Of a DNA stretch of 64,000 nucleotides, positions 1 through 64,000 are shown in pieces. Source of the stretch: Alphaproteobacteria bacterium. Lineage in GTDB: Bacteria; Pseudomonadota; Alphaproteobacteria; Rhodospirillales; Casp-alpha2. A program made the translations under genes and the position numbers. The stretch is from assembly GCA_014382345.1 (NCBI GenBank), contig JACNJX010000106.1, positions 62,001 to 126,000 of the forward strand. The letters are read 5' to 3'. The notes beneath the pieces were generated by a model. The model was not told where the DNA came from. It did no database searches and was given only the letters and a program-made list of their open reading frames with translations. How positions within the stretch are numbered: position 1 is the stretch's first letter; each line of letters begins with the position of its first letter.

Positions 1-700
1 GGTGTTCGATGGCGTGCCCGTCGGCGCGAAGGGTGGCCACCAGTTCGGCAACCAGACCATAGGCCTTGCGAAACGGTTCCAGGTCGAGAATTTGCGATCC
101 GATGTGGACGGCAATCCCGGCGACCCGGATGCCCGGCAGGCTCGCCGCCCGGGCATAGGTTGCCGGCACGTCGGCCCAGTCGATACCGAACTTGTTTTCG
201 CTTTTGCCCGTGGTGATTTTTTCATGCGTCAGGGCGTCGACGTCCGGATTGACGCGAATAGAGACATTCGCCTCAAGCCCCAGCGAGGCGGCCACCTCTG
301 ACAGCATTTCCAGCTCCGGGGCCGATTCCACGTTGATATGCATCACGCCCGCCTTCAGGGCCACCGCCAGTTCGTCGGCGGTCTTGCCGACGCCGGAAAA
401 AACAATTTTCGACGCCGGCACGCCGGCCACCAGGGCGCGCTTCATTTCGCCCGCCGAAACAACGTCGGCGCCCGCGCCGAGGCGCGCCAGGGTGGTGATC
501 ACGGCAATGTTGGAGTTGGCCTTCACCGCATAGCAGACCGTGGCGTCCAGCCCGCCGACGGCGTCGGCGAAGACCCTGTAATGATTTTCCAGGGTCTCCG
601 ACGAATAGCAGTAAAAAGGCGTACCGACGGCGTCGGCGATGTCGCGGAGCGCCACCCCTTCGGCGTGCAGTTCGCCGTTTTGGTATTGGAAGTGATCCAT
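1..700 (-). CDS. lysA: Diaminopimelate decarboxylase, C-terminus cut by the window edge
   Basis: This enzyme decarboxylates meso-diaminopimelate to L-lysine, the last step of lysine synthesis, using pyridoxal phosphate in the cytoplasm. About 233 N-terminal residues are visible. YAVKAN near residues 57-62 carries the PLP lysine (K60). Further on are the barrel motifs VFSGVGKT, NVES, RVNPDVDA and the HIGSQI strand of fold-type III decarboxylases. The remaining C-terminal domain lies left of position 1. The gene follows argH and a small lipoprotein on the same strand, a common alphaproteobacterial order. The start is the ATG at 700; I see no competing upstream start. Confidence 0.95.
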   Translation of the reverse strand, partial: MDHFQYQNGELHAEGVALRDIADAVGTPFYCYSSETLENHYRVFADAVGGLDATVCYAVKANSNIAVITTLARLGAGADVVSAGEMKRALVAGVPASKIVFSGVGKTADELAVALKAGVMHINVESAPELEMLSEVAASLGLEANVSIRVNPDVDALTHEKITTGKSENKFGIDWADVPATYARAASLPGIRVAGIAVHIGSQILDLEPFRKAYGLVAELVATLRADGHAIEH

Positions 701-721
701 GGGTCACAAACCTTGATTGCG

Positions 722-1006
722 TTATTTATAGTTAGGCCGGTTCGGGTATTCCAAGGGGAAGCCGAGCGGTGAGCGCGCACCACCCGTTCCCGTATCTTCG
801 CGGGCGTCGCCTTTTTGAGGAGACGCCGTTCCGATCTTCGTCGCCGGACCGGGGGTCGGATACTGGTGCGGAAATTCCGTACCCGGCGGGTGCGCGGGCG
901 AGGATTTGACGCCGCACGCGCTCACCGACAGGCCCGCCGCCAGAACCACAGCGGAACCGAACACGGTTTTTACGGCCCGGTTAAAATTTTTCCTTACCAC
1001 GGTCAT
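722..1006 (-). CDS. Small lipoprotein (LptM/YifL-like)
   Basis: A 94-residue protein with a basic N-terminus, a hydrophobic stretch and a lipobox (LSVSAC, Cys near residue 31), followed by a proline-rich tail with no recognisable domain. It should be lipidated and anchored in the outer membrane. The ATG overlaps the argH stop as ATGA, so the two genes are translationally coupled. A small lipoprotein between argH and lysA is the known setting of the YifL/LptM family, which assists LPS-translocon (LptD) assembly in enterobacteria. That function is assumed here from position and architecture only. Confidence 0.75.
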
Positions 1007-2445
1007 CCCGTCAAAAACCTCTTCTTCGCTTCAGCCACGGCGTCCCGTACCTTTTCGGGGGACGTGCCGCCGAAACTGTTACGGCTGTTCAGTGCATCTT
1101 CCACCTTCAAAACATCATACACCGCTTCGGTGATCCCCGGTGCAACCGATTGCATAGCATCCAGGCTTAACTGGTGCAGGCCCATGCTGGCCGCGTCGGC
1201 CATCTTGACCAGCGTGCCGGTGACGTGATGGGCGTCGCGGAACGGCATATTCAGTTCCTTGACCAGCCAGTCGGCCAGGTCCGTCGCCGTGGCATGTCCG
1301 GCGCCGGCGTCGGCGCGCATCCGTTCCGTATCGAAGGTCATGCCCTCGACCATACCGGTCATGGCGGCCAGGCACAGGCTCAACGTATCCGCAGCTGCGA
1401 ACACCGGCACCTTGTCTTCCTGCATGTCCTTGCCATACGCCAGCGGCAACCCCTTCATCACCACCAAAAGGGTGTTCAGCGCGCCGATCAGGCTGCCCGC
1501 CTTGGCCCGGATCAGTTCCGCCGCGTCGGGGTTGCGTTTCTGCGGCATGATGGACGAACCGGTGGAATAGGCATCGGGCATATGGGCATAGGCGAACTGC
1601 ACCGAACACCAGAGAACAATTTCTTCGGCGAAACGCGACAAATGCACACCCAGTATGGACGCCACGGACAGGTATTCGAGGACGAAATCCCGGTCCGATA
1701 CCGCATCCAGGGAATTCGCCATCGGCTGATCGAAGCCGAGCGCATCCGCCGTCATATGCCGGTCGATTGGGAACGAAGTGCCGGCCAGGGCGGCTGCGCC
1801 CAACGGGCTTTCGTTCAGCCGCTTGCGGCAATCGGCCGCCCGGCCCCGGTCCCGGCCGAGCATTTCCACATAGGCCAGCAGATGATGGCCGAGCGTCACC
1901 GGCTGCGCCGATTGCAGGTGCGTGAAACCGGGCATCATGGTCGCCGCGTGTTCTTCCGCCCGGCCGATCAGCGCCGCTTGCAGGGTTTCCAGGTCACCGT
2001 CCAGCCGGTCCAGCGCATCGCGCACCCAGAGCCGGAGGTCGGTCGCCACCTGATCGTTCCGGGATCTGGCCGTGTGCAGCCGTCCGGCGGCATCGCCGAT
2101 CAATTCCGTAAGCCTGGATTCCACGTTCATGTGGATGTCTTCCAGCGCCTTTTTGAATTCAAACTGGCCACCTTCGATCTCGCCCAGAATGCTATCCAGT
2201 CCCTTTGCGATGGCATCGCCGTCGTCTTCGGATATGATGCCGGTCTTGGTCAACATGGCCGCATGCGCCTTCGATCCGGCGATGTCCTGGGCGAACAGGC
2301 GCCGGTCGAAATCAATGGAGGCATTGATTTCCTGCATGATATCCGCAGGTCCCACGTCAAACCGCCCGCCCCAGATACCGCTGGGGTCCGGCGCGGCTGA
2401 AATGGAGCCGGAGTTGGAACCGGGCTTTTTTGTCGTTTTTGCCAT
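1003..2445 (-). CDS. argH: Argininosuccinate lyase
   Basis: Cleaves argininosuccinate to arginine and fumarate, the last step of arginine synthesis. The 480-residue protein is full length for the fumarase/aspartase superfamily. It shows WGGRF at the N-terminus, [26 protein letters not shown], and the signature [11 protein letters not shown] that carries the mobile active-site serine loop. I place the start at the ATG at 2445; the frame stays open for 32 more codons upstream, but those residues are unlike the family. A lysine-rich leader of about 18 residues precedes the conserved part. It heads the argH-lipoprotein-lysA operon and is divergent from tlpA. Confidence 0.95.
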
Positions 2446-2541
2446 CGTCTTAAACCTAATCGAGTCGCCGGAAGGAACCAAACCTTGAAGGACCTGTCGA
2501 AAAGCCCTTGCCAATTCCGGTCGACGTCCCTTTCCGCGCAC

Positions 2542-3105
2542 ATGAGACTTGCCGCAACCGTCGTGCTTGGGGTTCTGCTGGCGGGCAGTGTTTCCTTATC
2601 ACGTCCTTTGGCCGCAACGGAACCCGGAAAATGCGCAGGCGCGGATACGGTGTTCAAGAATTATAAGCCCTCAACCCCGCCCCGGCCGGTCTCGGACAAG
2701 ACTTTCGTGGACGGCGAGGGAAAGGAATTGACGCTGGCCAAGTACAAAAACCGGGGAATCGTGTTTAATTTCTGGGCCACGTGGTGCGCGCCGTGCGTCA
2801 AGGAAATGCCGCAACTGGACCGGCTGAAAAAAATACTCGAGGCCGATGCAATTGACGTATTGACCATCTCCGAAGACCGCGCCGGCGCGCCGCTGGTGAA
2901 GAAGTTTTATGAGATCAACGGCCTTCGCAATTTGGTTATCCTGATCGACAAAAAGGGCAAAGTTTTGCGCGATTCAAAAATCATCGGCCTGCCGACGACG
3001 CTGTTGATCGATGCCCGTGGCCTTGAAATAGGCCGAGTTCAGGGGATTACGGAATGGGATGCAAAAGAAACGGTGGCGTTCCTGCGCCGCTGTCTGAAGC
3101 CATGA
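2542..3105 (+). CDS. tlpA: TlpA-family thioredoxin-like protein
   Basis: A 187-residue exported thiol-disulfide oxidoreductase. The N-terminus is an uncleaved anchor or signal peptide (roughly residues 1-25), then a TlpA/ResA thioredoxin fold with the active site WCAPC at 81-85 and the cis-proline loop GLPTT. It probably acts in the periplasm in cytochrome c maturation or copper-centre assembly, as TlpA does in Bradyrhizobium. The frame is open back to a TTG at 2485, but the ATG at 2542 gives a normal signal sequence. It is divergent from argH with about 96 bp between starts. Its stop overlaps the next start (ATGA). Confidence 0.9.
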
Positions 3106-3416
3106 AAATCCTGCGCTTCCTTATTCTCGGCCTGGGACTGTCGGCGGCGGCCTGCGCCACCGCCCCCATCGCCTGGGATAAACCCGGCGCCAGCCGTGAG
3201 GAATGGGAACGCGATCAGTGGGATTGCCGCGCCAAGGCCCGCCGCGAAGCCGAAAAACACCTGCGCCAGCAAGGACCCAGCTTCCGCTCGTCGGGGTTAA
3301 ACGGCACCACGCTCGACCGCGACATGTCCCGCCATGATGCCCGGCGCGACGAACAGAGGATGTTCGAGCAGTGCCTGAAATTGCGGGGCTATGTGCCAAA
3401 GACGTGGAAGAAATAG
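3102..3416 (+). CDS. Hypothetical lipoprotein
   Basis: A 104-residue protein with a lipoprotein signal: a charged start, a hydrophobic core and LSAAAC with the Cys near residue 19. The mature part is highly charged, with EEWERDQWDCRAKARREAEKH and two further cysteines (DC and QC), and looks helical. I do not recognise a named family. The start overlaps the tlpA stop by 4 bp (ATGA), so the two are probably co-translated. The two mature cysteines could be TlpA substrates; that is speculation. Confidence 0.75.
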   Translation: MKILRFLILGLGLSAAACATAPIAWDKPGASREEWERDQWDCRAKARREAEKHLRQQGPSFRSSGLNGTTLDRDMSRHDARRDEQRMFEQCLKLRGYVPKTWKK

Positions 3417-3430
3417 GCAACCGCTAAGAA

Positions 3431-4978
3431 ATGACGGACGAACCAAACTCAAACGCCACTCCATCCAGACCCGAATCCCGGCAGGCAATGGTCCGCGTGA
3501 GCGGCTTTTTCATCGGACTGATCCTGTTTGCCGGAACGCTGGCTTTGCCGACGCCCGAGGGAATGTCCCCTGAGGCCTGGCGGGTCGCCGGCGTGGCGTT
3601 GCTGATGGCGGCCTGGTGGGTGACGGAAGCCCTGCCCGTACCGGCAACGGCTCTGGTTCCGCTGGTGGCGTTTCCGTTGACCGGAGTCCTGCCGATCCAC
3701 AAGGCGTCCGCTCCCTATGCCGATCCGCTGATCTTCCTGTTCCTGGGCGGGTTCCTGATCGCCATCGCCATGCAGCGTTGGAACCTGCACCGGCGCATCG
3801 CGTTGAACATCCTTTCCCGCGCCGGCACCCGCCCGGCGGCCTTGGTCGGCGGTTTTATGGCCGGGGCGGCGGGCTTGAGCATGTGGGTGTCCAACACCGC
3901 GACGACGGTGATGATGCTGCCGATCGCGCTCTCGGTGATCGGCTTGCTGAACAGTGGCCGCCTGGACGATCCGGAATCAGGGGAGGCACCGGAAAAAGAG
4001 CGAAACTTTGCCATTACCCTGTTGCTCGGGATCGCCTACGGGGCCAGCATCGGCGGGCTGGGCACCCTGATCGGGACACCACCCAACGCCTTGTTGGCCG
4101 CGTATCTGAACAAAACCTACGGGGTGTCCGTCGGCTTCGGCCAGTGGATGCTGGTCGGCGTTCCGGTCAGCCTGGTCCTGCTGCCGCTGGCATGGTGGGT
4201 GTTGACTAGGCTGGCCTATCCGGTCGGCCGTACGCCCATCAAAGGCGCCGGCGGCGTTATCCGGGATGAACTGAAAGCGCTCGGTCTCATGAGCAAAGAG
4301 GAAAAGTGCGTCGCCGTGGTGTTTACCCTGACGGCGATGGCCTGGATGACCCGCCCGCTCCTCAACGCCGCCCTGCCCGCCCCGATGCTGAGCGACCCGA
4401 TGATCGCACTGATCGGGGCGCTGGTGCTGTTCATCCTTCCGTCGAATCTGTCCCAAGGAATCTTCCTGATGAACTGGGAATGGGCGAAACGGTTGCCGTG
4501 GGGCGTGTTGATTCTGTTTGGTGGCGGCTTGTCGCTGGCCCGGGCTATCGACGGCAGCGGATTGGCGGCCTGGATCTCGGACGCGCTGACCGCCGGGGCC
4601 GGGTGGCCCCTTATCGCCATTATCACTTTGATCACCGGGGTCATTATCCTGTTGACGGAAATCACCTCCAACACGGCGACGGCATCGGTATTCCTGCCGC
4701 TGGCGGCGTCGTTCGCGGTGTCGATCGGCATCGACCCGTTCCTGTTGCTGGTGCCGGTGGCGCTGGCCGCCAGTTGCGCGTTCATGATGCCGGTGGCGAC
4801 GCCGCCCAATGCCATCGTCTTCGGGTCCGGTTACCTGACAATCCCTGAAATGGTCCGGGCCGGGCTGGCGCTCAACGTGGTCGCGGTGGTGGTCATCGTT
4901 GCCGCGACCTATTCACTGGTGGTCTGGGTGTTCGGGGTTGATCCCGGTGTCATTCCCGAATGGGCCGGAACGAGGTAA
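3431..4978 (+). CDS. DASS/SLC13-family anion symporter
   Basis: A 515-residue inner-membrane transporter of the divalent anion:Na+ symporter (DASS, SLC13) family, which imports C4-dicarboxylates, citrate or sulfate with sodium. The two inverted-repeat substrate/sodium hairpins are visible as SNTATT (about 154-159) and SNTATA in the C-terminal half, with GTPPNA and ATPPNA as the matching tips. About a dozen hydrophobic helices are present. Substrate cannot be assigned from sequence. It starts 14 bp after the lipoprotein gene and converges on the DUF1127 gene, separated from it by a hairpin terminator. Confidence 0.9.
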   Translation: MTDEPNSNATPSRPESRQAMVRVSGFFIGLILFAGTLALPTPEGMSPEAWRVAGVALLMAAWWVTEALPVPATALVPLVAFPLTGVLPIHKASAPYADPLIFLFLGGFLIAIAMQRWNLHRRIALNILSRAGTRPAALVGGFMAGAAGLSMWVSNTATTVMMLPIALSVIGLLNSGRLDDPESGEAPEKERNFAITLLLGIAYGASIGGLGTLIGTPPNALLAAYLNKTYGVSVGFGQWMLVGVPVSLVLLPLAWWVLTRLAYPVGRTPIKGAGGVIRDELKALGLMSKEEKCVAVVFTLTAMAWMTRPLLNAALPAPMLSDPMIALIGALVLFILPSNLSQGIFLMNWEWAKRLPWGVLILFGGGLSLARAIDGSGLAAWISDALTAGAGWPLIAIITLITGVIILLTEITSNTATASVFLPLAASFAVSIGIDPFLLLVPVALAASCAFMMPVATPPNAIVFGSGYLTIPEMVRAGLALNVVAVVVIVAATYSLVVWVFGVDPGVIPEWAGTR

Positions 4979-4995
4979 TACCAAGGATCTCCGGC

Positions 4996-5036
4996 AAAAA
5001 AAATACGGCCCTCCCTGCGGCGGGAACACCGTATTT
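4996..5036 (-). terminator. Rho-independent terminator of the DUF1127 gene
   Basis: Inverted repeat AAATACGG (5001-5008) and CCGTATTT (5029-5036), with a smaller TCCC/GGGA pairing in the loop. Read on the minus strand, the hairpin runs straight into a T tract (complement of the A run at 4996-5003). It lies between the convergent DASS and DUF1127 genes and terminates the leftward transcript. Confidence 0.8.
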
Positions 5037-5059
5037 CCTGTTCGCCTTGCAGGACCGGA

Positions 5060-5452
5060 TCAGGCCGCCATCGGCGTTTCGTCCTCGAGCTTGGACTCGG
5101 ATTTAGCCTTGTCCTTGTAGAAAGCAGGCGCGTCCTTGTCGCCCGTCGGGCTCAGGGCCAACGAGCCCTTGTCCAGTTTTCCGGCAACGATCGCCGGAAT
5201 CTCGTCGCGGCGGATTCCGATGTCGCGGAGCAGGTAATCGGGCATGCTGGAAAGGTCACGGGTCACCCTCTTGCGGTTTGCCCATCCTTTGAAAAACGTG
5301 AACAGGCCGTCAAAGGCCTGAAGGATGAATTCCGCCAATTTCTCCTGACGCGCATAGCGCGACAACACCGACGCGCTGAGCGGATCGGTTGTCTTGGGTC
5401 GGCTGGCGGTAAAATCTATGACCTTGTTTTTGGTATCTTTCTGATTACCCAT
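5060..5452 (-). CDS. DUF1127 (YjiS-like) protein
   Basis: A 130-residue soluble protein. The DUF1127 core is near residues 62-90, seen as RDLSSMPDYLLRDIGIRRDEI, preceded by a region FILQAFDGLFTFFKGWANRKR that resembles an amphipathic helix. DUF1127 proteins are small, arginine-rich and abundant in alphaproteobacteria; some bind RNA and affect phosphate or carbon metabolism. This one is longer than the usual 45-70 residues because of N- and C-terminal extensions rich in Lys, Asp and Glu. It is a single-gene unit with its own terminator. Confidence 0.85.
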   Translation of the reverse strand: MGNQKDTKNKVIDFTASRPKTTDPLSASVLSRYARQEKLAEFILQAFDGLFTFFKGWANRKRVTRDLSSMPDYLLRDIGIRRDEIPAIVAGKLDKGSLALSPTGDKDAPAFYKDKAKSESKLEDETPMAA

Positions 5453-5699
5453 GATGCATCTCCTTCACGCAATATATTTCTCCGGCGGCGGTTTTAACCG
5501 CCTCACACCCTTAAGATAGACTCATGCCGTTTCACAGGTAGTGCTAATGTTGCACTGCAGCATTGCAATTCACGCATGACTCCTTCAATAATAATGCCAT
5601 GTTTCCCGTTAACGGCATATCGGGGCCGCCCGATGGACTGCCAAACGGCGGCCTGCTAAACAGGAGGGCGAAACCCTTGGAATTTCCGTGGCCCAACCC

Positions 5700-7526
5700 A
5701 TGCCCCCGAATGACAGCCCGAAGAACAATGGCCAAAATGCAATGACGGTCCTGGACGAATTCCCGGCGCGGCTGGATGCGCTGCGTGCCGAATTGGGGCG
5801 CCTGGGCCTGGACGGGTTCATCGTGCCGCGTGCCGACGAACACCAGGGTGAATACGTCCCCCCCGGCTCTGAGCGCCTGGCCTGGGTGTCGGGTTTCACC
5901 GGGTCGGCGGGTCTCGCCGTGGTGCTAAAGGACAAGGCGGCGATCTTCGTTGACGGGCGCTATACCCTGCAGGCTGAAGCAGAAACACCGGCCGGTCTGT
6001 TCGAGCTTTGCTCCAGTTCCGGCGCATCGGTCGTGGACTGGATTGCGGAGAATCTCGGCGCAAAGGAAAAACTCGGGTACGATCCGTGGCTGATGACCCT
6101 GGCCCAGGTCAACCGCTATCAGGCCGCCTGCGAAAAGGCGGACGCGGAAATCAAGGCCGTTCCGGAAAACCCGCTGGACGCGGTGTGGCAGGACCAGCCC
6201 CCGCCGCCCACGGCCGCCGCCATCATCCATGAAACCGCGTTCGCAGGCGTTACCGCCGAGGCCAAACGCGCCGAGATCGCCGATACCCTGGCCGGCGGCA
6301 AAATCGACGCCGCCGTCCTGACGATGCCGGATTCCATCGCCTGGCTTTTGAACATCCGCGGCAACGACGTCCCGTTCTCGCCGCTGTGCCTGGCCTTTGC
6401 CGTCCTCAATGCGGACGCCAGCGCCGAACTGTTCATCGACGGGCGCAAGGTCACCGATGCGCTCAAGGATCATCTGGGCCCGGAGGTACGATGCCGGGAG
6501 CCGGACGATTTCGCCGCCGCCCTCGATACCCTCGGCTGGGAGAAAAAATCCGTCCGCCTGGACCCCGAAACCGCGCCTGCGTGGGTGCACCAACGCCTGG
6601 ACGCCGCCGGTGCCTTGATCCGGGCCGGCGCGGACCCGTGTCAGCTTCCGAAGGCGAAAAAAAATGAGGTGCAGCTGGACGGCATGCGAAGCGCCCACCG
6701 CCGCGATGGCGCGTCCCTGACCCGCTTCCTCGCCTGGCTGGAAACAAAGGCCGGGGACGGCGAAGTGACGGAATTTTCGGCCTCCGAAACCCTGGAATCG
6801 TTGCGCCGCGACAATGAACATTTCCGGGGCCTGAGCTTTGCCACCATATCCGGCGCCGGCCCCAACGGCGCCATCGTCCATTACCGGGTGACGCCGGACA
6901 CCGACCGGGTGCTGGAACCGGGCACGCTCTATCTGGTCGATTCCGGGGCCCAATACCTGGACGGCACCACCGACGTCACCCGCACGGTCGCCATCGGAAC
7001 TCCGACGGACGCCATGCGCCGCCATTTCACGCTGGTGCTGAAGGGCCATATCGCGCTCGCCACCGCCCGCTTCCCCAACGGCACCACCGGCAGCCAGCTC
7101 GATGTCCTGGCGCGCCGGGCGCTATGGGCCGAAGGGCTGGATTATGAACACGGCACCGGCCACGGGGTCGGCCATTTTCTCGGCGTGCACGAAGGCCCGC
7201 AGCGCATTTCCAAACACCCCAACCGCGTCGCCCTGGAACCCGGCATGGTGGTTTCCAACGAGCCCGGTTATTACGAAACCGGCGCCTACGGCATCCGCAT
7301 CGAAAACCTGGTCTGCGTCCGGTCCGGGGAAAATCCCGCAAACACGCTTTCCTTCGAGACCCTGACGCTGGCCCCCATCGACCGGGCGCTGATCGACACC
7401 ACACTTATGACCCCGGATGAGACCGCCTGGCTCGACGCCTATCACGCGCGGGTGCGGGACGAGATCGCGCCGCTGGTCGATACGGACACCAAGGCCTGGC
7501 TGGAACGGGTAACGCAGCCCCTTTGA
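5700..7526 (+). CDS. pepP: Xaa-Pro aminopeptidase (M24B)
   Basis: A cytoplasmic metallopeptidase that removes an N-terminal residue preceding proline. About 608 residues, the long three-domain form: two creatinase-like N-terminal domains (AELGRLGLDGFIVPRADEH near the start), then a pita-bread M24 domain. The metal ligands are visible in order: VDSGAQYLDGTTDVTRT (two Asp), GTGHGVGHFLGVHEGP (His), SNEPGYYE (Glu) and GIRIENL (Glu). The start is uncertain. ATG at 5700 and ATG at 5742 are both plausible, and an AGGAGGG at 5662-5668 is too far from either. Confidence 0.92.
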   Translation: MPPNDSPKNNGQNAMTVLDEFPARLDALRAELGRLGLDGFIVPRADEHQGEYVPPGSERLAWVSGFTGSAGLAVVLKDKAAIFVDGRYTLQAEAETPAGLFELCSSSGASVVDWIAENLGAKEKLGYDPWLMTLAQVNRYQAACEKADAEIKAVPENPLDAVWQDQPPPPTAAAIIHETAFAGVTAEAKRAEIADTLAGGKIDAAVLTMPDSIAWLLNIRGNDVPFSPLCLAFAVLNADASAELFIDGRKVTDALKDHLGPEVRCREPDDFAAALDTLGWEKKSVRLDPETAPAWVHQRLDAAGALIRAGADPCQLPKAKKNEVQLDGMRSAHRRDGASLTRFLAWLETKAGDGEVTEFSASETLESLRRDNEHFRGLSFATISGAGPNGAIVHYRVTPDTDRVLEPGTLYLVDSGAQYLDGTTDVTRTVAIGTPTDAMRRHFTLVLKGHIALATARFPNGTTGSQLDVLARRALWAEGLDYEHGTGHGVGHFLGVHEGPQRISKHPNRVALEPGMVVSNEPGYYETGAYGIRIENLVCVRSGENPANTLSFETLTLAPIDRALIDTTLMTPDETAWLDAYHARVRDEIAPLVDTDTKAWLERVTQPL

Positions 7527-7527
7527 T

Positions 7528-8058
7528 TCATTCCACCCGGTAGAGATAGACCTGGCTCCGGTACATGTCGGGCGCGGTGCGGGTGTCGATGGCCTGCCAG
7601 CCGCGAAGCGCGAAGGTGTTGGACAGCACCAGCGTGCCGGGCCTGAGTTCGGCCTCCAGCTTGGGCCGCAGTTTTTCCATCGGCGGGCCCGGCAGGTAAC
7701 AGACCACCAGCGCCGCGCCGCTGAGATCGGCCTTGTTGAAATCCTGGTACCGGAAGCAGAGGTTGTCCGGCCCGCCAAGCTTTAGCCGGACGGCGGAAAC
7801 GGCCCACGGCAGCAACGATATCTCGAATCCCCGGACCGGGGAATCGGGATAGCGCCCGGCCAGAACCCTGGCCAGCCCGCCCCAGCCGGAGCCCAGTTCA
7901 TAGATCGGCCCGTCGATCCGTTGGGGCAGCATCGCCAGCATGGTGTCGCGCACCGAGGCGGACGTCGGCACCGGCGACGCGCCGGTAAACATCGTCGAGG
8001 CGAAGATCGATACAATGATCGCCAGCACCATGGCCCAAATTGCGATATCCACCGTCAT
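7528..8058 (-). CDS. Membrane-anchored class I SAM methyltransferase
   Basis: A 176-residue protein. Residues about 5-25 form one hydrophobic segment, so it is probably tethered to the membrane. The rest is a compact class I methyltransferase with motif I YELGSGWGGLARVLA, the acidic loop GFEIS, and YQDFNKADL/VVCYLPG at the positions of motifs II-IV. The substrate is unknown. It converges on pepP with a 1-bp gap. Similar short anchored methyltransferases are often annotated only as 'methyltransferase domain-containing'. Confidence 0.75.
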   Translation of the reverse strand: MTVDIAIWAMVLAIIVSIFASTMFTGASPVPTSASVRDTMLAMLPQRIDGPIYELGSGWGGLARVLAGRYPDSPVRGFEISLLPWAVSAVRLKLGGPDNLCFRYQDFNKADLSGAALVVCYLPGPPMEKLRPKLEAELRPGTLVLSNTFALRGWQAIDTRTAPDMYRSQVYLYRVE

Positions 8059-8161
8059 CCGTTCGCAGAGCTTCCTGAAAGCATTGTATTTTTCCGGAAT
8101 TTAAAACTATATTCCGGATGAAAATGGCTTATGCGCGTCCCGTTCCGGGACGCCGCCGCCG

Positions 8162-8614
8162 ATGGGAATGATGGTCATGGGTCTGTTCGGAAAATCCAAG
8201 AAAAAAATGCCGCCGCCCGGCCCGCCCATGGACGTCCACTGGGTCACATCGCCGAAGGGGCAGTTCTACAATTTCCTCAATCTGGAACCCATGGATCACG
8301 ACCTTTCCGGCAAGACCGGCGTGTACGTCATCTGGCTCGGCGGGCACTGGCCGGAATGGCTGTTCATCGGCCGCACCGACGATCTGGCCGATACATTGCA
8401 GGAATTACAATCGGACCGGGCCATTCTCCGCTACGAGCGCGAAGGCCACATCTATGCCACCTGGGCGGAAATCAAGCCCCAATTCCAGGCCGGGGTTGTC
8501 CAATACCTGAGCCAGGTCATCCCGCCGGCCATCCCAAACCCCAATCCGCCCGACGAAGACGAGCCGCCCATCGCCGTCTTTCCGCCGGGGATAGCCCCGC
8601 CGCCGCCAATCTGA
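8162..8614 (+). CDS. Hypothetical protein with a GIY-YIG-like stretch
   Basis: A 150-residue protein I cannot assign with confidence. The central part reads TGVYVIWLGG...WLFIGRTDDLADTL, which resembles the GVY...YIGxTxDL pattern of GIY-YIG domains, but I see no convincing catalytic Arg and Glu. The C-terminus is a low-complexity tail rich in Pro, Asp and Glu (PNPNPPDEDEPP). The start may be the ATG at 8162, or 8177 (MGLFGK). It stands alone between a methyltransferase gene and an RraA-like gene, both on the other strand. Confidence 0.6.
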   Translation: MGMMVMGLFGKSKKKMPPPGPPMDVHWVTSPKGQFYNFLNLEPMDHDLSGKTGVYVIWLGGHWPEWLFIGRTDDLADTLQELQSDRAILRYEREGHIYATWAEIKPQFQAGVVQYLSQVIPPAIPNPNPPDEDEPPIAVFPPGIAPPPPI

Positions 8615-8619
8615 AGCGC

Positions 8620-9360
8620 CTAGCCTTCCGGGGCTTCCGGTTCTTCCAAACCGCCCGGCTCGCCGGCCTTCACCCAATCGGCGTATTCGGCCTTGGTGTC
8701 TTCGTTCGGCGGATAGACGCCGGGGACGGGGCGGCCTTCCTGAATTTTCAGCTTGGCGAAGCGCTCAAAGCGCTCCTGCTCGACGCCGTCGCGGCCGACC
8801 TCGGCGGCCAGCGCCTGCGGTATGACGACGACGCCGTCACTGTCGCCCGCGATGATGTCGCCCGGAAATACCGCGACGCCGCCGCAGGCGACCGGGGTTT
8901 CCATATCGGCCGCGGCATGTCCGGCAATACTGGCCGGCGCCGCGGGGCCAGAGGCATAAAGCGGTAGGCCGACGGCCAAAGCCTCGTCACAATCGCGCAC
9001 GCCGCCGTCGGATACGACGGCTTCGACGCCCCGGATTTTCAGGCGTTCCACCAACAGGTCGCCGATCACGGCGATATCGCCCCGGCCGCGCCCGTCGATG
9101 ACCAGCACGCTGCCTTCCGGCGCCTGTTCGATGGCGAGCCTGGGCGGATAGTCGGCGCCGCCCAGTTTATCCGGCGTCGACAGGTCTTCGCGCAGCGGCA
9201 CATAGCGCAGCGTGTAGGCCGGCCCCAGAATCCGCTCAACCGGGCGGTTGAGGGGCCTGACGCCGGTCATGGAAATATTGCGGATGCCGCGTTTCAGCAG
9301 CTGCATGGTGATGGTGGCGACGCTGATGGAGGCCAGCGCGGCGCGGGTGTTTTGGTCCAT
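8620..9360 (-). CDS. RraA-family protein (4-hydroxy-4-methyl-2-oxoglutarate aldolase-like)
   Basis: A 246-residue protein of the RraA-like/DlpA superfamily. The signature is VIDGRGRGDIAVIGDLLVERLKIRG then VVSDGGVRDCDEA, where Arg and Asp form the metal/oxalate site in the aldolases, followed by GDIIAGDSDGVVVIP. Members include HMG/CHA aldolases, oxaloacetate decarboxylases and RNase E regulators; sequence alone does not tell which. An SD (GGGAGGAA) sits just upstream of the ATG at 9360, deciding that start against an in-frame one 11 codons upstream. Confidence 0.85.
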   Translation of the reverse strand: MDQNTRAALASISVATITMQLLKRGIRNISMTGVRPLNRPVERILGPAYTLRYVPLREDLSTPDKLGGADYPPRLAIEQAPEGSVLVIDGRGRGDIAVIGDLLVERLKIRGVEAVVSDGGVRDCDEALAVGLPLYASGPAAPASIAGHAAADMETPVACGGVAVFPGDIIAGDSDGVVVIPQALAAEVGRDGVEQERFERFAKLKIQEGRPVPGVYPPNEDTKAEYADWVKAGEPGGLEEPEAPEG

Positions 9361-9466
9361 GGTTCCTCCCTTGTTGCTCCCTTGAGGGGGCAAGCGGTTT
9401 TATATTTTTCCGGCGTATTTGACGTTTATCAATGACCCGGGGCCGGGAAACGACTATATCAAATCC

Positions 9467-9664
9467 ATGGAAACAGTCCTTCCATATCTTCTTGGTGCCG
9501 CCATGTTAGCGACGTTGGCGGTGTTGGCGACCGGCATTATCGGTTTTGCCGTGCACGGTGACTTTTACCTTCGTCACGCCAACAACCTGATGCGCATGCG
9601 CGTCATCATGCAGGGAATCGCGGTAGCGGTTTTGGCTCTCATCGTCTTCCTGACCGTTCAATAG
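9467..9664 (+). CDS. Twin-transmembrane HIG1-domain protein
   Basis: A 65-residue membrane protein with two helices (about 4-25 and 45-64) around a short basic loop NNLMRMRVIMQG that matches the HIG1 (hypoxia-induced gene 1) core. Bacterial HIG1-like proteins are linked to cytochrome oxidase assembly or supercomplexes; here that is only a family-level suggestion. In alphaproteobacteria this gene commonly precedes the PduO-type adenosyltransferase gene, as it does here with an 18-bp gap. I chose ATG 9467; a TTG at 9419 in frame would add 16 poor residues. Confidence 0.8.
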   Translation: METVLPYLLGAAMLATLAVLATGIIGFAVHGDFYLRHANNLMRMRVIMQGIAVAVLALIVFLTVQ

Positions 9665-9682
9665 GGTCGGGAACGCCGTCTC

Positions 9683-10264
9683 GTGGTCAAGCTCGATAAA
9701 ATCTACACACGCGGCGGAGATGGAGGCGAAACGTCCCTGGGCGGCGGTGCCCGCGTCGCCAAGCATGACCCGAGGGTCAGCGCCTATGGCACCGTCGATG
9801 AAGCCAATGCCGTGCTCGGACTGGCCCGGCTTTCCGCCGATACCGATAGCGACGCCATGCTGGCCCGCATCCAGAACGACCTGTTCGATCTCGGCGCCGA
9901 TCTGTGCCGGCCCCAAAAGGACATGAAAGAGTCCGGGGAGGGCGAAGACGATGGCGCGTTGCGGATCAGCCCGGCCCAGATCCAGCGCCTGGAGGCCGAG
10001 ATCGACGCCATGAACGAACAACTGGAACCCCTGGCCTCCTTCGTCCTGCCCGGCGGGACCGAAACCGCGGCCTGGCTGCATCTCGGCCGCACCACCGTGC
10101 GCCGTTGCGAACGCCTGATGACGGAACTGGCCGCCGTCGAGGCCGTCAACCCGGCGGCCATCCAATACGTCAACCGGCTGTCCGACCACCTGTTCGTGCT
10201 GGCGCGAATCGCCAACGAACGGGGCAAGAAAGACGTTCTGTGGGAGCCCGGCGCCAACCGGTAA
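9683..10264 (+). CDS. PduO-type cob(I)alamin adenosyltransferase
   Basis: Transfers the adenosyl group of ATP to cob(I)alamin, making adenosylcobalamin for enzymes such as methylmalonyl-CoA mutase. 193 residues, full length. The N-terminal ATP-binding motif is IYTRGGDGGETSLGGG, followed by YGTVDEANAVLG, and the C-terminal part has RRCER and the VNRLSDHLFVLAR helix of the family. The start is GTG at 9683. No cobalamin riboswitch is visible upstream. Co-location with etfBA, a 3-hydroxyacyl-CoA dehydrogenase and, further on, mmsA fits propionyl/methylmalonyl metabolism. Confidence 0.93.
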   Translation: MVKLDKIYTRGGDGGETSLGGGARVAKHDPRVSAYGTVDEANAVLGLARLSADTDSDAMLARIQNDLFDLGADLCRPQKDMKESGEGEDDGALRISPAQIQRLEAEIDAMNEQLEPLASFVLPGGTETAAWLHLGRTTVRRCERLMTELAAVEAVNPAAIQYVNRLSDHLFVLARIANERGKKDVLWEPGANR

Positions 10265-10450
10265 TCGCGCCCCAAACATTGTATACAACCCTGCCTTGAC
10301 CTTGCCTTTCCAAGTCCTTATTGTGCAAGTGCGAAGAAAAACCGGTCGCAAAATATGGTTGTTTTTCAATTAATTGCGCCCTTTCCATGAACGATACCCC
10401 CTAACGCCTGAGATGCTTCCGGGGGTTTGAAAATTTTGGGATTTCCATCC

Positions 10451-11200
10451 ATGAAGGTTCTCGTCGCGGTCAAGCGAGTCATCGATTTCAACGTCAAAAT
10501 CCGGGTCAAGAGCGACGGCACCGGGGTCGAAACCGGCAACGTCAAAATGTCCATGAACCCGTTCGACGAAATCGCCGTCGAAGAAGGCGTTCGGCTGCGC
10601 GAAGCGGGTACCGCCGACGAACTCATCGCCGTTTCCATGGGCGAAGCGGCGTGTCAGGAAACCATTCGCACAGCGCTGGCCATGGGCGCCGATCGCGGCA
10701 TCCTGGTCGAGACCGACCCCGGCCTGGAACCGCTGGCCGCGGCAAAGCTGCTGGCCGCCATCGCCGACAAGGAATCGCCGGACCTGATCATCGTCGGCAA
10801 GCAGGCGATCGACAACGACTGCAACCAGACCGGCCAGATGCTGGCCACCCTGTTGGGCTGGCCGCAGGGCACCTTCGCCTCCAATCTGACGCTGAAGGAC
10901 GGCAAGGCCGAGGTCACGCGCGAGGTCGACGGCGGACTGGAAAACGTGGCGCTGACGCTTCCCGCCGTCGTTACCACGGATTTGCGCCTGAACGAGCCCC
11001 GCTATGCGTCGCTGCCCAACATCATGAAGGCCAAGAAAAAACCCATCGACACCATGACCCCCGACGATCTGGGCGTCGACGTCACGCCGCGGCTGACGAC
11101 GTTGAAGGTGGAAGACCCCACGGGCCGCCAGGCCGGCGTCATCGTCGAAACCGCCGCCGAACTGGTCGAAAAACTGAAAAACGAAGCGAAGGTGATCTGA
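10451..11200 (+). CDS. etfB: Electron transfer flavoprotein beta subunit
   Basis: The small subunit of ETF, which binds AMP and accepts electrons from acyl-CoA and related dehydrogenases. 249 residues, typical length. It begins [20 protein letters not shown], then has [11 protein letters not shown], the signature [20 protein letters not shown], and a C-terminal arm ending in [11 protein letters not shown]. The start at 10451 matches the family; an upstream in-frame ATG at 10427 adds eight unlike residues. The stop shares one base with the etfA start (TGATG), so the subunits are coupled. Confidence 0.96.
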
Positions 11201-12138
11201 TGAGCGTCCTGGTCATAGCCGAACACGACAACGAAATTCTGAAACCGGCGACGCTGAATACGGTTACCGCAGCAACTGAGCTGGGCGACGTTACGGTGCT
11301 GGTCGCCGGTGCGGGCTGCCGGGCCGTGGCCGAAACCGCCGCCGCCGTTGCCGGTGTCGCCAAGGTTCTGCTCGCCGACGACACGGCGCTGGAACACGGG
11401 CTTGCGGAAAACCTGGCGCCCCTGGTGCAAAAACTGTCCGGCGATTACAGCCATGTTCTGGCCCCCGCGACCACACATGGCAAGAACCTGATGCCCCGCG
11501 TCGCCGCCCTGCTGGATGTCGCGCAGATTTCCGAAATCACAACCATTGTCGACGCGGACACCTTTGTTCGGCCCATTTACGCCGGCAACGCCATGGCCAC
11601 CGTGAAGAGCGCCGATAGCGTCAAGGTCGTCACCGTGCGCATCACGGCGTTCGAGCCGGCGGCGCCCGAAGGCGGCAGTGCCGCCATCGAAGACGTGTCC
11701 GGCGCCGAAAGCTCCGGCCTCGCCACCTTTGTCGGCCAGGAACTGACCAAATCGGAACGCCCGGAACTGACCAGCGCCAATGTTATTATTTCCGGGGGCC
11801 GGGGCATGCAGTCGGGCGACCATTTCCACTTGCTGGAATCCATCGCCGATAAACTGGGCGCCGCCGTCGGCGCCAGCCGCGCCGCCGTCGATGCGGGGTT
11901 TGCACCCAACGACTATCAGGTCGGCCAGACCGGCAAAGTGGTCGCCCCCGATCTTTACATCGCGGTCGGCATTTCCGGCGCCATTCAACACTTGGCGGGG
12001 ATGAAGGATTCCAAGGTTATCGTCGCCATCAACAAAGACGAGGACGCGCCGATCTTTCAGGTCGCCGATTACGGATTGGTCGCGGATCTGTTCGACGTGC
12101 TGCCCGAATTGGCATCCGAACTGGACAAATTAGCCTGA
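11200..12138 (+). CDS. etfA: Electron transfer flavoprotein alpha subunit
   Basis: The FAD-binding ETF subunit, 312 residues. The C-terminal FAD domain shows [52 protein letters not shown] and [17 protein letters not shown], all canonical. The N-terminal half ([22 protein letters not shown]) is the typical alpha/beta domain. It receives electrons from acyl-CoA dehydrogenases such as the one at 36549-37781 and passes them to ETF:ubiquinone oxidoreductase, whose local gene copy at 23854-25584 carries an in-frame stop. It is followed 34 bp downstream by a 3-hydroxyacyl-CoA dehydrogenase gene. Confidence 0.96.
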
Positions 12139-12172
12139 ATAAGGCTCCCATAAGGGATTAAGGAACAAAACC

Positions 12173-13054
12173 ATGACTTTGGACATCAAAAAAATCGGCG
12201 TTATCGGCTGCGGCCAGATGGGCAAGGGCATTGCCCAGGTCTGTGCGGGCGCCGGATTTGACGTGCATCTGATGGACGTCAACGAGAACGCCGTCAAGAA
12301 GGCCATCCCCAGCATCGAGAAGTCCCTCGGCCGATTGGTGGATAAGGAAAAAATCAGCGGCGCCGACAAGGACACGGCCATCAAAAGGATTTCCACCGGC
12401 AGCGACATGAGCGGCTTCAAGGACTGCCAATTGGTCATCGAGGCCGCCACCGAGGACGAGCAGGTCAAAAAAGTTATCCTGCAGGAATTGTGCACGGTTC
12501 TCGAAGACGACGCCCTGATCGCGTCGAACACGTCGTCCATTTCCATCACCCGGCTGGGCGCCAAGACCGACCGCCCCGGAAAATTCGTCGGCATGCATTT
12601 CATGAACCCGGTGCCGCGCATGGAACTGGTCGAACTGATCCGCGGTATCGCCACCGACGAAGACACCTACAGAATCGTCCGCGAACTGGTGGAGAAACTG
12701 GGCAAGATCCCGGTCAACGCCGAGGACTTCCCCGCCTTTATCGTCAACCGTATCCTGCTGCCGATGATCAACGAGGCCGTCTACACGTTGTATGAAGGCG
12801 TCGGCTCCGTGAAAGCCATCGACAGCGCCATGAAGCTGGGCACCCACCACCCCATGGGGCCGCTGGAACTGGCCGACTTCATCGGGCTGGATACCTGTCT
12901 CGCGGTCATGCACGTGCTGCATGACGGCCTCGCCGACACCAAGTACCGGCCCTGCCCGTTGCTGGTGAAATATGTCGAGGCCGGTTGGCTGGGCCGCAAG
13001 TCCGGCAAGGGCTTCTATGACTATTCCGGCGACGAACCGGTGCCCACCCGTTAA
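12173..13054 (+). CDS. hbd: 3-hydroxybutyryl-CoA dehydrogenase
   Basis: Oxidises or forms 3-hydroxyacyl-CoA with NAD(P); the likely role is in short-chain fatty-acid or polyhydroxybutyrate metabolism. 293 residues. The Rossmann motif GCGQMGKGIAQVCAGAG is at about 11-27. Catalytic elements are SNTSSISIT, FVGMHFMNPVPRMELVE (catalytic His) and AFIVNRILLPMINEA, ending in GRKSGKGFYDY. Such genes follow etfBA in many alphaproteobacteria; the 34-bp gap suggests one operon. Confidence 0.94.
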   Translation: MTLDIKKIGVIGCGQMGKGIAQVCAGAGFDVHLMDVNENAVKKAIPSIEKSLGRLVDKEKISGADKDTAIKRISTGSDMSGFKDCQLVIEAATEDEQVKKVILQELCTVLEDDALIASNTSSISITRLGAKTDRPGKFVGMHFMNPVPRMELVELIRGIATDEDTYRIVRELVEKLGKIPVNAEDFPAFIVNRILLPMINEAVYTLYEGVGSVKAIDSAMKLGTHHPMGPLELADFIGLDTCLAVMHVLHDGLADTKYRPCPLLVKYVEAGWLGRKSGKGFYDYSGDEPVPTR

Positions 13055-13078
13055 GGCCGACGCGGCAGGGAACGCCCC

Positions 13079-14347
13079 TCAGCCCCCCGCCCGTTCGATC
13101 AGGTCGAGCAGCGTCAACACGAAAAACAGCGCGCTGAACACCGCGCCCAAAGCCGGCACGGCGATGGGAACGCGGACGATTTCCGTATCTTTTTCGATGT
13201 CCTGCCCGGCCGTCCATTTCAGACGGAACAACGCGGCATTGCACAACGCGAACACACCGAAAATGAACAGCGTCGTCGTTTCCGCCAGCAGTTCCAGCCT
13301 GACGGAGAACGCCAGCACCAGGACACCCATGCCGACCAGCCCCGTCGCCACCAGTGGCGTGCGGGTTGTCCCGTTCACGCAAGCCAACCCGGCGGGCAGC
13401 CAGCCCTGTGAGGCCATACCGTAGACCACGCGCGACGCCATGATGATCTGGATCAGCGCCCCGTTGATAACGGCAAAGGAGCCGATCAGCTTCAACAGCG
13501 TTCCCGGCGCGCCGGTCAGTCGTTCGTAAATCGCGACCAGAGGGGCCGGACTGGCGGCCAGTTCCGCCACCGGCACGGCAGTGACGCCTATCACCGAAAA
13601 GCACAGGTAAACCACCGTCACCCCCCGCCGGGCGATGCCGCGGGCGGCGGGGATGGGGCGCGGTTCGCCCTCGACCTCCTCGGCGACGTTGACCATGTCT
13701 TCGAAGCCGATGAAGGCGAAGAACGCCAGGTATGATCCGGTCAGGATTCCCGTCCAGGCAAGAGCATCATCGATCGGCGGCGTCATGGCAGCGGCGATGG
13801 CGCCCGGATCGGTGACGATGCCGCGCCCGGCCCAGATCACCATGACAAGCCCCACCACCTCGAACACCGTCAGCAGCGAGGCGGCGATCACCGATTGGGC
13901 GATCCCCCAGGCTGCAAAGCCGGTCAGGATCAGGACGACGCCCGCCATGGACAGCCACCCCGGAACCGCAACAAGGGTTCCGAAATAACCGGAAAAGCCC
14001 TGGCTTAGGGTCGCCGCCGACACCACGCCGGTGCCGATGACCAGAAACCCGACCAGAATGGCGAGTGACGCCCGGCCCAGTCCCTGGCTGACGTAAACGG
14101 CTTCGCCGGCGCTTTTCGGAAACCTTGACGACAACTCGGCATAGCTCAAGGCGGTCAGCCCGGCCAGCGCGGCGGCGAGTAAAAACGAAACCGGCGCGAA
14201 TTCCCCGGCGCGCCCGGCGACCTTGCCGACGAGGACGTAAATTCCCGCGCCCACCGTGGTGCCGAGCCCGTAGAGCGTCAGCAGCAAAAGGCCAAGCCGC
14301 CGGTTAAGGCCGCTTTCAGCGCCTGGTTCCGGTACTCTTTCCGCCAT
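13079..14347 (-). CDS. APC-superfamily amino acid permease
   Basis: A 422-residue inner-membrane protein with about 12 hydrophobic helices. The N-terminal helix has TLYGLGTTVGAGIYVLVGKVAG, the unwound GAGIY motif of APC amino-acid transporters; FIGFEDMVNVAEEVEGEPRPIP is the conserved helix 6 to loop region found in cationic amino-acid-type permeases. The substrate cannot be read from sequence. It converges on the upstream dehydrogenase gene (24-bp gap) and appears monocistronic. Confidence 0.88.
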   Translation of the reverse strand: MAERVPEPGAESGLNRRLGLLLLTLYGLGTTVGAGIYVLVGKVAGRAGEFAPVSFLLAAALAGLTALSYAELSSRFPKSAGEAVYVSQGLGRASLAILVGFLVIGTGVVSAATLSQGFSGYFGTLVAVPGWLSMAGVVLILTGFAAWGIAQSVIAASLLTVFEVVGLVMVIWAGRGIVTDPGAIAAAMTPPIDDALAWTGILTGSYLAFFAFIGFEDMVNVAEEVEGEPRPIPAARGIARRGVTVVYLCFSVIGVTAVPVAELAASPAPLVAIYERLTGAPGTLLKLIGSFAVINGALIQIIMASRVVYGMASQGWLPAGLACVNGTTRTPLVATGLVGMGVLVLAFSVRLELLAETTTLFIFGVFALCNAALFRLKWTAGQDIEKDTEIVRVPIAVPALGAVFSALFFVLTLLDLIERAGG

Positions 14348-14391
14348 ACGGGAATTGTAGTCCGCCGCGCCCGACAGCGGAATGACGGGCG

Positions 14392-15697
<1,306 letters not shown>

Positions 15698-15705
<8 letters not shown>

Positions 15706-16336
15706 CCAAAAATTTTTTGATCGGGGCGTAACTTTTGCGGTGTTCCGCCGTCACCCCGTGCGCCGCCAGCGCGTCCTGGTGCAACTTCGTCCCGTAACCG
15801 GCGTTGCGTTCCCAGCCGTAGGCCGGATGAGCCAGGGCCAGGCCGGCCATGATCCGGTCCCGGGTCACCTTGGCGACGATGGAGGCGGCGGCAATCGACA
15901 GGCTGATGGCGTCCCCCTTCACGACGCACTCGGACGGACACGGCAGGCCTGGTTCGCGGTTGCCGTCGACAAGCGCCAGGTCCGGGACATCATCCGAGCC
16001 GGACCCGCTCGAACCCAAATCTTCCACCGCGCGAGCCATGGCCAGGAACGTCGCCTGCAGGATATTCACCTCGTCGATCTCGTCCACGCCGGCCTGGCCG
16101 ACGCCGATGCGGGCATGGGGGCCGAGGCGTTGAAAAAGGTCTTCGCGCCGGGCCGGTTTCAGTTTCTTGGAATCGTCCAGATCGCGAATCAGATCGCCGG
16201 GCAGGCTGGCGCGGTCCAGAATCACGGCGCCGGCCACCACCGGCCCCGCCCACGGGCCGCGGCCGGCCTCATCGATGCCGCAAATCACGGTTTTGCCCCG
16301 TGACAGGGCGGCATCTTCGAGGCTGAAATCCGGCAT
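15698..16336 (-). CDS. rnhB: Ribonuclease HII
   Basis: Removes ribonucleotides and RNA primers from RNA-DNA hybrids. 212 residues. The catalytic carboxylates are in GIDEAGRGPWAGPVVAGAV (D22, E23), LALVDGN (third Asp) and VTRDRIM (fourth Asp). SIAAASIVAKVTRDR is the characteristic helix. The usual neighbour in alphaproteobacteria is the ccrM gene downstream, as here. The segment LGSSGSGSDDVPD before the third Asp is a short insertion relative to compact homologues. Confidence 0.95.
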
Positions 16337-16548
16337 TTTTTGTCCTTTTTTGGCTAATAGGCTATTTTATTTGGTGGTTTCAGACGGTTTTTGTATTTTC
16401 CTGGGAATTTTGCGCCTGTTTTTGCGAGTTTTCCACAGTTTCGTCGAATCCGGCCCTGTTTTAACACCCTTACATGCCGAAAAGACTCCTAAAACCACGC
16501 CGAACCTGTTGATTGATTGCCTTTTTTATCAGGGGGCTTCCGGCTTGG

Positions 16549-16571
16549 AGGTAAACATGGTATATTTACCT
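16549..16571. repeat. Small inverted repeat upstream of the zinc-ribbon gene
   Basis: AGGTAAA (16549-16555) and TTTACCT (16565-16571) flank nine bases. It lies about 47 bp upstream of the ATG at 16618, in an AT-rich 280-bp intergenic region (16337-16617) that otherwise holds no gene I can support. It could be an operator or leader hairpin. A second short stem, GGCGG/CCGCC, follows. Confidence 0.35.
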
Positions 16572-16617
16572 TGGCGGAGGTGATCCCGCCTATCTAAAAC
16601 GGGAGGGAGTACGGAGC

Positions 16618-16803
16618 ATGGCGCGTGTAATGATCAATTGTCCGGAAACGGGAGAGTCCGTTTATACCGGCATGACGTTCGACTGGCCGACGTTCGAAAA
16701 CGTCAGGATCGGAGAAAAACTGATCCGCTGTTCATCCTGCGGCGATGAGCATGTCTGGAAGCGGCCCGACGCCCATCTTGAAGAAGACGGCGCAGGCGCG
16801 TAA
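16618..16803 (+). CDS. Small zinc-ribbon-like protein
   Basis: A 61-residue protein with two putative metal-binding knuckles: NCPETGE near residues 8-14 and CSSCGDEHVW near residues 38-47. This gives three cysteines plus a possible histidine. The family is unnamed to my knowledge, though comparable short proteins are common in alphaproteobacteria. An SD (GGGAGGGAG) lies 5-13 bases upstream. It is a monocistronic unit closed by a strong terminator. Role unknown; a regulatory or nucleic-acid-binding role would be a guess. Confidence 0.7.
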   Translation: MARVMINCPETGESVYTGMTFDWPTFENVRIGEKLIRCSSCGDEHVWKRPDAHLEEDGAGA

Positions 16804-16862
16804 GGACGCTTTTAACAACGGGACCCTGGAACAGTAAAAGCCGACACAAAATCATATCCTTT

Positions 16863-16877
16863 GGCGTCCAGGACGCC
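16863..16877. repeat. 15-bp palindrome
   Basis: GGCGTCCAGGACGCC is a perfect palindrome around one central base, between the zinc-ribbon gene and its terminator. Without a spacer loop it is unlikely to be an RNA hairpin; it could be a protein-binding site. Confidence 0.3.
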
Positions 16878-16892
16878 GGGAGAGTTTTGCGG

Positions 16893-16913
16893 CCCCGCGT
16901 AAGCGGGGTTTTT
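16893..16913 (+). terminator. Rho-independent terminator
   Basis: CCCCGC, a GTAA loop, GCGGGG and then TTTTT. A textbook intrinsic terminator closing the zinc-ribbon gene, converging on the radical SAM gene. Confidence 0.9.
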
Positions 16914-16937
16914 ATATTGCCCGCCCCATTTCCTTTT

Positions 16938-18053
16938 TCAGAAAAGCCTGAGCTGATCGCCGGCCATGGGATAGAGCGTCCGTGACGGCAGGCAAAATTG
17001 CGATGCGTCCATCTGGTAATCCGCGCCCCCTCCTGATAATCCCCTGACCGGCTTCAGCCCAAGCTTGCGGCACGCCAGATCAAAGCGTTTCGACAACAGC
17101 TTTGCCCGCTCGCCGCTGCCGGTCATGCGGGTGCCGAAATCCTGCTCGTACAACACGCCGGAGCGCGCATCGCGCATCTGGCTCATGACATGGGCGGCGG
17201 CATCCGGCGCGTGGGTGTCCAGCCATTCGGCGAACAGGTCTTTGATCTCAAGCGGCAAGCGCAGCAGGATATAGCCTGCCGCAACCGCGCCTGAGTCCCG
17301 GGCCGCTTCCAAAATGGTTTCCAGTTCGGCGTCGTTGAGCACCGGGATCATCGGCGCCGCCATCACCGCCACGCGCACGCCCGCCCCCGAAAGAGCGCGG
17401 ATGGTATCCAGCCGGCGGCCCGGCGTCGGCGCGCGCGGTTCCAGCTTGCGCGCCAGCCCCCGGTCCAGCGTGGTCACGGAAACGGCAACGGAGACAAGCC
17501 CGCGTTTTGCCATCGGCCCCAGGATATCCAGATCCCGGCACACCAGCGCCGATTTCGTGGTGATGGCAACCGGATGGTTAAAGGCGTCTAGCACCTTCAG
17601 CACGTCGCGCGTGATACGCATGGTTTTCTCGACCGGCTGATAGGGGTCGGTGTTGGAGCCGAGATGCAGCGTGCGGGGCCGGTAGCCCGGTTTCGAGAGT
17701 TCGCGCTCCAGCAGCGCCGCCGCGCCCGGCTTGGCGAACAGGCGGCTTTCGAAATCCAGCCCCGGCGACAGGCCCATGTAGGCATGCGTCGGGCGCGCGA
17801 AACAGTAAACGCAGCCGTGCTCGCACCCTTTATAGGGGTTGAGCGAGCGGTCGAAAGGAATGTCGGGGGAGGTGTTACGGGCGATGATGGTGCGCGGCGT
17901 CTCGATGGTGACTTCCGTGCGCAAGGGCGGCAGGCCGCCGCCATCCCGATCACCGTCGCCGTCCCAGCCGTCATCGATGTCTTCGCGGGTTTCCGGCTCG
18001 AACCGGCCGGCGCGGTTGGACACCGCGCCCCGTCCCTTCAAAGGCTTCTTCAT
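16938..18053 (-). CDS. PA0069-family radical SAM protein
   Basis: A 371-residue radical SAM enzyme of the PA0069/SplB-like family. The 4Fe-4S motif is CEHGCVYC (C77, C81, C84 from the chosen start), followed by RPTHAYMGLSPGLDFE and LGSNTDPYQPVE. The usual N-terminus KGRGAVSNRAGRFE is present. Members resemble spore photoproduct lyase, but the reaction is unknown. The start is ATG 18053, with AGGAAA 10 bases upstream; an in-frame ATG at 18080 would add nine residues. An acidic insert DGWDGDGDRDGGG separates leader and core. Confidence 0.88.
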   Translation of the reverse strand: MKKPLKGRGAVSNRAGRFEPETREDIDDGWDGDGDRDGGGLPPLRTEVTIETPRTIIARNTSPDIPFDRSLNPYKGCEHGCVYCFARPTHAYMGLSPGLDFESRLFAKPGAAALLERELSKPGYRPRTLHLGSNTDPYQPVEKTMRITRDVLKVLDAFNHPVAITTKSALVCRDLDILGPMAKRGLVSVAVSVTTLDRGLARKLEPRAPTPGRRLDTIRALSGAGVRVAVMAAPMIPVLNDAELETILEAARDSGAVAAGYILLRLPLEIKDLFAEWLDTHAPDAAAHVMSQMRDARSGVLYEQDFGTRMTGSGERAKLLSKRFDLACRKLGLKPVRGLSGGGADYQMDASQFCLPSRTLYPMAGDQLRLF

Positions 18054-18233
18054 GCCGATTGTTTCCTGAAAACCATGCATAATTTGTCATACCACAAACT
18101 CGGAACATTTCAAGAACATTAACAGGCTTTTTTCTTCCCCGGCGGCCTCTACAATGAGCCGGAGACAGACAGTCCAGGGGTCATCGCCATTTTCGCCTTC
18201 CAGCCAGAATTCTACGCCGTCGCCGTTTTCGCG

Positions 18234-18947
18234 GTGATCCTGACCGGCATTTCCAAAAGCGGGCTTGGCGGCGGGCTGGGTCAGCTTTCGGTGCCGCTGA
18301 TGGCGATGTTCATATCGCCCGTGGCCGCCGCCGCGATCATGCTGCCGGTGCTGGTCATGATCGATATCCCCAACCTCTGGAACTACCGCCATGACTGGCA
18401 CCGGGGCAACATCGCGGTGATGGTGCCGGGCGCCATCATCGGCATCGCCATCGGGGCACTGACTTACCGCCATGTGGACGAGAACACGGTGCGGCTTCTA
18501 TTGGGGATTTTGACCCTGATCTTCGCCATGAGCTATTTCGTCCAGCGCACGCCCTTGGACCAAAGCACGTCGGGCGGCCGGGCGCTGGGCTTGAGTTGCG
18601 GCACGCTGGCGGGGTTTACAAGTTTCGTCGCCCACGCCGGCGGCGCGCCGGTGAAATTCTACGTCCTGCCGCAAAGACTCGGCAAACGGGTTTTCGTCGG
18701 CACCCACGTAATGTTTTTTTTCATCATCAACCAGATCAAGATCTGGCCCTATCTGTGGCTCGGTCAGTTTTCCGAGGCCAACCTGACCACCAGCCTGGTC
18801 CTGGCTCCCGCCGTGCCGCTGGGCGTTTGGCTCGGCTGGCGTCTCAACAAAATTCTGCCGCTGGAGCTGTTTTACAAGCTCTGCTACGGGCTTATGTTTG
18901 TCGCCGGGATCAAACTGGTCTGGGACGGGCTGGCGCTCGGAGCTTAG
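18234..18947 (+). CDS. TauE/SafE-family sulfite exporter-like permease
   Basis: A TauE/SafE (DUF81) membrane protein, usually linked to export of sulfite or other sulfur-containing anions. The first-repeat motif GISKSGLGGGLG and the second-repeat SFVAHAGGAPVKFYVLP are both present, with about seven to eight helices. The GTG at 18234 is the only standard start in the frame, but it cuts into helix 1. The preceding codons (FYAVAVFA) are typical of this helix, so translation may begin further upstream on a non-standard codon such as the ATT at 18189. Frame stop upstream is at 18120. The gene is followed 70 bp later by a glycosyltransferase pair. Confidence 0.82.
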   Translation: MILTGISKSGLGGGLGQLSVPLMAMFISPVAAAAIMLPVLVMIDIPNLWNYRHDWHRGNIAVMVPGAIIGIAIGALTYRHVDENTVRLLLGILTLIFAMSYFVQRTPLDQSTSGGRALGLSCGTLAGFTSFVAHAGGAPVKFYVLPQRLGKRVFVGTHVMFFFIINQIKIWPYLWLGQFSEANLTTSLVLAPAVPLGVWLGWRLNKILPLELFYKLCYGLMFVAGIKLVWDGLALGA

Positions 18948-19017
18948 GGCTCTAAATTTTTTCCACCGCCTGTGATAAAATCCCGGCAACAGTGACCAGC
19001 CAACGGAACCCGGAACC

Positions 19018-19689
19018 TTGATCAGCATCGTCATTCCGACCCTGAACGCCGAAGCCGAATTGCCGGGCACGCTCGAAAGCCTGTCGATGACGGCATTCTC
19101 GTCCGAAATCATCATCGCCGATGGCGGTTCCACGGACGCCACGCCCGCCATCGCCGCCGACGCGGGCGCTAAGTTCACCGCCACGCTGGGCGGACGCGGC
19201 GCGCAGATGGCGTCCGGCGCCATGTATGCGACGGGCGACTGGTTATTGTTCCTTCACGCCGACACCCGACCGCAGCCGGGCTGGAACCATGTGGTCGGTG
19301 AGTATATGAAAAACCCGAGCAACCGTTTCCGCGCCGCCTATTTCCAGCTCATCCTCAACGACACGTCCCCCGCCGCCCGGCGGGTGGAGGGGCTGGCGGC
19401 CTGGCGGTGCCGGGTGCTCGGGCTGCCTTACGGCGATCAGGGCCTTCTGATCAGCAGCGAATTTTACGATTTCCTGGGCGGCATGCCGCCGATCCCGCTG
19501 ATGGAAGACGTCGACATCGTGCGCCGTATCGGCAAAAAACGTCTGGACCAACTGCCCGCCGCGGCCGTGACCTCGGCGGCGCGCTACCGGCGGGACGGCT
19601 ATTGGCTGCGGCCGGCGAAAAACCTTCTGTGCCTGGGGCTCTATTTTGCCGGCGTGCCGCCGCGCATGCTCGCCGGGCTGTACGAATGA
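19018..19689 (+). CDS. TIGR04283-family glycosyltransferase
   Basis: A 223-residue GT-A family glycosyltransferase, starting at TTG 19018. The N-terminal SIVIPTLNAEAELPGTLESL and DGGSTDATPAIA are nucleotide-sugar binding strands, LFLHADTRPQPGW holds the DxD-like site, and EDVDIVRRI the catalytic acidic region. The family is typically paired with the TIGR04282 family, encoded immediately downstream with ATGA overlap. The substrate of the pair is not known. Confidence 0.86.
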   Translation: MISIVIPTLNAEAELPGTLESLSMTAFSSEIIIADGGSTDATPAIAADAGAKFTATLGGRGAQMASGAMYATGDWLLFLHADTRPQPGWNHVVGEYMKNPSNRFRAAYFQLILNDTSPAARRVEGLAAWRCRVLGLPYGDQGLLISSEFYDFLGGMPPIPLMEDVDIVRRIGKKRLDQLPAAAVTSAARYRRDGYWLRPAKNLLCLGLYFAGVPPRMLAGLYE

Positions 19690-20303
19690 CGGGCGCACCC
19701 CCTTCATCGGTCAACCACCTTGTCGTGTTCGCCAAGGCGCCGCGTATGGGCCGGGTCAAAACCCGGCTGGCGGGCGATATCGGAACCGTCGCCGCGCACG
19801 CCTTCGCCCGGCAAACCCTGCACGCCGTCGTGCCGCCGCTGGCCAGGGACCCCCGCTGGCTTTGCTGGCTGGCGGTCAGCCCGGACACTGCCGTGCATGA
19901 CCGCGGCCTCTGGCCCCGCGTCCACGGACTGGTCCGCCAGGGCGCCGGCGACCTGGGCCGGCGCATGGCCGGTGTCGCCCATAAAATGCCGACCGGCCCG
20001 GTCGTCATCATCGGCACCGATGTGCCCGCCGTCCGGCCAAGCCATATCGCCCAGGCGTTCGCGTTGCTTGGCCGCCATGACGCCGTGTTCGGCCCGGCCG
20101 CTGACGGCGGCTACTGGCTGGTCGGGCTGAACCGTCGGCCCGTGTTTCGGGATATTTTTCAAGGCGTGCGCTGGTCAACGCAACACGCCCTTTCCGACAC
20201 CATCGCCAACCTGCCCACCCACTGGAGCCACGCCTTGCTGGAACCGCTCGACGACATTGACGACGGCGAGACCTACGGGCGCTGGCGGGGGAAAAGGGCC
20301 TGA
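19686..20303 (+). CDS. TIGR04282-family (DUF2064) nucleotidyl/glycosyltransferase
   Basis: A 205-residue DUF2064 protein. It shows VVFAKAPRMGRVKTRLA, like the N-terminus of nucleotidyltransferases, IIGTDVPAVRPSHIAQA (the conserved GTDxP), and FGPAADGGYWLVGL, the family signature. The C-terminus LEPLDDIDDGETYGRW is also typical. The ATG overlaps the stop of the TIGR04283 gene (ATGA), implying a coupled pair. Convergent with moaB (10-bp gap). Reaction unknown. Confidence 0.87.
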   Translation: MTGAPPSSVNHLVVFAKAPRMGRVKTRLAGDIGTVAAHAFARQTLHAVVPPLARDPRWLCWLAVSPDTAVHDRGLWPRVHGLVRQGAGDLGRRMAGVAHKMPTGPVVIIGTDVPAVRPSHIAQAFALLGRHDAVFGPAADGGYWLVGLNRRPVFRDIFQGVRWSTQHALSDTIANLPTHWSHALLEPLDDIDDGETYGRWRGKRA

Positions 20304-20313
20304 GCCCGGTCTT

Positions 20314-20841
20314 CTAGCGTTCCTTCAGGCGGGGCAGCATCTCGACGAAATTGCAGGGCCTGAAGCGGATGTCCAGCTGGTACACCAGGATATCGTCCCA
20401 GGCATCCTTGCACGCGCCCGGCGAACCCGGCACGGCGAAGATATAGGTGCCGTTGACCACGCCCGCACACGCCCGGGACTGAATGGTCGAGGTCTTGATC
20501 TTCTCGTAGCTCAGCATGCGGAACAGCTCGCCGAAACCGGGGATATCTTTTTCCGCGACTTCGGCCAGGGCCTCCGGCGTCACGTCGCGCCCCGTCAGGC
20601 CGGTGCCGCCGGTGGCGAGGACGATTTCGATGTCCGGGTTATCCGCCCATTCGCGGAACTTGGCCGCGATGGCGGCGGTTTCGTCCTTGACGATGGCGCG
20701 GTCCGCCAGCACGTGGCCGGCGGCTTCGAGGCGGTCCACCAAAACGGCGCCCGACTTGTCGTCGTCCATGGTGCGGGAATCGGAAACGGTCAAAACGGCA
20801 ATGTTGACCGGAACAAAGGTATCTTTAGTGGCGTGACCCAT
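20314..20841 (-). CDS. moaB: Molybdenum cofactor biosynthesis protein B
   Basis: A 175-residue MoaB/MogA-type protein involved in adenylylation of molybdopterin. NIAVLTVSDSRTMDDDKSG opens the fold, VLATGGTGLTGRDVTPEAL is the nucleotide/pterin-binding signature and FAVPGSPGACKDAWDDIL the C-terminal one. The ATG at 20841 lies inside the end of the upstream lytic transglycosylase gene, a 17-bp overlap, so both are transcribed together. No other molybdenum-cofactor gene is in the window. Confidence 0.92.
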   Translation of the reverse strand: MGHATKDTFVPVNIAVLTVSDSRTMDDDKSGAVLVDRLEAAGHVLADRAIVKDETAAIAAKFREWADNPDIEIVLATGGTGLTGRDVTPEALAEVAEKDIPGFGELFRMLSYEKIKTSTIQSRACAGVVNGTYIFAVPGSPGACKDAWDDILVYQLDIRFRPCNFVEMLPRLKER

Positions 20842-22663
20842 TGCTTTCGGCGACCTCGGCTGGTTCCTGACCCAACGGGGTATACACCGGCCACCGGCCC
20901 TCGGCAATGGCGGCCAGGGACGGCGCCGGCTGGCTTAAGCGGTTGCGGTAGATCCACAGGTTGCTCAGCACCTTCTCGATGAAGATACGGGTTTCGCGCG
21001 ACGGGATGCTTTCGATGAAAAACAGCGGATCGTTCATGTATTCGGTCTTGCGCCGCCATTTGTTCAAATTCCCCGGCCCCCCGTTCCAGGCCGCGGCCAT
21101 CAGGAACAGGTCCCCCTTGATCTTTTCATCGGCGAGCAGGATTTCGATGTACTTCTGTCCCAAAGCCAGATTGACCTCGGGCTTGAACAGCGTGCGCCGT
21201 TTGCCGTTGTGGCGGTGAAAACGGCGGTCCTGGGCGACGAAGCTGGCCGTGCGCGGCATCAGTTGCATCAGGCCGCGCGCCCCGGCCCAGCTTTTGGCCT
21301 TGGGGTTGAAGCGGGATTCCTGGCGGATCATGGCGTAGATCAACGCCTTATCGATGCGCAAGCCGTCCTTGGGCAGCCAAGCGGGAAGCGGATAGGCCGC
21401 GCCGTCATAACCGCCGCCGTTGGGAAACAGCCGCTTGTCGAGCCTGACCGCCAGCGACGGCATGCTGCCCCGGCTGGCCAGCGCCAGAATACCTTTGGTC
21501 AGGGTCTCATCGGCGAAGACGCTGAGGGTCTTGAGTTCCCGTTCGGCGCGGCGGTTTTCACCGATCTGCAGCAACGCCATGGCGCGCCGCCCGCGCGGCA
21601 TGGACGACAGCGTGGAAATGGTTTCTTCGCCCAGCGGCGGGACCGCCCAGCGGAATTTCATCGGACGGGCCAGCATGTAATTGGCCAGCAGGCCGTAGAA
21701 GGTGCGCGAAGACTGGGCGGCCTGTTTCAGGTAGGGATTGACCCGTTCCGGGCGGCGGTCGACCAGATGCGCGCGGGCGGCCCAGAACGCGCCCGCCGAT
21801 CTTAACCACGAAGACGCCTTGGCGTTATTGGCGATGGCTTCAAAATGCCTTGCCGCGACGTCGATTTTTTTCAGCCGCCAAGCCGCCAGCCCCGCCGTCC
21901 AGTGCGCTTCGGGCAAAAGGTCTCCGCTGCGCGCCGCCGCTTCGCCCGACCACGTCAGCGCCCAGTCGTCGCGCCCGGCAAGGAAATATCCCTGGCCCAG
22001 ACGCGCCTTGGCCTGATCGAATTCGGCGGCGGAAAACAGGCGTTTGACCTCTTTCGTCGCGATCAGTTTCTTCACCGACAGGGTAAAGCCCCGGCGCAGG
22101 CGGCTGCGGATGATGCGCTTGAGATCGCGCACCCGGCGCTGTTCACTGCGTTTCAGCCGTTTTCCGGGCACAGAGATGCCCGTTTCCGCCACAACCCCGG
22201 CCTGGGCCGCCGGAAGACGAGCCGGCGGTTTCGGGGCGCGCCAGTTTTTCGGTTGGCGGTTACGCGCCAGTTTATAAAGCCTGTGCGCATCGGGATGGTC
22301 GGCGTATTTCGCCATCCAAGCTTTCAATTCCTTGTAGCGGGACCGGTACTTGGTCGGATGCAGAAAACGCTGCGCCATGACATGCCCCATCAGGGCCTTG
22401 TCTTCGAGACGGGCGACCAGGCGGTCGGCCTGTTTCCAGTCCCCCGATTCCTGAACATCGAAAATACGGCGGTAGAGGCCCGCGTCTTCAGCGGAGAGGA
22501 TTTCCGGAAAGGCCAGTTCGGCATCGTCCAGACCGGCGGTCATGTTCAGGGACGCGTTGTCATCGGCCCTGTCATCAGCATGGCCCGGCCCGGCGGCCAC
22601 AAGGCCTAGCCCCAGAACCACCGCGGCCAAAGGCGTCACCGCAAAGGAAAACCGTCCGATCAT
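20825..22663 (-). CDS. slt: Soluble lytic murein transglycosylase
   Basis: A 612-residue periplasmic enzyme cleaving peptidoglycan between MurNAc and GlcNAc to 1,6-anhydro products. A signal peptide ends near AGPGHADD. Residues about 50-430 form a superhelical alpha-rich U/L domain; the SLT catalytic domain follows at about 440-570 with ALIYAMIRQESRFNPKA (catalytic Glu), GARGLMQLMPRTA and AWNGGPGNLNKW. The 187 bp upstream (22664-22850) holds its promoter region and no gene. Downstream moaB overlaps it. Confidence 0.93.
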   Translation of the reverse strand: MIGRFSFAVTPLAAVVLGLGLVAAGPGHADDRADDNASLNMTAGLDDAELAFPEILSAEDAGLYRRIFDVQESGDWKQADRLVARLEDKALMGHVMAQRFLHPTKYRSRYKELKAWMAKYADHPDAHRLYKLARNRQPKNWRAPKPPARLPAAQAGVVAETGISVPGKRLKRSEQRRVRDLKRIIRSRLRRGFTLSVKKLIATKEVKRLFSAAEFDQAKARLGQGYFLAGRDDWALTWSGEAAARSGDLLPEAHWTAGLAAWRLKKIDVAARHFEAIANNAKASSWLRSAGAFWAARAHLVDRRPERVNPYLKQAAQSSRTFYGLLANYMLARPMKFRWAVPPLGEETISTLSSMPRGRRAMALLQIGENRRAERELKTLSVFADETLTKGILALASRGSMPSLAVRLDKRLFPNGGGYDGAAYPLPAWLPKDGLRIDKALIYAMIRQESRFNPKAKSWAGARGLMQLMPRTASFVAQDRRFHRHNGKRRTLFKPEVNLALGQKYIEILLADEKIKGDLFLMAAAWNGGPGNLNKWRRKTEYMNDPLFFIESIPSRETRIFIEKVLSNLWIYRNRLSQPAPSLAAIAEGRWPVYTPLGQEPAEVAESNGSRH

Positions 22664-22850
22664 GTTAGGAATTTGCCCATACCAACCCGTTTAAACCCTG
22701 TTCCCTGTATAAATCATCCCGAATCGGCGGGCAACCCGTGAAAATGGGTAATTTTTCAGGCTTTCACCAATATTTAGGGGTGTTTTACTTAAACAACGGC
22801 CATATTTTGCGTTTCCGGGCCGTCCGGTTCCCTCCGCAGCCGGGCCGGGT

Positions 22851-23714
22851 TCAGAGCGCTTCGAGCTTGCGCTTGATCGCCATCCAGTCTTTCCAGGTGT
22901 CGCGCTTCTGGGCCGGCGACCGCAACAGGTAAGCCGGGTGAAACAGCGCCGTCGCTTCGATCGGGCACGACAGCCCCGGCGTCGAATAGGGGAACCATTT
23001 TCCTCGCAGCCGTCCCACGCCGGCGGTCTGCGCCAGCAAAAGCTTCGCCGCCGGACCGCCAAGGGCGATCAGGATTTTCGGGTCCACCAGTTCGATCAGG
23101 CGTTCCACGAACGGCATGCACACCGCCGTTTCCTGCGGCGTCGGCGTGCGGTTGCCGGGCGGACGCCAGAACACGGTATTGGAAATCAGCACACTGGTCC
23201 GGTCGAGACCGACGGACGCCATCATCTTATCAAGAAGCTTTCCGCTGGGACCGACGAAGGGCAGGCCCTGGCGATCCTCCTCGGCGCCCGGGCCTTCGCC
23301 GATCAGCATCACCCGGGCCTCCGGGTTGCCGTCGATGAAGACAAGGTTGGTCGCGGTTTTCTTCAGCGCGCAGCCTTCGAAACTTTCCAGCGCCCGGCGC
23401 AAATCCTCAACCGTTTCGGCCCCCTGCGCCAGATGCACCGCCGTCGTGACGTCGCCGTTGGCGCGGCCTTCCCCGGCCCCGGGAACAGAGCTGGAAATGG
23501 ACGTTTTCGGCAGCGAGTCCGGCAAGGAAGCGGGTGCGGGGGCAAGGGCCGGTGCGGCATCGGATAATCCGCCGGCAACGGCCTGTTTCGGTTGTTGCGG
23601 GAGCGCCTGGACGGCCTTCGCCGCAACCAAACCGAACCGGTCGACGGGCGCATCGGTGATGGTTTCATCAACGCCGGCATCGATATGCCAGCGCAGCAGT
23701 TCTTTTGCAGTCAT
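22851..23714 (-). CDS. Uracil-DNA glycosylase, family 4/5-like
   Basis: Removes uracil from DNA. About 287 residues. The N-terminal 100 residues are a low-complexity Ala/Pro linker; the catalytic domain starts near CALKKTATNLVF and has the motif GEGPGAEEDRQGLPFVGPSG, NTVFWRPPGNRTPTPQE and the C-terminal HPAYLLRSPAQKRDTW. One conserved Cys precedes KKTATN; further cysteines (TAVC, LSC) match the Fe-S cysteines expected in this family. The start is uncertain: ATG 23714, ATG 23723 and GTG 23747 are in frame. Confidence 0.87.
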   Translation of the reverse strand: MTAKELLRWHIDAGVDETITDAPVDRFGLVAAKAVQALPQQPKQAVAGGLSDAAPALAPAPASLPDSLPKTSISSSVPGAGEGRANGDVTTAVHLAQGAETVEDLRRALESFEGCALKKTATNLVFIDGNPEARVMLIGEGPGAEEDRQGLPFVGPSGKLLDKMMASVGLDRTSVLISNTVFWRPPGNRTPTPQETAVCMPFVERLIELVDPKILIALGGPAAKLLLAQTAGVGRLRGKWFPYSTPGLSCPIEATALFHPAYLLRSPAQKRDTWKDWMAIKRKLEAL

Positions 23715-23853
23715 GGATGTCATCGGCGCCATGAGCGACCATAGCACGGCATAAAATACCGGAACATCCCCCAGAACATCCCAAAGCGGAATTCAATGTG
23801 CTAAAAAGACGCTCATATAAGATCAAGCCAGAGGAACGCCCCAGAGGAACGCC

Positions 23854-25584
23854 ATGAACCCCGACACCGATACCCTGAACCCCCAGAAGGAACATGAGGC
23901 CGAACCAGCACCGGCAACCGTGGAAGAAAGAGATTCCATGGACTTCGACGTGGTCATCGTCGGCGCGGGTCCGGCCGGGTTATCGGCGGCCATCCGCCTG
24001 CGCCAATTGGCCGCCGAGCAGGATTTTGAGTTGACCGTCTGCGTCGTCGAAAAGGGCTCGGAGGTCGGCGCGCACATCCTGTCCGGCGCCGTCCTTGATC
24101 CGGTGGCGCTGAATGAACTGATTCCCGACTGGCCGGAACGGGGCGCGCCTTTGGGGCAGCCGGGGACCGATAACCGCCACTGGGCCCTGGACAGGAAGGA
24201 CCTGGTGGCCGAGTAGCAGCCCGCGCTGCCGCCGATGATGAGCAACAAAGGCTGCTACACGCTCAGCCTCGGCGCCCTCAGCCGCTGGCTGGCGGACCAG
24301 GCCGAAGGGCTGGGCGTCGAGATTTTCCCCGGCTTCGCCGCCGCCGAGGTCCTCTACAACGAAGATGGAAGCGTCAAGGGCATCGCCACCGGCGACCTAG
24401 GGCTCGATGCCGAGGGCAAACCCACCGCCAACCATGAACCGGGCGTCGAACTTCTGGCCAAATACACCTTTTTCGCCGAAGGCGTGCGGGGATCATTGAG
24501 TCAGCAACTGATGGAGCGCTTCAACCTCAGGGACGGAGTCGAGCCGCAGACCTACGGCATCGGCATCAAGGAACTGTGGGACGTGGCCCCGGAAAAACAC
24601 AAGCCCGGTCAGGTCATCCACACACAAGGCTGGCCGCTGACGGACACCGGCGGCGGTGGATTCCTCTATCACCAGGACCAAGGACAGGTCGCCATCGGCT
24701 TCATCGTCGCGCTCGATTATGAGAACCCTTATCTTTCGCCATTCGAGGAAATGCAGCGCTTCAAGACCCACCCCGCCATCCGCCCGGTACTGGAAGGCGG
24801 GAAGCGCGTCGCCTATGGCGCCCGCGCCATCAATGAAGGCGGCCTGCAGGCGATCCCGAAGCTGGTGTTTCCCGGCGGCGCCCTGATCGGATGCGCCGCT
24901 GGTTTCGTCAACGTGCCCCGCATCAAAGGCAGCCACAACGCCATGAAAAGCGGCATGCTGGCGGCGGAAGCGGCATTCCAGGCCATCAAACTAGGCGGCA
25001 CAGGCGGCGATGAGTTGACCGCCTACCCGGAAGCGTTCCGCGCGTCCTGGGCCTACAAGGAACTGTACCGCGCCCGCAACGCCCGCCCGGCGCTGGCCAA
25101 ATTCGGCGGACTTCTAGGCACGCTCTACAGCGGGCTGGATTTGTGGCTCAATTCTCTGGGCCTCGGGTTTCTGGCGCCCTGGACCCTCGGCAACCACGAG
25201 GACCATTCGGCGCTGAAAAAGGCCGCCGAAATGACAAAAATCGACTACCCCAAGCCGGACGGGGAGATTACCTTCGACCGGTTGTCGTCGGTGTACCTGT
25301 CCAACACCAACCACACGGAAAACCAGCCCTGCCATCTGACCCTGAAGGACGCCGCCATCCCGGTTGCCGTCAACCTTGCGGACTATGACGGGCCGGAAGC
25401 CCGCTTCTGTCCGGCCGGCGTTTACGAATTCGTCGAAGACGGCGATAGTGGGGGCGCTCAACGCCTGCAGATCAACGCCCAGAACTGCGTTCACTGCAAA
25501 ACCTGCGACATCAAGGACCCGACCCAAAACATTACCTGGGTCACCCCCGAAGGCGGCGGCGGCCCCAATTATCCCAACATGTAA
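23854..25584 (+). pseudogene. Electron transfer flavoprotein-ubiquinone oxidoreductase, interrupted by in-frame TAG
   Basis: ETF-QO passes electrons from ETF to ubiquinone in the membrane. The frame encodes about 576 residues but is broken at codon 121 by TAG (24214-24216). Both parts are in the same frame and are otherwise intact. Upstream: the FAD motif VVIVGAGPAGLSAAIRL and GAHILSGAVLDP. Downstream: [50 protein letters not shown] and a C-terminal 4Fe-4S binding stretch [17 protein letters not shown]. Only one base would need to change. It may be a recent pseudogene, a sequencing or assembly error, or a readthrough. A restart at ATG 24235 would lack the FAD site and is unlikely to work. Confidence 0.88.
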
Positions 25585-25598
25585 TTATCCCAATATGT
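25567..25598 (+). repeat. 16-bp tandem duplication across the etf-QO stop codon
   Basis: AATTATCCCAACATGT (25567-25582) is followed directly by AATTATCCCAATATGT (25583-25598), with one mismatch. The TAA stop spans the junction. It looks like a recent small duplication. Confidence 0.7.
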
Positions 25599-25635
25599 AG
25601 GTGGCAACGAAGGTGCTGTCGGGTAGAATGCGCCC

Positions 25636-27387
25636 ATGCGCGAACGACCATATCCCCCCAAAAGCGTCCCCGGCCTGATCGCCGCCGCCGGACTGTGCGC
25701 GACGCTGGCCATCCCCTACCCAGCTATTGCCGACGAGACCAAGCCTGAGATCGGCCGGACGCTGTCGGGAAATTACCTGGCCGGACGCCACGCCCAGGCG
25801 CAGCGCGACCTGTCGAGAGCGGCGGATTTTCTGGGTGCGGCGCTCGACAAAGCCCCCTCATCCCCCGATCTAATTCGGCGCACCTTTGTCCTGATGGTCG
25901 CAGAAGGCCGGGTCAAGGAAGCCGGGCCGCTGGCCAGCAAGCTCGTGCAAATGGGCAACAAGGTTCCGATGGCACCCCTGACGCTTGCCATCATCGACAT
26001 CAGGAACGGCCGCTTCGTGGAAGCGGACAAGCGCCTGGGGGACCTGCCGGCCACGGGTCTGGTCGGTTTCGTGGCGCCGGTGCTGCGCGCCTGGTGCCTG
26101 GCCGGACAAAACAAAAGCCGCAAGGCCATGAAAATCCTTAAAGCGCCTGTAGACCATGACGCCAAACGGGTTTTGCATACCATGCACGCGGCGTTGATCA
26201 GCGAATTGCTGGGCAACAACGAGGACGCGGAAAAATTCTATACGAGCATTCATAACGGCCAGACGGAACTGTCGCTGCGCATGGCGCAACTTCTGGGCGC
26301 GCTGTACGAACGCACCGGGCGGAAGGACAAGGCCCAGGCGCTGTATGAGAAATATCTTGGGCAAAACCCCGGGTCCCAGCTTCTGGACGGGGCCCTGAAA
26401 CGGCTTAAGTCCGGCGGCGGCCCGACGCTGAAGACCTTTTCCATCAGCGAAGGCGCGGCAGAAGTCCTGTTCGGCATTGCCAGTTCACTGCGCCAGAAAA
26501 ACGGCCAGCAAACCGCCCTGATGCTGGGACGCCTGGCACTGTACCTGAAACCAGAATTCCCGGTTATGCAGATTTTACTGGGCGATGTCCTTGAAACCGC
26601 CAACCGCCTGGAACCGGCGCTGGAGCTTTACCAGTCCATCCGCAGGAATTCGGCGTTTTCCTGGCCGGCACGGCTGCGTGTGGCGGTTCTCTTGGGCCGT
26701 CTTAACCGTCACGAAGACGCCATCCGCCACCTGGACGCCATGGCCGGTGATCAGCCGGAAGACCCCGGACCGTTGATCAACATGGGCGATATTTTGCGCG
26801 GACAGGAACGCTTCGAGGAAGCCGTCGAGGCTTATGACCGGGCGTTCGAGCGCATCCGGACCCTCAAACCCCACCACTGGACCCTGTTGTACGCCCGCGG
26901 CATTGCCCTGGAGCGCTCCAAACAGTGGCCACGGGCCGAAGCCGATTTCCTGAGCGCGCTCAAGTTCAAGCCCGACCAGCCCTATGTTCTCAACTATCTG
27001 GGATATTCCTGGATTGACAAGGGCCTGTATCTGGATCGCGCCCAGGCGATGATCGGCAAGGCCGCCAATCTCAGACCCAACGACGGCTATGTCATCGACA
27101 GCCTGGGATGGGGCCATTACAAGCTCGGCAAATACAAAAAAGCGGTCCTGGAACTGGAACGCGCCGTCGAACTCAGGCCCCAGGATCCGGTCATCAACGA
27201 TCATCTTGGCGACGCCTACTGGCGGGTCGGACGCCGGCGCGAGGCCCGCTTTCAGTGGAACCGGTCGCTATCGCTGGACCCGGAAGAAAAACTGATTGGC
27301 GAAATCACCCGGAAACTGAAATCCGGTCTTGAATCCGGCGGCAGTGAAAATTCCGCGAAAGCCAAGAAAAACCGTGATGACGGCTGA
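25636..27387 (+). CDS. TPR-repeat exported protein
   Basis: A 583-residue protein with a signal peptide (cleavage near PAIADE) followed by many tetratricopeptide repeats through to the C-terminus, for example YLAGRHAQAQRDLSRAADFLGAAL, QPYVLNYLGYSWIDKG and VINDHLGDAYWRVGRRREA. It should act in the periplasm as a protein-protein scaffold; comparable proteins occur just upstream of ispE in alphaproteobacteria. The end overlaps the ispE start by 11 bp. The C-terminal tail is Lys-rich. Confidence 0.85.
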   Translation: MRERPYPPKSVPGLIAAAGLCATLAIPYPAIADETKPEIGRTLSGNYLAGRHAQAQRDLSRAADFLGAALDKAPSSPDLIRRTFVLMVAEGRVKEAGPLASKLVQMGNKVPMAPLTLAIIDIRNGRFVEADKRLGDLPATGLVGFVAPVLRAWCLAGQNKSRKAMKILKAPVDHDAKRVLHTMHAALISELLGNNEDAEKFYTSIHNGQTELSLRMAQLLGALYERTGRKDKAQALYEKYLGQNPGSQLLDGALKRLKSGGGPTLKTFSISEGAAEVLFGIASSLRQKNGQQTALMLGRLALYLKPEFPVMQILLGDVLETANRLEPALELYQSIRRNSAFSWPARLRVAVLLGRLNRHEDAIRHLDAMAGDQPEDPGPLINMGDILRGQERFEEAVEAYDRAFERIRTLKPHHWTLLYARGIALERSKQWPRAEADFLSALKFKPDQPYVLNYLGYSWIDKGLYLDRAQAMIGKAANLRPNDGYVIDSLGWGHYKLGKYKKAVLELERAVELRPQDPVINDHLGDAYWRVGRRREARFQWNRSLSLDPEEKLIGEITRKLKSGLESGGSENSAKAKKNRDDG

Positions 27388-28279
27388 AACGGCTGAACGG
27401 GCGGCCCTGCGTGTAACGGCTGCGGCCAAGCTTAATCTTTACCTTCATGTGACCGGACGGCGCGACGACGGCTATCATCTGCTGGATTCCCTGGTCTGTT
27501 TCGCCGGCGTCCAGGATTGCCTCAGTTTCTATCCGGCGGACACTCTTGATCTCACCATAGAAGGGCCCTTCGGCGAGGGTTTGTCTTCCGGGGCCGACAA
27601 CCTTGTCCTGCAGGCGGCAAACCGGCTCAGGGAAACGGCCGGAATCAAATCCGGCGCACGAATCGTTTTGCAGAAAAACCTTCCCGTTTCTTCAGGCATC
27701 GGCGGGGGGTCGGCGGATGCCGCGGCGGCCTTGTCCGGCCTGTCCCGGCTTTGGGGCGTGAATGGAGACGCCATTGATTTGGCCGGGCTGGGCCTGGCGC
27801 TTGGTGCGGACGTTCCGGTCTGCCTGTTCGGCCGGGCCGCCTTCATGACCGGGATCGGCGAGCGGATCGTCCTCGCGCCCCAGTTGCCGCCGGCGTGGCT
27901 GGGGCTGGTCAATCCCGGCGTTGCCGTCTCCACACCCGCTGTGTTCGAGGCCCGCCATGCGCTAAAGGGAGATACGTATTCCCCCCCCGCATCGTTCGAC
28001 GCAACACCCGCCACGGTTGCCGAATTGGCGGAAATTCTGGCGGCGCGTGGCAACGACCTGACGGAGGCAGCCATCGGGCTGCAGCCCGTCGTCGGCGACG
28101 TGCTCGACGTGCTGGAACGCACCGAAACCGTGTTTTTGGCCCGCATGTCCGGCAGCGGGGCTACCTGTTTCGGGTTGTTCGAAAGTGAGAGCGAAGCGGA
28201 AAAAGCGGCGCAGATCATTTCGCGCGACCATCCCCAATGGTGGGTGCAAGCGGTGCCCCTGCTGGTCGATACGGCCTAG
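27377..28279 (+). CDS. ispE: 4-diphosphocytidyl-2-C-methyl-D-erythritol kinase
   Basis: Phosphorylates CDP-ME in the MEP isoprenoid pathway. About 300 residues, GHMP kinase fold. AAKLNLYLHVTGRRDDGYH (substrate-binding start), LPVSSGIGGGSADAAAAL (ATP-binding loop), GADVPVCLFGRAAFMTGIGE and MSGSGATCFGLFE are the four canonical motifs. The start is ATG 27377, inside the end of the TPR gene; GTG at 27374 is the only close alternative. Convergent with a MarR-type gene 3 bp away. Confidence 0.95.
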   Translation: MTAETAERAALRVTAAAKLNLYLHVTGRRDDGYHLLDSLVCFAGVQDCLSFYPADTLDLTIEGPFGEGLSSGADNLVLQAANRLRETAGIKSGARIVLQKNLPVSSGIGGGSADAAAALSGLSRLWGVNGDAIDLAGLGLALGADVPVCLFGRAAFMTGIGERIVLAPQLPPAWLGLVNPGVAVSTPAVFEARHALKGDTYSPPASFDATPATVAELAEILAARGNDLTEAAIGLQPVVGDVLDVLERTETVFLARMSGSGATCFGLFESESEAEKAAQIISRDHPQWWVQAVPLLVDTA

Positions 28280-28282
28280 TCC

Positions 28283-28681
28283 CTATCCGGCGATACAATC
28301 TTCCAGGTGCCGGTCGAGCACCTTTGCGAACGCGGGCGTGAACCCGATGCGAATAACCCGGCGATCATCCTCATCGGGCCGTTTTTGGACCACGTTGAGG
28401 GCTTCGAGCCTGTTGATAATCCTGATCACGGTGCGCTTCGCCAGTTCCGTGCCCAGATAAATGTCAGACGCCGTCAACGGCGTGGAGGACATGCCGTTCA
28501 GGGCAATGAAATAGATCACGTCCCAGACCTTATCGTTGACGTTACGGCCCACGAGGTCGGCGGGAAGCTTTTCGGGAAGGCATTTATAAATCGCCTCCCG
28601 CTGGAATTTCCGGACCTTAATCCGCCATTTTATTAGGTCTTCTTTTGATTGTCCGTTTTCGGATTGGGAAGCTTGGTCCAT
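28283..28681 (-). CDS. MarR-family winged-helix regulator
   Basis: A 132-residue DNA-binding protein. LTASDIYLGTELAKRTVIRIINRLEALNVVQKRPDEDDRRVIRIGFTP is a winged helix-turn-helix with the DxRxxRI wing seen in MarR proteins. The C-terminus, VLDRHLEDCI, ends in a Cys-containing dimerisation-type helix. Ligand and targets are unknown. It is divergent from 28941, with an 18-bp inverted repeat in the 259-bp region between them that is a candidate operator. Confidence 0.78.
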   Translation of the reverse strand: MDQASQSENGQSKEDLIKWRIKVRKFQREAIYKCLPEKLPADLVGRNVNDKVWDVIYFIALNGMSSTPLTASDIYLGTELAKRTVIRIINRLEALNVVQKRPDEDDRRVIRIGFTPAFAKVLDRHLEDCIAG

Positions 28682-28764
28682 TTTTTACGGGCCCCTTTTC
28701 TGATCCCTATCCCCTTTTCATATCCCATACGAGCTAATATGACAGACGGCCATTTCATGCAACC

Positions 28765-28832
28765 AGCAGATTTAGGTGCCAAAGCGCCATTCTACAGAAA
28801 AACAATGGGTATTATTGGCACCTAAATCTGCT
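28765..28832. repeat. 18-bp perfect inverted repeat
   Basis: AGCAGATTTAGGTGCCAA (28765-28782) is repeated exactly inverted as TTGGCACCTAAATCTGCT (28815-28832) around 32 bases that contain a smaller CCATT/AATGG stem. It lies between a MarR-type regulator and a small unknown gene. It could be an operator, an RNA hairpin, or a miniature mobile remnant. Confidence 0.85.
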
Positions 28833-28940
28833 TGCAGCATAGAGGGAAGGTATTTCATCTGTTACTCGAGAAATTCCTTGAACAATTTAAGATTGAGTAA
28901 CCATATAAGCCTTAACCATTTTAATGCCGGATACCCGATT

Positions 28941-29228
28941 ATGAGCGAGCGAACTTTCGGCGGGCACAGCCTGGCGGAAATAAAAAAACTCAGGAACAAC
29001 CCCGCCGACGGGGCGAATTTCTATATGGCGCTGCGTGATGCGGCGCCGGACCTTTTTCAACTGGCCGAAGATTTCGAAATGCTGGAAATGTTCGTCCAAA
29101 CGCTTGTTGATAAAATCGAAGCCGCCGCGAACGGAGAGGCCGCGGACACCCCGCGCGAGGACATCCTCCAAGGCCTGAAGGAAACCCTAGATGACCCCGA
29201 AATCCGGAAAATCATCGCCTCGCGCTGA
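28941..29228 (+). CDS. Small hypothetical protein
   Basis: A 95-residue, acidic, mainly helical protein beginning MSERTFGGHSLAEIKKLRNN; no motif or family recognised. The middle DLFQLAEDFEMLEMFVQTLVDKIEAAA looks like an amphipathic helix. I chose ATG 28941. The frame stays open to 28776, but that extension would cover the inverted repeat and looks noncoding. Diverges from the MarR gene and precedes tRNA-Gln. Confidence 0.55.
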   Translation: MSERTFGGHSLAEIKKLRNNPADGANFYMALRDAAPDLFQLAEDFEMLEMFVQTLVDKIEAAANGEAADTPREDILQGLKETLDDPEIRKIIASR

Positions 29229-29325
29229 CGCCCGTTCCTCACACGTCCTCCTTCCCTCCCAGCCGTTACCCCGCCCTTGCAGGCTGGGCCGTTTGAGCAT
29301 AAGTTTGCGCCCGGTCACATACCGG

Positions 29326-29402
29326 TGGGGCGTAGCCAAGTGGTCTAAGGCACCGGCTTTTGATGCCGGCATTCGTAGGTTCGAATCCTACCGCCCCAGC
29401 CA
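29326..29402 (+). tRNA. tRNA-Gln (UUG)
   Basis: Starts TGGGGCG, pairing with CGCCCCA, followed by discriminator G and an encoded CCA. The anticodon stem CCGGC/GCCGG encloses loop TTTTGAT, giving anticodon TTG. GTTCGAATC is the T-loop. A typical glutamine tRNA. No integrase gene or second attachment-like copy is visible nearby. Confidence 0.95.
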
Positions 29403-29712
29403 GTAAACAAGGTCCCATCGGGGCCTTTTTTATTGGTTGTCAGTTCCATTTCAAAATGGCAATTCATACTTCCTAGTGTCAATTTTCCAACTGACGATGT
29501 CACAAGGTCGGTCTACCCCTTTGAAATTGTGGCGAGGCTTTGAAAGCGCTGCGCGATTACGCAGCGGGGATGTAACAGGGTATTTTGGCTGGAAAGTGGA
29601 CGTAATTCATGGTGTAGCTTTACGGGTATGGCGGCACGTAGCACCTAAACTTTTTGGCATTGATGCCCTTTCGTGGGCTTTTAACAACGAATTCATTCAT
29701 TAGGGGCGTTCC
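29403..29712. other. Intergenic region between tRNA-Gln and mmsA
   Basis: 310 bases holding the tRNA terminator at its left end. A frame of 88 codons at 29437-29703 has no recognisable domain and poor coding character, and I reject it as a gene. No hairpin or consensus promoter stands out in the rest. The mmsA promoter is presumably here. Confidence 0.6.
29409..29431 (+). terminator. Terminator after tRNA-Gln
   Basis: AAGGTCCC (29409-29416) pairs with GGGGCCTT (29420-29427), including one G-U pair, then a TTTTATT tract. Confidence 0.8.
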
Positions 29713-31218
29713 ATGACCCAGACCCTTTCTCACTTCATTAACGGCCAGGCAAGTGCGGAAACATCCGGGCGCACGGCGGACGTGTTCAACCCGGCGACCG
29801 GCGAGATCGACGCCAAGGTGCCGTTGGCCGACGCCGATGAGACCCGTGCGGCCATCGCGGCGGCAGGCGCTGCGTTCCCGGCGTGGGCTGCTACACCACC
29901 GGCCAAGCGTGCACAGGTGATGTTCAAGTTCCGCGATCTGATCGTGCAGCACATGGACGAGCTGGCTGAGCTGGTGTCCCGCCAACATGGCAAAACCCTG
30001 CCGGACGCCAAGGGTGAAGTCACGCGGGGGCTTGAAGTGGTCGAGTTCGCTTGCGGCATCCCGCAAATGCTGAAGGGCGAAATGAGTGAACAGGCGGCCG
30101 CCGACGTTGACACCTACTCCCTGCGCCAGCCACTGGGCGTGGTGGCCGGCATTACGCCGTTCAATTTCCCGGCCATGGTGCCGATGTGGATGTTCCCGGT
30201 GGCCCTGGCGTGCGGCAATACATTTGTTCTCAAACCTTCCGAGCGCGACCCCGGCTCGACGATCCGTCTGATCGAATTGCTGCACGAAGCGGGCCTGCCG
30301 GACGGCGTGCTGAACCTGGTCAACGGCGACAAGGAAGCGGTCGACGTTCTGCTCACCGATGAGCGCGTCAAGGGCATTAGTTTCGTCGGCTCGACGGCGG
30401 TGGGCAAATACATCTATGCCACCGGCTGCGCCAACGGCAAACGGGTGCAGGCGCTGTGCGGGGCAAAGAACCACATGGTGGTGATGCCGGATGCGGACAT
30501 GGACCAGACCGTGGACGCCCTGATGGGGGCGGCCTATGGGTCGGCCGGCGAACGCTGCATGGCGATTTCGGTGGCCGTGGTTGTTGGCGAGGAGACCGGC
30601 GACGAACTGATCAAACGGGTGGCGCCCAAGGTGCGGGCCCTGAAGGTGGCTCCGTTCACCGACCCCGAGGCCGAGATGGGCCCCATCGTGACGGCGGATG
30701 CAAAGGCGCGTATCGAAGGCTACATTGATGCCGGTGCCAAAGCAGGCGCGGAGTTGGTGGTCGACGGGCGCGGCCTGACGTTGCAGGGCTACGAGAATGG
30801 TTATTTTTTGGGGGGAAGCCTGTTCGACAAGGTAACTCCGGACATGAGCATCTACACCGACGAGATATTCGGCCCCGTGCTTTGCGTGGTGCGCGCGCCG
30901 GACTACGAGCGCGCGCTCAAGCTCGTCAACGACCATGAATACGGCAACGGCACGGCCATCTTTACCCGCGATGGCGATGCCGCGCGTCATTTCGTCAGCA
31001 ACGTGCAGGCGGGTATGGTCGGCGTCAATGTGCCGATTCCGGTGCCGGTGGCGTACCACAGCTTCGGCGGCTGGAAAAATTCCCTGTTCGGCGACCACCA
31101 TGTTCATGGTCCCGAAGGCGTTCGTTTTTACACCAAACTGAAAACCACCACCGCGCGCTGGCCGTCCGGTATCAAGGATGGCGCACAGTTCCATTTCAAG
31201 TCCGGCGCCGAACACTAG
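29713..31218 (+). CDS. mmsA: CoA-acylating methylmalonate-semialdehyde dehydrogenase
   Basis: Converts methylmalonate semialdehyde or malonate semialdehyde to propionyl-CoA or acetyl-CoA with NAD, in valine, thymine and beta-alanine breakdown. 501 residues, aldehyde dehydrogenase fold: GVVAGITPFNFPAMVPMWM, VLKPSERDPG, GISFVGSTAVGKYIY and the catalytic Cys in YGSAGERCMAISVAV (C replaced context typical of MmsA), ending in SGWKN-like FGGWKNSLFGDHHVHG. The GERCMA and HGPEGV features favour the CoA-dependent branch. It appears monocistronic. Confidence 0.95.
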   Translation: MTQTLSHFINGQASAETSGRTADVFNPATGEIDAKVPLADADETRAAIAAAGAAFPAWAATPPAKRAQVMFKFRDLIVQHMDELAELVSRQHGKTLPDAKGEVTRGLEVVEFACGIPQMLKGEMSEQAAADVDTYSLRQPLGVVAGITPFNFPAMVPMWMFPVALACGNTFVLKPSERDPGSTIRLIELLHEAGLPDGVLNLVNGDKEAVDVLLTDERVKGISFVGSTAVGKYIYATGCANGKRVQALCGAKNHMVVMPDADMDQTVDALMGAAYGSAGERCMAISVAVVVGEETGDELIKRVAPKVRALKVAPFTDPEAEMGPIVTADAKARIEGYIDAGAKAGAELVVDGRGLTLQGYENGYFLGGSLFDKVTPDMSIYTDEIFGPVLCVVRAPDYERALKLVNDHEYGNGTAIFTRDGDAARHFVSNVQAGMVGVNVPIPVPVAYHSFGGWKNSLFGDHHVHGPEGVRFYTKLKTTTARWPSGIKDGAQFHFKSGAEH

Positions 31219-31332
31219 AACGGGGTTTAGAAAATCGTTTCCGCAGAAGTCGCTGACTATAACGCAGCCCCCCTTGGTTGACGGTGGGTTTCAGGGCGAA
31301 ACCGTCCTCAAACATTCAAAAAACTGAAAGTA

Positions 31333-31346
31333 TTGACCTTAATCAA
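31333..31346 (+). promoter_or_regulatory. FNR/FixK-type binding site
   Basis: TTGACCTTAATCAA fits the FNR/FixK half-site pattern TTGA-N6-TCAA and differs from the E. coli FNR consensus TTGAT-N4-ATCAA at one base. It lies about 86 bp upstream of the ATG at 31432. If centred near -41.5, transcription would start around 31381. This predicts low-oxygen activation of the three redox genes that follow. Confidence 0.7.
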
Positions 31347-31431
31347 GGCCAAAAACCGATTTCAGTGGCAGAACTAGCCGGTGATCTTACATAATTATCA
31401 TTCGTATTTACCGTGAATGTTGAGGGTGGGT

Positions 31432-32505
31432 ATGTTCATGAAATCGTGTTTTTCAAAACCCCTTTTATCCTTTCTTGGCTCCCTTCTTGTCGTTGCCGGA
31501 CTTGCCTGGGCGGCCATGGCCGTTGACGTTGTTTTCTCCGGTGACGCCCTGGCCCAAACCCGTGGCGCCGTTCCCGGCAACGTGCAGGGCAGCGCCAACG
31601 ACTCCGATATGTGGCGCCGGTTGCGCCGGGGCGAAGGCTTCGTTATCAGCGATCCGCGCACCGGCACCGTGGTCGCCATCCAGTCCAGCGGCGAGGAATG
31701 GCGCGCCTTCCGCAACGGGCCGCTATCGACCTACGGCGGCTGGCTGCTGGCGGTTTCCGCCCTGGCGATCGGCGCGTTCTATGTGCTGATGGGCCGACTT
31801 AACATCGACGGCGGGCCCACCGGCCGATGGCTGCCCCGGTTCACCAATGCCGAACGGGTGATCCACTGGTACGTGGCCGCGACCTTTATCATGCTCGCGG
31901 TATCGGGCCTGACCATTTTATTCGGCAAACAGGTGCTGATGCCGCTGATTGGGCAAAAGGCGTTCTCCGTTGTCGCCAGCGCCTTTCTGCAAGGTCATAA
32001 CCTGTTCGGACCGTTGTTCATTGTCGGCATCGTCGCCATGTTTATTATCTATCTCAAAGACAACTTCCTGAAGGCCGCCGACATCAAATGGCTGATGATG
32101 GGTGGGCTTTTCTCCAAGTCTCACCCGCCGTCCTGGAAATTTAACTTCGGCGAAAAAGCCTGGTTCTGGCTTGCCGTGATTACCGGGGCGATTCTCTCGG
32201 TCAGCGGTATTATTCTTGATTTTCCCAGTCTTTTGGGCGAACGCAGCCAATTGCAATTGGCCTTGCTGTTCCATGCCGGTGCCGCGGTGATCGTGATTGC
32301 CGCCGCCATCGCGCATATCTATCTCGGCACCATCGGCGTCGAAGGTGCGCTGGAAGGCATGACGGCGGGCCGCGTCGATGAAAACTGGGCCAAGCAACAT
32401 CACGACCTGTGGGCCGAAGAGGTGATGGCCGAACAGGCCACTACCGAAGATGGCCCTGCACACCCCCCTGCCAACGCAGGCCCCCAACCCGCACCCGGTG
32501 AATGA
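31432..32505 (+). CDS. Formate dehydrogenase gamma subunit-like cytochrome b
   Basis: A 357-residue membrane protein resembling the FdoI/FdnI cytochrome b556 subunit. An N-terminal signal-like helix (ending near DALAQ) is followed by a periplasmic segment, then about five helices. Heme-ligand histidines sit in ERVIHWYVA, LQGHNLFGP, LFHAGAAV and IAHIYLG, so both hemes can be bound. No catalytic (FdhA) or iron-sulfur (FdhB) subunit is adjacent. Instead it leads an operon with a NarI-like and an HdrD-like gene, 16 bp and 4 bp (overlap) apart. The start is ATG 31432 after GAGGGTGGG; 31417 and 31438 are alternatives. Confidence 0.83.
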   Translation: MFMKSCFSKPLLSFLGSLLVVAGLAWAAMAVDVVFSGDALAQTRGAVPGNVQGSANDSDMWRRLRRGEGFVISDPRTGTVVAIQSSGEEWRAFRNGPLSTYGGWLLAVSALAIGAFYVLMGRLNIDGGPTGRWLPRFTNAERVIHWYVAATFIMLAVSGLTILFGKQVLMPLIGQKAFSVVASAFLQGHNLFGPLFIVGIVAMFIIYLKDNFLKAADIKWLMMGGLFSKSHPPSWKFNFGEKAWFWLAVITGAILSVSGIILDFPSLLGERSQLQLALLFHAGAAVIVIAAAIAHIYLGTIGVEGALEGMTAGRVDENWAKQHHDLWAEEVMAEQATTEDGPAHPPANAGPQPAPGE

Positions 32506-32521
32506 AAGGGAGGCATGAACC

Positions 32522-33166
32522 ATGACGTTTCTTGAACTCACGGAAGGTCCCCTTTGGTACGCGGCGGCCACCATCTTTGTCGTTGGCGTCGTCTGGCAAA
32601 TCGTCGGGATTGTCTTGCTCGGCCGCAAACCCGACCGCAGCGTTCCGCGCGGGTCCGCCCTGGCCGGCGCCGTAAAAGCCAACGTTTTGCACCTTTGGCC
32701 GCACGGCGGGTTTTTCAACAAAACCGGTTTTCATCTGGTGGCCGGCTACATATTCCATATCGGCCTGTTCGTCCTGGTGCTGTTTGCCGCCCCGCACATT
32801 GTTTTCATTCAAGACCACATCACCGGTTTCGGCTGGGGGGCGTTGCCGCGCTGGGGTTTCGTGTTGGCCGCGGAGGCTGCCTTTTGCGGGTTGATCCTGT
32901 TGTGGGCCAGACGCATCGGCGACCCGGTCATCCGCCTGCTGTCCACCCAGGACGACCTTGCCGGTCTTTGGTTGACCTTCATCGTCATGTTGACGGGGTG
33001 TCTGGCGCTTGGCGAAAGCATCGAGTTTCTGCGGGCCCTGCATATGCTCACCGTCGATATCTGGCTGATCTATTTCCCCTTCAGCCGCCTCATGCACGGG
33101 TTCACTTTTGTCTTTAGCCGCGGCTACATGGGCGCCACGTTTGGGCGCCGGGGAGTGACGCCATGA
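32522..33166 (+). CDS. NarI/DsrM-like cytochrome b subunit
   Basis: A 214-residue integral membrane protein with about five helices, like the respiratory nitrate reductase gamma or DsrM/HmeC subunits. Candidate heme histidines are in LHLWPHGGFF, GFHLVAGYIFHIG and LRALHMLTVDIWLIYFPFSRLMHG. It should exchange electrons between quinone and a cytoplasmic subunit; here the adjacent partner is an HdrD-like protein. The SD (GGGAGG) sits 8 bases upstream of the ATG, and the stop overlaps the next start (ATGA). Confidence 0.84.
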   Translation: MTFLELTEGPLWYAAATIFVVGVVWQIVGIVLLGRKPDRSVPRGSALAGAVKANVLHLWPHGGFFNKTGFHLVAGYIFHIGLFVLVLFAAPHIVFIQDHITGFGWGALPRWGFVLAAEAAFCGLILLWARRIGDPVIRLLSTQDDLAGLWLTFIVMLTGCLALGESIEFLRALHMLTVDIWLIYFPFSRLMHGFTFVFSRGYMGATFGRRGVTP

Positions 33167-34446
33167 CCGACATCGCCAAAGCCACAGACGTCTTTATGAA
33201 CAAGATCGACGCCCAGGTCGCCGCCCATCTCGACGCCTGCGTCCGTTGCGGGCAATGTTCCGAGGCGTGCCATTTCTATCAGGTGACGGGAGATCCCAAA
33301 TACACCCCCGTTTATAAACTGAAACCCCTGGAAACGGTCTATCAACGATACAAAGCCCCGTTGTCCGGGATCAAGCGGATGCTGGGCTTAGCCCCACCGG
33401 AGCTGACGGCAAGCGATCTCGAGGACTGGGCCGAATTGGTCTACGACGCCTGCACCTTGTGCGGCCTTTGCACCGTCGTCTGCCCCATGGGCATCGACAT
33501 CGCCTCTATGGTGCGAAAAGTGCGCGAAGGCTTTTCCGCTGCCGGACTGGTGCCCGAAGGCCTGACCGGCGCCGCCCAACGGGCCATCGAGATCGGCAGC
33601 CCGCTCGGCATCAAGCCCCAGACGCTCGAAAAAATTATTGCCGAACAAGCGGAAGAGGTCGGCATCCCCATCGAACTCAACAAAGTGGGCGTCGACTACC
33701 TTGTCATTCTGTCCGCGATGGAGGTTCTCAACTTCTATGAAGTCATCGGCGCGCTGGCGCGTCTGTTCAAGAAAGCCGGCGTGACCTGGACCATTTCCAC
33801 CGACGCCTACGAAGCCACCAACGTCGGCATCCAGATGGGCAACCTGGAAATTGCCGGAACCCTGGTCGGGCGGATCGTCGATGCGGCGGAAAAGCTAAAG
33901 GTCAAATACGTCATCAGCCCGGAATGCGGCCACGCCTATTCAGCCCTGAAATGGGAAGGCCCCAACCTGTTGGGCCGGGATTACGATTTCGAGGTCATCC
34001 ATATTCTTGAACTGATGGACAAGCTGCGCCGCGAGGGCCGCATCACCTTCAAGGGCAAGGACGACCGGAAACTGACCTACCACGACCCCTGCCAGATCGT
34101 CCGGCGCGGCGGCATCGTCCGCGAGCCCCGCGACCTGCTGGGGCAGGTGGCGTCCAACTTCGTCGAAATGAAAGACTGCGGCGTCTACAACATTTGTTGC
34201 GGCGGCGGCGGCGGTGTCAGCGCCAACCCGCGCGCCGAAGACCTGCGGCTCAAAGCCTTCGCCGTTAAAAAGGCCCAGGTCGATGACCTTGGCGGGGTCG
34301 ATGCCCTGGTAACGTCGTGCGCCAATTGCCGCAACGTGCTGGAGGAAGGCATCGAACATTACGGCATGGACCTTCCGGTTATCGGACTGAGCGAACTGCT
34401 GGCGGACTACCTGGATGATGAGGGGGATGCAGCCAGCGCGACCTGA
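33163..34446 (+). CDS. HdrD/DsrK-like (Fe-S)-binding protein
   Basis: A 427-residue cytoplasmic iron-sulfur protein of the heterodisulfide reductase D / DsrK / GlpC group. Two 4Fe-4S motifs are CVRCGQCSEAC (C26-C36) and CTLCGLCTVVCP (C97-C107). The C-terminal half has VISPECGHAY, YHDPCQIVRRGG, NICCGGGGGVSA and SCANC, the CCG cysteine-rich domain. Such subunits reduce or form disulfides using quinone-linked cytochrome b partners. With the two preceding membrane genes it forms a plausible membrane-bound complex. The physiological substrate is not evident. Confidence 0.87.
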   Translation: MTDIAKATDVFMNKIDAQVAAHLDACVRCGQCSEACHFYQVTGDPKYTPVYKLKPLETVYQRYKAPLSGIKRMLGLAPPELTASDLEDWAELVYDACTLCGLCTVVCPMGIDIASMVRKVREGFSAAGLVPEGLTGAAQRAIEIGSPLGIKPQTLEKIIAEQAEEVGIPIELNKVGVDYLVILSAMEVLNFYEVIGALARLFKKAGVTWTISTDAYEATNVGIQMGNLEIAGTLVGRIVDAAEKLKVKYVISPECGHAYSALKWEGPNLLGRDYDFEVIHILELMDKLRREGRITFKGKDDRKLTYHDPCQIVRRGGIVREPRDLLGQVASNFVEMKDCGVYNICCGGGGGVSANPRAEDLRLKAFAVKKAQVDDLGGVDALVTSCANCRNVLEEGIEHYGMDLPVIGLSELLADYLDDEGDAASAT

Positions 34447-34525
34447 GCTCTGTTCCCGGGCCTCACGGCACTCCGTTTTCGACGATGAATCCTTTTCAAG
34501 GACTGGGCTGCGCGGTTTTTCGCTT

Positions 34526-34560
34526 TATAATTATCTATCTATCTATCTATTTATAGATTA
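34526..34560. repeat. AT-rich segment with TATAAT and a (TATC)4 microsatellite
   Basis: TATAAT at 34526-34531 is a perfect -10 hexamer (no convincing -35). It is followed by four TATC repeats plus TAT (34532-34550) and a small hairpin ATCTAT-TT-ATAGAT (34545-34558). The tract is about 110 bp upstream of the ATG at 34660. Tetranucleotide repeats can slip during replication and change promoter spacing; this is short and unproven. Confidence 0.5.
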
Positions 34561-34659
34561 ATAGATTGCGTTTTTAAAGGATTTCGCGTACTCTTTTTTT
34601 ATTCTGTCTTCATGGCGGCTTTGTCCATACCGCCACACAACGAGAGGAAGCCTTCGCGG

Positions 34660-35217
34660 ATGCCTCAATTGACCATATCCGAAGATGTGATGGAGCGTCT
34701 CAGGGCCGCGTGCCGGGACGGCGAAGCGGACGAAGCGCAAACCCTGCGCCGCCTGTTGGGTTGCCCGCCCGAACCTGCATCCGGGTCCGTGACCGCCCTT
34801 TCGGGCCCCACGGCCACGCATGGCGATTTCATCGACGCCACCTACGGCGTCCGCTTCCCGGAGGGGTTTCGCATTTTTCGCACCTACAAGGGGCACGCTT
34901 ACGCCGCCCGTGTCACTGGCGGACGCTGGGTTCTGGAAGGCGGCGGCCCGGCCGGGGCCTTTAACAGCCTCAACCGGCTAAGCCAGGCCGTGATCGACGG
35001 TAATGAAAACGCCTGGATGTTCTGGTTCTATCAAAACGCGGATGGTCAACGGCGCAGAATTTCCGAACTTCGCGACCCTGCCCTGGTGCAGCGCCGTCCC
35101 CGGCGAAACCTGCCCAGGGAAACCACCCTGGCGCCGATAGGTCAGGAGGCACCCATGGAACCACCTGAACCGGCCCCGCCCCTTGGGTCCGGCGGCAAAC
35201 CGTGGGAGCCCGCATGA
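34660..35217 (+). CDS. RAMA-domain protein
   Basis: A 185-residue protein. Residues about 1-40 form a small helical region (ISEDVMERLRAACRDGEADEAQTLRRLLG) resembling a DNA-binding N-terminus. The central part, GFRIFRTYKGHAYAARV...NSLNRLSQAVIDGNENAWMFWFY...ISELR, matches the RAMA (restriction enzyme and adenine methylase associated) domain layout, the same domain as in the C-terminus of the CcrM at 14392-15576. The tail is Pro-rich. The start is ATG 34660, with GAGAGGAAG about 10 bases upstream; a longer frame begins at 34612. Function unknown; methylated-DNA recognition is an inference. Confidence 0.68.
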   Translation: MPQLTISEDVMERLRAACRDGEADEAQTLRRLLGCPPEPASGSVTALSGPTATHGDFIDATYGVRFPEGFRIFRTYKGHAYAARVTGGRWVLEGGGPAGAFNSLNRLSQAVIDGNENAWMFWFYQNADGQRRRISELRDPALVQRRPRRNLPRETTLAPIGQEAPMEPPEPAPPLGSGGKPWEPA

Positions 35218-35222
35218 GCCGC

Positions 35223-35621
35223 CTAACCGTCTTCCGGTTTCAGCTTCAGAGACACCGAATTGATGCAGTACCGGAGTCCCGTCGGCGCCGGGCCGTCTTC
35301 GAAGACATGGCCGAGATGCGCGTCACAACGCGGGCACAGGACTTCCGTGCGGACCATGAACAGGGCGCGGTCGGATTTTTCCGCGACCGCGTCTTCGGTC
35401 ACAGGCTTCCAAAAACTGGGCCAGCCGGTTCCGGAATCAAACTTGGTGGTTGACGAAAACAATTCCTGCCCGCAACACACGCAGGAATAGACGCCGACGT
35501 CCTTGCAGTTCTCGTATTCTCCGGTGAACGGACGTTCCGTACCCTTCCGGCGACAGACGTCATATTGCTCAGGCGTCAACTGATCGAGCCAGTCCTCTTC
35601 CGACTTTTTAACTTTTTCCAT
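35223..35621 (-). CDS. msrB: Peptide-methionine (R)-S-oxide reductase
   Basis: Reduces methionine-R-sulfoxide in proteins. 132 residues, typical. Zinc ligands CVCC (C47, C50) and CPRC (C96, C99); catalytic Cys in RYCINSVSL (C119). [13 protein letters not shown] is the substrate-binding signature. The gene converges on the RAMA-domain gene (5-bp gap). Confidence 0.96.
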
Positions 35622-35782
35622 GCTTTCCTACCCTGCCTCGGGTTGCCCTGTTGGTGTGTGGTTGGTGTCAGGTTTGACATATTTTGACATATATTGATGC
35701 ATCCTAGGACTTCAATGAAATACAAATAATCGTTACCTTGGGCGTACTTAACCGTGTATTTGACAGCGTACTGGATCGGTTC

Positions 35783-36376
35783 ATGGCCAAAACCCCTGGG
35801 AAAAAGATCAAAAAGCGTTCAACGCCCCCTCTTCGGAAACGTCCCGTCAAAAAGACGGCGACATCCTCCAAGCCGACGTTGCGCGGCCGCATGGCGGGAA
35901 TTCGCAAGAAACTGAACGGACTGAGGGAGCCCGGCAGCGCCGACCTGTTCGCAGCGACCCAGCAGCAACTGGATGCACTGGGCGATGAAATTGCCGCCGC
36001 CACCGATCGCATGATGACGGCTTGTGAAGCCATTCAGGACGCCGCCGACGGGATCGCGTCCAAAACCAAGGAACGCGGCACCAAGATGCGGCTGAAAAAA
36101 ATTGCCGCGGGCACCGGCGATATTTTCGAAGCCTGCTCGTTCCAGGACCTGACCGGCCAGCGTCTCGGCAAGATCACCCGCTCCGTCGCCGTCATCGAGG
36201 AAGGTATCGGGGAAATTACCATCCTGGCCGGAGCTAATATCTCCAAAAAAAGCAGGAAATCCAATAAGTCTCCCAAACACGCTATCGACCGTGTCGACGG
36301 CGGCATCGTCCTCGAAGGCCCACAGATCGACGGCCCCGCCGTATCGCAAGCCGATATCGACAAGCTGTTCGACTAG
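35783..36376 (+). CDS. CheZ-like phosphatase-family protein
   Basis: A 197-residue protein. A Lys-rich N-terminus is followed by a helical core; IFEACSFQDLTGQRLGKI matches the CheZ catalytic helix pattern (DFQDLTGQ in CheZ). The last residues, VSQADIDKLFD, resemble the SQxEIDxL docking motif of FliM/FliN and CheY-binding tails. It may dephosphorylate a CheY-like receiver; no chemotaxis gene is adjacent, although a lone receiver lies at 38809-39198. The start is uncertain: ATG 35783 or TTG 35738. 3' end borders a hairpin-repeat array. Confidence 0.72.
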   Translation: MAKTPGKKIKKRSTPPLRKRPVKKTATSSKPTLRGRMAGIRKKLNGLREPGSADLFAATQQQLDALGDEIAAATDRMMTACEAIQDAADGIASKTKERGTKMRLKKIAAGTGDIFEACSFQDLTGQRLGKITRSVAVIEEGIGEITILAGANISKKSRKSNKSPKHAIDRVDGGIVLEGPQIDGPAVSQADIDKLFD

Positions 36377-36377
36377 A

Positions 36378-36524
36378 GCAAATCCCGAGCGGATGGAACA
36401 TCCGCGACGACGCATTTGCGGATAAAAAAAGCAAATCCCGAGCGGATGGAACATCCGCGACGACGCATTTGCGGATAAAAAAACAAATCCCGAGCGGATG
36501 GAACATTCGCGACGACGTATTTGC
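36378..36524. repeat. Three tandem copies of a 42-bp hairpin repeat
   Basis: Copies at 36378-36419, 36431-36472 and 36483-36524, spaced 52-53 bp. Each contains a stem GCGGATG-GAA-CATCCGC inside an outer GCAAAT...ATTTGC pairing; the third copy has small substitutions. The linkers end in A6-A7 runs, so read on the minus strand the two right-hand hairpins run into T tracts and may terminate the acyl-CoA dehydrogenase transcript. A fourth copy is at 39330-39372. REP-like element of unclear origin. Confidence 0.85.
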
Positions 36525-36548
36525 CTCTATAAGAAGCTCTCGCCCTGC

Positions 36549-37781
36549 TTACTTTTTCTTCTCTTTTTCCGCCAGCTTCATATGCCCGTCGCGGGTTTGC
36601 GGCAGTTTGCGCTCCAGAATCTGGCCGGCGACGACGGTGCGCAGAATCTGCGCCGTGCCGCCGCCGATGGTGAACATGCGGGCATCGCGCACCATGCGCT
36701 CCATCGGCAGGTTGCGGGAATACCCGGCGGCGCCGAACACCTGAAGCGCGTCGTTGGTCACCTTGATCGCCACTTCCGACGCCATGATCTTGGCTTGCGC
36801 CGCAGCGGTGATGTCGGGAAAGCCCGAACCGCCTTCGGCCTCGGCGCTGGCGGCGGCCTTGTGGATCATCAGCCGGGCCGCTTCGATGCCGATGCTCATG
36901 TCCACCAGCATCCACTGCAAGCCCTGGAATTCGGCGATGGGACGGCCGAACTGTTCGCGCGACCGGGAATAATCCAGCGCCAGCTGGTAGGCCCCTTGCG
37001 CCAGACCCAGCGCCACCGTCGCGGCGCCCACGCGTTGCGCGTTATAAGCCGTCATCAGCCCGGCGAACCCGCGCCTGAGCCCTTCGGGCGGCGTCAGGAC
37101 CATGGCGTCGGGAATAAACAGATCCTTGATGATGATTTCCGTTTCCGGAATGCCGCGCAGCCCCATGGCCGGTTCGCGCGCGCCGATGGTCAGGCCTTCG
37201 GGCTCAAGGCCCCCGTCCGGGTCGCGGACGCAGAGGAAACCACCGATGCCCTGGGGTTCGCCGTCCTCGAACACGCGCGCGAAAATCAGGTGCAGCTTCG
37301 ACACGCCGCCGCCGGTGATCCAGTGTTTGACGCCGTTCAGAACAAAGCCGCCGTCGGTCTTGTCCGCACGCGTCGACATTTCCGACGCCGCACTGCCCGC
37401 CCCCGGTTCGGTAATGCAAATAGCGGGTTTGTCGCCGGCCAGCACCAGGGCCGCAGCCGTTTTCTTCTGCTCCTCCGTGCCGTAGGCCATGATCGCGCCG
37501 ATAGCGCCCATGTTGCCCTCGACGACGATGCGTGCCGTAACGCCGCAGACCTTGGCTATTTCCTCGACCACCAGCACGGCATCCAGGTAGCTCGCGCCCT
37601 GGCCGCCGTAGGCTTCGGGGATGGTCATGCCCATGAACCCGGCATCGGTCAGCGCCTTGACATTGTCCCACGGATATTCTTCCGTTTTATCGACGTCGGC
37701 GGCGCGCGGCTGGATAACCGTCCGGGCCAGCTTGCCCGCCGAGGCCTGAATTTGTTTTTGCGTTTCTGTGGGTTCGAACAT
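36549..37781 (-). CDS. Acyl-CoA dehydrogenase
   Basis: A 410-residue FAD enzyme oxidising an acyl-CoA at C2-C3 and giving electrons to ETF. EPGAGSAASEMSTRA is the flavin/substrate loop (ITEPGAGSA), WITGGG and AMGLRGI are conserved strands, and YSRSREQFGRPIAEFQGLQWMLVDM and QVFGAAGYSRNLPMERMVRDAR are the C-terminal helices. The last includes GTAQILR. Specificity (short or branched chain) is not evident. It is divergent from the TauD-like gene and ends at the tandem hairpin repeats. Confidence 0.94.
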   Translation of the reverse strand: MFEPTETQKQIQASAGKLARTVIQPRAADVDKTEEYPWDNVKALTDAGFMGMTIPEAYGGQGASYLDAVLVVEEIAKVCGVTARIVVEGNMGAIGAIMAYGTEEQKKTAAALVLAGDKPAICITEPGAGSAASEMSTRADKTDGGFVLNGVKHWITGGGVSKLHLIFARVFEDGEPQGIGGFLCVRDPDGGLEPEGLTIGAREPAMGLRGIPETEIIIKDLFIPDAMVLTPPEGLRRGFAGLMTAYNAQRVGAATVALGLAQGAYQLALDYSRSREQFGRPIAEFQGLQWMLVDMSIGIEAARLMIHKAAASAEAEGGSGFPDITAAAQAKIMASEVAIKVTNDALQVFGAAGYSRNLPMERMVRDARMFTIGGGTAQILRTVVAGQILERKLPQTRDGHMKLAEKEKKK

Positions 37782-37835
37782 GTCCTGGTGTTTCCCTGGA
37801 TGAATTTAAGTTTTCAGGAAAGTAGGAAATAGCCT

Positions 37836-38714
37836 ATGAGCTTTACGGTCAACCAGATATCGCCGGTGCTGGGCGCGAAGATTACCGGTCTCGACCTGGG
37901 ACAAGAGATCGGCGACAACCTGGTTTCCGAAATCCGCCAGACCTGGCTGGAGGCGGGCGGGCTTCTGGTGTTCCCGGAGCAAACCCTCACCACCGAACAA
38001 CATATTACCTTCAGCCGCCATTTCGGGCCGTTGTTCGGCGCACCCGGCGAGACACCGTTGCAGGAAACGGTCAGCCGTTATCTGCACCCCGATCATCCGG
38101 AAATCTACCGCGTCTCAAACCAGACGGAAGACGGCATGCCCGATGGAAAACCGAGGGGCCGCGCCGGGGCGGGAACCTATTGGCATTCCGACGTCGCCTT
38201 CAAGAAACGCCCGGCGGCGGCGTCCATCCTGCATGCCGTCACCATCCCGGCCACCGGCGGCGACACCCTGTTCTGCAACATGACGGCGGCCTATGCGGCG
38301 CTGTCCGATACCATGAAGACGATTTTGGCGCCGCTTCGCGCCGTCAACGATTTTGCCCAGACCGCCGCCAACCAGTTCGCCAGACCCGTCGTCGTCGAAG
38401 ACGACCTGAAAGGCGCCAACCGCGCCATCCACCCGGTCGTGCGCACCCATGCGGAAACCGGAGAGAAGAGCCTGTTTGTCAATCCGGGCACGACCACGCA
38501 CCTGGAAAATTTTAACAGCGACGAAAGCGCCGCCCTGCTGGACTTGTTGTTTCGCCATGCGACAAAACCGGAATTCTGCATCCGCCATAGCTATACCCAG
38601 GGCGACGTGGTGATGTGGGATAACCGTTGCCTGATGCATTATGCCGTCAACGATTATGGCGATCAGCCCCGCTACATGGAGCGCACCACCGCCATCGGCG
38701 AGGTTCCGGAGTAA
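37836..38714 (+). CDS. TauD/TfdA-family Fe(II)/2-oxoglutarate dioxygenase
   Basis: A 292-residue cytoplasmic dioxygenase. The facial triad is visible as HSDVAF (H117, D119) and a distal His in CLMHYAVNDY; the conserved Arg that binds 2-oxoglutarate is in YMERTT. LFGAPGETPLQETVSRYLHPDHPEIYRVSN is the region that varies with substrate. Members act on taurine, alkyl sulfates, 2,4-D or trimethyl compounds; the substrate here is open. Divergent from the acyl-CoA dehydrogenase gene. Confidence 0.88.
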   Translation: MSFTVNQISPVLGAKITGLDLGQEIGDNLVSEIRQTWLEAGGLLVFPEQTLTTEQHITFSRHFGPLFGAPGETPLQETVSRYLHPDHPEIYRVSNQTEDGMPDGKPRGRAGAGTYWHSDVAFKKRPAAASILHAVTIPATGGDTLFCNMTAAYAALSDTMKTILAPLRAVNDFAQTAANQFARPVVVEDDLKGANRAIHPVVRTHAETGEKSLFVNPGTTTHLENFNSDESAALLDLLFRHATKPEFCIRHSYTQGDVVMWDNRCLMHYAVNDYGDQPRYMERTTAIGEVPE

Positions 38715-38808
38715 CCGGGGCTAATCGCTAAGCGGCCCGCTATGAAATTTTATTGATCCCGGCGGCCTCTCCCCTTAGAACTCCTGCGGGAGAAAAAAGG
38801 GAGAACCC

Positions 38809-39198
38809 ATGAGCGACACCTTAAAAAAGGTCCTTTACGTCGAGGATGAAGCCGACATTCAGACCGTTGCCAAGCTGGCCCTGGAATCCGTCGGCGGATT
38901 CGAAGTTATGGTCTGCAGTTCCGGGGCCGAAGCCCTGGAAAAGGCGCCAGTGTTCAATCCCGACATTTTTCTCCTGGACGTCATGATGCCCGGAATGGAC
39001 GGCCCCGACACGCTGGTGGCCCTGCTGAAGATCGAGGAACTGTCCAACACCCCGGCCATCTTCCTGACCGCCAAGGCCATGCCGGCGGAAGTCGAGCGTT
39101 ACAAAAGCCTGGGCGCGCTGGACGTCATTCCCAAACCCTTCGACCCGATGACGCTTGCCGACCAGGTCAAGGATATCTGGAGCCGCAGGAACGGCTGA
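38809..39198 (+). CDS. Single-domain response regulator (CheY-like)
   Basis: A 129-residue receiver domain without output domain. The acidic pocket is EDE near residues 12-14, the phosphoacceptor is D57 (LLDVMM), the conserved Thr is in FLTAKAM and the Lys is in IPKPFDP. The SD GGGAG lies just before the ATG. Possible partners for phosphorylation are not encoded nearby; the CheZ-like gene at 35783 is the nearest candidate phosphatase. Confidence 0.93.
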   Translation: MSDTLKKVLYVEDEADIQTVAKLALESVGGFEVMVCSSGAEALEKAPVFNPDIFLLDVMMPGMDGPDTLVALLKIEELSNTPAIFLTAKAMPAEVERYKSLGALDVIPKPFDPMTLADQVKDIWSRRNG

Positions 39199-39220
39199 AT
39201 TGCTGGTAATACCTAAGAAT

Positions 39221-39294
39221 TGGAGCGGGCGAAGGGAATCGAACCCTCATCTAAAGCTTGGGAAGCTTTCGTTCTACCTTTGAACTACGACCGC
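39221..39294 (-). tRNA. tRNA-Gly (CCC)
   Basis: On the minus strand: acceptor GCGGTCG, D stem GTTC/GAAC, anticodon stem AAAGC/GCTTT around TTCCCAA (anticodon CCC), T stem GAGGG/CCCTT, and encoded CCA. The acceptor pairs with CGCCCGC except at position 5, where T faces C; related tRNAs have G there. The tRNA otherwise folds normally. Confidence 0.93.
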
Positions 39295-39612
39295 GGAGCC
39301 TGACCGGCTCTTGGTGGCCGGAGTCTAAAGCAAATCCCGAGCGGATGAAATCATCCGCGACGACGAATTTGCGGGTAGAGCAAATGCTCTACCGGGGTTT
39401 CAGGATTCCGGAAGAGACGCGATAAGAAGGCACACGTTTTTCATCATTTCTATTTTAAATGCGCCGCCCGAAACCATACAAGACCGCCCGTTCACGAAGG
39501 TTTGACCAGACTTGAGGCCGCAATGGCCGGATTTGTGGTTGGATTGACCTCGTCCAGCCGTTAAACCATTCGTCAACGATGTAACAAGAACCGGCCCCCA
39601 TTAATCGCACAA
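39295..39612. other. Intergenic region with a hairpin-repeat copy
   Basis: 318 bases between tRNA-Gly and a radical SAM gene. It contains the fourth hairpin repeat (39330-39372) and, right after it, a second hairpin GGTAGAGC-AAAT-GCTCTACC (39374-39393). I see no gene. The rest is unremarkable and should hold the promoters of the flanking genes. Confidence 0.6.
39330..39372. repeat. Fourth copy of the hairpin repeat
   Basis: Same outline as the 36378-36524 copies: GCAAATCCCGAGCGGATGA, an AA loop, TCATCCGC, then GACGACGAATTTGC. Relative to the others, the stem has gained an A-T pair (GGATGA/TCATCC), a compensated change indicating selection for the hairpin. Confidence 0.8.
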
Positions 39613-40581
39613 ATGACCGACATGCCCGATACCCTCTTCAAACCGTCCCCCGGCATTGATCCGCAAAAATTCCGGGATCCCGATTTTACCGCCAAGGGCG
39701 ATCAGCGCGCCGTCGTCGCGCTGACCCATCTGCGCACGCTGTGGTTCAATACCGGATCGCTCTGCAACATCACGTGCCGCAACTGCTATATGGATTCCAG
39801 CCCCACCAATAACCGGCTGGCGTACCTGACTCTGGCCGACGTCGAAGAATATTTAAGCGAAATCGAAACCGAGGGCTTAAGAGTCGAGGAAATCGCCTTT
39901 ACCGGCGGCGAGCCGTTCATGAACCGCGATTTGTGCGACATGATCGAAAGCGCGCTCGGGAAAGGATACCGGGTTCTGGTGCTGACCAACGCCATGAAGC
40001 CGCTGTTGAACAAACGCGACCGATTGTTGGATATCTTCCGGCGCTACGCGGAAGCCTTGACGCTTCGGGTCTCGGTCGATCATTTCACGCCCCATCGCCA
40101 TGAGGCCGTGCGCGGCCAAGATACCTGGGCGCCGATGATCGAAGGCTTGAAATGGCTGGCCGGAAACGGTTTCAAGCTTACCGTCGCGGGGCGCACCTGC
40201 TGGAATGAAAGCCAAGACCAATCGCGGCGCGGGTATGCGGATTTTTTCAAGGCCGAGGGCATTTCCATTGATGCCGAAGACCCGGCGGCGCTGGTGCTGT
40301 TTCCGGAAATGGACGCGGCCGCCGATGTTCCCGAAATCACCACCCACTGCTGGGACATTCTGGGTGTCGCGCCGGAAAGCATGATGTGCGCCACGTCGCG
40401 CATGATCGTCAAACGCCGGGACGGGAGCGGTCCCGTGGTCGTTCCGTGCACGCTGCTGCCCTATGATCCGGCCTTCGAGCTGGGCCGGGGCCTGGCGCAA
40501 GCATCAAAGACGGTCAGCCTCAACCATCCCCATTGCGCCAAGTTCTGCGTTTTGGGCGGCGCGTCGTGTTCCCCGGATTGA
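39613..40581 (+). CDS. Radical SAM protein with C-terminal cysteine cluster
   Basis: A 322-residue radical SAM enzyme. The 4Fe-4S motif is CNITCRNC (C51, C55, C58). IAFTGGEPFMNRDL is the GGEP SAM-binding strand. The C-terminus, FELG...HPHCAKFCVLGGASC, preceded by VPCTLLPYD, holds four or more cysteines and may bind an auxiliary Fe-S cluster (SPASM/twitch-like). The substrate is unknown. It is followed 22 bp later by a metallophosphoesterase gene, suggesting a shared pathway. Confidence 0.88.
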   Translation: MTDMPDTLFKPSPGIDPQKFRDPDFTAKGDQRAVVALTHLRTLWFNTGSLCNITCRNCYMDSSPTNNRLAYLTLADVEEYLSEIETEGLRVEEIAFTGGEPFMNRDLCDMIESALGKGYRVLVLTNAMKPLLNKRDRLLDIFRRYAEALTLRVSVDHFTPHRHEAVRGQDTWAPMIEGLKWLAGNGFKLTVAGRTCWNESQDQSRRGYADFFKAEGISIDAEDPAALVLFPEMDAAADVPEITTHCWDILGVAPESMMCATSRMIVKRRDGSGPVVVPCTLLPYDPAFELGRGLAQASKTVSLNHPHCAKFCVLGGASCSPD

Positions 40582-40603
40582 TGCCGGAAGGACGCAACCC
40601 ACA

Positions 40604-41497
40604 ATGAGCGAAAACCCGGTTCTGGATTTAGGACACCTCGACGGCCCGGTGCTCTGCTTCGGCGGCCCCTATTCCAACGCCCAGGCGACGGATGCCCTGC
40701 TGGCGGAGGCCGAACGGCTGGGGATTCCGGCAACCCGAATGATCTGCACCGGCGACGTGGTCGCCTATGGCGGTGACTCTGTCGCTTGCGTCGAGCGGAT
40801 ACGCGCCGCCGGCGTCCCCGTGGTCATGGGTAATTGCGAGGAATCCCTTGGTCTCGCTGCGAATGACTGCAATTGCGGGTTCGATGAGGGCAGTGATTGC
40901 GCCGCCTGGTCGGAGGCCTGGTTCGCCAACGCCGCCCTGTCCCTGGACGAAGACGCCAAGGCCTGGATGCGGGCGCTGCCCCGGCTGATCCGCTTCGAGT
41001 TGGCCGGACGCCGTTTCGCCGTCCTGCACGGCGGCCTCGACAATATCTCCGAGTACGTGTTCGCCTCGAGCCCGGCCGACGTCAAGACCGCTATCCTGGA
41101 CCGCCTGGACGTGGACGCGGTTATCGGCGGACACGAAGGTCTGCCGTTCACGGACATCCTTGGCGACCGGCTCTGGCACAATGCGGGCGCCATCGGTATG
41201 CCCGCCAACGACGGAACGCCAAGGGTCTGGTTTTCCGTCCTCACGCCCGATGACAATACGGGCAGAATCGAAATCACCCTGCATGCGCTGAACTACGATC
41301 ACGCCGGCGCGGCGCGGGCGATCCGCGCGGTGACCCCGGGGCTGCCTTACGCCGAAACCCTTTCCACCGGTCTTTGGCCCAACATGTCGGTGCTGCCGAA
41401 AACTGAGCAGGCCCAACAAGGCCGCCCCCTGACGCCTGAGACCATATTCTGGTCCCGGCCGGAAATGCCGTACGCCCCCGCCGCCGCAGCGGAATAG
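40604..41497 (+). CDS. Metallophosphoesterase with internal cysteine cluster
   Basis: A 297-residue calcineurin-like phosphoesterase. Conserved metal-site motifs are GDVVAYGGDS, VMGNCEE (GN[HC]E variant), LHGGLDN and IGGHEG. An insertion after GNCEE contains NDCNCGF and GSDCAAW, giving four cysteines in about 25 residues. This Cys-rich segment is not typical of the general family. It is transcribed with the upstream radical SAM gene. The ATG at 40604 is preceded by GGAAGGA 12-18 bases upstream; an open frame extends further. Substrate unknown. Confidence 0.82.
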   Translation: MSENPVLDLGHLDGPVLCFGGPYSNAQATDALLAEAERLGIPATRMICTGDVVAYGGDSVACVERIRAAGVPVVMGNCEESLGLAANDCNCGFDEGSDCAAWSEAWFANAALSLDEDAKAWMRALPRLIRFELAGRRFAVLHGGLDNISEYVFASSPADVKTAILDRLDVDAVIGGHEGLPFTDILGDRLWHNAGAIGMPANDGTPRVWFSVLTPDDNTGRIEITLHALNYDHAGAARAIRAVTPGLPYAETLSTGLWPNMSVLPKTEQAQQGRPLTPETIFWSRPEMPYAPAAAAE

Positions 41498-41670
41498 CCC
41501 CGCCGCGAAACCTATAACATATTGATATTATGAAAAATTTAGCCCTTTTGTCGTAAGGGCTGGAAAAACCGGCGGTGAAGCCTAAGTATAGTGGGCTCAA
41601 CGCGGGAAAAATCTAACCGCCCCTGGCCGCCCCTGACCACCAAGACTAACAACGATCACCGGAAGAACCC

Positions 41671-42078
41671 ATGACGTCCTCAAAGGCCTACGCCAAAACC
41701 ACCGATTCCATCACCATCATCGTCGAGCCGTTTTACCTGGACGAACAGTCCGAGCCTTCCGACGGCCACTATGTCTGGGCCTATCACGTCCGGATCGAGA
41801 ACAACGGTGAAAAGACGGTGCAGTTGAAAACCCGCCACTGGCGGATCACCGATTCGCTGGGTAACGTGCAGGAAGTCAAAGGCGACGGTGTCGTCGGCGA
41901 ACAACCGGTCCTCGACCCCGGCGGGTCTTTTGAATACACCAGCGGCACGCCCCTGAGCACACCGTCCGGCATCATGGCCGGCACCTATCAGATGGAAACC
42001 AACGGCGGCGACCGTTTCGACGTCACCATCCCGGCCTTTTCCCTGGACAGCCCTCATCAGGCGGGCGCCGTCCACTAA
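41671..42078 (+). CDS. apaG: ApaG protein
   Basis: A 135-residue protein with a fibronectin-III-like fold and unclear biochemical role (named for the apaGH operon). YVWAYHVRIENNG, LKTRHWRITDSLGNVQEVKGDGVVGEQPVLDPG and SGIMAGTYQMET are canonical motifs. About 170 bp upstream (41498-41670) holds a hairpin AGCCCTT/AAGGGCT (41541-41561) with no strong T tract; nothing else seen. folE follows 18 bp later. Confidence 0.95.
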   Translation: MTSSKAYAKTTDSITIIVEPFYLDEQSEPSDGHYVWAYHVRIENNGEKTVQLKTRHWRITDSLGNVQEVKGDGVVGEQPVLDPGGSFEYTSGTPLSTPSGIMAGTYQMETNGGDRFDVTIPAFSLDSPHQAGAVH

Positions 42079-42096
42079 CGTTTACGGAACAGTCAT

Positions 42097-42747
42097 ATGA
42101 GCAAAACCGCAAATCCAAAAAATGACCTGCAGGTGGTCGAGGGCGATGCCCCCGACAAACCCAGCCGGGAAGAGGCCGAAGCGGCGGTGCGCACCCTGAT
42201 TCAATGGGCCGGTGACGATCCCGCACGCGAAGGGCTGCTGGACACCCCGGCCCGCGTGGTGCGGTCCTACGAGGAATTCTTCAACGGCTATGAGGCATGT
42301 CCCAACACCATCCTGGAACGCACCTTCGAGGAAACCGACGGCTACGATGAAATCGTCCTGCTGCGCGGCATCCGCTTCGAATCCCATTGTGAACACCACA
42401 TGGCGCCGATCATCGGCCGGGCACACGTCGCCTATCTGCCCAGGCGCCGGGTCGTCGGCATTTCCAAGCTGGCGCGGCTGGTGGAAATTTTCGCCAAGCG
42501 CCTGCAGATTCAAGAAAAGATGACGGCCCAGATCGCTAATACCATTGAAGACGTGCTGGAACCCCGCGGCGTCGCCGTGGTTATCGAGGCGGCGCATCAT
42601 TGCATGACCACGCGCGGCATTCACAAACCCGGCGCGGTGATGACCACCAGCCGCATGCTCGGCGCGTTCCGAAACGACGCCTCCACACGCCGTGAATTCC
42701 TCGCCATGGTCGGCAGCCCGGCGTCCGACGGGACGGTGTTCGGCTGA
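42097..42747 (+). CDS. folE: GTP cyclohydrolase I
   Basis: Converts GTP to 7,8-dihydroneopterin triphosphate, first step of folate synthesis. 216 residues. Zinc ligands: Cys and His in [18 protein letters not shown] and Cys in HHCMTTRG; both match the family. Further signatures are [18 protein letters not shown] and TSRMLGAFR. Transcribed in the same direction as apaG. Confidence 0.95.
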
Positions 42748-42868
42748 CCGGAACGGGCCTAAAGCCGTACCAGAACCCCGAAAGAATTCCACAGGCAATT
42801 TTTTTCCTCTCTTGACCCTGAAACCTTTAGCGGTTTCAGTGAACACAGCGGTCTGCTAGGGGGCACCC

Positions 42869-44314
42869 ATGGATTTTCGACCCATATTCCTTGTCATCGG
42901 GATTTTGCTGGCGACGCTGGCCCTGGTCATGCTGGTGCCGGCTGCGGTGGACGCTTTTTCCGGTCATCCGGACTGGGAAGTCTTCGCCATTTCATCGGGC
43001 GTGACGCTGTTTGTCGGCGTCGCCATGGCGCTGACCAGCCGCGCCGGAGCCATGAAGCTGACGATTCGCCAAGCCTTCGCCATGACGACGCTGAGCTGGC
43101 TGGCGATGACCTTCTTCGCGTCGGTGCCGTTCCTCTATTCGGACCTGGAGCTTTCTTTCACGGACGCCTTCTTCGAAGCCATGTCTGGTTTGACCACCAC
43201 GGGCTCCACCGTGATTACGGGATTGGAAAAAGCGCCGCCGGGCATTCTGATCTGGCGGGCGCTGCTGCAATGGCTGGGCGGCATCGGGATTATCGTCATG
43301 GCGATCGCCGTGCTGCCGATGCTGAAAGTCGGCGGTATGCAGCTGTTCCGGATGGAAAGCTCCGATCAGTCGGAAAAGGCTCTGCCCCGCGCGGCCCAGG
43401 TCGCCACCGCCATCGGCGTGATCTACCTGTCGCTGTCGGGCTTGTGCGCCGGGGCCTACTGGCTGGCTGGTATGAGTGGCTTCGACTCCATCGCCCACGC
43501 CATGACCACCATCGCCACCGGCGGGTTTTCCACCTTCGACGCCTCGATCGGGCATTTCGACAACGCCATGGTCGATATCATCGCCACCTGTGGCATGATC
43601 GTCGGCTCGTTGCCGTTTATCCTGTACTTGAAAACCCTGCAGGGCGACTTCGGGGCACTGGTGTCGGATTCCCAGGTGCAGTGGTTCCTCGCCCTGGTTA
43701 CCGTGATCGTGATCATGGCTGCGGGCTGGTTGTGGCTGGAAAACGGGCTCGATCCGGTGTTGTCGTTGCGCTTCGCCACCTTCAACATTGTCTCCATCAT
43801 CACCGGAACAGGCTACGCCACGTCGGACTTCAGCCTGTGGGGCAGCTTCGCCATGCCGATTTTCTTTTTCATCATGTTTATCGGCGGCTGCGCCGGATCG
43901 ACCACCTGCGGCATCAAGATTTTCCGCTTCCAGGTTCTCTATGCCGCCGCCCGCACCCAGATCCACCACCTGTTACAGCCGCATGGGGTGTTCATCCCCT
44001 ACTACAACCGCCGCCCGATTTCCGACGAGGTCCTGGTTTCGGTGCTCAGCTTCTTCTTTATCTGGTTCCTGTCCTTCGCCCTGCTGGCCCTGGCGCTGGG
44101 GTTGCTCGGCCTGGACTTCCTGACCGCCTTTTCGTCGGCAGCGACAGCAATCTCCAATGTCGGCCCGGCGCTGGGCCCGATCGTCGGCCCGTCGGGCACC
44201 TTCCAGCCGCTGCCCGACGCAGCCAAGTGGCTGCTGTCCGGCGGCATGCTGCTGGGCCGGCTGGAACTGTTTACGGTGATTGTATTGTTCAGCCGCTCGT
44301 TCTGGCGCGGTTAG
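42869..44314 (+). CDS. trkH: Trk-type potassium uptake protein
   Basis: A 481-residue inner-membrane potassium channel/transporter with repeated pore-loop regions. Filter segments are SGLTTTGSTVITG, TIATGGFSTFDASIG, SIITGTGYATSDFSLWG and SAATAISNVGPALG. It normally needs the peripheral TrkA or TrkG protein, not in the window. The ATG follows GGGGG (42858-42863). It converges on a lipoprotein gene. Confidence 0.94.
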   Translation: MDFRPIFLVIGILLATLALVMLVPAAVDAFSGHPDWEVFAISSGVTLFVGVAMALTSRAGAMKLTIRQAFAMTTLSWLAMTFFASVPFLYSDLELSFTDAFFEAMSGLTTTGSTVITGLEKAPPGILIWRALLQWLGGIGIIVMAIAVLPMLKVGGMQLFRMESSDQSEKALPRAAQVATAIGVIYLSLSGLCAGAYWLAGMSGFDSIAHAMTTIATGGFSTFDASIGHFDNAMVDIIATCGMIVGSLPFILYLKTLQGDFGALVSDSQVQWFLALVTVIVIMAAGWLWLENGLDPVLSLRFATFNIVSIITGTGYATSDFSLWGSFAMPIFFFIMFIGGCAGSTTCGIKIFRFQVLYAAARTQIHHLLQPHGVFIPYYNRRPISDEVLVSVLSFFFIWFLSFALLALALGLLGLDFLTAFSSAATAISNVGPALGPIVGPSGTFQPLPDAAKWLLSGGMLLGRLELFTVIVLFSRSFWRG

Positions 44315-44319
44315 AAGAG

Positions 44320-44910
44320 TTACTTAAACCAGCGAGCCAGAAACTGGCGCATGTTCTTTTCCATGACGGCGTCGAAGTCGCGGACCAGGGTTTCCGTCTG
44401 GTCGAACCAGATGCGTTCGCGTTCAAGCAGGGAAATATCTTCGCGCACAGTGGTGAAACGCGTCGCCTGCGCAGACGCTGCACCCCGGCCGATGCGGCTT
44501 GTGATTTCCAGGCGGGCCTCCAGCGTCAGGTCATAGCGTTGCGATTGCTGCTTGGTGAAGGTCGCGGTAAAGCCGGTCTTTTGCGGCAGCTTCGATTCCA
44601 CGGCGCTGGCCTGAACGATCACCAGTCGGGCTGTGCCGGAGCGGCCGGCGGCGCGAAGCCGGTCTTTCGCCCATTGCCTGAGCGCCCTGGCCGGCGGCGT
44701 CGGGAACAGGTGTTCCACATCGGGCGGCTTCAGGGATGGCCGGTATTGGCTGACCACTTCGATCTTGGCGACGTCCAGCTTGATCGGGGCAAGGTGGGCA
44801 AACGTCAGCTCGGGCAGCTTTTGTGTCCGCACCGGCGTCTCGCAGGCTGTCAGACCAAGGGAAAAGCCCAAGGCAAGAACGGTGAGGAAAATTCTAAACG
44901 GCACGGCCAT
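44320..44910 (-). CDS. Hypothetical lipoprotein
   Basis: A 196-residue protein with a lipobox (LTACET, Cys near residue 23) and a mature part rich in charged helical segments. I recognise no domain; the presence of TARLVIVQASAVESKLP and DLTLEARLEIT suggests a beta-rich fold with one strand-pair. It lies 8 bp downstream of argF on the same strand, so it may be part of the argD-argF operon. Confidence 0.72.
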   Translation of the reverse strand: MAVPFRIFLTVLALGFSLGLTACETPVRTQKLPELTFAHLAPIKLDVAKIEVVSQYRPSLKPPDVEHLFPTPPARALRQWAKDRLRAAGRSGTARLVIVQASAVESKLPQKTGFTATFTKQQSQRYDLTLEARLEITSRIGRGAASAQATRFTTVREDISLLERERIWFDQTETLVRDFDAVMEKNMRQFLARWFK

Positions 44911-44918
44911 GGCTTATT

Positions 44919-45830
44919 CTACCCCAGACACCAGGCAAGAATACCTTTTTGTGCGTGCAGCCGGTTCTCCGCTTCGTCCCAGATCACCGATTGCGGGCCG
45001 TCCATGACCTCGTCGGTGACTTCCTCGCCCCGGTGCGCGGGCAAACAATGCATAAACAGGGCATCCGGTCCCGCCTTGTCCATCAACGCCTGATTAACCT
45101 GATAGGGCTCCAGCAGGCGACGGCGCTCAACAGCGTCGGCATCGCCCATGGACACCCAGGTGTCGGCGTTGACCAGATCGGCGCCGTCGACGGCAGCCGC
45201 GGCATCGGCAGTGACGGTAACATCGCCGCCTTCGCCCTTGGCCCAGTCGAGGATTTTTTCGTCCGGCGACAGCGCCTCCGGACAGGCGATGCGAAGCTGG
45301 AAGCCGAACCGCACGGCGGCGTGAATCCAGCTATTGGCGACGTTGTTGCCATCGCCCGACCAGGCCACCGTCTTGCCCGCGATGGGGCCGCGGTGTTCCT
45401 CGAAGGTCATGATATCGGCCATGATCTGGCACGGGTGCGACCAGTCGGTCAGGCCGTTGATCACCGGCACCGTGGCGTGCTGCTCCAGATCAATCAGCTT
45501 CTCCGCCTTGTCGGTGCGGATCATGATGGCGTCGGCATAGCGCGACAGCACGCGGGCCGTGTCGGCAACGGTTTCGCCCCGGCCCAACTGGGATTCGGAT
45601 TCGCTCATCACCACCACCTGGCCACCCAGTTGCTGCATGCCGACCTGAAAGGACACCCGGGTCCGGGTCGAAGGTTTCTCGAAAATCATCACCAGCGTCT
45701 TGCCCGCGTACAAGGGCTTCGCGGTTCCCTTGACCTGATCGGCCTTGAGGCTGACCGCCAGATTGAGGATGTCGCGCAAGGTCTCCGTATCCAGCCGGTC
45801 GATGTCGAGGAAGTGTTTGATGGCCCCCAT
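44919..45830 (-). CDS. argF: Ornithine carbamoyltransferase
   Basis: Makes citrulline from ornithine and carbamoyl phosphate. 303 residues. The carbamoyl-phosphate loop [19 protein letters not shown] (the His-Pro-Cys-Gln motif) and the ornithine loop [19 protein letters not shown] are all present. The start is ATG 45830; the open frame upstream is noncoding. The gene starts 2 bp after argD stops. Confidence 0.96.
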
Positions 45831-45832
45831 GA

Positions 45833-47008
45833 TTAATTTCCCGCCAGTTCGCCGGCGGCCTTTTCGATGATCGCCACGGCTTCGTTGACGTGTTCGTCTT
45901 CGATCACCAGCGGCGGCACCAGCCGCACCACGTTGTTGCCCGCGGCCACCAGCAGCAGTCCGTTTTCGGCGCACTTGGCGACCACGGCGGCATTTTCCGG
46001 AACGCATTTCAGGCCCACCATCAGCCCGGCGCCGCTGATGCCCTGGAAGACGCTCGGGTATGTTTCACACAAGCCTTCCAGCCGCGACCACAACAGGCGG
46101 GCGACGGAATCCACGTGGCCCAGGAAGCCGTCGGCCAGAATGATATCCAGCACCGCGTTGCCGACCGCCATCGCCAGAGGATTGCCACCGAAGGTGGAGC
46201 CGTGGCTGCCGGCGGTCATGGCGGCGGCCGGGCCTTCCTTGGCCAGGCAGGCGCCGACGGGAAACCCGCCGCCCAGCCCCTTGGCCGTGGCCAGCACGTC
46301 CGGCTCGATGCCTGCCCATTCGTAAGCGAACAGCTTGCCGGTCCGGCCCATGCCGCATTGCACTTCGTCCAGCATCAGCAGAATGCCGAATTCGTCGGCG
46401 ATGTCCCGCAGCCCCTTCAGGTAGCCCTTCGGCATCTGCCGGATGCCGCCTTCGCCCTGCACCGGCTCGACCAGGATGGCGGCGGTTTCCGGGCCTATCG
46501 CGGCACGCATTTCATTGAGGTTTCCGAAAGCGACGTGGTCGAAGCCTTCGACCACGGGACCGAAACCCTTCAGATGTTTTTCCTGTCCGCCGGCGGCGAT
46601 GGTCGCCAGCGAGCGCCCGTGAAACGCCCCTTCGCAGGTGATTACCCGGTAGCGTTCCGGATGACCGTTTTCCGAATGGTACTTGCGCGCCACCTTGATC
46701 GACAACTCCACGGCCTCGGCCCCGGAATTGTTGAAAAAGACGCTGTCGGCGAAGCTGTTGGCCACCAGCCGTTCGGCCAGGCGCACCTGTTCGGGAATTT
46801 CATACAGGTTCGAGCAGTGCCACAACTTGTCCGCCTGGCCCTTCAGGGCTTCGATCAGATGCGGATGACAGTGGCCCAGCCCGGCGACCGCGATCCCGGC
46901 GCCGAAATCGAGAAACCGGCGTCCGTCGCCGGTATACAGATACACCCCCTCGCCTTTTTCGAAGGCGAGTTCGGGTGAGCCATAGGTTGGCATGACTGGC
47001 GTAATCAT
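45833..47008 (-). CDS. argD: Acetylornithine aminotransferase
   Basis: A PLP enzyme converting N-acetylglutamate semialdehyde to N-acetylornithine. 391 residues. [35 protein letters not shown] and [15 protein letters not shown] (catalytic Lys) are typical, with [13 protein letters not shown] downstream. The start is ATG 47008 with an SD AGGAGA 9 bases upstream. Together with argF, ArgH at the left of the window and the rest of the arginine pathway elsewhere, it makes arginine. Confidence 0.95.
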
Positions 47009-47165
47009 CGGGGTCACTCTCCTATCCCATTGGCGGCCCGTCCAAACAGCGCCCGACCCAAGGAAAGCGGCCAAGTATCTTGATACCGGTGAGTCCTGTC
47101 AATGGACAAACGGCGGGAGACAAACGGCGGGAGACAACCGTCATGAGACGTGCAATTACGGCGGT

Positions 47166-47966
47166 TCAGGCCTTGAGCTTGTAGCCGGTGGCGAACATGC
47201 CCGTGCAGATGCCCCAGAGCACCGCGTTGACGGCGGCCATGACCACCAGCCCCGCCATGAGCGAGCCGTCCGCATGATCGGTAAACCCGTAGCGAAAGCC
47301 GTCGATCATATAAAAGAACGGATTGAGGTGAGCCACGATCTGGGCGGCCTCCGGCAGGCGCTGGATGGAATAGAAGGTGCCCGACAGGAACGACAGCGGC
47401 GTGATGACGAAATTTGTGACGGCGGCGATGTGGTCGAATTTTTCCGACCATATCCCGCCGATGGTCCCCAACAGCGACAGCATCAGCGACGCCATGAATC
47501 CGTGATAAAGGATATAGCCCCAGTGATCGACGCCCATGTCGACAAAAACGGTCATTGCCAGGGCGACGACGACACCGACACAAATTCCCCGGCTGGCTCC
47601 CCCTAAGGCAATTCCGAAGGTCAGCTCATGGGCCGTGAACGGCGGCATCAGGGTGTCGATGATGTTACCCTGGACCTTGGAAATCATGATCGACGAGGAC
47701 GTGTTGGCAAACGCGTTCTGGGCAATCGCCATGACGACCAGCCCCGGCGCCAGAAATTCCATGAATGGCACGTCGCCGATCATGCGCGTGGCCCCGCCCA
47801 GCGCCAATGAGAAAACCGCCAGAAACAACAGCGTCGTCACCACGGGGGCGGCCAGGGTCTGGGTATAGACCTTGAGGAACCGCCGGACCTCACGCAGATA
47901 GAGCGTCCAAAGCCCGATCCAGTTGACGGCGCCCATGGTCGATGGTTGGGGAGGCTGCGTGTTCAT
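47166..47966 (-). CDS. ABC-2 type transport permease
   Basis: A 266-residue membrane protein with about six helices; VTNFVITPLSFLSGTFYSIQRLPEAAQ is the conserved ABC-2 (NodJ-like) motif, and LTFGIALGGASRGICVGVV and NPFFYMIDGFRYGF agree with drug/polysaccharide exporters. No ATP-binding gene is adjacent in the window on this strand. It is divergent from recX. The start is ATG 47966; the open frame upstream is probably not translated. Confidence 0.85.
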   Translation of the reverse strand: MNTQPPQPSTMGAVNWIGLWTLYLREVRRFLKVYTQTLAAPVVTTLLFLAVFSLALGGATRMIGDVPFMEFLAPGLVVMAIAQNAFANTSSSIMISKVQGNIIDTLMPPFTAHELTFGIALGGASRGICVGVVVALAMTVFVDMGVDHWGYILYHGFMASLMLSLLGTIGGIWSEKFDHIAAVTNFVITPLSFLSGTFYSIQRLPEAAQIVAHLNPFFYMIDGFRYGFTDHADGSLMAGLVVMAAVNAVLWGICTGMFATGYKLKA

Positions 47967-48008
47967 GGCTGGATATATACGCGCTCGTCGTGACAATATC
48001 CAATCCTG

Positions 48009-48572
48009 ATGGCCAAGGAATTCGAAAAACCCCGCGTGAAAATTCCCCGCAAGGCGACGCCCCGCTATTTGGAGAATTCCGCCCTGCATTACCTGTCCCG
48101 CTTCGCCTCGTCTTCGGAAAACTTTCGCCGCTTGATGACCCGCAAGGTGGACCGGTCTGCGAAACACCACGACACCGACCCGGACGAGGGCCGGGCCCTG
48201 ATAGACGACATGATCCAGCGGTTTCTGCGCTCGGGACTTTTGGATGATACCGCCTACGCCAAGGCCCGCGCCGCCGGCCTACACCGGCGCGGCAATGCAT
48301 CGCGCATTATCCGCGCCAAGCTGAAACAGAAGGGCCTGGGCGACGACGTTATAGAACAGGCGTTGGCGGCATTGGCGGACGATGACGAGGACCCGGAACG
48401 AACCGCCGCCATCCGCTTCGCCCGCAGGCGCCGGCTGGGGCCGTTCGCAACGGAAAAACCGGAAGACCCCAAACGCGAAAAGCAGTTGGCGGCGATGGCC
48501 CGGGCCGGATTTTCCTACGACCTGGCGCGCCGGATTGTCGACGCCGACAGCGAAGACGATCTGCAATTCTAG
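48009..48572 (+). CDS. recX: Regulatory protein RecX
   Basis: Modulates RecA filament assembly. 187 residues, helical three-repeat RecX architecture: ALHYLSRFASSSENFRRLMTRKV, FLRSGLLDDTAYAKARAAGLHRRGNASRIIRAKLKQKGL and the final MARAGFSYDLARRIVD. No recA is in the window. The C-terminal repeat contains an Arg-rich linker. Confidence 0.92.
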   Translation: MAKEFEKPRVKIPRKATPRYLENSALHYLSRFASSSENFRRLMTRKVDRSAKHHDTDPDEGRALIDDMIQRFLRSGLLDDTAYAKARAAGLHRRGNASRIIRAKLKQKGLGDDVIEQALAALADDDEDPERTAAIRFARRRRLGPFATEKPEDPKREKQLAAMARAGFSYDLARRIVDADSEDDLQF

Positions 48573-48648
48573 GCGGCCTCGCGGGCATTTGATTCCGGCC
48601 GCAAGACGGGGTATGTGAAATGAACACCACAGGGGAGGACATTCCGTC

Positions 48649-48987
48649 ATGACCACCATCTATCACAACCCGAGATGTTCCAAATCCCGCCAGACGCTGG
48701 CGCTGCTGGGCGAAAACGGGGTCGAACCCGACATCATCGAATACCTGGAAACCCCGCCGAGCGCCGCGGAATTGAAAAAAATCCTGGGCATGTTGGGGAT
48801 CGGGCCGCGCGATCTGCTGCGCAAAAAAGAAGCCAAGGAAGCCGGATTGGACAATCCGGACATGGACGACGACACGCTGATTGAGGCCATGGCCGCCAAT
48901 CCCATCGTTATCGAGCGGCCCATCGTCGTCAACAACGGCAAGGCGGCGCTGGGCCGTCCACCGGAAAGCGTCCTCGATATCCTTTAA
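48649..48987 (+). CDS. ArsC-family arsenate reductase-like protein
   Basis: A 112-residue glutaredoxin-dependent ArsC-family protein. NPRCSKSRQTLALL holds the active-site Cys; RPIVVNNGKAALGRPPESVLDIL is the C-terminal arsenate-binding Arg region. Some members are ArsC or Spx/YffB-like; no ars operon gene is adjacent, so arsenic resistance is not certain. Confidence 0.85.
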   Translation: MTTIYHNPRCSKSRQTLALLGENGVEPDIIEYLETPPSAAELKKILGMLGIGPRDLLRKKEAKEAGLDNPDMDDDTLIEAMAANPIVIERPIVVNNGKAALGRPPESVLDIL

Positions 48988-49144
48988 AAGCGGGTTAGGC
49001 CTGCTTAAGGCCGGAACAGACGCAACAAGGCTTTGGCATACGCAAGGGTTGAAGTTCCCTTGCCATCTATTCACTATGGCCTGGTATTCTTCATTTCGCG
49101 CCGGTTTCCTTGAACCAAAGTGGGACCGGCTCCTGGGGAAAGCC

Positions 49145-50674
49145 ATGGCTGCCGATCAAACGACCAAAACGCCCCGGCGCACCATCAACGCCAAACTGAC
49201 GCCCGCCCGCGAAGGCGGGACGGCGGCCCGCCCGGACACCGCCCCGGAGACTCCGAAACCGACGCCGGAACAGGTCGCCGCCTGGCAGGGCCTGCAGCCC
49301 GACCAGCGCATGGCGCTGCGCGAGCGCGAGGCCGTGCGTATGTTTGGCGATGCCCTGGGTCATCACAACAAGGGCGAACTGGAAGAAGCCGCGCGTCTGT
49401 ACGGACAGGCCCTGACCCTCAACCCCAACCTGCCTGACATCTATAACAATCTGGGCGTGGCGTTGCGCGCACTCGGCAAACTGGAAGCCTCCGCCGCGTG
49501 CTATTACCGCACTTTGGGTCTCAACCCGGACAACGCCGGGGCCTATACCAACCTGGGCAACGTGCTGCGCCAGATGGGCCGCCTGGACGCCGCCGCCGCC
49601 AGCCATCGCCGCGCCGTCGAGCTGGACCCCGACAGCGCCGACGCCAACTACAATCTGGCGCTTGTGCTGCGCGACATCGGTGAAACCAGCGAAGCCCTGA
49701 TCTATTTTGCCAAGGTCCAGGCCATGGCCCCGGACCACACGGGCGGGCATTTCGACCGGGCGCTGACGTTGCTGCAGAACGGCGAGTTGAAGGAAGGGTT
49801 CGAGGAATACGAATGGCGCTGGAAGCTGGACGGCAACCCGCCCCGCGCATACGAACAGCCGCAATGGGACGGCGCGGCACTTGGCGGCAAGACGATCCTG
49901 CTGCACTCCGAACAGGGCTTCGGCGACATGATTCAGTTCGCGCGCTATATCCCGCTCGTCAAGGAACGCGGCGGCACCATTGTCATCGAGGCGCAGCCGG
50001 AACTGAGCCGACTGTTTTCAACCATTGAAGGCGTCGGTCAGGTCGTCAACGCCGGGGCCGACCTTCCGCGCTTCGATGTCTGGGCGCCGATGATGTCGCT
50101 GGCGAGAATTTTCGAGACCACGCTGGATACGGTCCCGGCCAGCGTCCCCTACCTGAGCCCGCCCGACGCAGCGGCCGGACAACTGCCGGCGACCCTGTCG
50201 ACGCAGTTAAAGGTGGGTATCGCCTGGGCCGGCAGCGCCGGCCACCAGAACGACGCGCGCCGCTCATGTCCCTTCAGCCATTTCACCGAATTGATGGGAT
50301 TGCCGGATGTCGTGCTCTACAGCCTGCAAACGGGACGGGCGGCGGGCGATATCGCGGCCAACGGGTGCCAGGCCTTCGTTACAGATATGAGCGCCAAGAT
50401 GGGTGATTTCGCCGATACCGCCGCCATCGTCAGCCATCTGGACCTGATTATTTCCGTCGACACCTCGATCGCCCATCTGGCCGGCGCCATGGGCAAGCCG
50501 GTGTGGGTCGCGCTGCCGCACCCCGGTGACTGGCGCTGGATGCAGGATGGCGATACCAGCCCCTGGTATCCGGCCATGCGGCTGTTCCGCCAACCCGCGC
50601 CCGGCGATTGGGCAGGCGTGTTCGAGGGCTTGAAAGCCGCCTTGAGTGTCGAGGCCGGCGGACGTTCCGCCTGA
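49145..50674 (+). CDS. TPR protein with glycosyltransferase-like C-terminal domain
   Basis: A 509-residue protein. After a low-complexity leader, three to four tetratricopeptide repeats cover residues about 70-210 (for example LPDIYNNLGVALRALGKLEASAACYYRTL). The C-terminal half shows TILLHSEQGFGDMIQFARYIPLVKERG, VGIAWAGS, IISVDTSIAHLAGAMGKPVWVALP and a final Trp-rich stretch, features of the TPR-GT9/GT41-like family. It may glycosylate surface or flagellar proteins. The start is ATG 49145 with GGGGAAAG 2-9 bases upstream. Confidence 0.85.
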   Translation: MAADQTTKTPRRTINAKLTPAREGGTAARPDTAPETPKPTPEQVAAWQGLQPDQRMALREREAVRMFGDALGHHNKGELEEAARLYGQALTLNPNLPDIYNNLGVALRALGKLEASAACYYRTLGLNPDNAGAYTNLGNVLRQMGRLDAAAASHRRAVELDPDSADANYNLALVLRDIGETSEALIYFAKVQAMAPDHTGGHFDRALTLLQNGELKEGFEEYEWRWKLDGNPPRAYEQPQWDGAALGGKTILLHSEQGFGDMIQFARYIPLVKERGGTIVIEAQPELSRLFSTIEGVGQVVNAGADLPRFDVWAPMMSLARIFETTLDTVPASVPYLSPPDAAAGQLPATLSTQLKVGIAWAGSAGHQNDARRSCPFSHFTELMGLPDVVLYSLQTGRAAGDIAANGCQAFVTDMSAKMGDFADTAAIVSHLDLIISVDTSIAHLAGAMGKPVWVALPHPGDWRWMQDGDTSPWYPAMRLFRQPAPGDWAGVFEGLKAALSVEAGGRSA

Positions 50675-50715
50675 CTTCACCGAACCGCAGCGTTATCTCT
50701 TTTTTTAGCAGGTCC

Positions 50716-51273
50716 TTATTTAATCGGGTCCGGCATCGGAGGCGGGGGCCGGGGCGGCGCGGTTTTTATCACGTCCAGGTCCAAGCCACCGGTATCCAGG
50801 CTTAAACGCGGCTCCAGTTTGAATTCCGCCGCCGCGCCGGTTGGCGGCAACACGAAAACCGTCGCCTCAGCATTCGCCGGTTTCTCAACGGCGACGGGTT
50901 GCGGCGCGGGTTGCGGCATTGCCGGGACTGGCATGGACGGGGGTTCAGACGGGGGCAGGGATGTTGATCCGGCCGGCAGCGGCGCCAGAAGGGTTTCGGC
51001 CTGATTGGGCGCTTGTGGTCTGGTCGTTTGTGGGCTTGGTGCTTGTGGCACCTGAGAACGGTTAGGAACACCGGCAGCGGACGGCGGTCCCGTCCAACGG
51101 GTGCCGTATTCGCTGGCCATGGGATGCGGCTCGAACAGCATCCGGTCCATGTCATAGACCGTGTTGATGCTGTCCGCGCCGGAAGCCCCCGGCACCAAAA
51201 CGGCGGCGGCCAGCATCCCTAAAAACAGTCTTCCGGATAATGGAACGGTCACATCAAATCCCCTGGGACTCAT
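50716..51273 (-). CDS. Exported proline-rich hypothetical protein
   Basis: A 185-residue protein with a signal peptide (cleavage near GASGAD), then a short conserved-looking stretch SINTVYDMDRMLFEPHP and a Pro/Ala/Gln-rich middle with no domain I recognise; the tail has KPPRPPPPMPDP-type proline runs. Located directly beside the cyclic-nucleotide-binding gene on the other strand. The start is ATG 51273. Composition points to a periplasmic or envelope linker protein. Confidence 0.55.
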   Translation of the reverse strand: MSPRGFDVTVPLSGRLFLGMLAAAVLVPGASGADSINTVYDMDRMLFEPHPMASEYGTRWTGPPSAAGVPNRSQVPQAPSPQTTRPQAPNQAETLLAPLPAGSTSLPPSEPPSMPVPAMPQPAPQPVAVEKPANAEATVFVLPPTGAAAEFKLEPRLSLDTGGLDLDVIKTAPPRPPPPMPDPIK

Positions 51274-51384
51274 TATCCCCCTTCCCGCCGGACGCCGCAA
51301 TCGTTGACCCCCACCCGTGACACGGGCAACATGCAAGGACAGCATGGCCGGGTTCCGTAAGTTGTCCTGAACCGGCAAGCATCC

Positions 51385-53190
51385 GTGAGGCCCCGTTTGA
51401 AGAAGAGCAAACAAACATTCGATGACGGCGATATCATCTTCCGTGAGGACGATGCCAGCGACATGGCCTTTGAAATCATCTCGGGCAATGTCGAAATCTC
51501 GAAAATGGCGGATGACGGCACGGTCCGTCTGGCGACCCTGGGCCAGGGCGAAATCTTCGGTGAAATGGGCGTACTCGACCAAGGCACGCGGAGCGCCACG
51601 GCCACGGCCGTCGGCCCGGTCATCGTCAACGCCATCGCCCGGAAGGATTTTCTGAGCGGACTCCAGGAACAGCCCCAGTGGGCGCTCGGCATCATGAACA
51701 AGATGGCCCAGCGTCTGCGCGATACCGACAACCGGCTGGCCCACGGCGGCGAAGGGCATTCCGGCGCCGTTAATGCACAAGGCATGTTGCAACCGCTGGC
51801 CCCGGCTGAGCCCGGCGCGCCCGGGGGCGGAACCAGGGGTTCAACAGGCTTTTGGGCCGGGTTGCTGGGGATGGCGGCCGCGCCTAAAACCGAACGCATC
51901 GAAATCCGGGTTGCGCCGTTTCCGGGGGAAGAAGGAAAAGCCCATACCCGGCTGATCCTGCACGCCCTAGAGAAACGCAAGGGCATCCGGGTGCGCGCCC
52001 TGAAACAGCCCCTGACCATTGACCCCGACACAGCCCAAGAAGACCAGGATGCCGCCCTGCAGGCCACGGCGCGAAAGGCCCTGGCGGACGCCGAAGGGGA
52101 TTTGCTGATCTGGGGCGAAGTGCCGATAACGGGGCTGACCCTGCGTCTGAAGTTCATTACCTTCGCCACCTGGAACGACACCCCGCCCGGCAATTTCGGC
52201 CCCAATACGGTTTTGCCCCTGCCGGCGGAATTAGACGAACCGTTCGCCGACTTCCTGCACGCCACGGCGCTCGCCGCGACGATCCCAAAATCCGAAGGCA
52301 AGGCGGCAACCCTTAGCCGCGATCTTCCGATGGCGCTCGATCACGCGCGCGCAGCCCTGAACAATCTGCATGGCGACCTGACCAGCCGGGAAAAGGGCTG
52401 GATACGGGTCTGTTTCGCAAACGCGCTGACGACGGTGGCGCTGCAGCGGGGCGAGGTCGGACTGTTCCGCAACGCGGCGGATGCCTACCGGGAGTGTCTC
52501 GGCGTGCTGGACGAACAGGACGAGCCTTATGAATGGGCCATGATCCAGAAAAACCTGGGATCCGTCCTGCAGTCCATCGCCGAGCGCACCGGGGACGTCA
52601 CCCATCTGGACGAAGCCGCCGACAGTTTCCGCGCCGCCCTTCGCATCCTGACGGTGGAGGACACGCCTATGGAATGGGCGGCGGTGCAGAATCGACTGGG
52701 CGAGGTTTTGTTCCAATTTGATTTTGAAAGCGGCGACATCGAAATGCTGAAACACGCCATGAGCGCCTTTCAGTCCGCGCTGCAGATCTACACCCGCACC
52801 AAGACGCCGATGCGCTGGGCCGATGCCATGAACAATCTGGCCCAGGTCACTCAGGTTCTGGGCGAGCAGTTGAAAAACGCCGAAGCCCTGGAAAAAGCCG
52901 CCCTGGCCTGCCACGCGGTACTGGAAGTCCGTACCAAATCCAAAACCCCGGTGCTGTGGGCGGCAACCCAGAACAATTTAGGATCGGCCCTGTTTCTGCT
53001 TGGTAAGTTGACGAAGGCCGTCGATCCCCTGCAAGGCGCGGCCGAGGCCTTCGGTCTTGCGAACAGCCTTTATCAATCCCGGGGCATGACGAAAATGGCC
53101 GCCGTAACGAATAAGAACCTGGGTCACGTCAATCAGCTTCTGGAGCAATTGCAGCCCAAGGGCGTTCCCACCATGCAATGGGAAAAATAA
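51385..53190 (+). CDS. Cyclic nucleotide-binding domain and TPR fusion protein
   Basis: A 601-residue protein. Residues about 10-115 form a CAP-type cyclic-nucleotide domain (TFDDGDIIFREDDASDMAF...GQGEIFGEMGVL), in a crp-like cNMP fold without a DNA-binding helix. Residues about 150-300 form a globular middle of unknown type (TERIEIRVAPF, EGDLLIWGEV). Residues about 315-590 hold TPR-like repeats with the recurring pattern WAxxQNxLG (EWAMIQKNLGSVL, EWAAVQNRLGEVL, LWAATQNNLGSAL). It starts at GTG 51385. A cAMP- or cGMP-responsive scaffold is one reading; membrane targeting is not seen. Confidence 0.72.
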   Translation: MRPRLKKSKQTFDDGDIIFREDDASDMAFEIISGNVEISKMADDGTVRLATLGQGEIFGEMGVLDQGTRSATATAVGPVIVNAIARKDFLSGLQEQPQWALGIMNKMAQRLRDTDNRLAHGGEGHSGAVNAQGMLQPLAPAEPGAPGGGTRGSTGFWAGLLGMAAAPKTERIEIRVAPFPGEEGKAHTRLILHALEKRKGIRVRALKQPLTIDPDTAQEDQDAALQATARKALADAEGDLLIWGEVPITGLTLRLKFITFATWNDTPPGNFGPNTVLPLPAELDEPFADFLHATALAATIPKSEGKAATLSRDLPMALDHARAALNNLHGDLTSREKGWIRVCFANALTTVALQRGEVGLFRNAADAYRECLGVLDEQDEPYEWAMIQKNLGSVLQSIAERTGDVTHLDEAADSFRAALRILTVEDTPMEWAAVQNRLGEVLFQFDFESGDIEMLKHAMSAFQSALQIYTRTKTPMRWADAMNNLAQVTQVLGEQLKNAEALEKAALACHAVLEVRTKSKTPVLWAATQNNLGSALFLLGKLTKAVDPLQGAAEAFGLANSLYQSRGMTKMAAVTNKNLGHVNQLLEQLQPKGVPTMQWEK

Positions 53191-53382
53191 AAACAGCCGT
53201 TAAAAAGTTTTGTTTGAAGACCGGTTGCGGGGCTTGAACCGAGGCCCTATATTTCCGCCGTCGATTGTCCTCTGCCCGCCCTATTGTTGCCAATTTTTTT
53301 CGTAGGGTAGGCGACGGATATTTCGACACCTTTATATATAACCGGGAAAAACCCGGAAGTATGGGCTTTGAGACTCTGGGAC

Positions 53383-54363
53383 ATGACGGAAAAGATTTCT
53401 CTTAAAAACCTGAGCAAGCGGTTCGACGCCATCCTGGCCGTGGACGACATCACCCTGTCGCTGAACAACGGCGAGGTGCTGGGGTTTCTTGGTCCCAACG
53501 GGGCCGGAAAATCGACCACCATGCGGATGCTGACGGGCTTCATCGAACCGACATCGGGCACGGCGGAGGTTTGTGGCCTGGACGTCACCCGCCATCCGGT
53601 GGAAACCAAGCGGCGCATCGGCTACCTGCCCGAAGGCGCACCCACCTACGGTGACATGACGCCGGACTCCTACCTGAGCTTCATTGCCGAAATTCGCGGT
53701 TTCGACGGCGCTGAAAAGCGCCTGCGCGTCGATGCCGTCGCCGACAAGGTGGATATCCGCGGTGTCCTGCGCCAGCCCATCGACACCCTGTCCAAAGGCT
53801 TCAAGCGCCGCGTCGGACTGGCCCAGGCGATGATCCATGATCCTGAAATCCTGATCATGGACGAACCCACCGACGGGCTGGACCCGAACCAGAAACACCA
53901 GGTCCGGGCCCTGATCCACGAAATGGCCCAGGACAAGGCGATCATCATTTCCACCCATATCCTGGAGGAGGTCGAAGCCGTCTGTTCGCGGGCCGTCATT
54001 ATCGCCCACGGCCGTCTTCTCGCCGACGGAACACCCGCCGATTTGCTGGCCCAGGCGCCCAACCACAATGCCGTAGTCGTCACCGTGGACGCGAACGCCG
54101 CCGGTGCTTTGCGGCAGAACCTTGAAAAGGTTCCCGGTGTAGCCTCTGTCGAAGACGCCCCGGCGCCCGGCCTGGCGGAAGGAAAGCTGCGCCTGCGCGC
54201 CAAGCCCGAAGTCCACACCGGCACCGGGACCGACATCGGCGACGCCATCGGCGCCATGCTGCGCGACAAAAGCATCCCCGTGCATGAACTTTTTGTCGAA
54301 CGCGGCGCGCTGGACGATGTCTTCCGCCAGATCACCGCACCGGAGGGGGCATCCGATGCGTAA
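53383..54363 (+). CDS. GldA-like ABC transporter ATPase
   Basis: A 326-residue ABC ATPase. Walker A GPNGAGKSTT, signature LSKGFKRRVGLAQAMIHDPEIL, Walker B ILIMDEPTDGLDPNQ, and H-loop STHILEEVE. The last 90 residues form a C-terminal domain typical of GldA. It heads a four-gene operon with an ABC-2 permease (8-bp overlap), a GldG-like protein and a DUF4340 protein. A 10-bp hairpin CCGGG-AAAAA-CCCGG lies 30 bp upstream. The Gld A/F/G system powers gliding in Bacteroidetes; its role here is not known. Confidence 0.9.
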   Translation: MTEKISLKNLSKRFDAILAVDDITLSLNNGEVLGFLGPNGAGKSTTMRMLTGFIEPTSGTAEVCGLDVTRHPVETKRRIGYLPEGAPTYGDMTPDSYLSFIAEIRGFDGAEKRLRVDAVADKVDIRGVLRQPIDTLSKGFKRRVGLAQAMIHDPEILIMDEPTDGLDPNQKHQVRALIHEMAQDKAIIISTHILEEVEAVCSRAVIIAHGRLLADGTPADLLAQAPNHNAVVVTVDANAAGALRQNLEKVPGVASVEDAPAPGLAEGKLRLRAKPEVHTGTGTDIGDAIGAMLRDKSIPVHELFVERGALDDVFRQITAPEGASDA

Positions 54364-55090
54364 CATCGCCATCATCGCCAAGCGCGAGCTTCGAAGCTAT
54401 TTCGCAACGCCGCTGGCCTATATCTTCATCGTCATCTTCCTGGCGCTGACCGGGGCCTTCGCTTTCTTTATCGGGGGTTTCTTTACGCGCGAGCAGGCGA
54501 CGCTGATGTCATTCTTCATGTATCACCCGTGGCTCTACCTGATGTTGATCCCCGCCATCGCCATGCGGTTGTGGGCGGAAGAGCGCAAGACCGGAACCAT
54601 CGAAATTTTGATGACCCTGCCGGTCTCCACGGTGGAAGCCGTGCTCGGTAAATATCTGGCGGCCTGGGCCTTTTCGGGCATTGCGCTGGCCCTGACGTTT
54701 CCCATCTGGATTACCGTCAATTTTCTCGGCAATCCGGACAACGGCGTCATCATCGCCAGTTATCTCGGCAGCTTTTTCATGGCCGGAGCCTTCCTCGCCA
54801 TCGGGTCGTGCATTTCGGCCATGACCAAGAATCAGGTCATCGCCTTCATCGTCGCCGCCACGGTGTGTTTCCTGTTCACCATGAGCGGACTGGATCTGGT
54901 GCTGAACTTCTTCCGCGGCTGGGCGCCCGAGGTGGTCGTGCGGACCATCGCCTCGATGAGCTTCCTGACCCATTTTTCCGCCGTCATGAAAGGCGTCATC
55001 GACCTTCGTGACCTGATTTTCTTTTCGTCGCTGATCGCGTTCTGGCTGTTCGCCAGCATTATCGTCATTGACCTGAAGAAGGCATCCTGA
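54356..55090 (+). CDS. GldF-like ABC-2 permease
   Basis: A 244-residue protein with six helices; FATPLAYIFIVIFLALTGAFAFF is the first helix, and RLWAEERKTGTIEILMTLPVS is the conserved cytoplasmic loop of GldF/NosY-type permeases. The ATG lies inside the end of the ATPase gene (8-bp overlap), so the two are coupled. The next gene starts 3 bp after its stop. Confidence 0.9.
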   Translation: MRNIAIIAKRELRSYFATPLAYIFIVIFLALTGAFAFFIGGFFTREQATLMSFFMYHPWLYLMLIPAIAMRLWAEERKTGTIEILMTLPVSTVEAVLGKYLAAWAFSGIALALTFPIWITVNFLGNPDNGVIIASYLGSFFMAGAFLAIGSCISAMTKNQVIAFIVAATVCFLFTMSGLDLVLNFFRGWAPEVVVRTIASMSFLTHFSAVMKGVIDLRDLIFFSSLIAFWLFASIIVIDLKKAS

Positions 55091-55093
55091 GCC

Positions 55094-57010
55094 ATGCGGC
55101 GGTTTACAAACACCGATCGATCGAAATTGGCCATGGCCGGGCTGGTGCTCGGCGTGGTGCTGTTTTTCGCCGTCAACATTTTCTCCAACGCGGCCTTTCA
55201 GGCGGCGCGCCTGGACCTGACCGAGGATAAGCTGTTCACCCTTTCCAAGGGGACCCGGAATGTGCTCGGCAACATCGAAGAGCCGATTACACTAAAGCTC
55301 TTTTACAGCAAGCCCCTAGGCGAACGCAGTCCGCAGCACGCGACCTATTTCGAACGCATCCGCGAACTGCTGGCCCGCTACCAGGATATTTCCGGCGGCA
55401 AGGTGCGTCTCGACATCATCAACCCGGAACCCTTTTCCAATACCGAAGACGACGCCGTCGCCGCCGGGATGCAGGGCATCCCGCTCAACAACGCGGGCGA
55501 TCTCGGCTACTTCGGGCTGGCCGGCTCCAACAGCACGGACGATGTCGCCGCCATTCCGTTCTTCACGCCGGAGCGCGAAACCTTCCTCGAATACGACCTG
55601 ACCAAGGTGGTCTATACCCTGGCCGACCCGGACCGAAAGATCGTCGGCGTGATCTCGTCCCTGCCGATCACCGGCGGCGCCATGCGCCCGCCGTTCAACA
55701 ATGCGCCGCGCTGGGCCATTCTCGATCAGATATCGGAATTTTTCGACCTCCGCCCCCTGCCCAAGCAACTGCGCCAAATTCCAAAAGACATCGATATCCT
55801 GTTGCTGGTTCATCCCAAGGGGTTCGATGACTTCACCATGTACGCCATCGACCAGTTCGCGCTTGCGGGCGGACGGGTGCTGGCCTTCGTCGACGCCAAC
55901 GCGGAAGTCGATGTTCCGCCCGACGGACGCATGGTCTCCATGCCGCGCTCCGACTTCAACACGGTGCTCGGTGGTTGGGGCCTGAAATTGGCTGACGGCA
56001 AGGTGGCCGGCGACCTGGGCGCGGCCAGGCGGGTCAACGTGCGGGCCGGCGGCAAATTGTCCGTCGTTGATTACGTGGTCTGGCTTGGCCTCGATAAAAA
56101 GAATTTCGATGCCGCCGACGCCGTCACCGGCGACCTTAGCGCCATCAACATGGCCGGCGCCGGGATCCTGGAAAAAACCGGGACCGAAGGCGTGACCATC
56201 CAGCCGCTGATTTCCACGGGTGAAAAATCCATGGCCATCGACGCCGACAAGGTGATCCGCCAGCCCGACGCGGTCGGCCTGTTCCGGGACTTCAAGCCGA
56301 CTGGCAAACCGCTGATGTTGGCGGCCCGGGTCCAGGGAACGATCAAGACCGCTTTCCCCGGCGGCGCGCCGAAGGAACCGTCCGGGCCCGACAAGGGCGC
56401 CAAGGCCAAGGGCGTGCCGGAAAGCCATCTGGCGCAGTCCGCCAAACCGGCCAACCTGATCGTCGTCGCCGACGTGGACATGCTGCACGAACGCTTCTGG
56501 GCGGACGTCCGCCAGCTCCTCGGGCAGCGTTTGTTCGTGCCGCACGCCAACAACGCCGACTTCGTCGTCAACGCGCTCGATAATCTGGGCGGCAGCGACG
56601 CCCTGATCGGGCTGCGCGGGCGCGCCCCGTCGGCCCGGCCCTTTACCATGGTGCAGGACATCCGCCAGACGGCGGAACGGAAATTCCGCACCAAGGAACG
56701 CGCGCTTCAGGAAAAGCTGGAAGACGCGCGCAACCAGCTCAGCAAGCTGCAACGGCGCGGCGGGGCCGAAGGCGCTGTCGTCATCAGCACCGACGACAAG
56801 GCCGCCATCGACAAGATCAAAGGACAAATGATCGCCATCCGGGGCGAGCTTCGGGACGTGCAACGGGCCTTGCGGAAGGATTTGGACCGGCTGGAGACGT
56901 TCCTGAAATTCATCAACATCGGACTGATTCCGCTGCTGCTGGCCGCAGGCGCCATTTTTGCCACCCTGATCGGACGCTTCCGGCGCACCGCCGTAATTCA
57001 AACGGACTGA
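55094..57010 (+). CDS. GldG-like ABC auxiliary protein
   Basis: A 638-residue protein of the ABC_transp_aux (GldG) family. An N-terminal helix (AMAGLVLGVVLFFAVNIFSNAA), then RLDLTEDKLFTLSKGTRNVLGNIEEPI typical of GldG, a large periplasmic region of about 500 residues with a coiled-coil segment near 540-600, and a C-terminal helix LRKDLDRLETFLKFINIGLIPLLLAAG. Partner of the GldA/GldF-like ABC proteins encoded just upstream. Function uncharacterised in alphaproteobacteria. Confidence 0.88.
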   Translation: MRRFTNTDRSKLAMAGLVLGVVLFFAVNIFSNAAFQAARLDLTEDKLFTLSKGTRNVLGNIEEPITLKLFYSKPLGERSPQHATYFERIRELLARYQDISGGKVRLDIINPEPFSNTEDDAVAAGMQGIPLNNAGDLGYFGLAGSNSTDDVAAIPFFTPERETFLEYDLTKVVYTLADPDRKIVGVISSLPITGGAMRPPFNNAPRWAILDQISEFFDLRPLPKQLRQIPKDIDILLLVHPKGFDDFTMYAIDQFALAGGRVLAFVDANAEVDVPPDGRMVSMPRSDFNTVLGGWGLKLADGKVAGDLGAARRVNVRAGGKLSVVDYVVWLGLDKKNFDAADAVTGDLSAINMAGAGILEKTGTEGVTIQPLISTGEKSMAIDADKVIRQPDAVGLFRDFKPTGKPLMLAARVQGTIKTAFPGGAPKEPSGPDKGAKAKGVPESHLAQSAKPANLIVVADVDMLHERFWADVRQLLGQRLFVPHANNADFVVNALDNLGGSDALIGLRGRAPSARPFTMVQDIRQTAERKFRTKERALQEKLEDARNQLSKLQRRGGAEGAVVISTDDKAAIDKIKGQMIAIRGELRDVQRALRKDLDRLETFLKFINIGLIPLLLAAGAIFATLIGRFRRTAVIQTD

Positions 57011-57026
57011 AAACAGGAAACACCCC

Positions 57027-58070
57027 GTGTCACCAAAATCGTTCACCACCCTCAGCCTTCTGACCGCCGCCGCCGTGATTGCGGCGCTGGTGATGATCGT
57101 CAGCGGCCGAAACGACGGCCCGGTGGCGGGTGCGGGAGATGCCGCCATACCGGGCTTGCTGCAAAAGGCAAACGACGTCGCCGCCATGAGCATCGAACAC
57201 GCCGGCGGCACGATCACCCTGAGCAACGGGGAAGACGGCTGGACGGTCAAGGAACAGCACGGCTATGCGGCGCGCACGATCAAGGTCAAACGCTCCATCC
57301 TCGGCCTCGCGCAATTGATCCTGAAGGAGCCGAAGACCCGGCTGAAGAAAAAATTCGCCAAACTGGAACTCCGCGATACGTCCGCCCAAGGCGCGCAGTC
57401 AAAACGGGTGCGGCTCTATGACAAGGCCGGCCAATTGATCGGCGACATCATCGTCGGCAAAGGCCGCCCCGGCCTGGCCGGCACAACCGGCGGCGGTCTC
57501 TATATCCGCAATCCCGGAGAAGACCAGACCTGGCTGGCGGCGGGGCAGGCCCAGGGCAGCGTCGACCTGTCGAAAAAGGTCATCGACTGGCTGGAACGCA
57601 AAATCGTCCATGTCGATAGCCAGCGGGTGAAGCGCGCCGTCCTCAAGCATCCCGATGGGGAAACGCTCGAAGTCGTCAAGGCGACGAAAGAAGAGTCCCT
57701 GTTCGCCCTGAATGATATTCCCGCAGACAAAAAATTGATCTCCGCCATGGAGCCGACCACCATCGGCAAGGCGCTGAGCAATCTGGTGCTCGACGACGTC
57801 AAAAAGGAAGCGGACACCAAACCTTTTGACGCGGCGAAAACCATCACCGCCGAATTTTTCACCTTCGACGGGCTGACGGTGCGGGTGCGCCTTACGGAAC
57901 GGGACGGCGGATCCTGGATTAAACTGGACGCCAGCGGCGACCATGCCGACGCCAAAGCCATTTCCAAACGCACCAGGGGCTGGGTCTACAGGATCGCCGA
58001 TTACACGGCATCCACCTTCACCCGGCGCATGAACGACTTGGTCGAGGCCAAAGCCGCTCCAAAGAAATAG
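57027..58070 (+). CDS. DUF4340 protein
   Basis: A 347-residue protein with an N-terminal membrane anchor or signal (TLSLLTAAAVIAALVMIVSG) followed by a periplasmic DUF4340 domain in which repeated beta units are visible (DGWTVKEQHGYAART, LYDKAGQLIGDIIVGKGRPG). DUF4340 proteins accompany GldFG-type ABC systems. It is the last gene of the operon and ends near a terminator-like hairpin. Confidence 0.86.
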   Translation: MSPKSFTTLSLLTAAAVIAALVMIVSGRNDGPVAGAGDAAIPGLLQKANDVAAMSIEHAGGTITLSNGEDGWTVKEQHGYAARTIKVKRSILGLAQLILKEPKTRLKKKFAKLELRDTSAQGAQSKRVRLYDKAGQLIGDIIVGKGRPGLAGTTGGGLYIRNPGEDQTWLAAGQAQGSVDLSKKVIDWLERKIVHVDSQRVKRAVLKHPDGETLEVVKATKEESLFALNDIPADKKLISAMEPTTIGKALSNLVLDDVKKEADTKPFDAAKTITAEFFTFDGLTVRVRLTERDGGSWIKLDASGDHADAKAISKRTRGWVYRIADYTASTFTRRMNDLVEAKAAPKK

Positions 58071-58074
58071 CCGG

Positions 58075-58108
58075 AAAAAAACCGCCTGACCCCTTGGATC
58101 GGCGGTTT
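58075..58108 (-). terminator. Intrinsic terminator of tRNA-Arg (minus strand)
   Basis: AAACCGCC (58079-58086) pairs with GGCGGTTT (58101-58108). On the minus strand the hairpin is followed by a seven-T tract (complement of 58075-58081), so it ends the tRNA-Arg transcript. On the plus strand, downstream of DUF4340, no T tract follows. Confidence 0.75.
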
Positions 58109-58115
58109 AGAGCAA

Positions 58116-58192
58116 TGGCGCACCCGGGAAGACTCGAACTCCCAACCTCCTGATTCGTAGTCAGACGCTCTATCCAATTGAGCTACGGGTGC
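58116..58192 (-). tRNA. tRNA-Arg (ACG)
   Basis: On the minus strand: acceptor GCACCCG/CGGGTGC, anticodon stem TCTGA/TCAGG around CTACGAA (anticodon ACG), and encoded CCA with discriminator G. It belongs to the CGN-decoding set, with A34 expected to be deaminated to inosine by TadA. Confidence 0.95.
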
Positions 58193-58463
58193 TTTACCTT
58201 TGCGAATCGAATGGCGGAAAACGGCGTTTTCGGCCTCCCGAAGGCTGGCGACACTACTCCACCAAAGCGGTGAAGGCAAGAACAGGAAAAACTTCTATTT
58301 CCTTCGAAATTCGCGTATGAAAATAGTAACTTGTGGTGCGATTCCTCATTGAGTAAGATCGCCCATAATAAATCGGGGGATTTAGGGGTCTTTCCTTATG
58401 CTCCAAAGTAGTTATTGTTGTTGAGGGGATGATTCCATTCAGAATCAAAGACAAAGGCGTGTG

Positions 58464-59666
58464 ATGGCGTATCGTGGAGTCCGGATTTTTTTAGCGGGAG
58501 CACTTCTTACCGTTTCCGCCTGTTCGTTTACCGAAAACACCTTATGGCCGTCGTTGACGGGCGAAAGCCCGACCGCTGACGAAAAGCAGGCTGCCGCACC
58601 GGCCGCGACAGCGCCCCAGCGCGCGCGCGCAGACACGCCGGCCCGACAGCAGGCATCCCCCAGCGGCCAGCCCGTGATCGTCGCCAAAAACCCGCCGCCG
58701 CTTGGAACGTCCACCTTCAAGCCCAACGGCGTGACCCCCGGACAGGCGACCGGCACCTTCGTCGGCCAAAAAGTCGTCGACATGCGCGGCGAACTGAAAC
58801 GCCTTCAGAAATCCATTTCCACCCATAACAGTCAATTGCAGGCGCTACGCGGCAAGATCGTCGCCAATTCCCAGCGCTACCACGGCACCATCGCCGCGGT
58901 GAATGCCCGCCTGCAGGTCGGCACCACGCCCGGCAACCCGATCCTGGTGCAGCAGTTCAACAGCGCCCAGGCCGACCTGGACCGTATCGCCGCCGACATC
59001 ACGGACATGAATGCGCTGGCCAACCGGGTCAGCAACAATTCGACCATGTCGTCTTACCTGTCTGAATCGGCCAGAGCGTCCTTTGCCGTTTCCGGCGCCG
59101 TTGACGAAGACCATCGCCAACTGGCCATCCTGGAAGACGAAGTCAACCGCACCGATGTTTTGATTTCCCGCCTCCTGAAAGAGGTGTCCAACGACGTCCG
59201 CCGCCAGACCAATTACGTCGCCACCGAGCGCGCCAACCTGAACCTGGTGTCGACCGCGATCCGCTCCGGCGAGATCTTCGGCGGCAGCCTTGCCAACAAG
59301 GCCCTGGCGTCCGCCACGGCGGGCCGGAACATCAACATCGCCGCGCGTCCGTCGGACACGTCGGGCAAGCGTCCGCTGGTTGTCATTCGTTTCGACCGCA
59401 ACAAGGTTCCCTATCAGCAGGCGCTCTATCACGCCGTCAGCCGCGTTTTGGAACGCCGCCCGGCTGCCGTGTTCGATCTCGTCGCCGTGGCGCCGTCGTC
59501 CGGTGGCGCCGCCCGGGTGGCGCTCAATTCCAACAAATCGCGCCGCCATGCGGAAGAAGTTCTGCGCGCGCTGATCGAAATGGGCCTGCCGCCGGCACGC
59601 GTCGCCGTTTCGGCCAAGACCCTGACCAGCGCCAAATCCAACGAGGTGCACGTCTACCTGCGATAA
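58464..59666 (+). CDS. Lipoprotein with coiled-coil middle and OmpA-like C-terminal part
   Basis: A 400-residue protein with a lipobox (VSACSF, Cys near residue 20) followed by a Pro/Ala/Gln linker, a central helical region about 105-270 with heptad-like spacing (VVDMRGELKRLQKSISTHNSQLQALR) and a C-terminal 100-residue domain LVVIRFDRNKVPY...RHAEEVLRALIEMGLPPARVAVS that resembles a degenerate OmpA/peptidoglycan-binding fold. Probably outer-membrane anchored and peptidoglycan linked. GANTC sites lie 18-33 bp upstream (58431-58446). Confidence 0.7.
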   Translation: MAYRGVRIFLAGALLTVSACSFTENTLWPSLTGESPTADEKQAAAPAATAPQRARADTPARQQASPSGQPVIVAKNPPPLGTSTFKPNGVTPGQATGTFVGQKVVDMRGELKRLQKSISTHNSQLQALRGKIVANSQRYHGTIAAVNARLQVGTTPGNPILVQQFNSAQADLDRIAADITDMNALANRVSNNSTMSSYLSESARASFAVSGAVDEDHRQLAILEDEVNRTDVLISRLLKEVSNDVRRQTNYVATERANLNLVSTAIRSGEIFGGSLANKALASATAGRNINIAARPSDTSGKRPLVVIRFDRNKVPYQQALYHAVSRVLERRPAAVFDLVAVAPSSGGAARVALNSNKSRRHAEEVLRALIEMGLPPARVAVSAKTLTSAKSNEVHVYLR

Positions 59667-59692
59667 CCGCATCCCGGATTTTCAAAAATTAC

Positions 59693-59729
59693 AAACCGGC
59701 GTCTCCTGATGGGACGCCGGTTTTGTTTT
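59693..59729 (+). terminator. Rho-independent terminator
   Basis: AAACCGGCGTC, a 9-nt loop, GACGCCGGTTT, then TTTTGTTTT. Ends the lipoprotein gene. Confidence 0.88.
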
Positions 59730-59804
59730 GCTTCCATATATAAGCAGGTCTCATCCGGACCTCCCTCTCTTGAACCGTCCAACGCGGCGCTCCATACTTT
59801 TCCC

Positions 59805-60914
59805 ATGTTTCGTTTTGTCACCCTTCTCGGTTTGCTTTTTTATGCTGGCCTCGCCGTTACGCCCGCCGCCGCAAAAGACCCGCTCGGCCTGATCCGCCTG
59901 CCGCCCGGCTACAAAATCGAGCCCTACGCTCAGGTGCCCGGCGCCCGGTCCATGGCCGTGGTGGCGTCCCTGGGCGCCGTCTTCGTCGGCACGCGTAGCG
60001 ATGCGGTCTACGCCATACTCGACAATGACGGCGACGGCCACGCCGAAAGTGTTGAAACGGTGCTCCGCGGCCTCAAGGTCGCCAACGGTATCGATTGGCG
60101 GAACGGCTGGCTCTATGTCGCCGAACAGCACCGGGTGGTTCGGTTCCCGGCCCCCGACCTGAAAACCCTGAAATCATCCCGCCCCGAAATCCTGTTCGCG
60201 GGCCTGCCCGACGACCGTTGGCACGGCTGGCGCTACGCCCGCTTCGGGCCTGACGGCAAATTCTATATCGCCGTCGGCGCGCCTTGTAACATCTGCCGAA
60301 CAAGCGGCCTGGAAGGCACCATCGTGCGCATAGACAAGAACGGCGGTACGCCGGAAATCTATGCCGGCGGCGTGCGCAATTCAGTCGGTTTCGATTTCCA
60401 GCCCAAGACGGGGGAACTGTATTTTACCGACAACGGCGCCGATAACATGGGCGACGACAGCCCGCCCGACGAATTTAACCACGCGCCAAAAAAAGGAATG
60501 TGGTTCGGGTTTCCCTATTTCGGCGGCGGGCGCGACCGCACATCGGAATTCCGGGACGACCCCCTGTCCCGGACACCCGTGTTTCCGGTCATCAATTTCA
60601 ACGCCCACGTGGCGTCGCTGGGCATCAGTTTCTACCGGGGAACCATGTTCCCGGCGGACACACAAGGCGACGCCTTCGTCGCCCAGCACGGCTCCTGGAA
60701 CCGCTCGGTGCCCGACGGCTACCGAATTATGCGCATCCGCTTCGATGCGAAAACGGGAAAAGCCGTGAAAAAGGAAATCTTCGCGGACGGCTGGCTGCAA
60801 GGGGGGAAATCCTGGGGGCGCCCCGTGGATGTCAAGGAACTGACAGACGGATCGCTGCTGGTGTCCGACGACCGGGCCGGCGCCGTTTACCGGATCACCT
60901 ACGGCAAACCCTGA
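59805..60914 (+). CDS. Sorbosone dehydrogenase-like beta-propeller protein
   Basis: A 369-residue exported protein (signal sequence ending near TPAAAK). It resembles PQQ-dependent sugar dehydrogenase/L-sorbosone dehydrogenase beta-propellers: RLPPGYKIEPYAQVPGARSMAVV, RYARFGPDGKFYIAVG, GVRNSVGFDFQPKTGELYFTDNGADNMGDD and AFVAQHGSWNRSVPDGYRI. The extra cysteines in GAPCNICRTS are a variation. Enzymatic activity and substrate are not settled. The frame stays open to 59709, but the ATG at 59805 gives the signal peptide. Confidence 0.85.
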   Translation: MFRFVTLLGLLFYAGLAVTPAAAKDPLGLIRLPPGYKIEPYAQVPGARSMAVVASLGAVFVGTRSDAVYAILDNDGDGHAESVETVLRGLKVANGIDWRNGWLYVAEQHRVVRFPAPDLKTLKSSRPEILFAGLPDDRWHGWRYARFGPDGKFYIAVGAPCNICRTSGLEGTIVRIDKNGGTPEIYAGGVRNSVGFDFQPKTGELYFTDNGADNMGDDSPPDEFNHAPKKGMWFGFPYFGGGRDRTSEFRDDPLSRTPVFPVINFNAHVASLGISFYRGTMFPADTQGDAFVAQHGSWNRSVPDGYRIMRIRFDAKTGKAVKKEIFADGWLQGGKSWGRPVDVKELTDGSLLVSDDRAGAVYRITYGKP

Positions 60915-60922
60915 GCAGGCTG

Positions 60923-61123
60923 CTAACCTCCGGAATTCCGGGCGAAGCGCGCATCCAGATCTTTTTCCATTTTCGCCAGATTTTCCGGCACCGGCATACC
61001 TTCGGCGCGGAACGTCGACAGAATCTGGTGCAAACGGAATTGGATTTCGTGAAGATCGCCGGGCTCGCCTTCAAGCTGGTTCATCAGGTAGGCGATTTCG
61101 GTATCCAGATCGTCCATGGTCAT
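60923..61123 (-). CDS. Small hypothetical protein
   Basis: A 66-residue charged helical protein (MTMDDLDTEIAYLMNQLEGEPGDLHEIQFRLHQ pattern), no known domain. A strong SD (AGGAGG) 8 bases upstream of the ATG at 61123 supports it as a real gene, as does its position on the same strand as yqaA, panC and panB. Convergent with the propeller gene (8-bp gap). Confidence 0.6.
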   Translation of the reverse strand: MTMDDLDTEIAYLMNQLEGEPGDLHEIQFRLHQILSTFRAEGMPVPENLAKMEKDLDARFARNSGG

Positions 61124-61203
61124 GGCGAGGCCTCCTTCTGGTGGGAGCTGTATTCTCGTATTTTCGCACAGCCTGAGGGATTTTGCCAGTTGCCCGCCCT
61201 GCC

Positions 61204-61632
61204 TTAAAGCGCCCCTTGGGCGGCGAAAACCACGGCGGCGTAGCGCCCGGCCTTGCCGATGGCGACCAGCACAACGAACAGCCGAAAATCGACACGAAGG
61301 ATACCGGCGGCGAAGGTCAGCGGATCGCCGATTAACGGCACCCACGCCAGCAAAAGCGACCATACGCCGTATTTAGAAAACCATGTCCCGGCCCGCTCCA
61401 ATTGATCTGCGCTGACAGGGAACCAGCGCCGGTCCTGCCAGTGCAGGCAGAACTGCCCGAGTCCCCAGTTGATGCACGCGCCCAGCACGTTGCCGACGGT
61501 GGCCGCCGTCCACAGCCCGGCCGGATCGTACGTTCCCGCCGCCATCAGCCCGACCAGAACGGCTTCGGACGAAAACGGCAGGACCGTCGCCGCCAACAGC
61601 GCGGCGACAAAAAGAGCGAGATATCCTTCCAT
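61204..61632 (-). CDS. YqaA/SNARE-associated membrane protein
   Basis: A 142-residue membrane protein of the DedA/YqaA-like (SNARE-associated) group with about four helices: ATVLPFSSEAVLVGLMAAG, NVLGACINWGLGQF and WVPLIGDPLTFAAGILRVDF are characteristic. Role in membrane or lipid homeostasis is presumed from DedA relatives. 20 bp downstream of panC on the same strand. Confidence 0.85.
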   Translation of the reverse strand: MEGYLALFVAALLAATVLPFSSEAVLVGLMAAGTYDPAGLWTAATVGNVLGACINWGLGQFCLHWQDRRWFPVSADQLERAGTWFSKYGVWSLLLAWVPLIGDPLTFAAGILRVDFRLFVVLVAIGKAGRYAAVVFAAQGAL

Positions 61633-61652
61633 GAAAAATTCTACATGACGTC

Positions 61653-62492
61653 CTAGACAGAAACGTTGTCGATCAGCCGCGTCGGACCAAGGTTGGCGGC
61701 AGCCAGCACCCGCGCCGGGCGGGCGGCATTGTCCACAGCATCCAGGGTTTCCGCGTCGCGCACGCTCAGGTAATCGAGGGACGTAAAGCCCCCCCGCAGC
61801 AATTGGTCCCGGCCCCACTCCGCCTGCTCTTGCGGCAGAGCGCCACGCCCAATATTTTCCGCGACTTGGGAAATGGTGCCAAACAGCACCGGCGCGATGG
61901 CGCGCTCGTCCGGCGTCAAGTAGGCGTTGCGCGACGACAAGGCCAACCCGTCGGCCTCGCGCACGATGGGGACGGCTTCTATGCGCACCGGAATATTCAG
62001 GTCACGGGTCAGGCGGCGGATAACCAATAGCTGCTGGTAATCCTTTTCACCGAACACGGCCACATCGGGCAGGGATTGCAGCAGCAGCTTCGTCACCACC
62101 GTGGCGACGCCGGTGAAAAAACCGGGGCGGTGCTCCCCTTCCAGAATATCCCCCAGTCCCCCGACCTGGACGCTGGTCGAGAAACCGGACGGGTAGACCT
62201 CGTCCGGAGCCGGCTGAAACAAAAGATCGACGCCTTCGTCGGCCAACTTGGCGGCGTCTTTGGCTTCGTCACGGGGATAGGTGTCCAGGTCTTCGTTTGG
62301 GCCGAACTGCTTCGGGTTGACGAACAGCGTCGCACACGTGCGCATGACCTTGGCGCGGGACTGGCGGACCAGCGACAGGTGCCCTTCGTGCAAGGCCCCC
62401 ATGGTTGGCACCAGACCTACGGTTTCCCCGGCCTGACGCCAGGTCCGGATTTCGCCGCGAAGATCCTCGATGGTGTGAACGGTCCTGAGCAT
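61653..62492 (-). CDS. panC: Pantothenate synthetase
   Basis: Joins pantoate and beta-alanine with ATP to make pantothenate. 279 residues. VPTMGALHEGHLSLV is the HIGH-type ATP-binding site, FVNPKQFGPNEDLDTYPRD and FGEKDYQQL line the pantoate site, and ALSSRNAYLT the KMSKS-like motif. Follows panB by 7 bp on the minus strand. Confidence 0.96.
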   Translation of the reverse strand: MLRTVHTIEDLRGEIRTWRQAGETVGLVPTMGALHEGHLSLVRQSRAKVMRTCATLFVNPKQFGPNEDLDTYPRDEAKDAAKLADEGVDLLFQPAPDEVYPSGFSTSVQVGGLGDILEGEHRPGFFTGVATVVTKLLLQSLPDVAVFGEKDYQQLLVIRRLTRDLNIPVRIEAVPIVREADGLALSSRNAYLTPDERAIAPVLFGTISQVAENIGRGALPQEQAEWGRDQLLRGGFTSLDYLSVRDAETLDAVDNAARPARVLAAANLGPTRLIDNVSV

Positions 62493-62499
62493 GGCGGGG

Positions 62500-63348
62500 C
62501 TAAAGGCGGGGTGGATCCTTTTTGACCTTCTTCATGCCGAAGCAGTGTTCCATACCTGGGAAACGGCGCGCCTGCACGTCGTCGGCATAGGCCTTCGCCG
62601 CGCGGGCCACGTCCTCGCCCAGTTCGGCATAGCGTTTGACGAAGGACGGCGTGAAATCGGAAAACAGGCCAAGGGCATCGTCGGTCACCAGAATCTGCCC
62701 GTCGCACTCCGGCGAAGCGCCAATGCCGATAGTCGGCACGGCCACGGTTTCGGTGATTTCCCTGGCCAACGCTTCAACCGTGCCCTCGATAACGATGGCG
62801 AACGCGCCGGCCTCCGCAACGGCCACTCCGTCGGCCATGACCTGTTTCCAGCCTTCGTCGTCGCGGCCCTGAATCTTGAAGCCGCCCCGGCTTTCGGCCT
62901 TCTGCGGCAACAGTCCGATATGGCCCAGAACCGGGATGCCCTGTCCCGTCAGGTGGCGAATGGTTTCAGCCATTTCTACGCCGCCTTCCAGCTTCACCGC
63001 CTGCGCGCCGGTTTCATCCAAAACCCGGCGCGCCGAGGTATAGGCCTGTTCGGGGCTGTCCTCATACGTTCCATGCGGCAGGTCGACGACGACGCAGGCA
63101 TGTTCAGACCCCCGGATCACGGCGGCCCCGTGATTGATCATGGCGTCCAGGGTCACGCCGCGCGTGGTTTCCATGCCGTAAATGACCATGGCCAGGCTGT
63201 CGCCGACCAGCAACAGGTCCATGTGCGGGTCCAGCCACTGCGCCATGGGTTTGGAATAGGCCGTCAGGCAGGCAATGGGTTTACCGCCCTTGCGGGCCTG
63301 AATATCGGAAACGGTCGTGCGCCGGTTTTCGGCTTGGTCTTCGCTCAC
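62500..63348 (-). CDS. panB: 3-methyl-2-oxobutanoate hydroxymethyltransferase
   Basis: Transfers a hydroxymethyl group from 5,10-methylene-THF to ketoisovalerate, the first committed step to pantothenate. 282 residues. [40 protein letters not shown] and [17 protein letters not shown] are all typical, with metal-binding Asp and Glu present. The start is GTG 63348, preceded by GGAGGAT at the right spacing. Pairs with panC. Confidence 0.95.
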
Positions 63349-63545
63349 TGGGATCCTCCGGGAAAGTTTCGGGAGTTTATACGGGTTCCGCCGGTTTTCC
63401 CATCCCCGCCTTGCCTGAACCGGCAAAATAAACCGGCAAAAAAACACCGGAGGTCTTCGGAAGGGGGCTGGAACGCCGGAACCCGTGTTCTATACTCCCT
63501 TCTTCCCGGCGCAAGCCTGACTTGGAAATAAATTTGGAGCGATCC

Positions 63546-64000
63546 GTGAGCGACACCGACCCCCAACGCCTTATCGATAATTGTCTGCAAGACGCCTATT
63601 TCCCCGAACTGCCCGGCCACCAGAGCGGCAAGGTCAGAGAATCCTACGACCTGCCGGACGGGCGGCGGATCATGATCGCCACCGACCGGCAATCGGCCTT
63701 CGACCATGTACTGGCGGCGGTCCCCTACAAGGGACAGGTGCTGAACCAGACGGCCATGTTCTGGTTCGAAAAAACCAAAGACATCTGCCCCAGCCACGTC
63801 ATCGAAGCGCCCGACCCCAACGTGGTCATCGCCAAGAGGCTCGACATGCTGCCGGTGGAAATGGTAGTCCGCGACTATATGACCGGGTCCACGGAAACCA
63901 GCATCTGGCCCATGTACGACCGGGGCGAACGCGTACTGTACGGGCAAACCTTCCCGGACGGCCTGGTGAAAAACCAGAAACTGCCAGAAACCATCCTGAC
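63546..64000 (+). CDS. purC: Phosphoribosylaminoimidazole-succinocarboxamide synthase, partial
   Basis: SAICAR synthetase in purine synthesis; only 151 N-terminal residues are within the window, the rest runs past 64000. [29 protein letters not shown] is the ATP-binding N-terminal motif, and [27 protein letters not shown] is the conserved substrate region. It starts at GTG 63546 with TTTGGAGC 5-13 bases upstream, and is divergent from panB (197-bp gap). Confidence 0.94.

Follow-up and report, generated by a model that had tools for sequence, protein, structure and literature searches.

The window, a 64,000-nucleotide stretch of an alphaproteobacterial contig, contains an FNR/FixK-like box and, behind it, three genes on the same strand (Table 1), which lie as tightly packed as the first-pass annotation had described: the ORF coordinates leave a 16-bp gap between the first (fdhC) and the second (isp1) and a 4-bp overlap between the second and the third (isp2). 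A scan for sigma-70 promoters found no plus-strand match, its sole match being on the minus strand, and a terminator scan found none. Both flanking genes were considered as partners and rejected: the upstream MMSDH gene recurs, among the loci searched, only beside the isp1-isp2 pair of genome G547 and there in the opposite orientation, and the downstream 201-aa gene has no Pfam or NCBIfam match and is without a homologue in the gene predictions for the first 12 neighbourhood loci. Genes for FdhA and FdhB are indeed missing from the window, where neither fdh3A nor fdh3B had a match (tblastn, E≤1e-3), and no hydS or hydL homologue was found there.

Table 1. Features of the fdhC-isp1-isp2 locus (positions are those of the window)
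Feature	Position	Strand	Remarks
FNR/FixK-like box TTGACCTTAATCAA	31333..31346	+	exact TTGAY-N4-RTCAA
Protein 1 ORF, fdhC/fdhI-like cytochrome b (FDH3 type, Isp-linked subtype)	31417..32505	+	362 aa; alternative in-frame ATG 31432
N-terminal extension: membrane anchor, periplasmic part, second membrane segment (~residues 6-140)	31432..31836	+	hydropathy segments
Haem b ligand codons H150, H194, H286, H300	31864..32316	+	invariant in 9 aligned FdhC; align with FdnI histidines
Site of missing ~21-residue loop before H286	32224..32227	+	loop typical of free-standing FdhC
Protein 2 ORF, isp1-like, TmcC/HmcE-type cytochrome b	32522..33166	+	214 aa
Four candidate haem b ligand codons H79, H92, H174, H192	32756..33097	+	49/49 rows
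Protein 3 ORF, isp2-like, HdrD/DsrK/TmcB-type Fe-S protein	33163..34446	+	427 aa
Two [4Fe-4S] motifs CxxCxxCxxxC, C26-C36 and C97-C107	33238..33483	+	eight Cys in 49/49 rows
Complete CCG domain C310, C345-C346, C386-C389	34090..34329	+	48/49 rows; PF02754 5e-12

Protein 1 is an FdhI-like cytochrome b, as had been supposed: it scores 163 bits against the NCBIfam formate dehydrogenase gamma model TIGR01583, above the cut-off of 115.85, and its match to PDB 1kqf is the FdnI chain (1kqf_C, 4.5e-22). From the FdnGHI structure we take its four histidines H150, H194, H286 and H300 to bind haem. The periplasmic N-terminal part noticed earlier is also present, yet it is no novelty, the same extension being common to the three free-standing FdhC that were aligned. 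The two subtypes differ in the loop before H286, which is absent from 15 and shortened in 2 of the 17 Isp-type FdhC (G972 and G998 keep part of it) and is kept in 22 of 23 free-standing FdhC, G052 being the exception. The window FdhC shares 44-75% identity with the FdhC of the other 16 loci of its type, as against 38% with the free FdhC encoded on contig C68 of its own genome.

Protein 2 has no Pfam match, and its best NCBIfam matches, TmcC (4e-32) and HmcE (3e-23), fall below their cut-offs at 111 of 240 and 83 of 275 bits. Its predicted structure is of moderate confidence (pLDDT 75.5), and the best fold found for it with Foldseek, NarI of NarGHI, is a weak match (E 0.002-0.01, TM ~0.5, rmsd 8-10). 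In view of the family matches, TmcC/HmcE/Isp1-like is a better label than the previous NarI/DsrM-like, the fold matches to NarI being weak. Protein 3 was rightly called HdrD/DsrK-like; DsrK is its best NCBIfam match (1e-69, 235 of 400 bits), followed by TmcB (2e-63, 214 of 735) and HmcF (3e-56, 191 of 750), all below cut-off. Its model (pLDDT 86.6) is closest in fold among PDB entries to EtfD of Mycobacterium smegmatis (Foldseek 1e-15, 19% identity), and next to a LutA-LutB model and then HdrB.

Judged by their sequences, proteins 2 and 3 are homologous to Isp1-Isp2 of the Isp-type [NiFe]-hydrogenases. The four histidines of Isp1 and the eight ferredoxin cysteines of Isp2 are common to the copies linked to formate dehydrogenase (FDH type) and the hydrogenase copies in all 49 alignment rows; the first CCG copy of Isp2 retains C255 alone, likewise in 49 of 49 rows, and the single row lacking the C-terminal CCG cysteines is that of the sister species G006, which is cut by a contig end. 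Window Isp2 is 52-56% identical to copies beside hydrogenase genes in its bacterial order and 37-55% identical to those in a phylum draw. In the 49-row trees, which omit L085 (no Isp2 match) and L091 (partial), the window Isp1 and the other FDH-type copies form one clade on a long branch (support 100/100), whose signature residues H57, H71 and C160 occur in 17 of 17 FDH-type rows vs 1, 0 and 0 of the 32 others. Isp2 does not form one lineage, as its tree places four FDH-linked copies apart from the other twelve. The earlier claim of an undescribed complex is not supported, since half of it is this known Isp1-Isp2 module; the link it drew to the cytoplasmic thiol side is supported in so far as the ligands for a relay across the membrane, ending in a thiol-type Fe-S protein in the cytoplasm, are conserved. 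What is new is the partner, which, going by gene content, is a periplasmic FDH3-type formate dehydrogenase joined with the Isp module.

The FDH-type set comprises 17 loci, of which 13 are from carriers in the order and 4 are further loci of the class. The pair isp1-isp2 is adjacent in all 17 and fdhC-isp1-isp2 is kept together in 16, which bears out the expectation that the trio would be conserved across relatives; at the exception, G041, isp1-isp2 has split off and the unlinked FdhC is still of the trio subtype. The full gene order fdh3A-fdh3B-fdhC-isp1-isp2 is found in 11 of the 17 (9 of the 13 order carriers and 2 of the 4 further loci). Because fdh3AB lies directly upstream in these 11 loci, the reading of protein 1 as an orphan FdhI was rejected, and the lack of a partner is not supported for the window genome either, which encodes FdhA and FdhB elsewhere. 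A class-wide search for Isp2 (E≤1e-100, with at most four candidates scored per genome) was positive in 3 of 386 genomes, that of the window included, and a plasmid search gave one match, hydrogenase-associated, in Methylovirgula.

In the window species, its sister G006, G061 and G407, fdhAB is not beside the trio. The one copy of fdh3B found in the window genome lies apart from the trio, on contig C68, where fdh3A and an FdhC of its own accompany it. A second fdhAB was considered beside a third FdhC, encoded on contig C2, but that contig ends ~130 bases before the gene. FdhB was present in 7 of 7 carriers tested, 84-100% identical to the single copy of the window genome, and that copy is 84-91% identical to the FdhB linked with trios at nine loci of the order. 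Both FdhB scores (340 and 339 bits) pass the FDH3_beta cut-off of 240. The two FdhA scanned have formate dehydrogenase alpha as their best match, yet they reach 458 and 481 of 666 bits, and 320 and 333 of 814; the assignment of formate as substrate therefore rests on FdhB and FdhC passing their cut-offs, with FdhA below. Between the window genome (G000) and G006, where dS is near saturation, dN/dS is 0.165/1.083 for the trio fdhC, which has no linked fdhAB, 0.113/0.886 for isp1 and 0.055/1.202 for isp2 (271 codons), compared with 0.22/0.977 for the fdhC at C68. The trio thus appears to evolve under constraint even though no fdhAB is linked to it.

The near-consensus FNR/FixK box reported ahead of the three genes is confirmed. 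It differs from the TTGAT-N4-ATCAA type in one half-site (TTGAC), and only the strict pattern exceeds chance: TTGAY-N4-RTCAA occurs twice in the window (at 31333 and 9419) against 0.15 expected, with two in 1 of 100 shuffles, whereas the looser TTGA-N6-TCAA returns the same two matches against 0.68 expected, with two in 18 of 100 shuffles, which is unremarkable. What places the box above chance is where it stands and that it recurs in relatives. The same pattern, with different letters in the spacer, is found upstream of the trio in the congener G006 (L019:2945) and, at L010:1024, upstream of the isp1-isp2 pair of G041. Absence of the box from relatives had been named as a finding that would speak against the original proposal, and here the outcome is divided: exact boxes precede 3 of the 6 modules without linked fdhAB but none of the 10 full operons examined, among which L064 has one match, with a mismatch, at -328. 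Crp/FNR-like proteins are encoded in the window genome, and one of them carries a CxxC...C pattern near its N-terminus; profile PF13545 has 5 matches in it, of which 3 read as Crp/FNR-like and one (L108) resembles a GntR/aminotransferase-type protein, and profile PF00325 has no match in this genome and matched 9 of 14 controls. Box and regulators are consistent with a putative control of the trio by an FNR-type regulator at low oxygen.

DsrC was present in 12 of the 13 module carriers vs 78 of 288 genomes without the module (p 3e-6), an association confounded by relatedness; the carrier without it, G048, is a bin 82% complete. The dsrC of the window genome has both C-terminal cysteines and lies in an rDsr-like cluster, on another contig, that already holds dsrM- and dsrK-sized genes. 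DsrC is postulated as the partner of HdrB/HdrD-like CCG proteins in PMC6470260, and for Isp hydrogenases PMC11018855 proposes a route to quinone via Isp1 and to a cytoplasmic acceptor via Isp2. DsrC of the reverse-Dsr sulfur pathway is perhaps the best candidate for a thiol carrier partner of the trio.

We consider it somewhat probable that the trio is a low-oxygen alternative anchor, through which formate electrons would reach quinone and a cytoplasmic thiol carrier, perhaps DsrC. It would form the membrane-bound half of an FDH3-type formate dehydrogenase variant, in which FdhC is the cytochrome b anchor where periplasmic FdhA-FdhB docks, and Isp1 (predicted to have five membrane helices and two b haems) and Isp2 make up a second transmembrane relay, as in Isp-type [NiFe]-hydrogenases. 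Isp2 would sit on the cytoplasmic side with two [4Fe-4S] clusters and one CCG-type cluster, and electrons from formate would pass from FdhB to FdhC, then either to quinone or through Isp1 and Isp2 to a cytoplasmic thiol/disulfide carrier. The window species may share its FdhAB, with the trio as an alternative anchor that an FNR-type regulator would turn on when oxygen is low. Counting against this model are the low FdhA scores, which made us slightly less confident of it, the lack of fdhAB beside the trio in G000, G006, G061 and G407, the exceptions to the loop pattern, the divided Isp2 tree, the confounding of the DsrC association by relatedness, the dsrK-sized gene already present in the rDsr-like cluster, the absence of exact boxes from the full operons and the lack of a plus-strand sigma-70 match. 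That the anchor is exchanged with oxygen in full, FNR inducing FdhC-Isp1-Isp2, which takes the shared FdhAB from the quinone-only FdhC and directs electrons to DsrC, seems to us possible but doubtful.

The absence of linked fdhAB in G000, G006, G061 and G407 could also mean that the trio works without FdhAB, its two cytochromes b and Isp2 forming a quinol/thiol oxidoreductase between the quinone pool and DsrC, similar to TmcBC or DsrMK and having no periplasmic subunits. Most carriers have DsrC, the best family matches of Isp2 are DsrK and TmcB, and isp1-isp2 also occurs with neither hydrogenase nor formate dehydrogenase genes adjoining (L073 and L074). However, the trio FdhC retains the N-terminal part and the four haem ligands common to FdhAB-linked FdhC and evolves under apparent constraint, and the FdhB of the genome is close to that linked with trios at the nine order loci, and we thus regard this reading as unlikely. 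Formate is a low-potential donor, which counts for another reading, in which Isp2 reduces NAD+ or ferredoxin instead of a disulfide carrier, maybe splitting electrons with quinone. Against it, the CCG domain, the thiol/disulfide type of Hdr and DsrK, is conserved in Isp2, none of the three proteins has a flavin- or NAD-binding Pfam match at E≤0.001, and a formate dehydrogenase alpha already present in the genome, which scores 745 bits against a cut-off of 666, adjoins a NuoEF-like gene and looks NAD-linked. For Isp hydrogenases such an acceptor has been put forward on the basis of AlphaFold models (PMC11018855); for the trio we think it quite unlikely.

An electron transfer flavoprotein:quinone oxidoreductase of the EtfD/EMO kind was considered for Isp1-Isp2 because EtfD is the closest solved fold. 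The window also holds an etf gene, an acyl-CoA dehydrogenase gene and an ETF-QO gene with an in-frame TAG, and the membrane-fused HdrD-like hdrF genes of Desulfobacterium autotrophicum are described in clusters with etfBA or glpAB (PMC2702500). But EtfD is distant at 19% identity, 18 of the 19 genomes searched for ETF-QO encode it (among the carriers 12 of 13), its frame is open over 550-704 aa in the 17 genomes other than that of the window, and it is fdh3AB that recurs next to the trio; we consider this explanation highly improbable. Under the doubtful full exchange of anchors with oxygen, formate oxidation would be tied to the pool of sulfur trisulfide and disulfide in rDsr bacteria, and the Isp relay would be a portable unit plugging into unrelated periplasmic oxidoreductases. 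Its use by a formate dehydrogenase would show a more general plug-in from periplasmic catalysis to a cytoplasmic acceptor, provide a hydrogen-free second system for finding the acceptor of Isp2, and offer a testable tie of formate oxidation to low oxygen and to sulfur metabolism based on DsrC. No Isp- or Tmc-linked formate dehydrogenase was found in the open-access literature searched, covered mostly short of full text, a scope outside which subscription papers and preprints lay.

Among known systems, EtfD/EMO and HdrF resemble the trio in having an HdrD-type relay with varied partners, EtfD supplying the closest solved fold, but they are mostly fused chains with ETF or GlpAB as partners, whereas here there are two genes and FDH3. 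In the hdrF genes of D. autotrophicum the membrane and HdrD parts are joined and cluster with glpAB or etfBA, and therefore a portable HdrD-type relay is in itself no new idea (PMC2702500). DsrMK of DsrMKJOP is likened to the trio by the DsrK match of protein 3, but that match is well short of its cut-off and the rDsr-like cluster is on another contig. With the Tmc (TmcABCD) and Hmc complexes of sulfate reducers the trio shares a TmcC/HmcE-like cytochrome b with a TmcB/HmcF-like Fe-S protein, but Tmc and Hmc have multihaem cytochromes c where the trio has FdhC. Scores below the family cut-offs led us to reject both a Tmc and a DsrMK label. FDH3 (fdh3ABC) is matched by an FdhB above the FDH3_beta cut-off and an FdhC with the N-terminal extension; it differs from the present type, in which FdhC has no loop before H286 and isp1-isp2 follows downstream, and in the window genome the anchor genes are apart from fdh3AB. 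The reference Isp-type [NiFe]-hydrogenases (groups 1e/1g, hynS-isp1-isp2-hynL; Thiocapsa, Acidithiobacillus, Acidianus) likewise have a cytochrome b with four invariant histidines and an HdrD-like protein with the same cysteines, in the order isp1-isp2, and hydrogenase-type Isp copies occur in the same bacterial order, with G057 and G558 even holding both types. The FDH-type loci depart from them in their partner, an FDH3-type formate dehydrogenase with the extra cytochrome b FdhC, and in an Isp1 of a separate clade; with neither hydS nor hydL in the window, the pair is, by its gene content, a relative of the Isp module and not an Isp hydrogenase.

The first-pass annotation had described an FNR box followed by three tightly packed genes, and this set was confirmed by pattern search and by plus-strand ORFs downstream of the box. 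The proposed FdhI-like (TIGR01583) and HdrD-like identities of proteins 1 and 3 also stood, but protein 2 proved nearest to TmcC/HmcE rather than NarI/DsrM. The window is G000:C93:62001-126000, from an assembly of 3.07 Mb in 121 contigs that is 96.7% complete. Elsewhere in the window, an ETF-ubiquinone oxidoreductase gene carries an in-frame TAG. In 17 other genomes the reading frame at the best match runs uninterrupted for 550-704 aa; the stop seen here may reflect genuine disruption of the gene or a fault in the assembly. The window also has a gene for a calcineurin-like phosphoesterase immediately after one for a radical SAM protein.

Features of the window (plain coordinates) and of related loci (with contig or locus)
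Feature	Position	Strand	Remark
FNR/FixK-like box TTGACCTTAATCAA	31333-31346		pattern search
ORF 1 (fdhC)	31417-32505	+	formate dehydrogenase gamma, TIGR01583 above cut-off
ORF 2 (isp1)	32522-33166	+	cytochrome b, nearest TmcC/HmcE, below family cut-offs
ORF 3 (isp2)	33163-34446	+	HdrD-like, nearest DsrK/TmcB/HmcF, below family cut-offs
Second FNR-like box TTGACGTTTATCAA	9419-9432		between RraA-like gene (8620-9393, -) and ORF at 9683 (+)
ETF-ubiquinone oxidoreductase gene	23854-25584		TAG at codon 121 (24214-24216)
Radical SAM and phosphoesterase genes	39613-41497		
Third FdhC of G000, free-type	G000:C2:36521-37573 (L018)		at contig end, upstream partner out of view
fdh3B-fdh3C gap ORF, example	L017:4773-5225		
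Trio beside phosphonate genes	L070 9384-14282		genome G407
isp1-isp2 beside Nqr-like genes	L074 1622-8079		

Proteins 2 and 3 are homologues of Isp1-Isp2, the pair known from Isp-type hydrogenases. A homologue of protein 2 was found in 10 of 61 genomes (60 relatives and G000; E<=1e-3), and the more distant copies in this set (protein 2 33-38% identical, protein 3 55-56%) lie between the hydrogenase small- and large-subunit genes as hydS-isp1-isp2-hydL, which is the published arrangement of Isp-type hydrogenases (PMC2621215, PMC7735108, PMC10892978, PMC11018855). Across the order, 29 of 317 genomes had protein 2 (E<=1e-12) in two distinct score groups, one of 13 genomes scoring >=296 bits and one at 85-125 bits made up of 16 other genomes together with the second copies of G057 and G558. 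hydS lies near the low-scoring copies in all genomes but G547 and G550, whose isp1-isp2 pairs have no hydrogenase or formate dehydrogenase genes close by. Nqr-like genes were recognised by eye, without a family scan, near the G550 pair; at locus L074, isp1-isp2 without either enzyme adjoins a CBS-domain-like gene and nqrB-F look-alikes (by eye), perhaps a third kind of partner for the Isp relay. In the phylum draw, 18 of 397 genomes matched at E<=1e-10: G000, two linked to formate dehydrogenase (G972, G998), 14 with hydS close by, and G903, with neither hydS nor fdhC within its 1.5-kb flank. Of the 14, G807 has a partial match, and in the hydrogenase locus of G1008 (L085) isp1 is followed at once by the gene for the large subunit, no Isp2 match lying between them.

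The partner of Isp1-Isp2 in the high-scoring group is, as read from gene neighbourhoods, a formate dehydrogenase. The FdhI-like gene had been described as lacking an FdhA/FdhB partner in the window, which is true, but most related loci have one: fdh3A-fdh3B stands directly upstream of fdhC-isp1-isp2 in 11 of 17 loci (13 high-scoring genomes of the order and G061, G407, G972 and G998 of the class), namely G042, G048 (where fdh3A is cut by the contig end to its C-terminal 251 residues), G057, G480, G481, G482, G483, G558, G560, G972 and G998. No fdhAB was found beside the trio in G000, the sister species G006, G061 or G407; the G037 contig starts about 220 bases before fdhC, and in G041 fdhA-fdhB-fdhC and isp1-isp2 are on separate contigs. 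FdhB matches NCBIfam FDH3_beta (340 and 339 bits; cut-off 240), and formate is only the likely substrate because the two FdhA scanned, although matching formate dehydrogenase alpha best (458 and 481 bits), fall below its 666 cut-off. The sole FdhB found in G000 is on contig C68, together with fdhA and a free FdhC, and was 84-100% identical to that of all seven carriers tested; at E<=1e-60, FdhB was present in 7/7 carriers vs 24/54 others of the 61-genome set (Fisher p 0.011, ignoring relatedness). G000 also encodes a third, free-type FdhC. A small lipoprotein-like ORF of 94-154 aa, most copies of which carry a C-x3-EQGR motif (variant in L111), occupies 16 of the 21 fdh3B-fdh3C gaps inspected, whether or not isp genes follow, and none was found beside the window trio. 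In G407 the trio lies directly 3' of the 2-aminoethylphosphonate degradation genes phnX, phnW and pbfA, all above NCBIfam cut-offs.

FdhC differed with linkage when 17 loci (including the unlinked G041 one) were compared with 23 free loci; a 24th, L127, yielded no FdhC and was left out. Free FdhC has a loop of ~21 residues just before the His (H286) aligned with FdnI H155 in 22 of 23 (all but G052), whereas 15 of 17 Isp-type FdhC lack it and G972 and G998 have a shortened one; from known FdnI topology, we take this loop to be periplasmic, beside the periplasmic haem. Among 49 rows (31 from the order, 4 class, 13 phylum draw and one named plasmid; L085 and L091 omitted), Isp1 H57, H71 and C160 were present in 17/17 FDH-type rows vs 1/32, 0/32 and 0/32 others, and H79, H92, H174 and H192 in all 49. 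The eight ferredoxin cysteines and C255 of Isp2 were likewise invariant (49/49), as were its C-terminal CCG cysteines in 48, the remaining row being truncated. Isp1 tracks the enzyme partner more strictly than Isp2, since all 17 FDH-type rows form a single branch of the Isp1 tree (support 100/100, length 1.03) and are scattered in the Isp2 tree, where 12 FDH-linked rows and G041 group (89/86) adjoining hydrogenase Isp2. The Isp2 of G061, G972, G998 and G407 (L069, L094, L095, L070; G407 on a long branch) belong to different lineages despite their shared Isp1 clade, suggesting swapping or fast change.

The low dN/dS of fdhC, isp1 and isp2 between G000 and G006 (about 0.15, 0.13 and 0.05; dS near 1) indicates that the trio is kept by selection despite no adjacent fdhAB. 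The box recurs in relatives only in part. In the window, G006 (L019) and G041 (L010), exact TTGAY-N4-RTCAA precedes the start by 83-104 bases, with differing inner letters, making two independent cases because G000 and G006 are congeners. The remaining three modules lacking linked fdhAB (L069, L070 and L021, the last with only about 220 bases of upstream sequence) showed no exact box close to the start, and the 10 full operons inspected had none up to 350 bases from fdhA; the L064 operon has a one-mismatch match at -328, and the L020 operon is cut by its contig. The two strict matches in the window compare with 0.15 expected by chance, a rare pattern; under the looser pattern, with 0.68 expected, they are not beyond chance. 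G000 encodes Crp/FNR-like proteins; the one at L104 resembles FNR in carrying CxxC...C near its N terminus and E..SR in its recognition helix. A Crp/FNR-type HTH match locus, L105 (G000:C57), also encodes an Fe-S subunit with a Tat-like signal, PhsB/TtrB-like by eye.

Hydropathy and the positive-inside rule predict that Isp1 has five helices and place H92/H174 towards the periplasm and H79/H192 towards the cytoplasm, so that Isp1 would offer a two-haem path across the membrane with Isp2 at its cytoplasmic end. Similarity of Isp1 to the NarI fold was weak (Foldseek E 0.002-0.01, none below 0.001). The best Isp2 model (pLDDT 86.6; five models range 61 to 87) matched EtfD best, followed by a LutA-LutB model and HdrB. 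The CCG domain of Isp2 suggests thiol/disulfide chemistry, as is established for Hdr. Of the 317 genomes of the order, 103 encode canonical DsrC (PF04358, E<=1e-38): 12/13 FDH-type carriers, 13/16 with only the lower-scoring type and 78/288 with neither (p 3e-6 for FDH-type, 5e-10 for both types together, relatedness ignored). In the window's genus (ten genomes), six have DsrC and two the trio. The G000 DsrC retains both C-terminal cysteines, and the genes around it have the order and sizes of dsrABEFHCMKL (by eye; DsrC alone by family test). Given the CCG domain, the co-occurrence and this dsr-like cluster, electron flow from formate to DsrC is the direction we favour, tentatively and as more doubtful than probable.

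A union of formate dehydrogenase with the Isp relay was not found described in the literature searched. In the parts of the sources seen, Tmc and formate dehydrogenases are not shown as joined (PMC10920352), isp genes go with hydrogenase and formate dehydrogenase clusters are separate (PMC2621215), Isp1 and Isp2 are regarded as serving not maturation but the electron transfer on which hydrogenase activity in vivo depends (PMC3102683), and HdrD-type proteins joined to membrane parts have already been described with other partners (PMC2702500). The FDH3 half and the Isp half are each already known.
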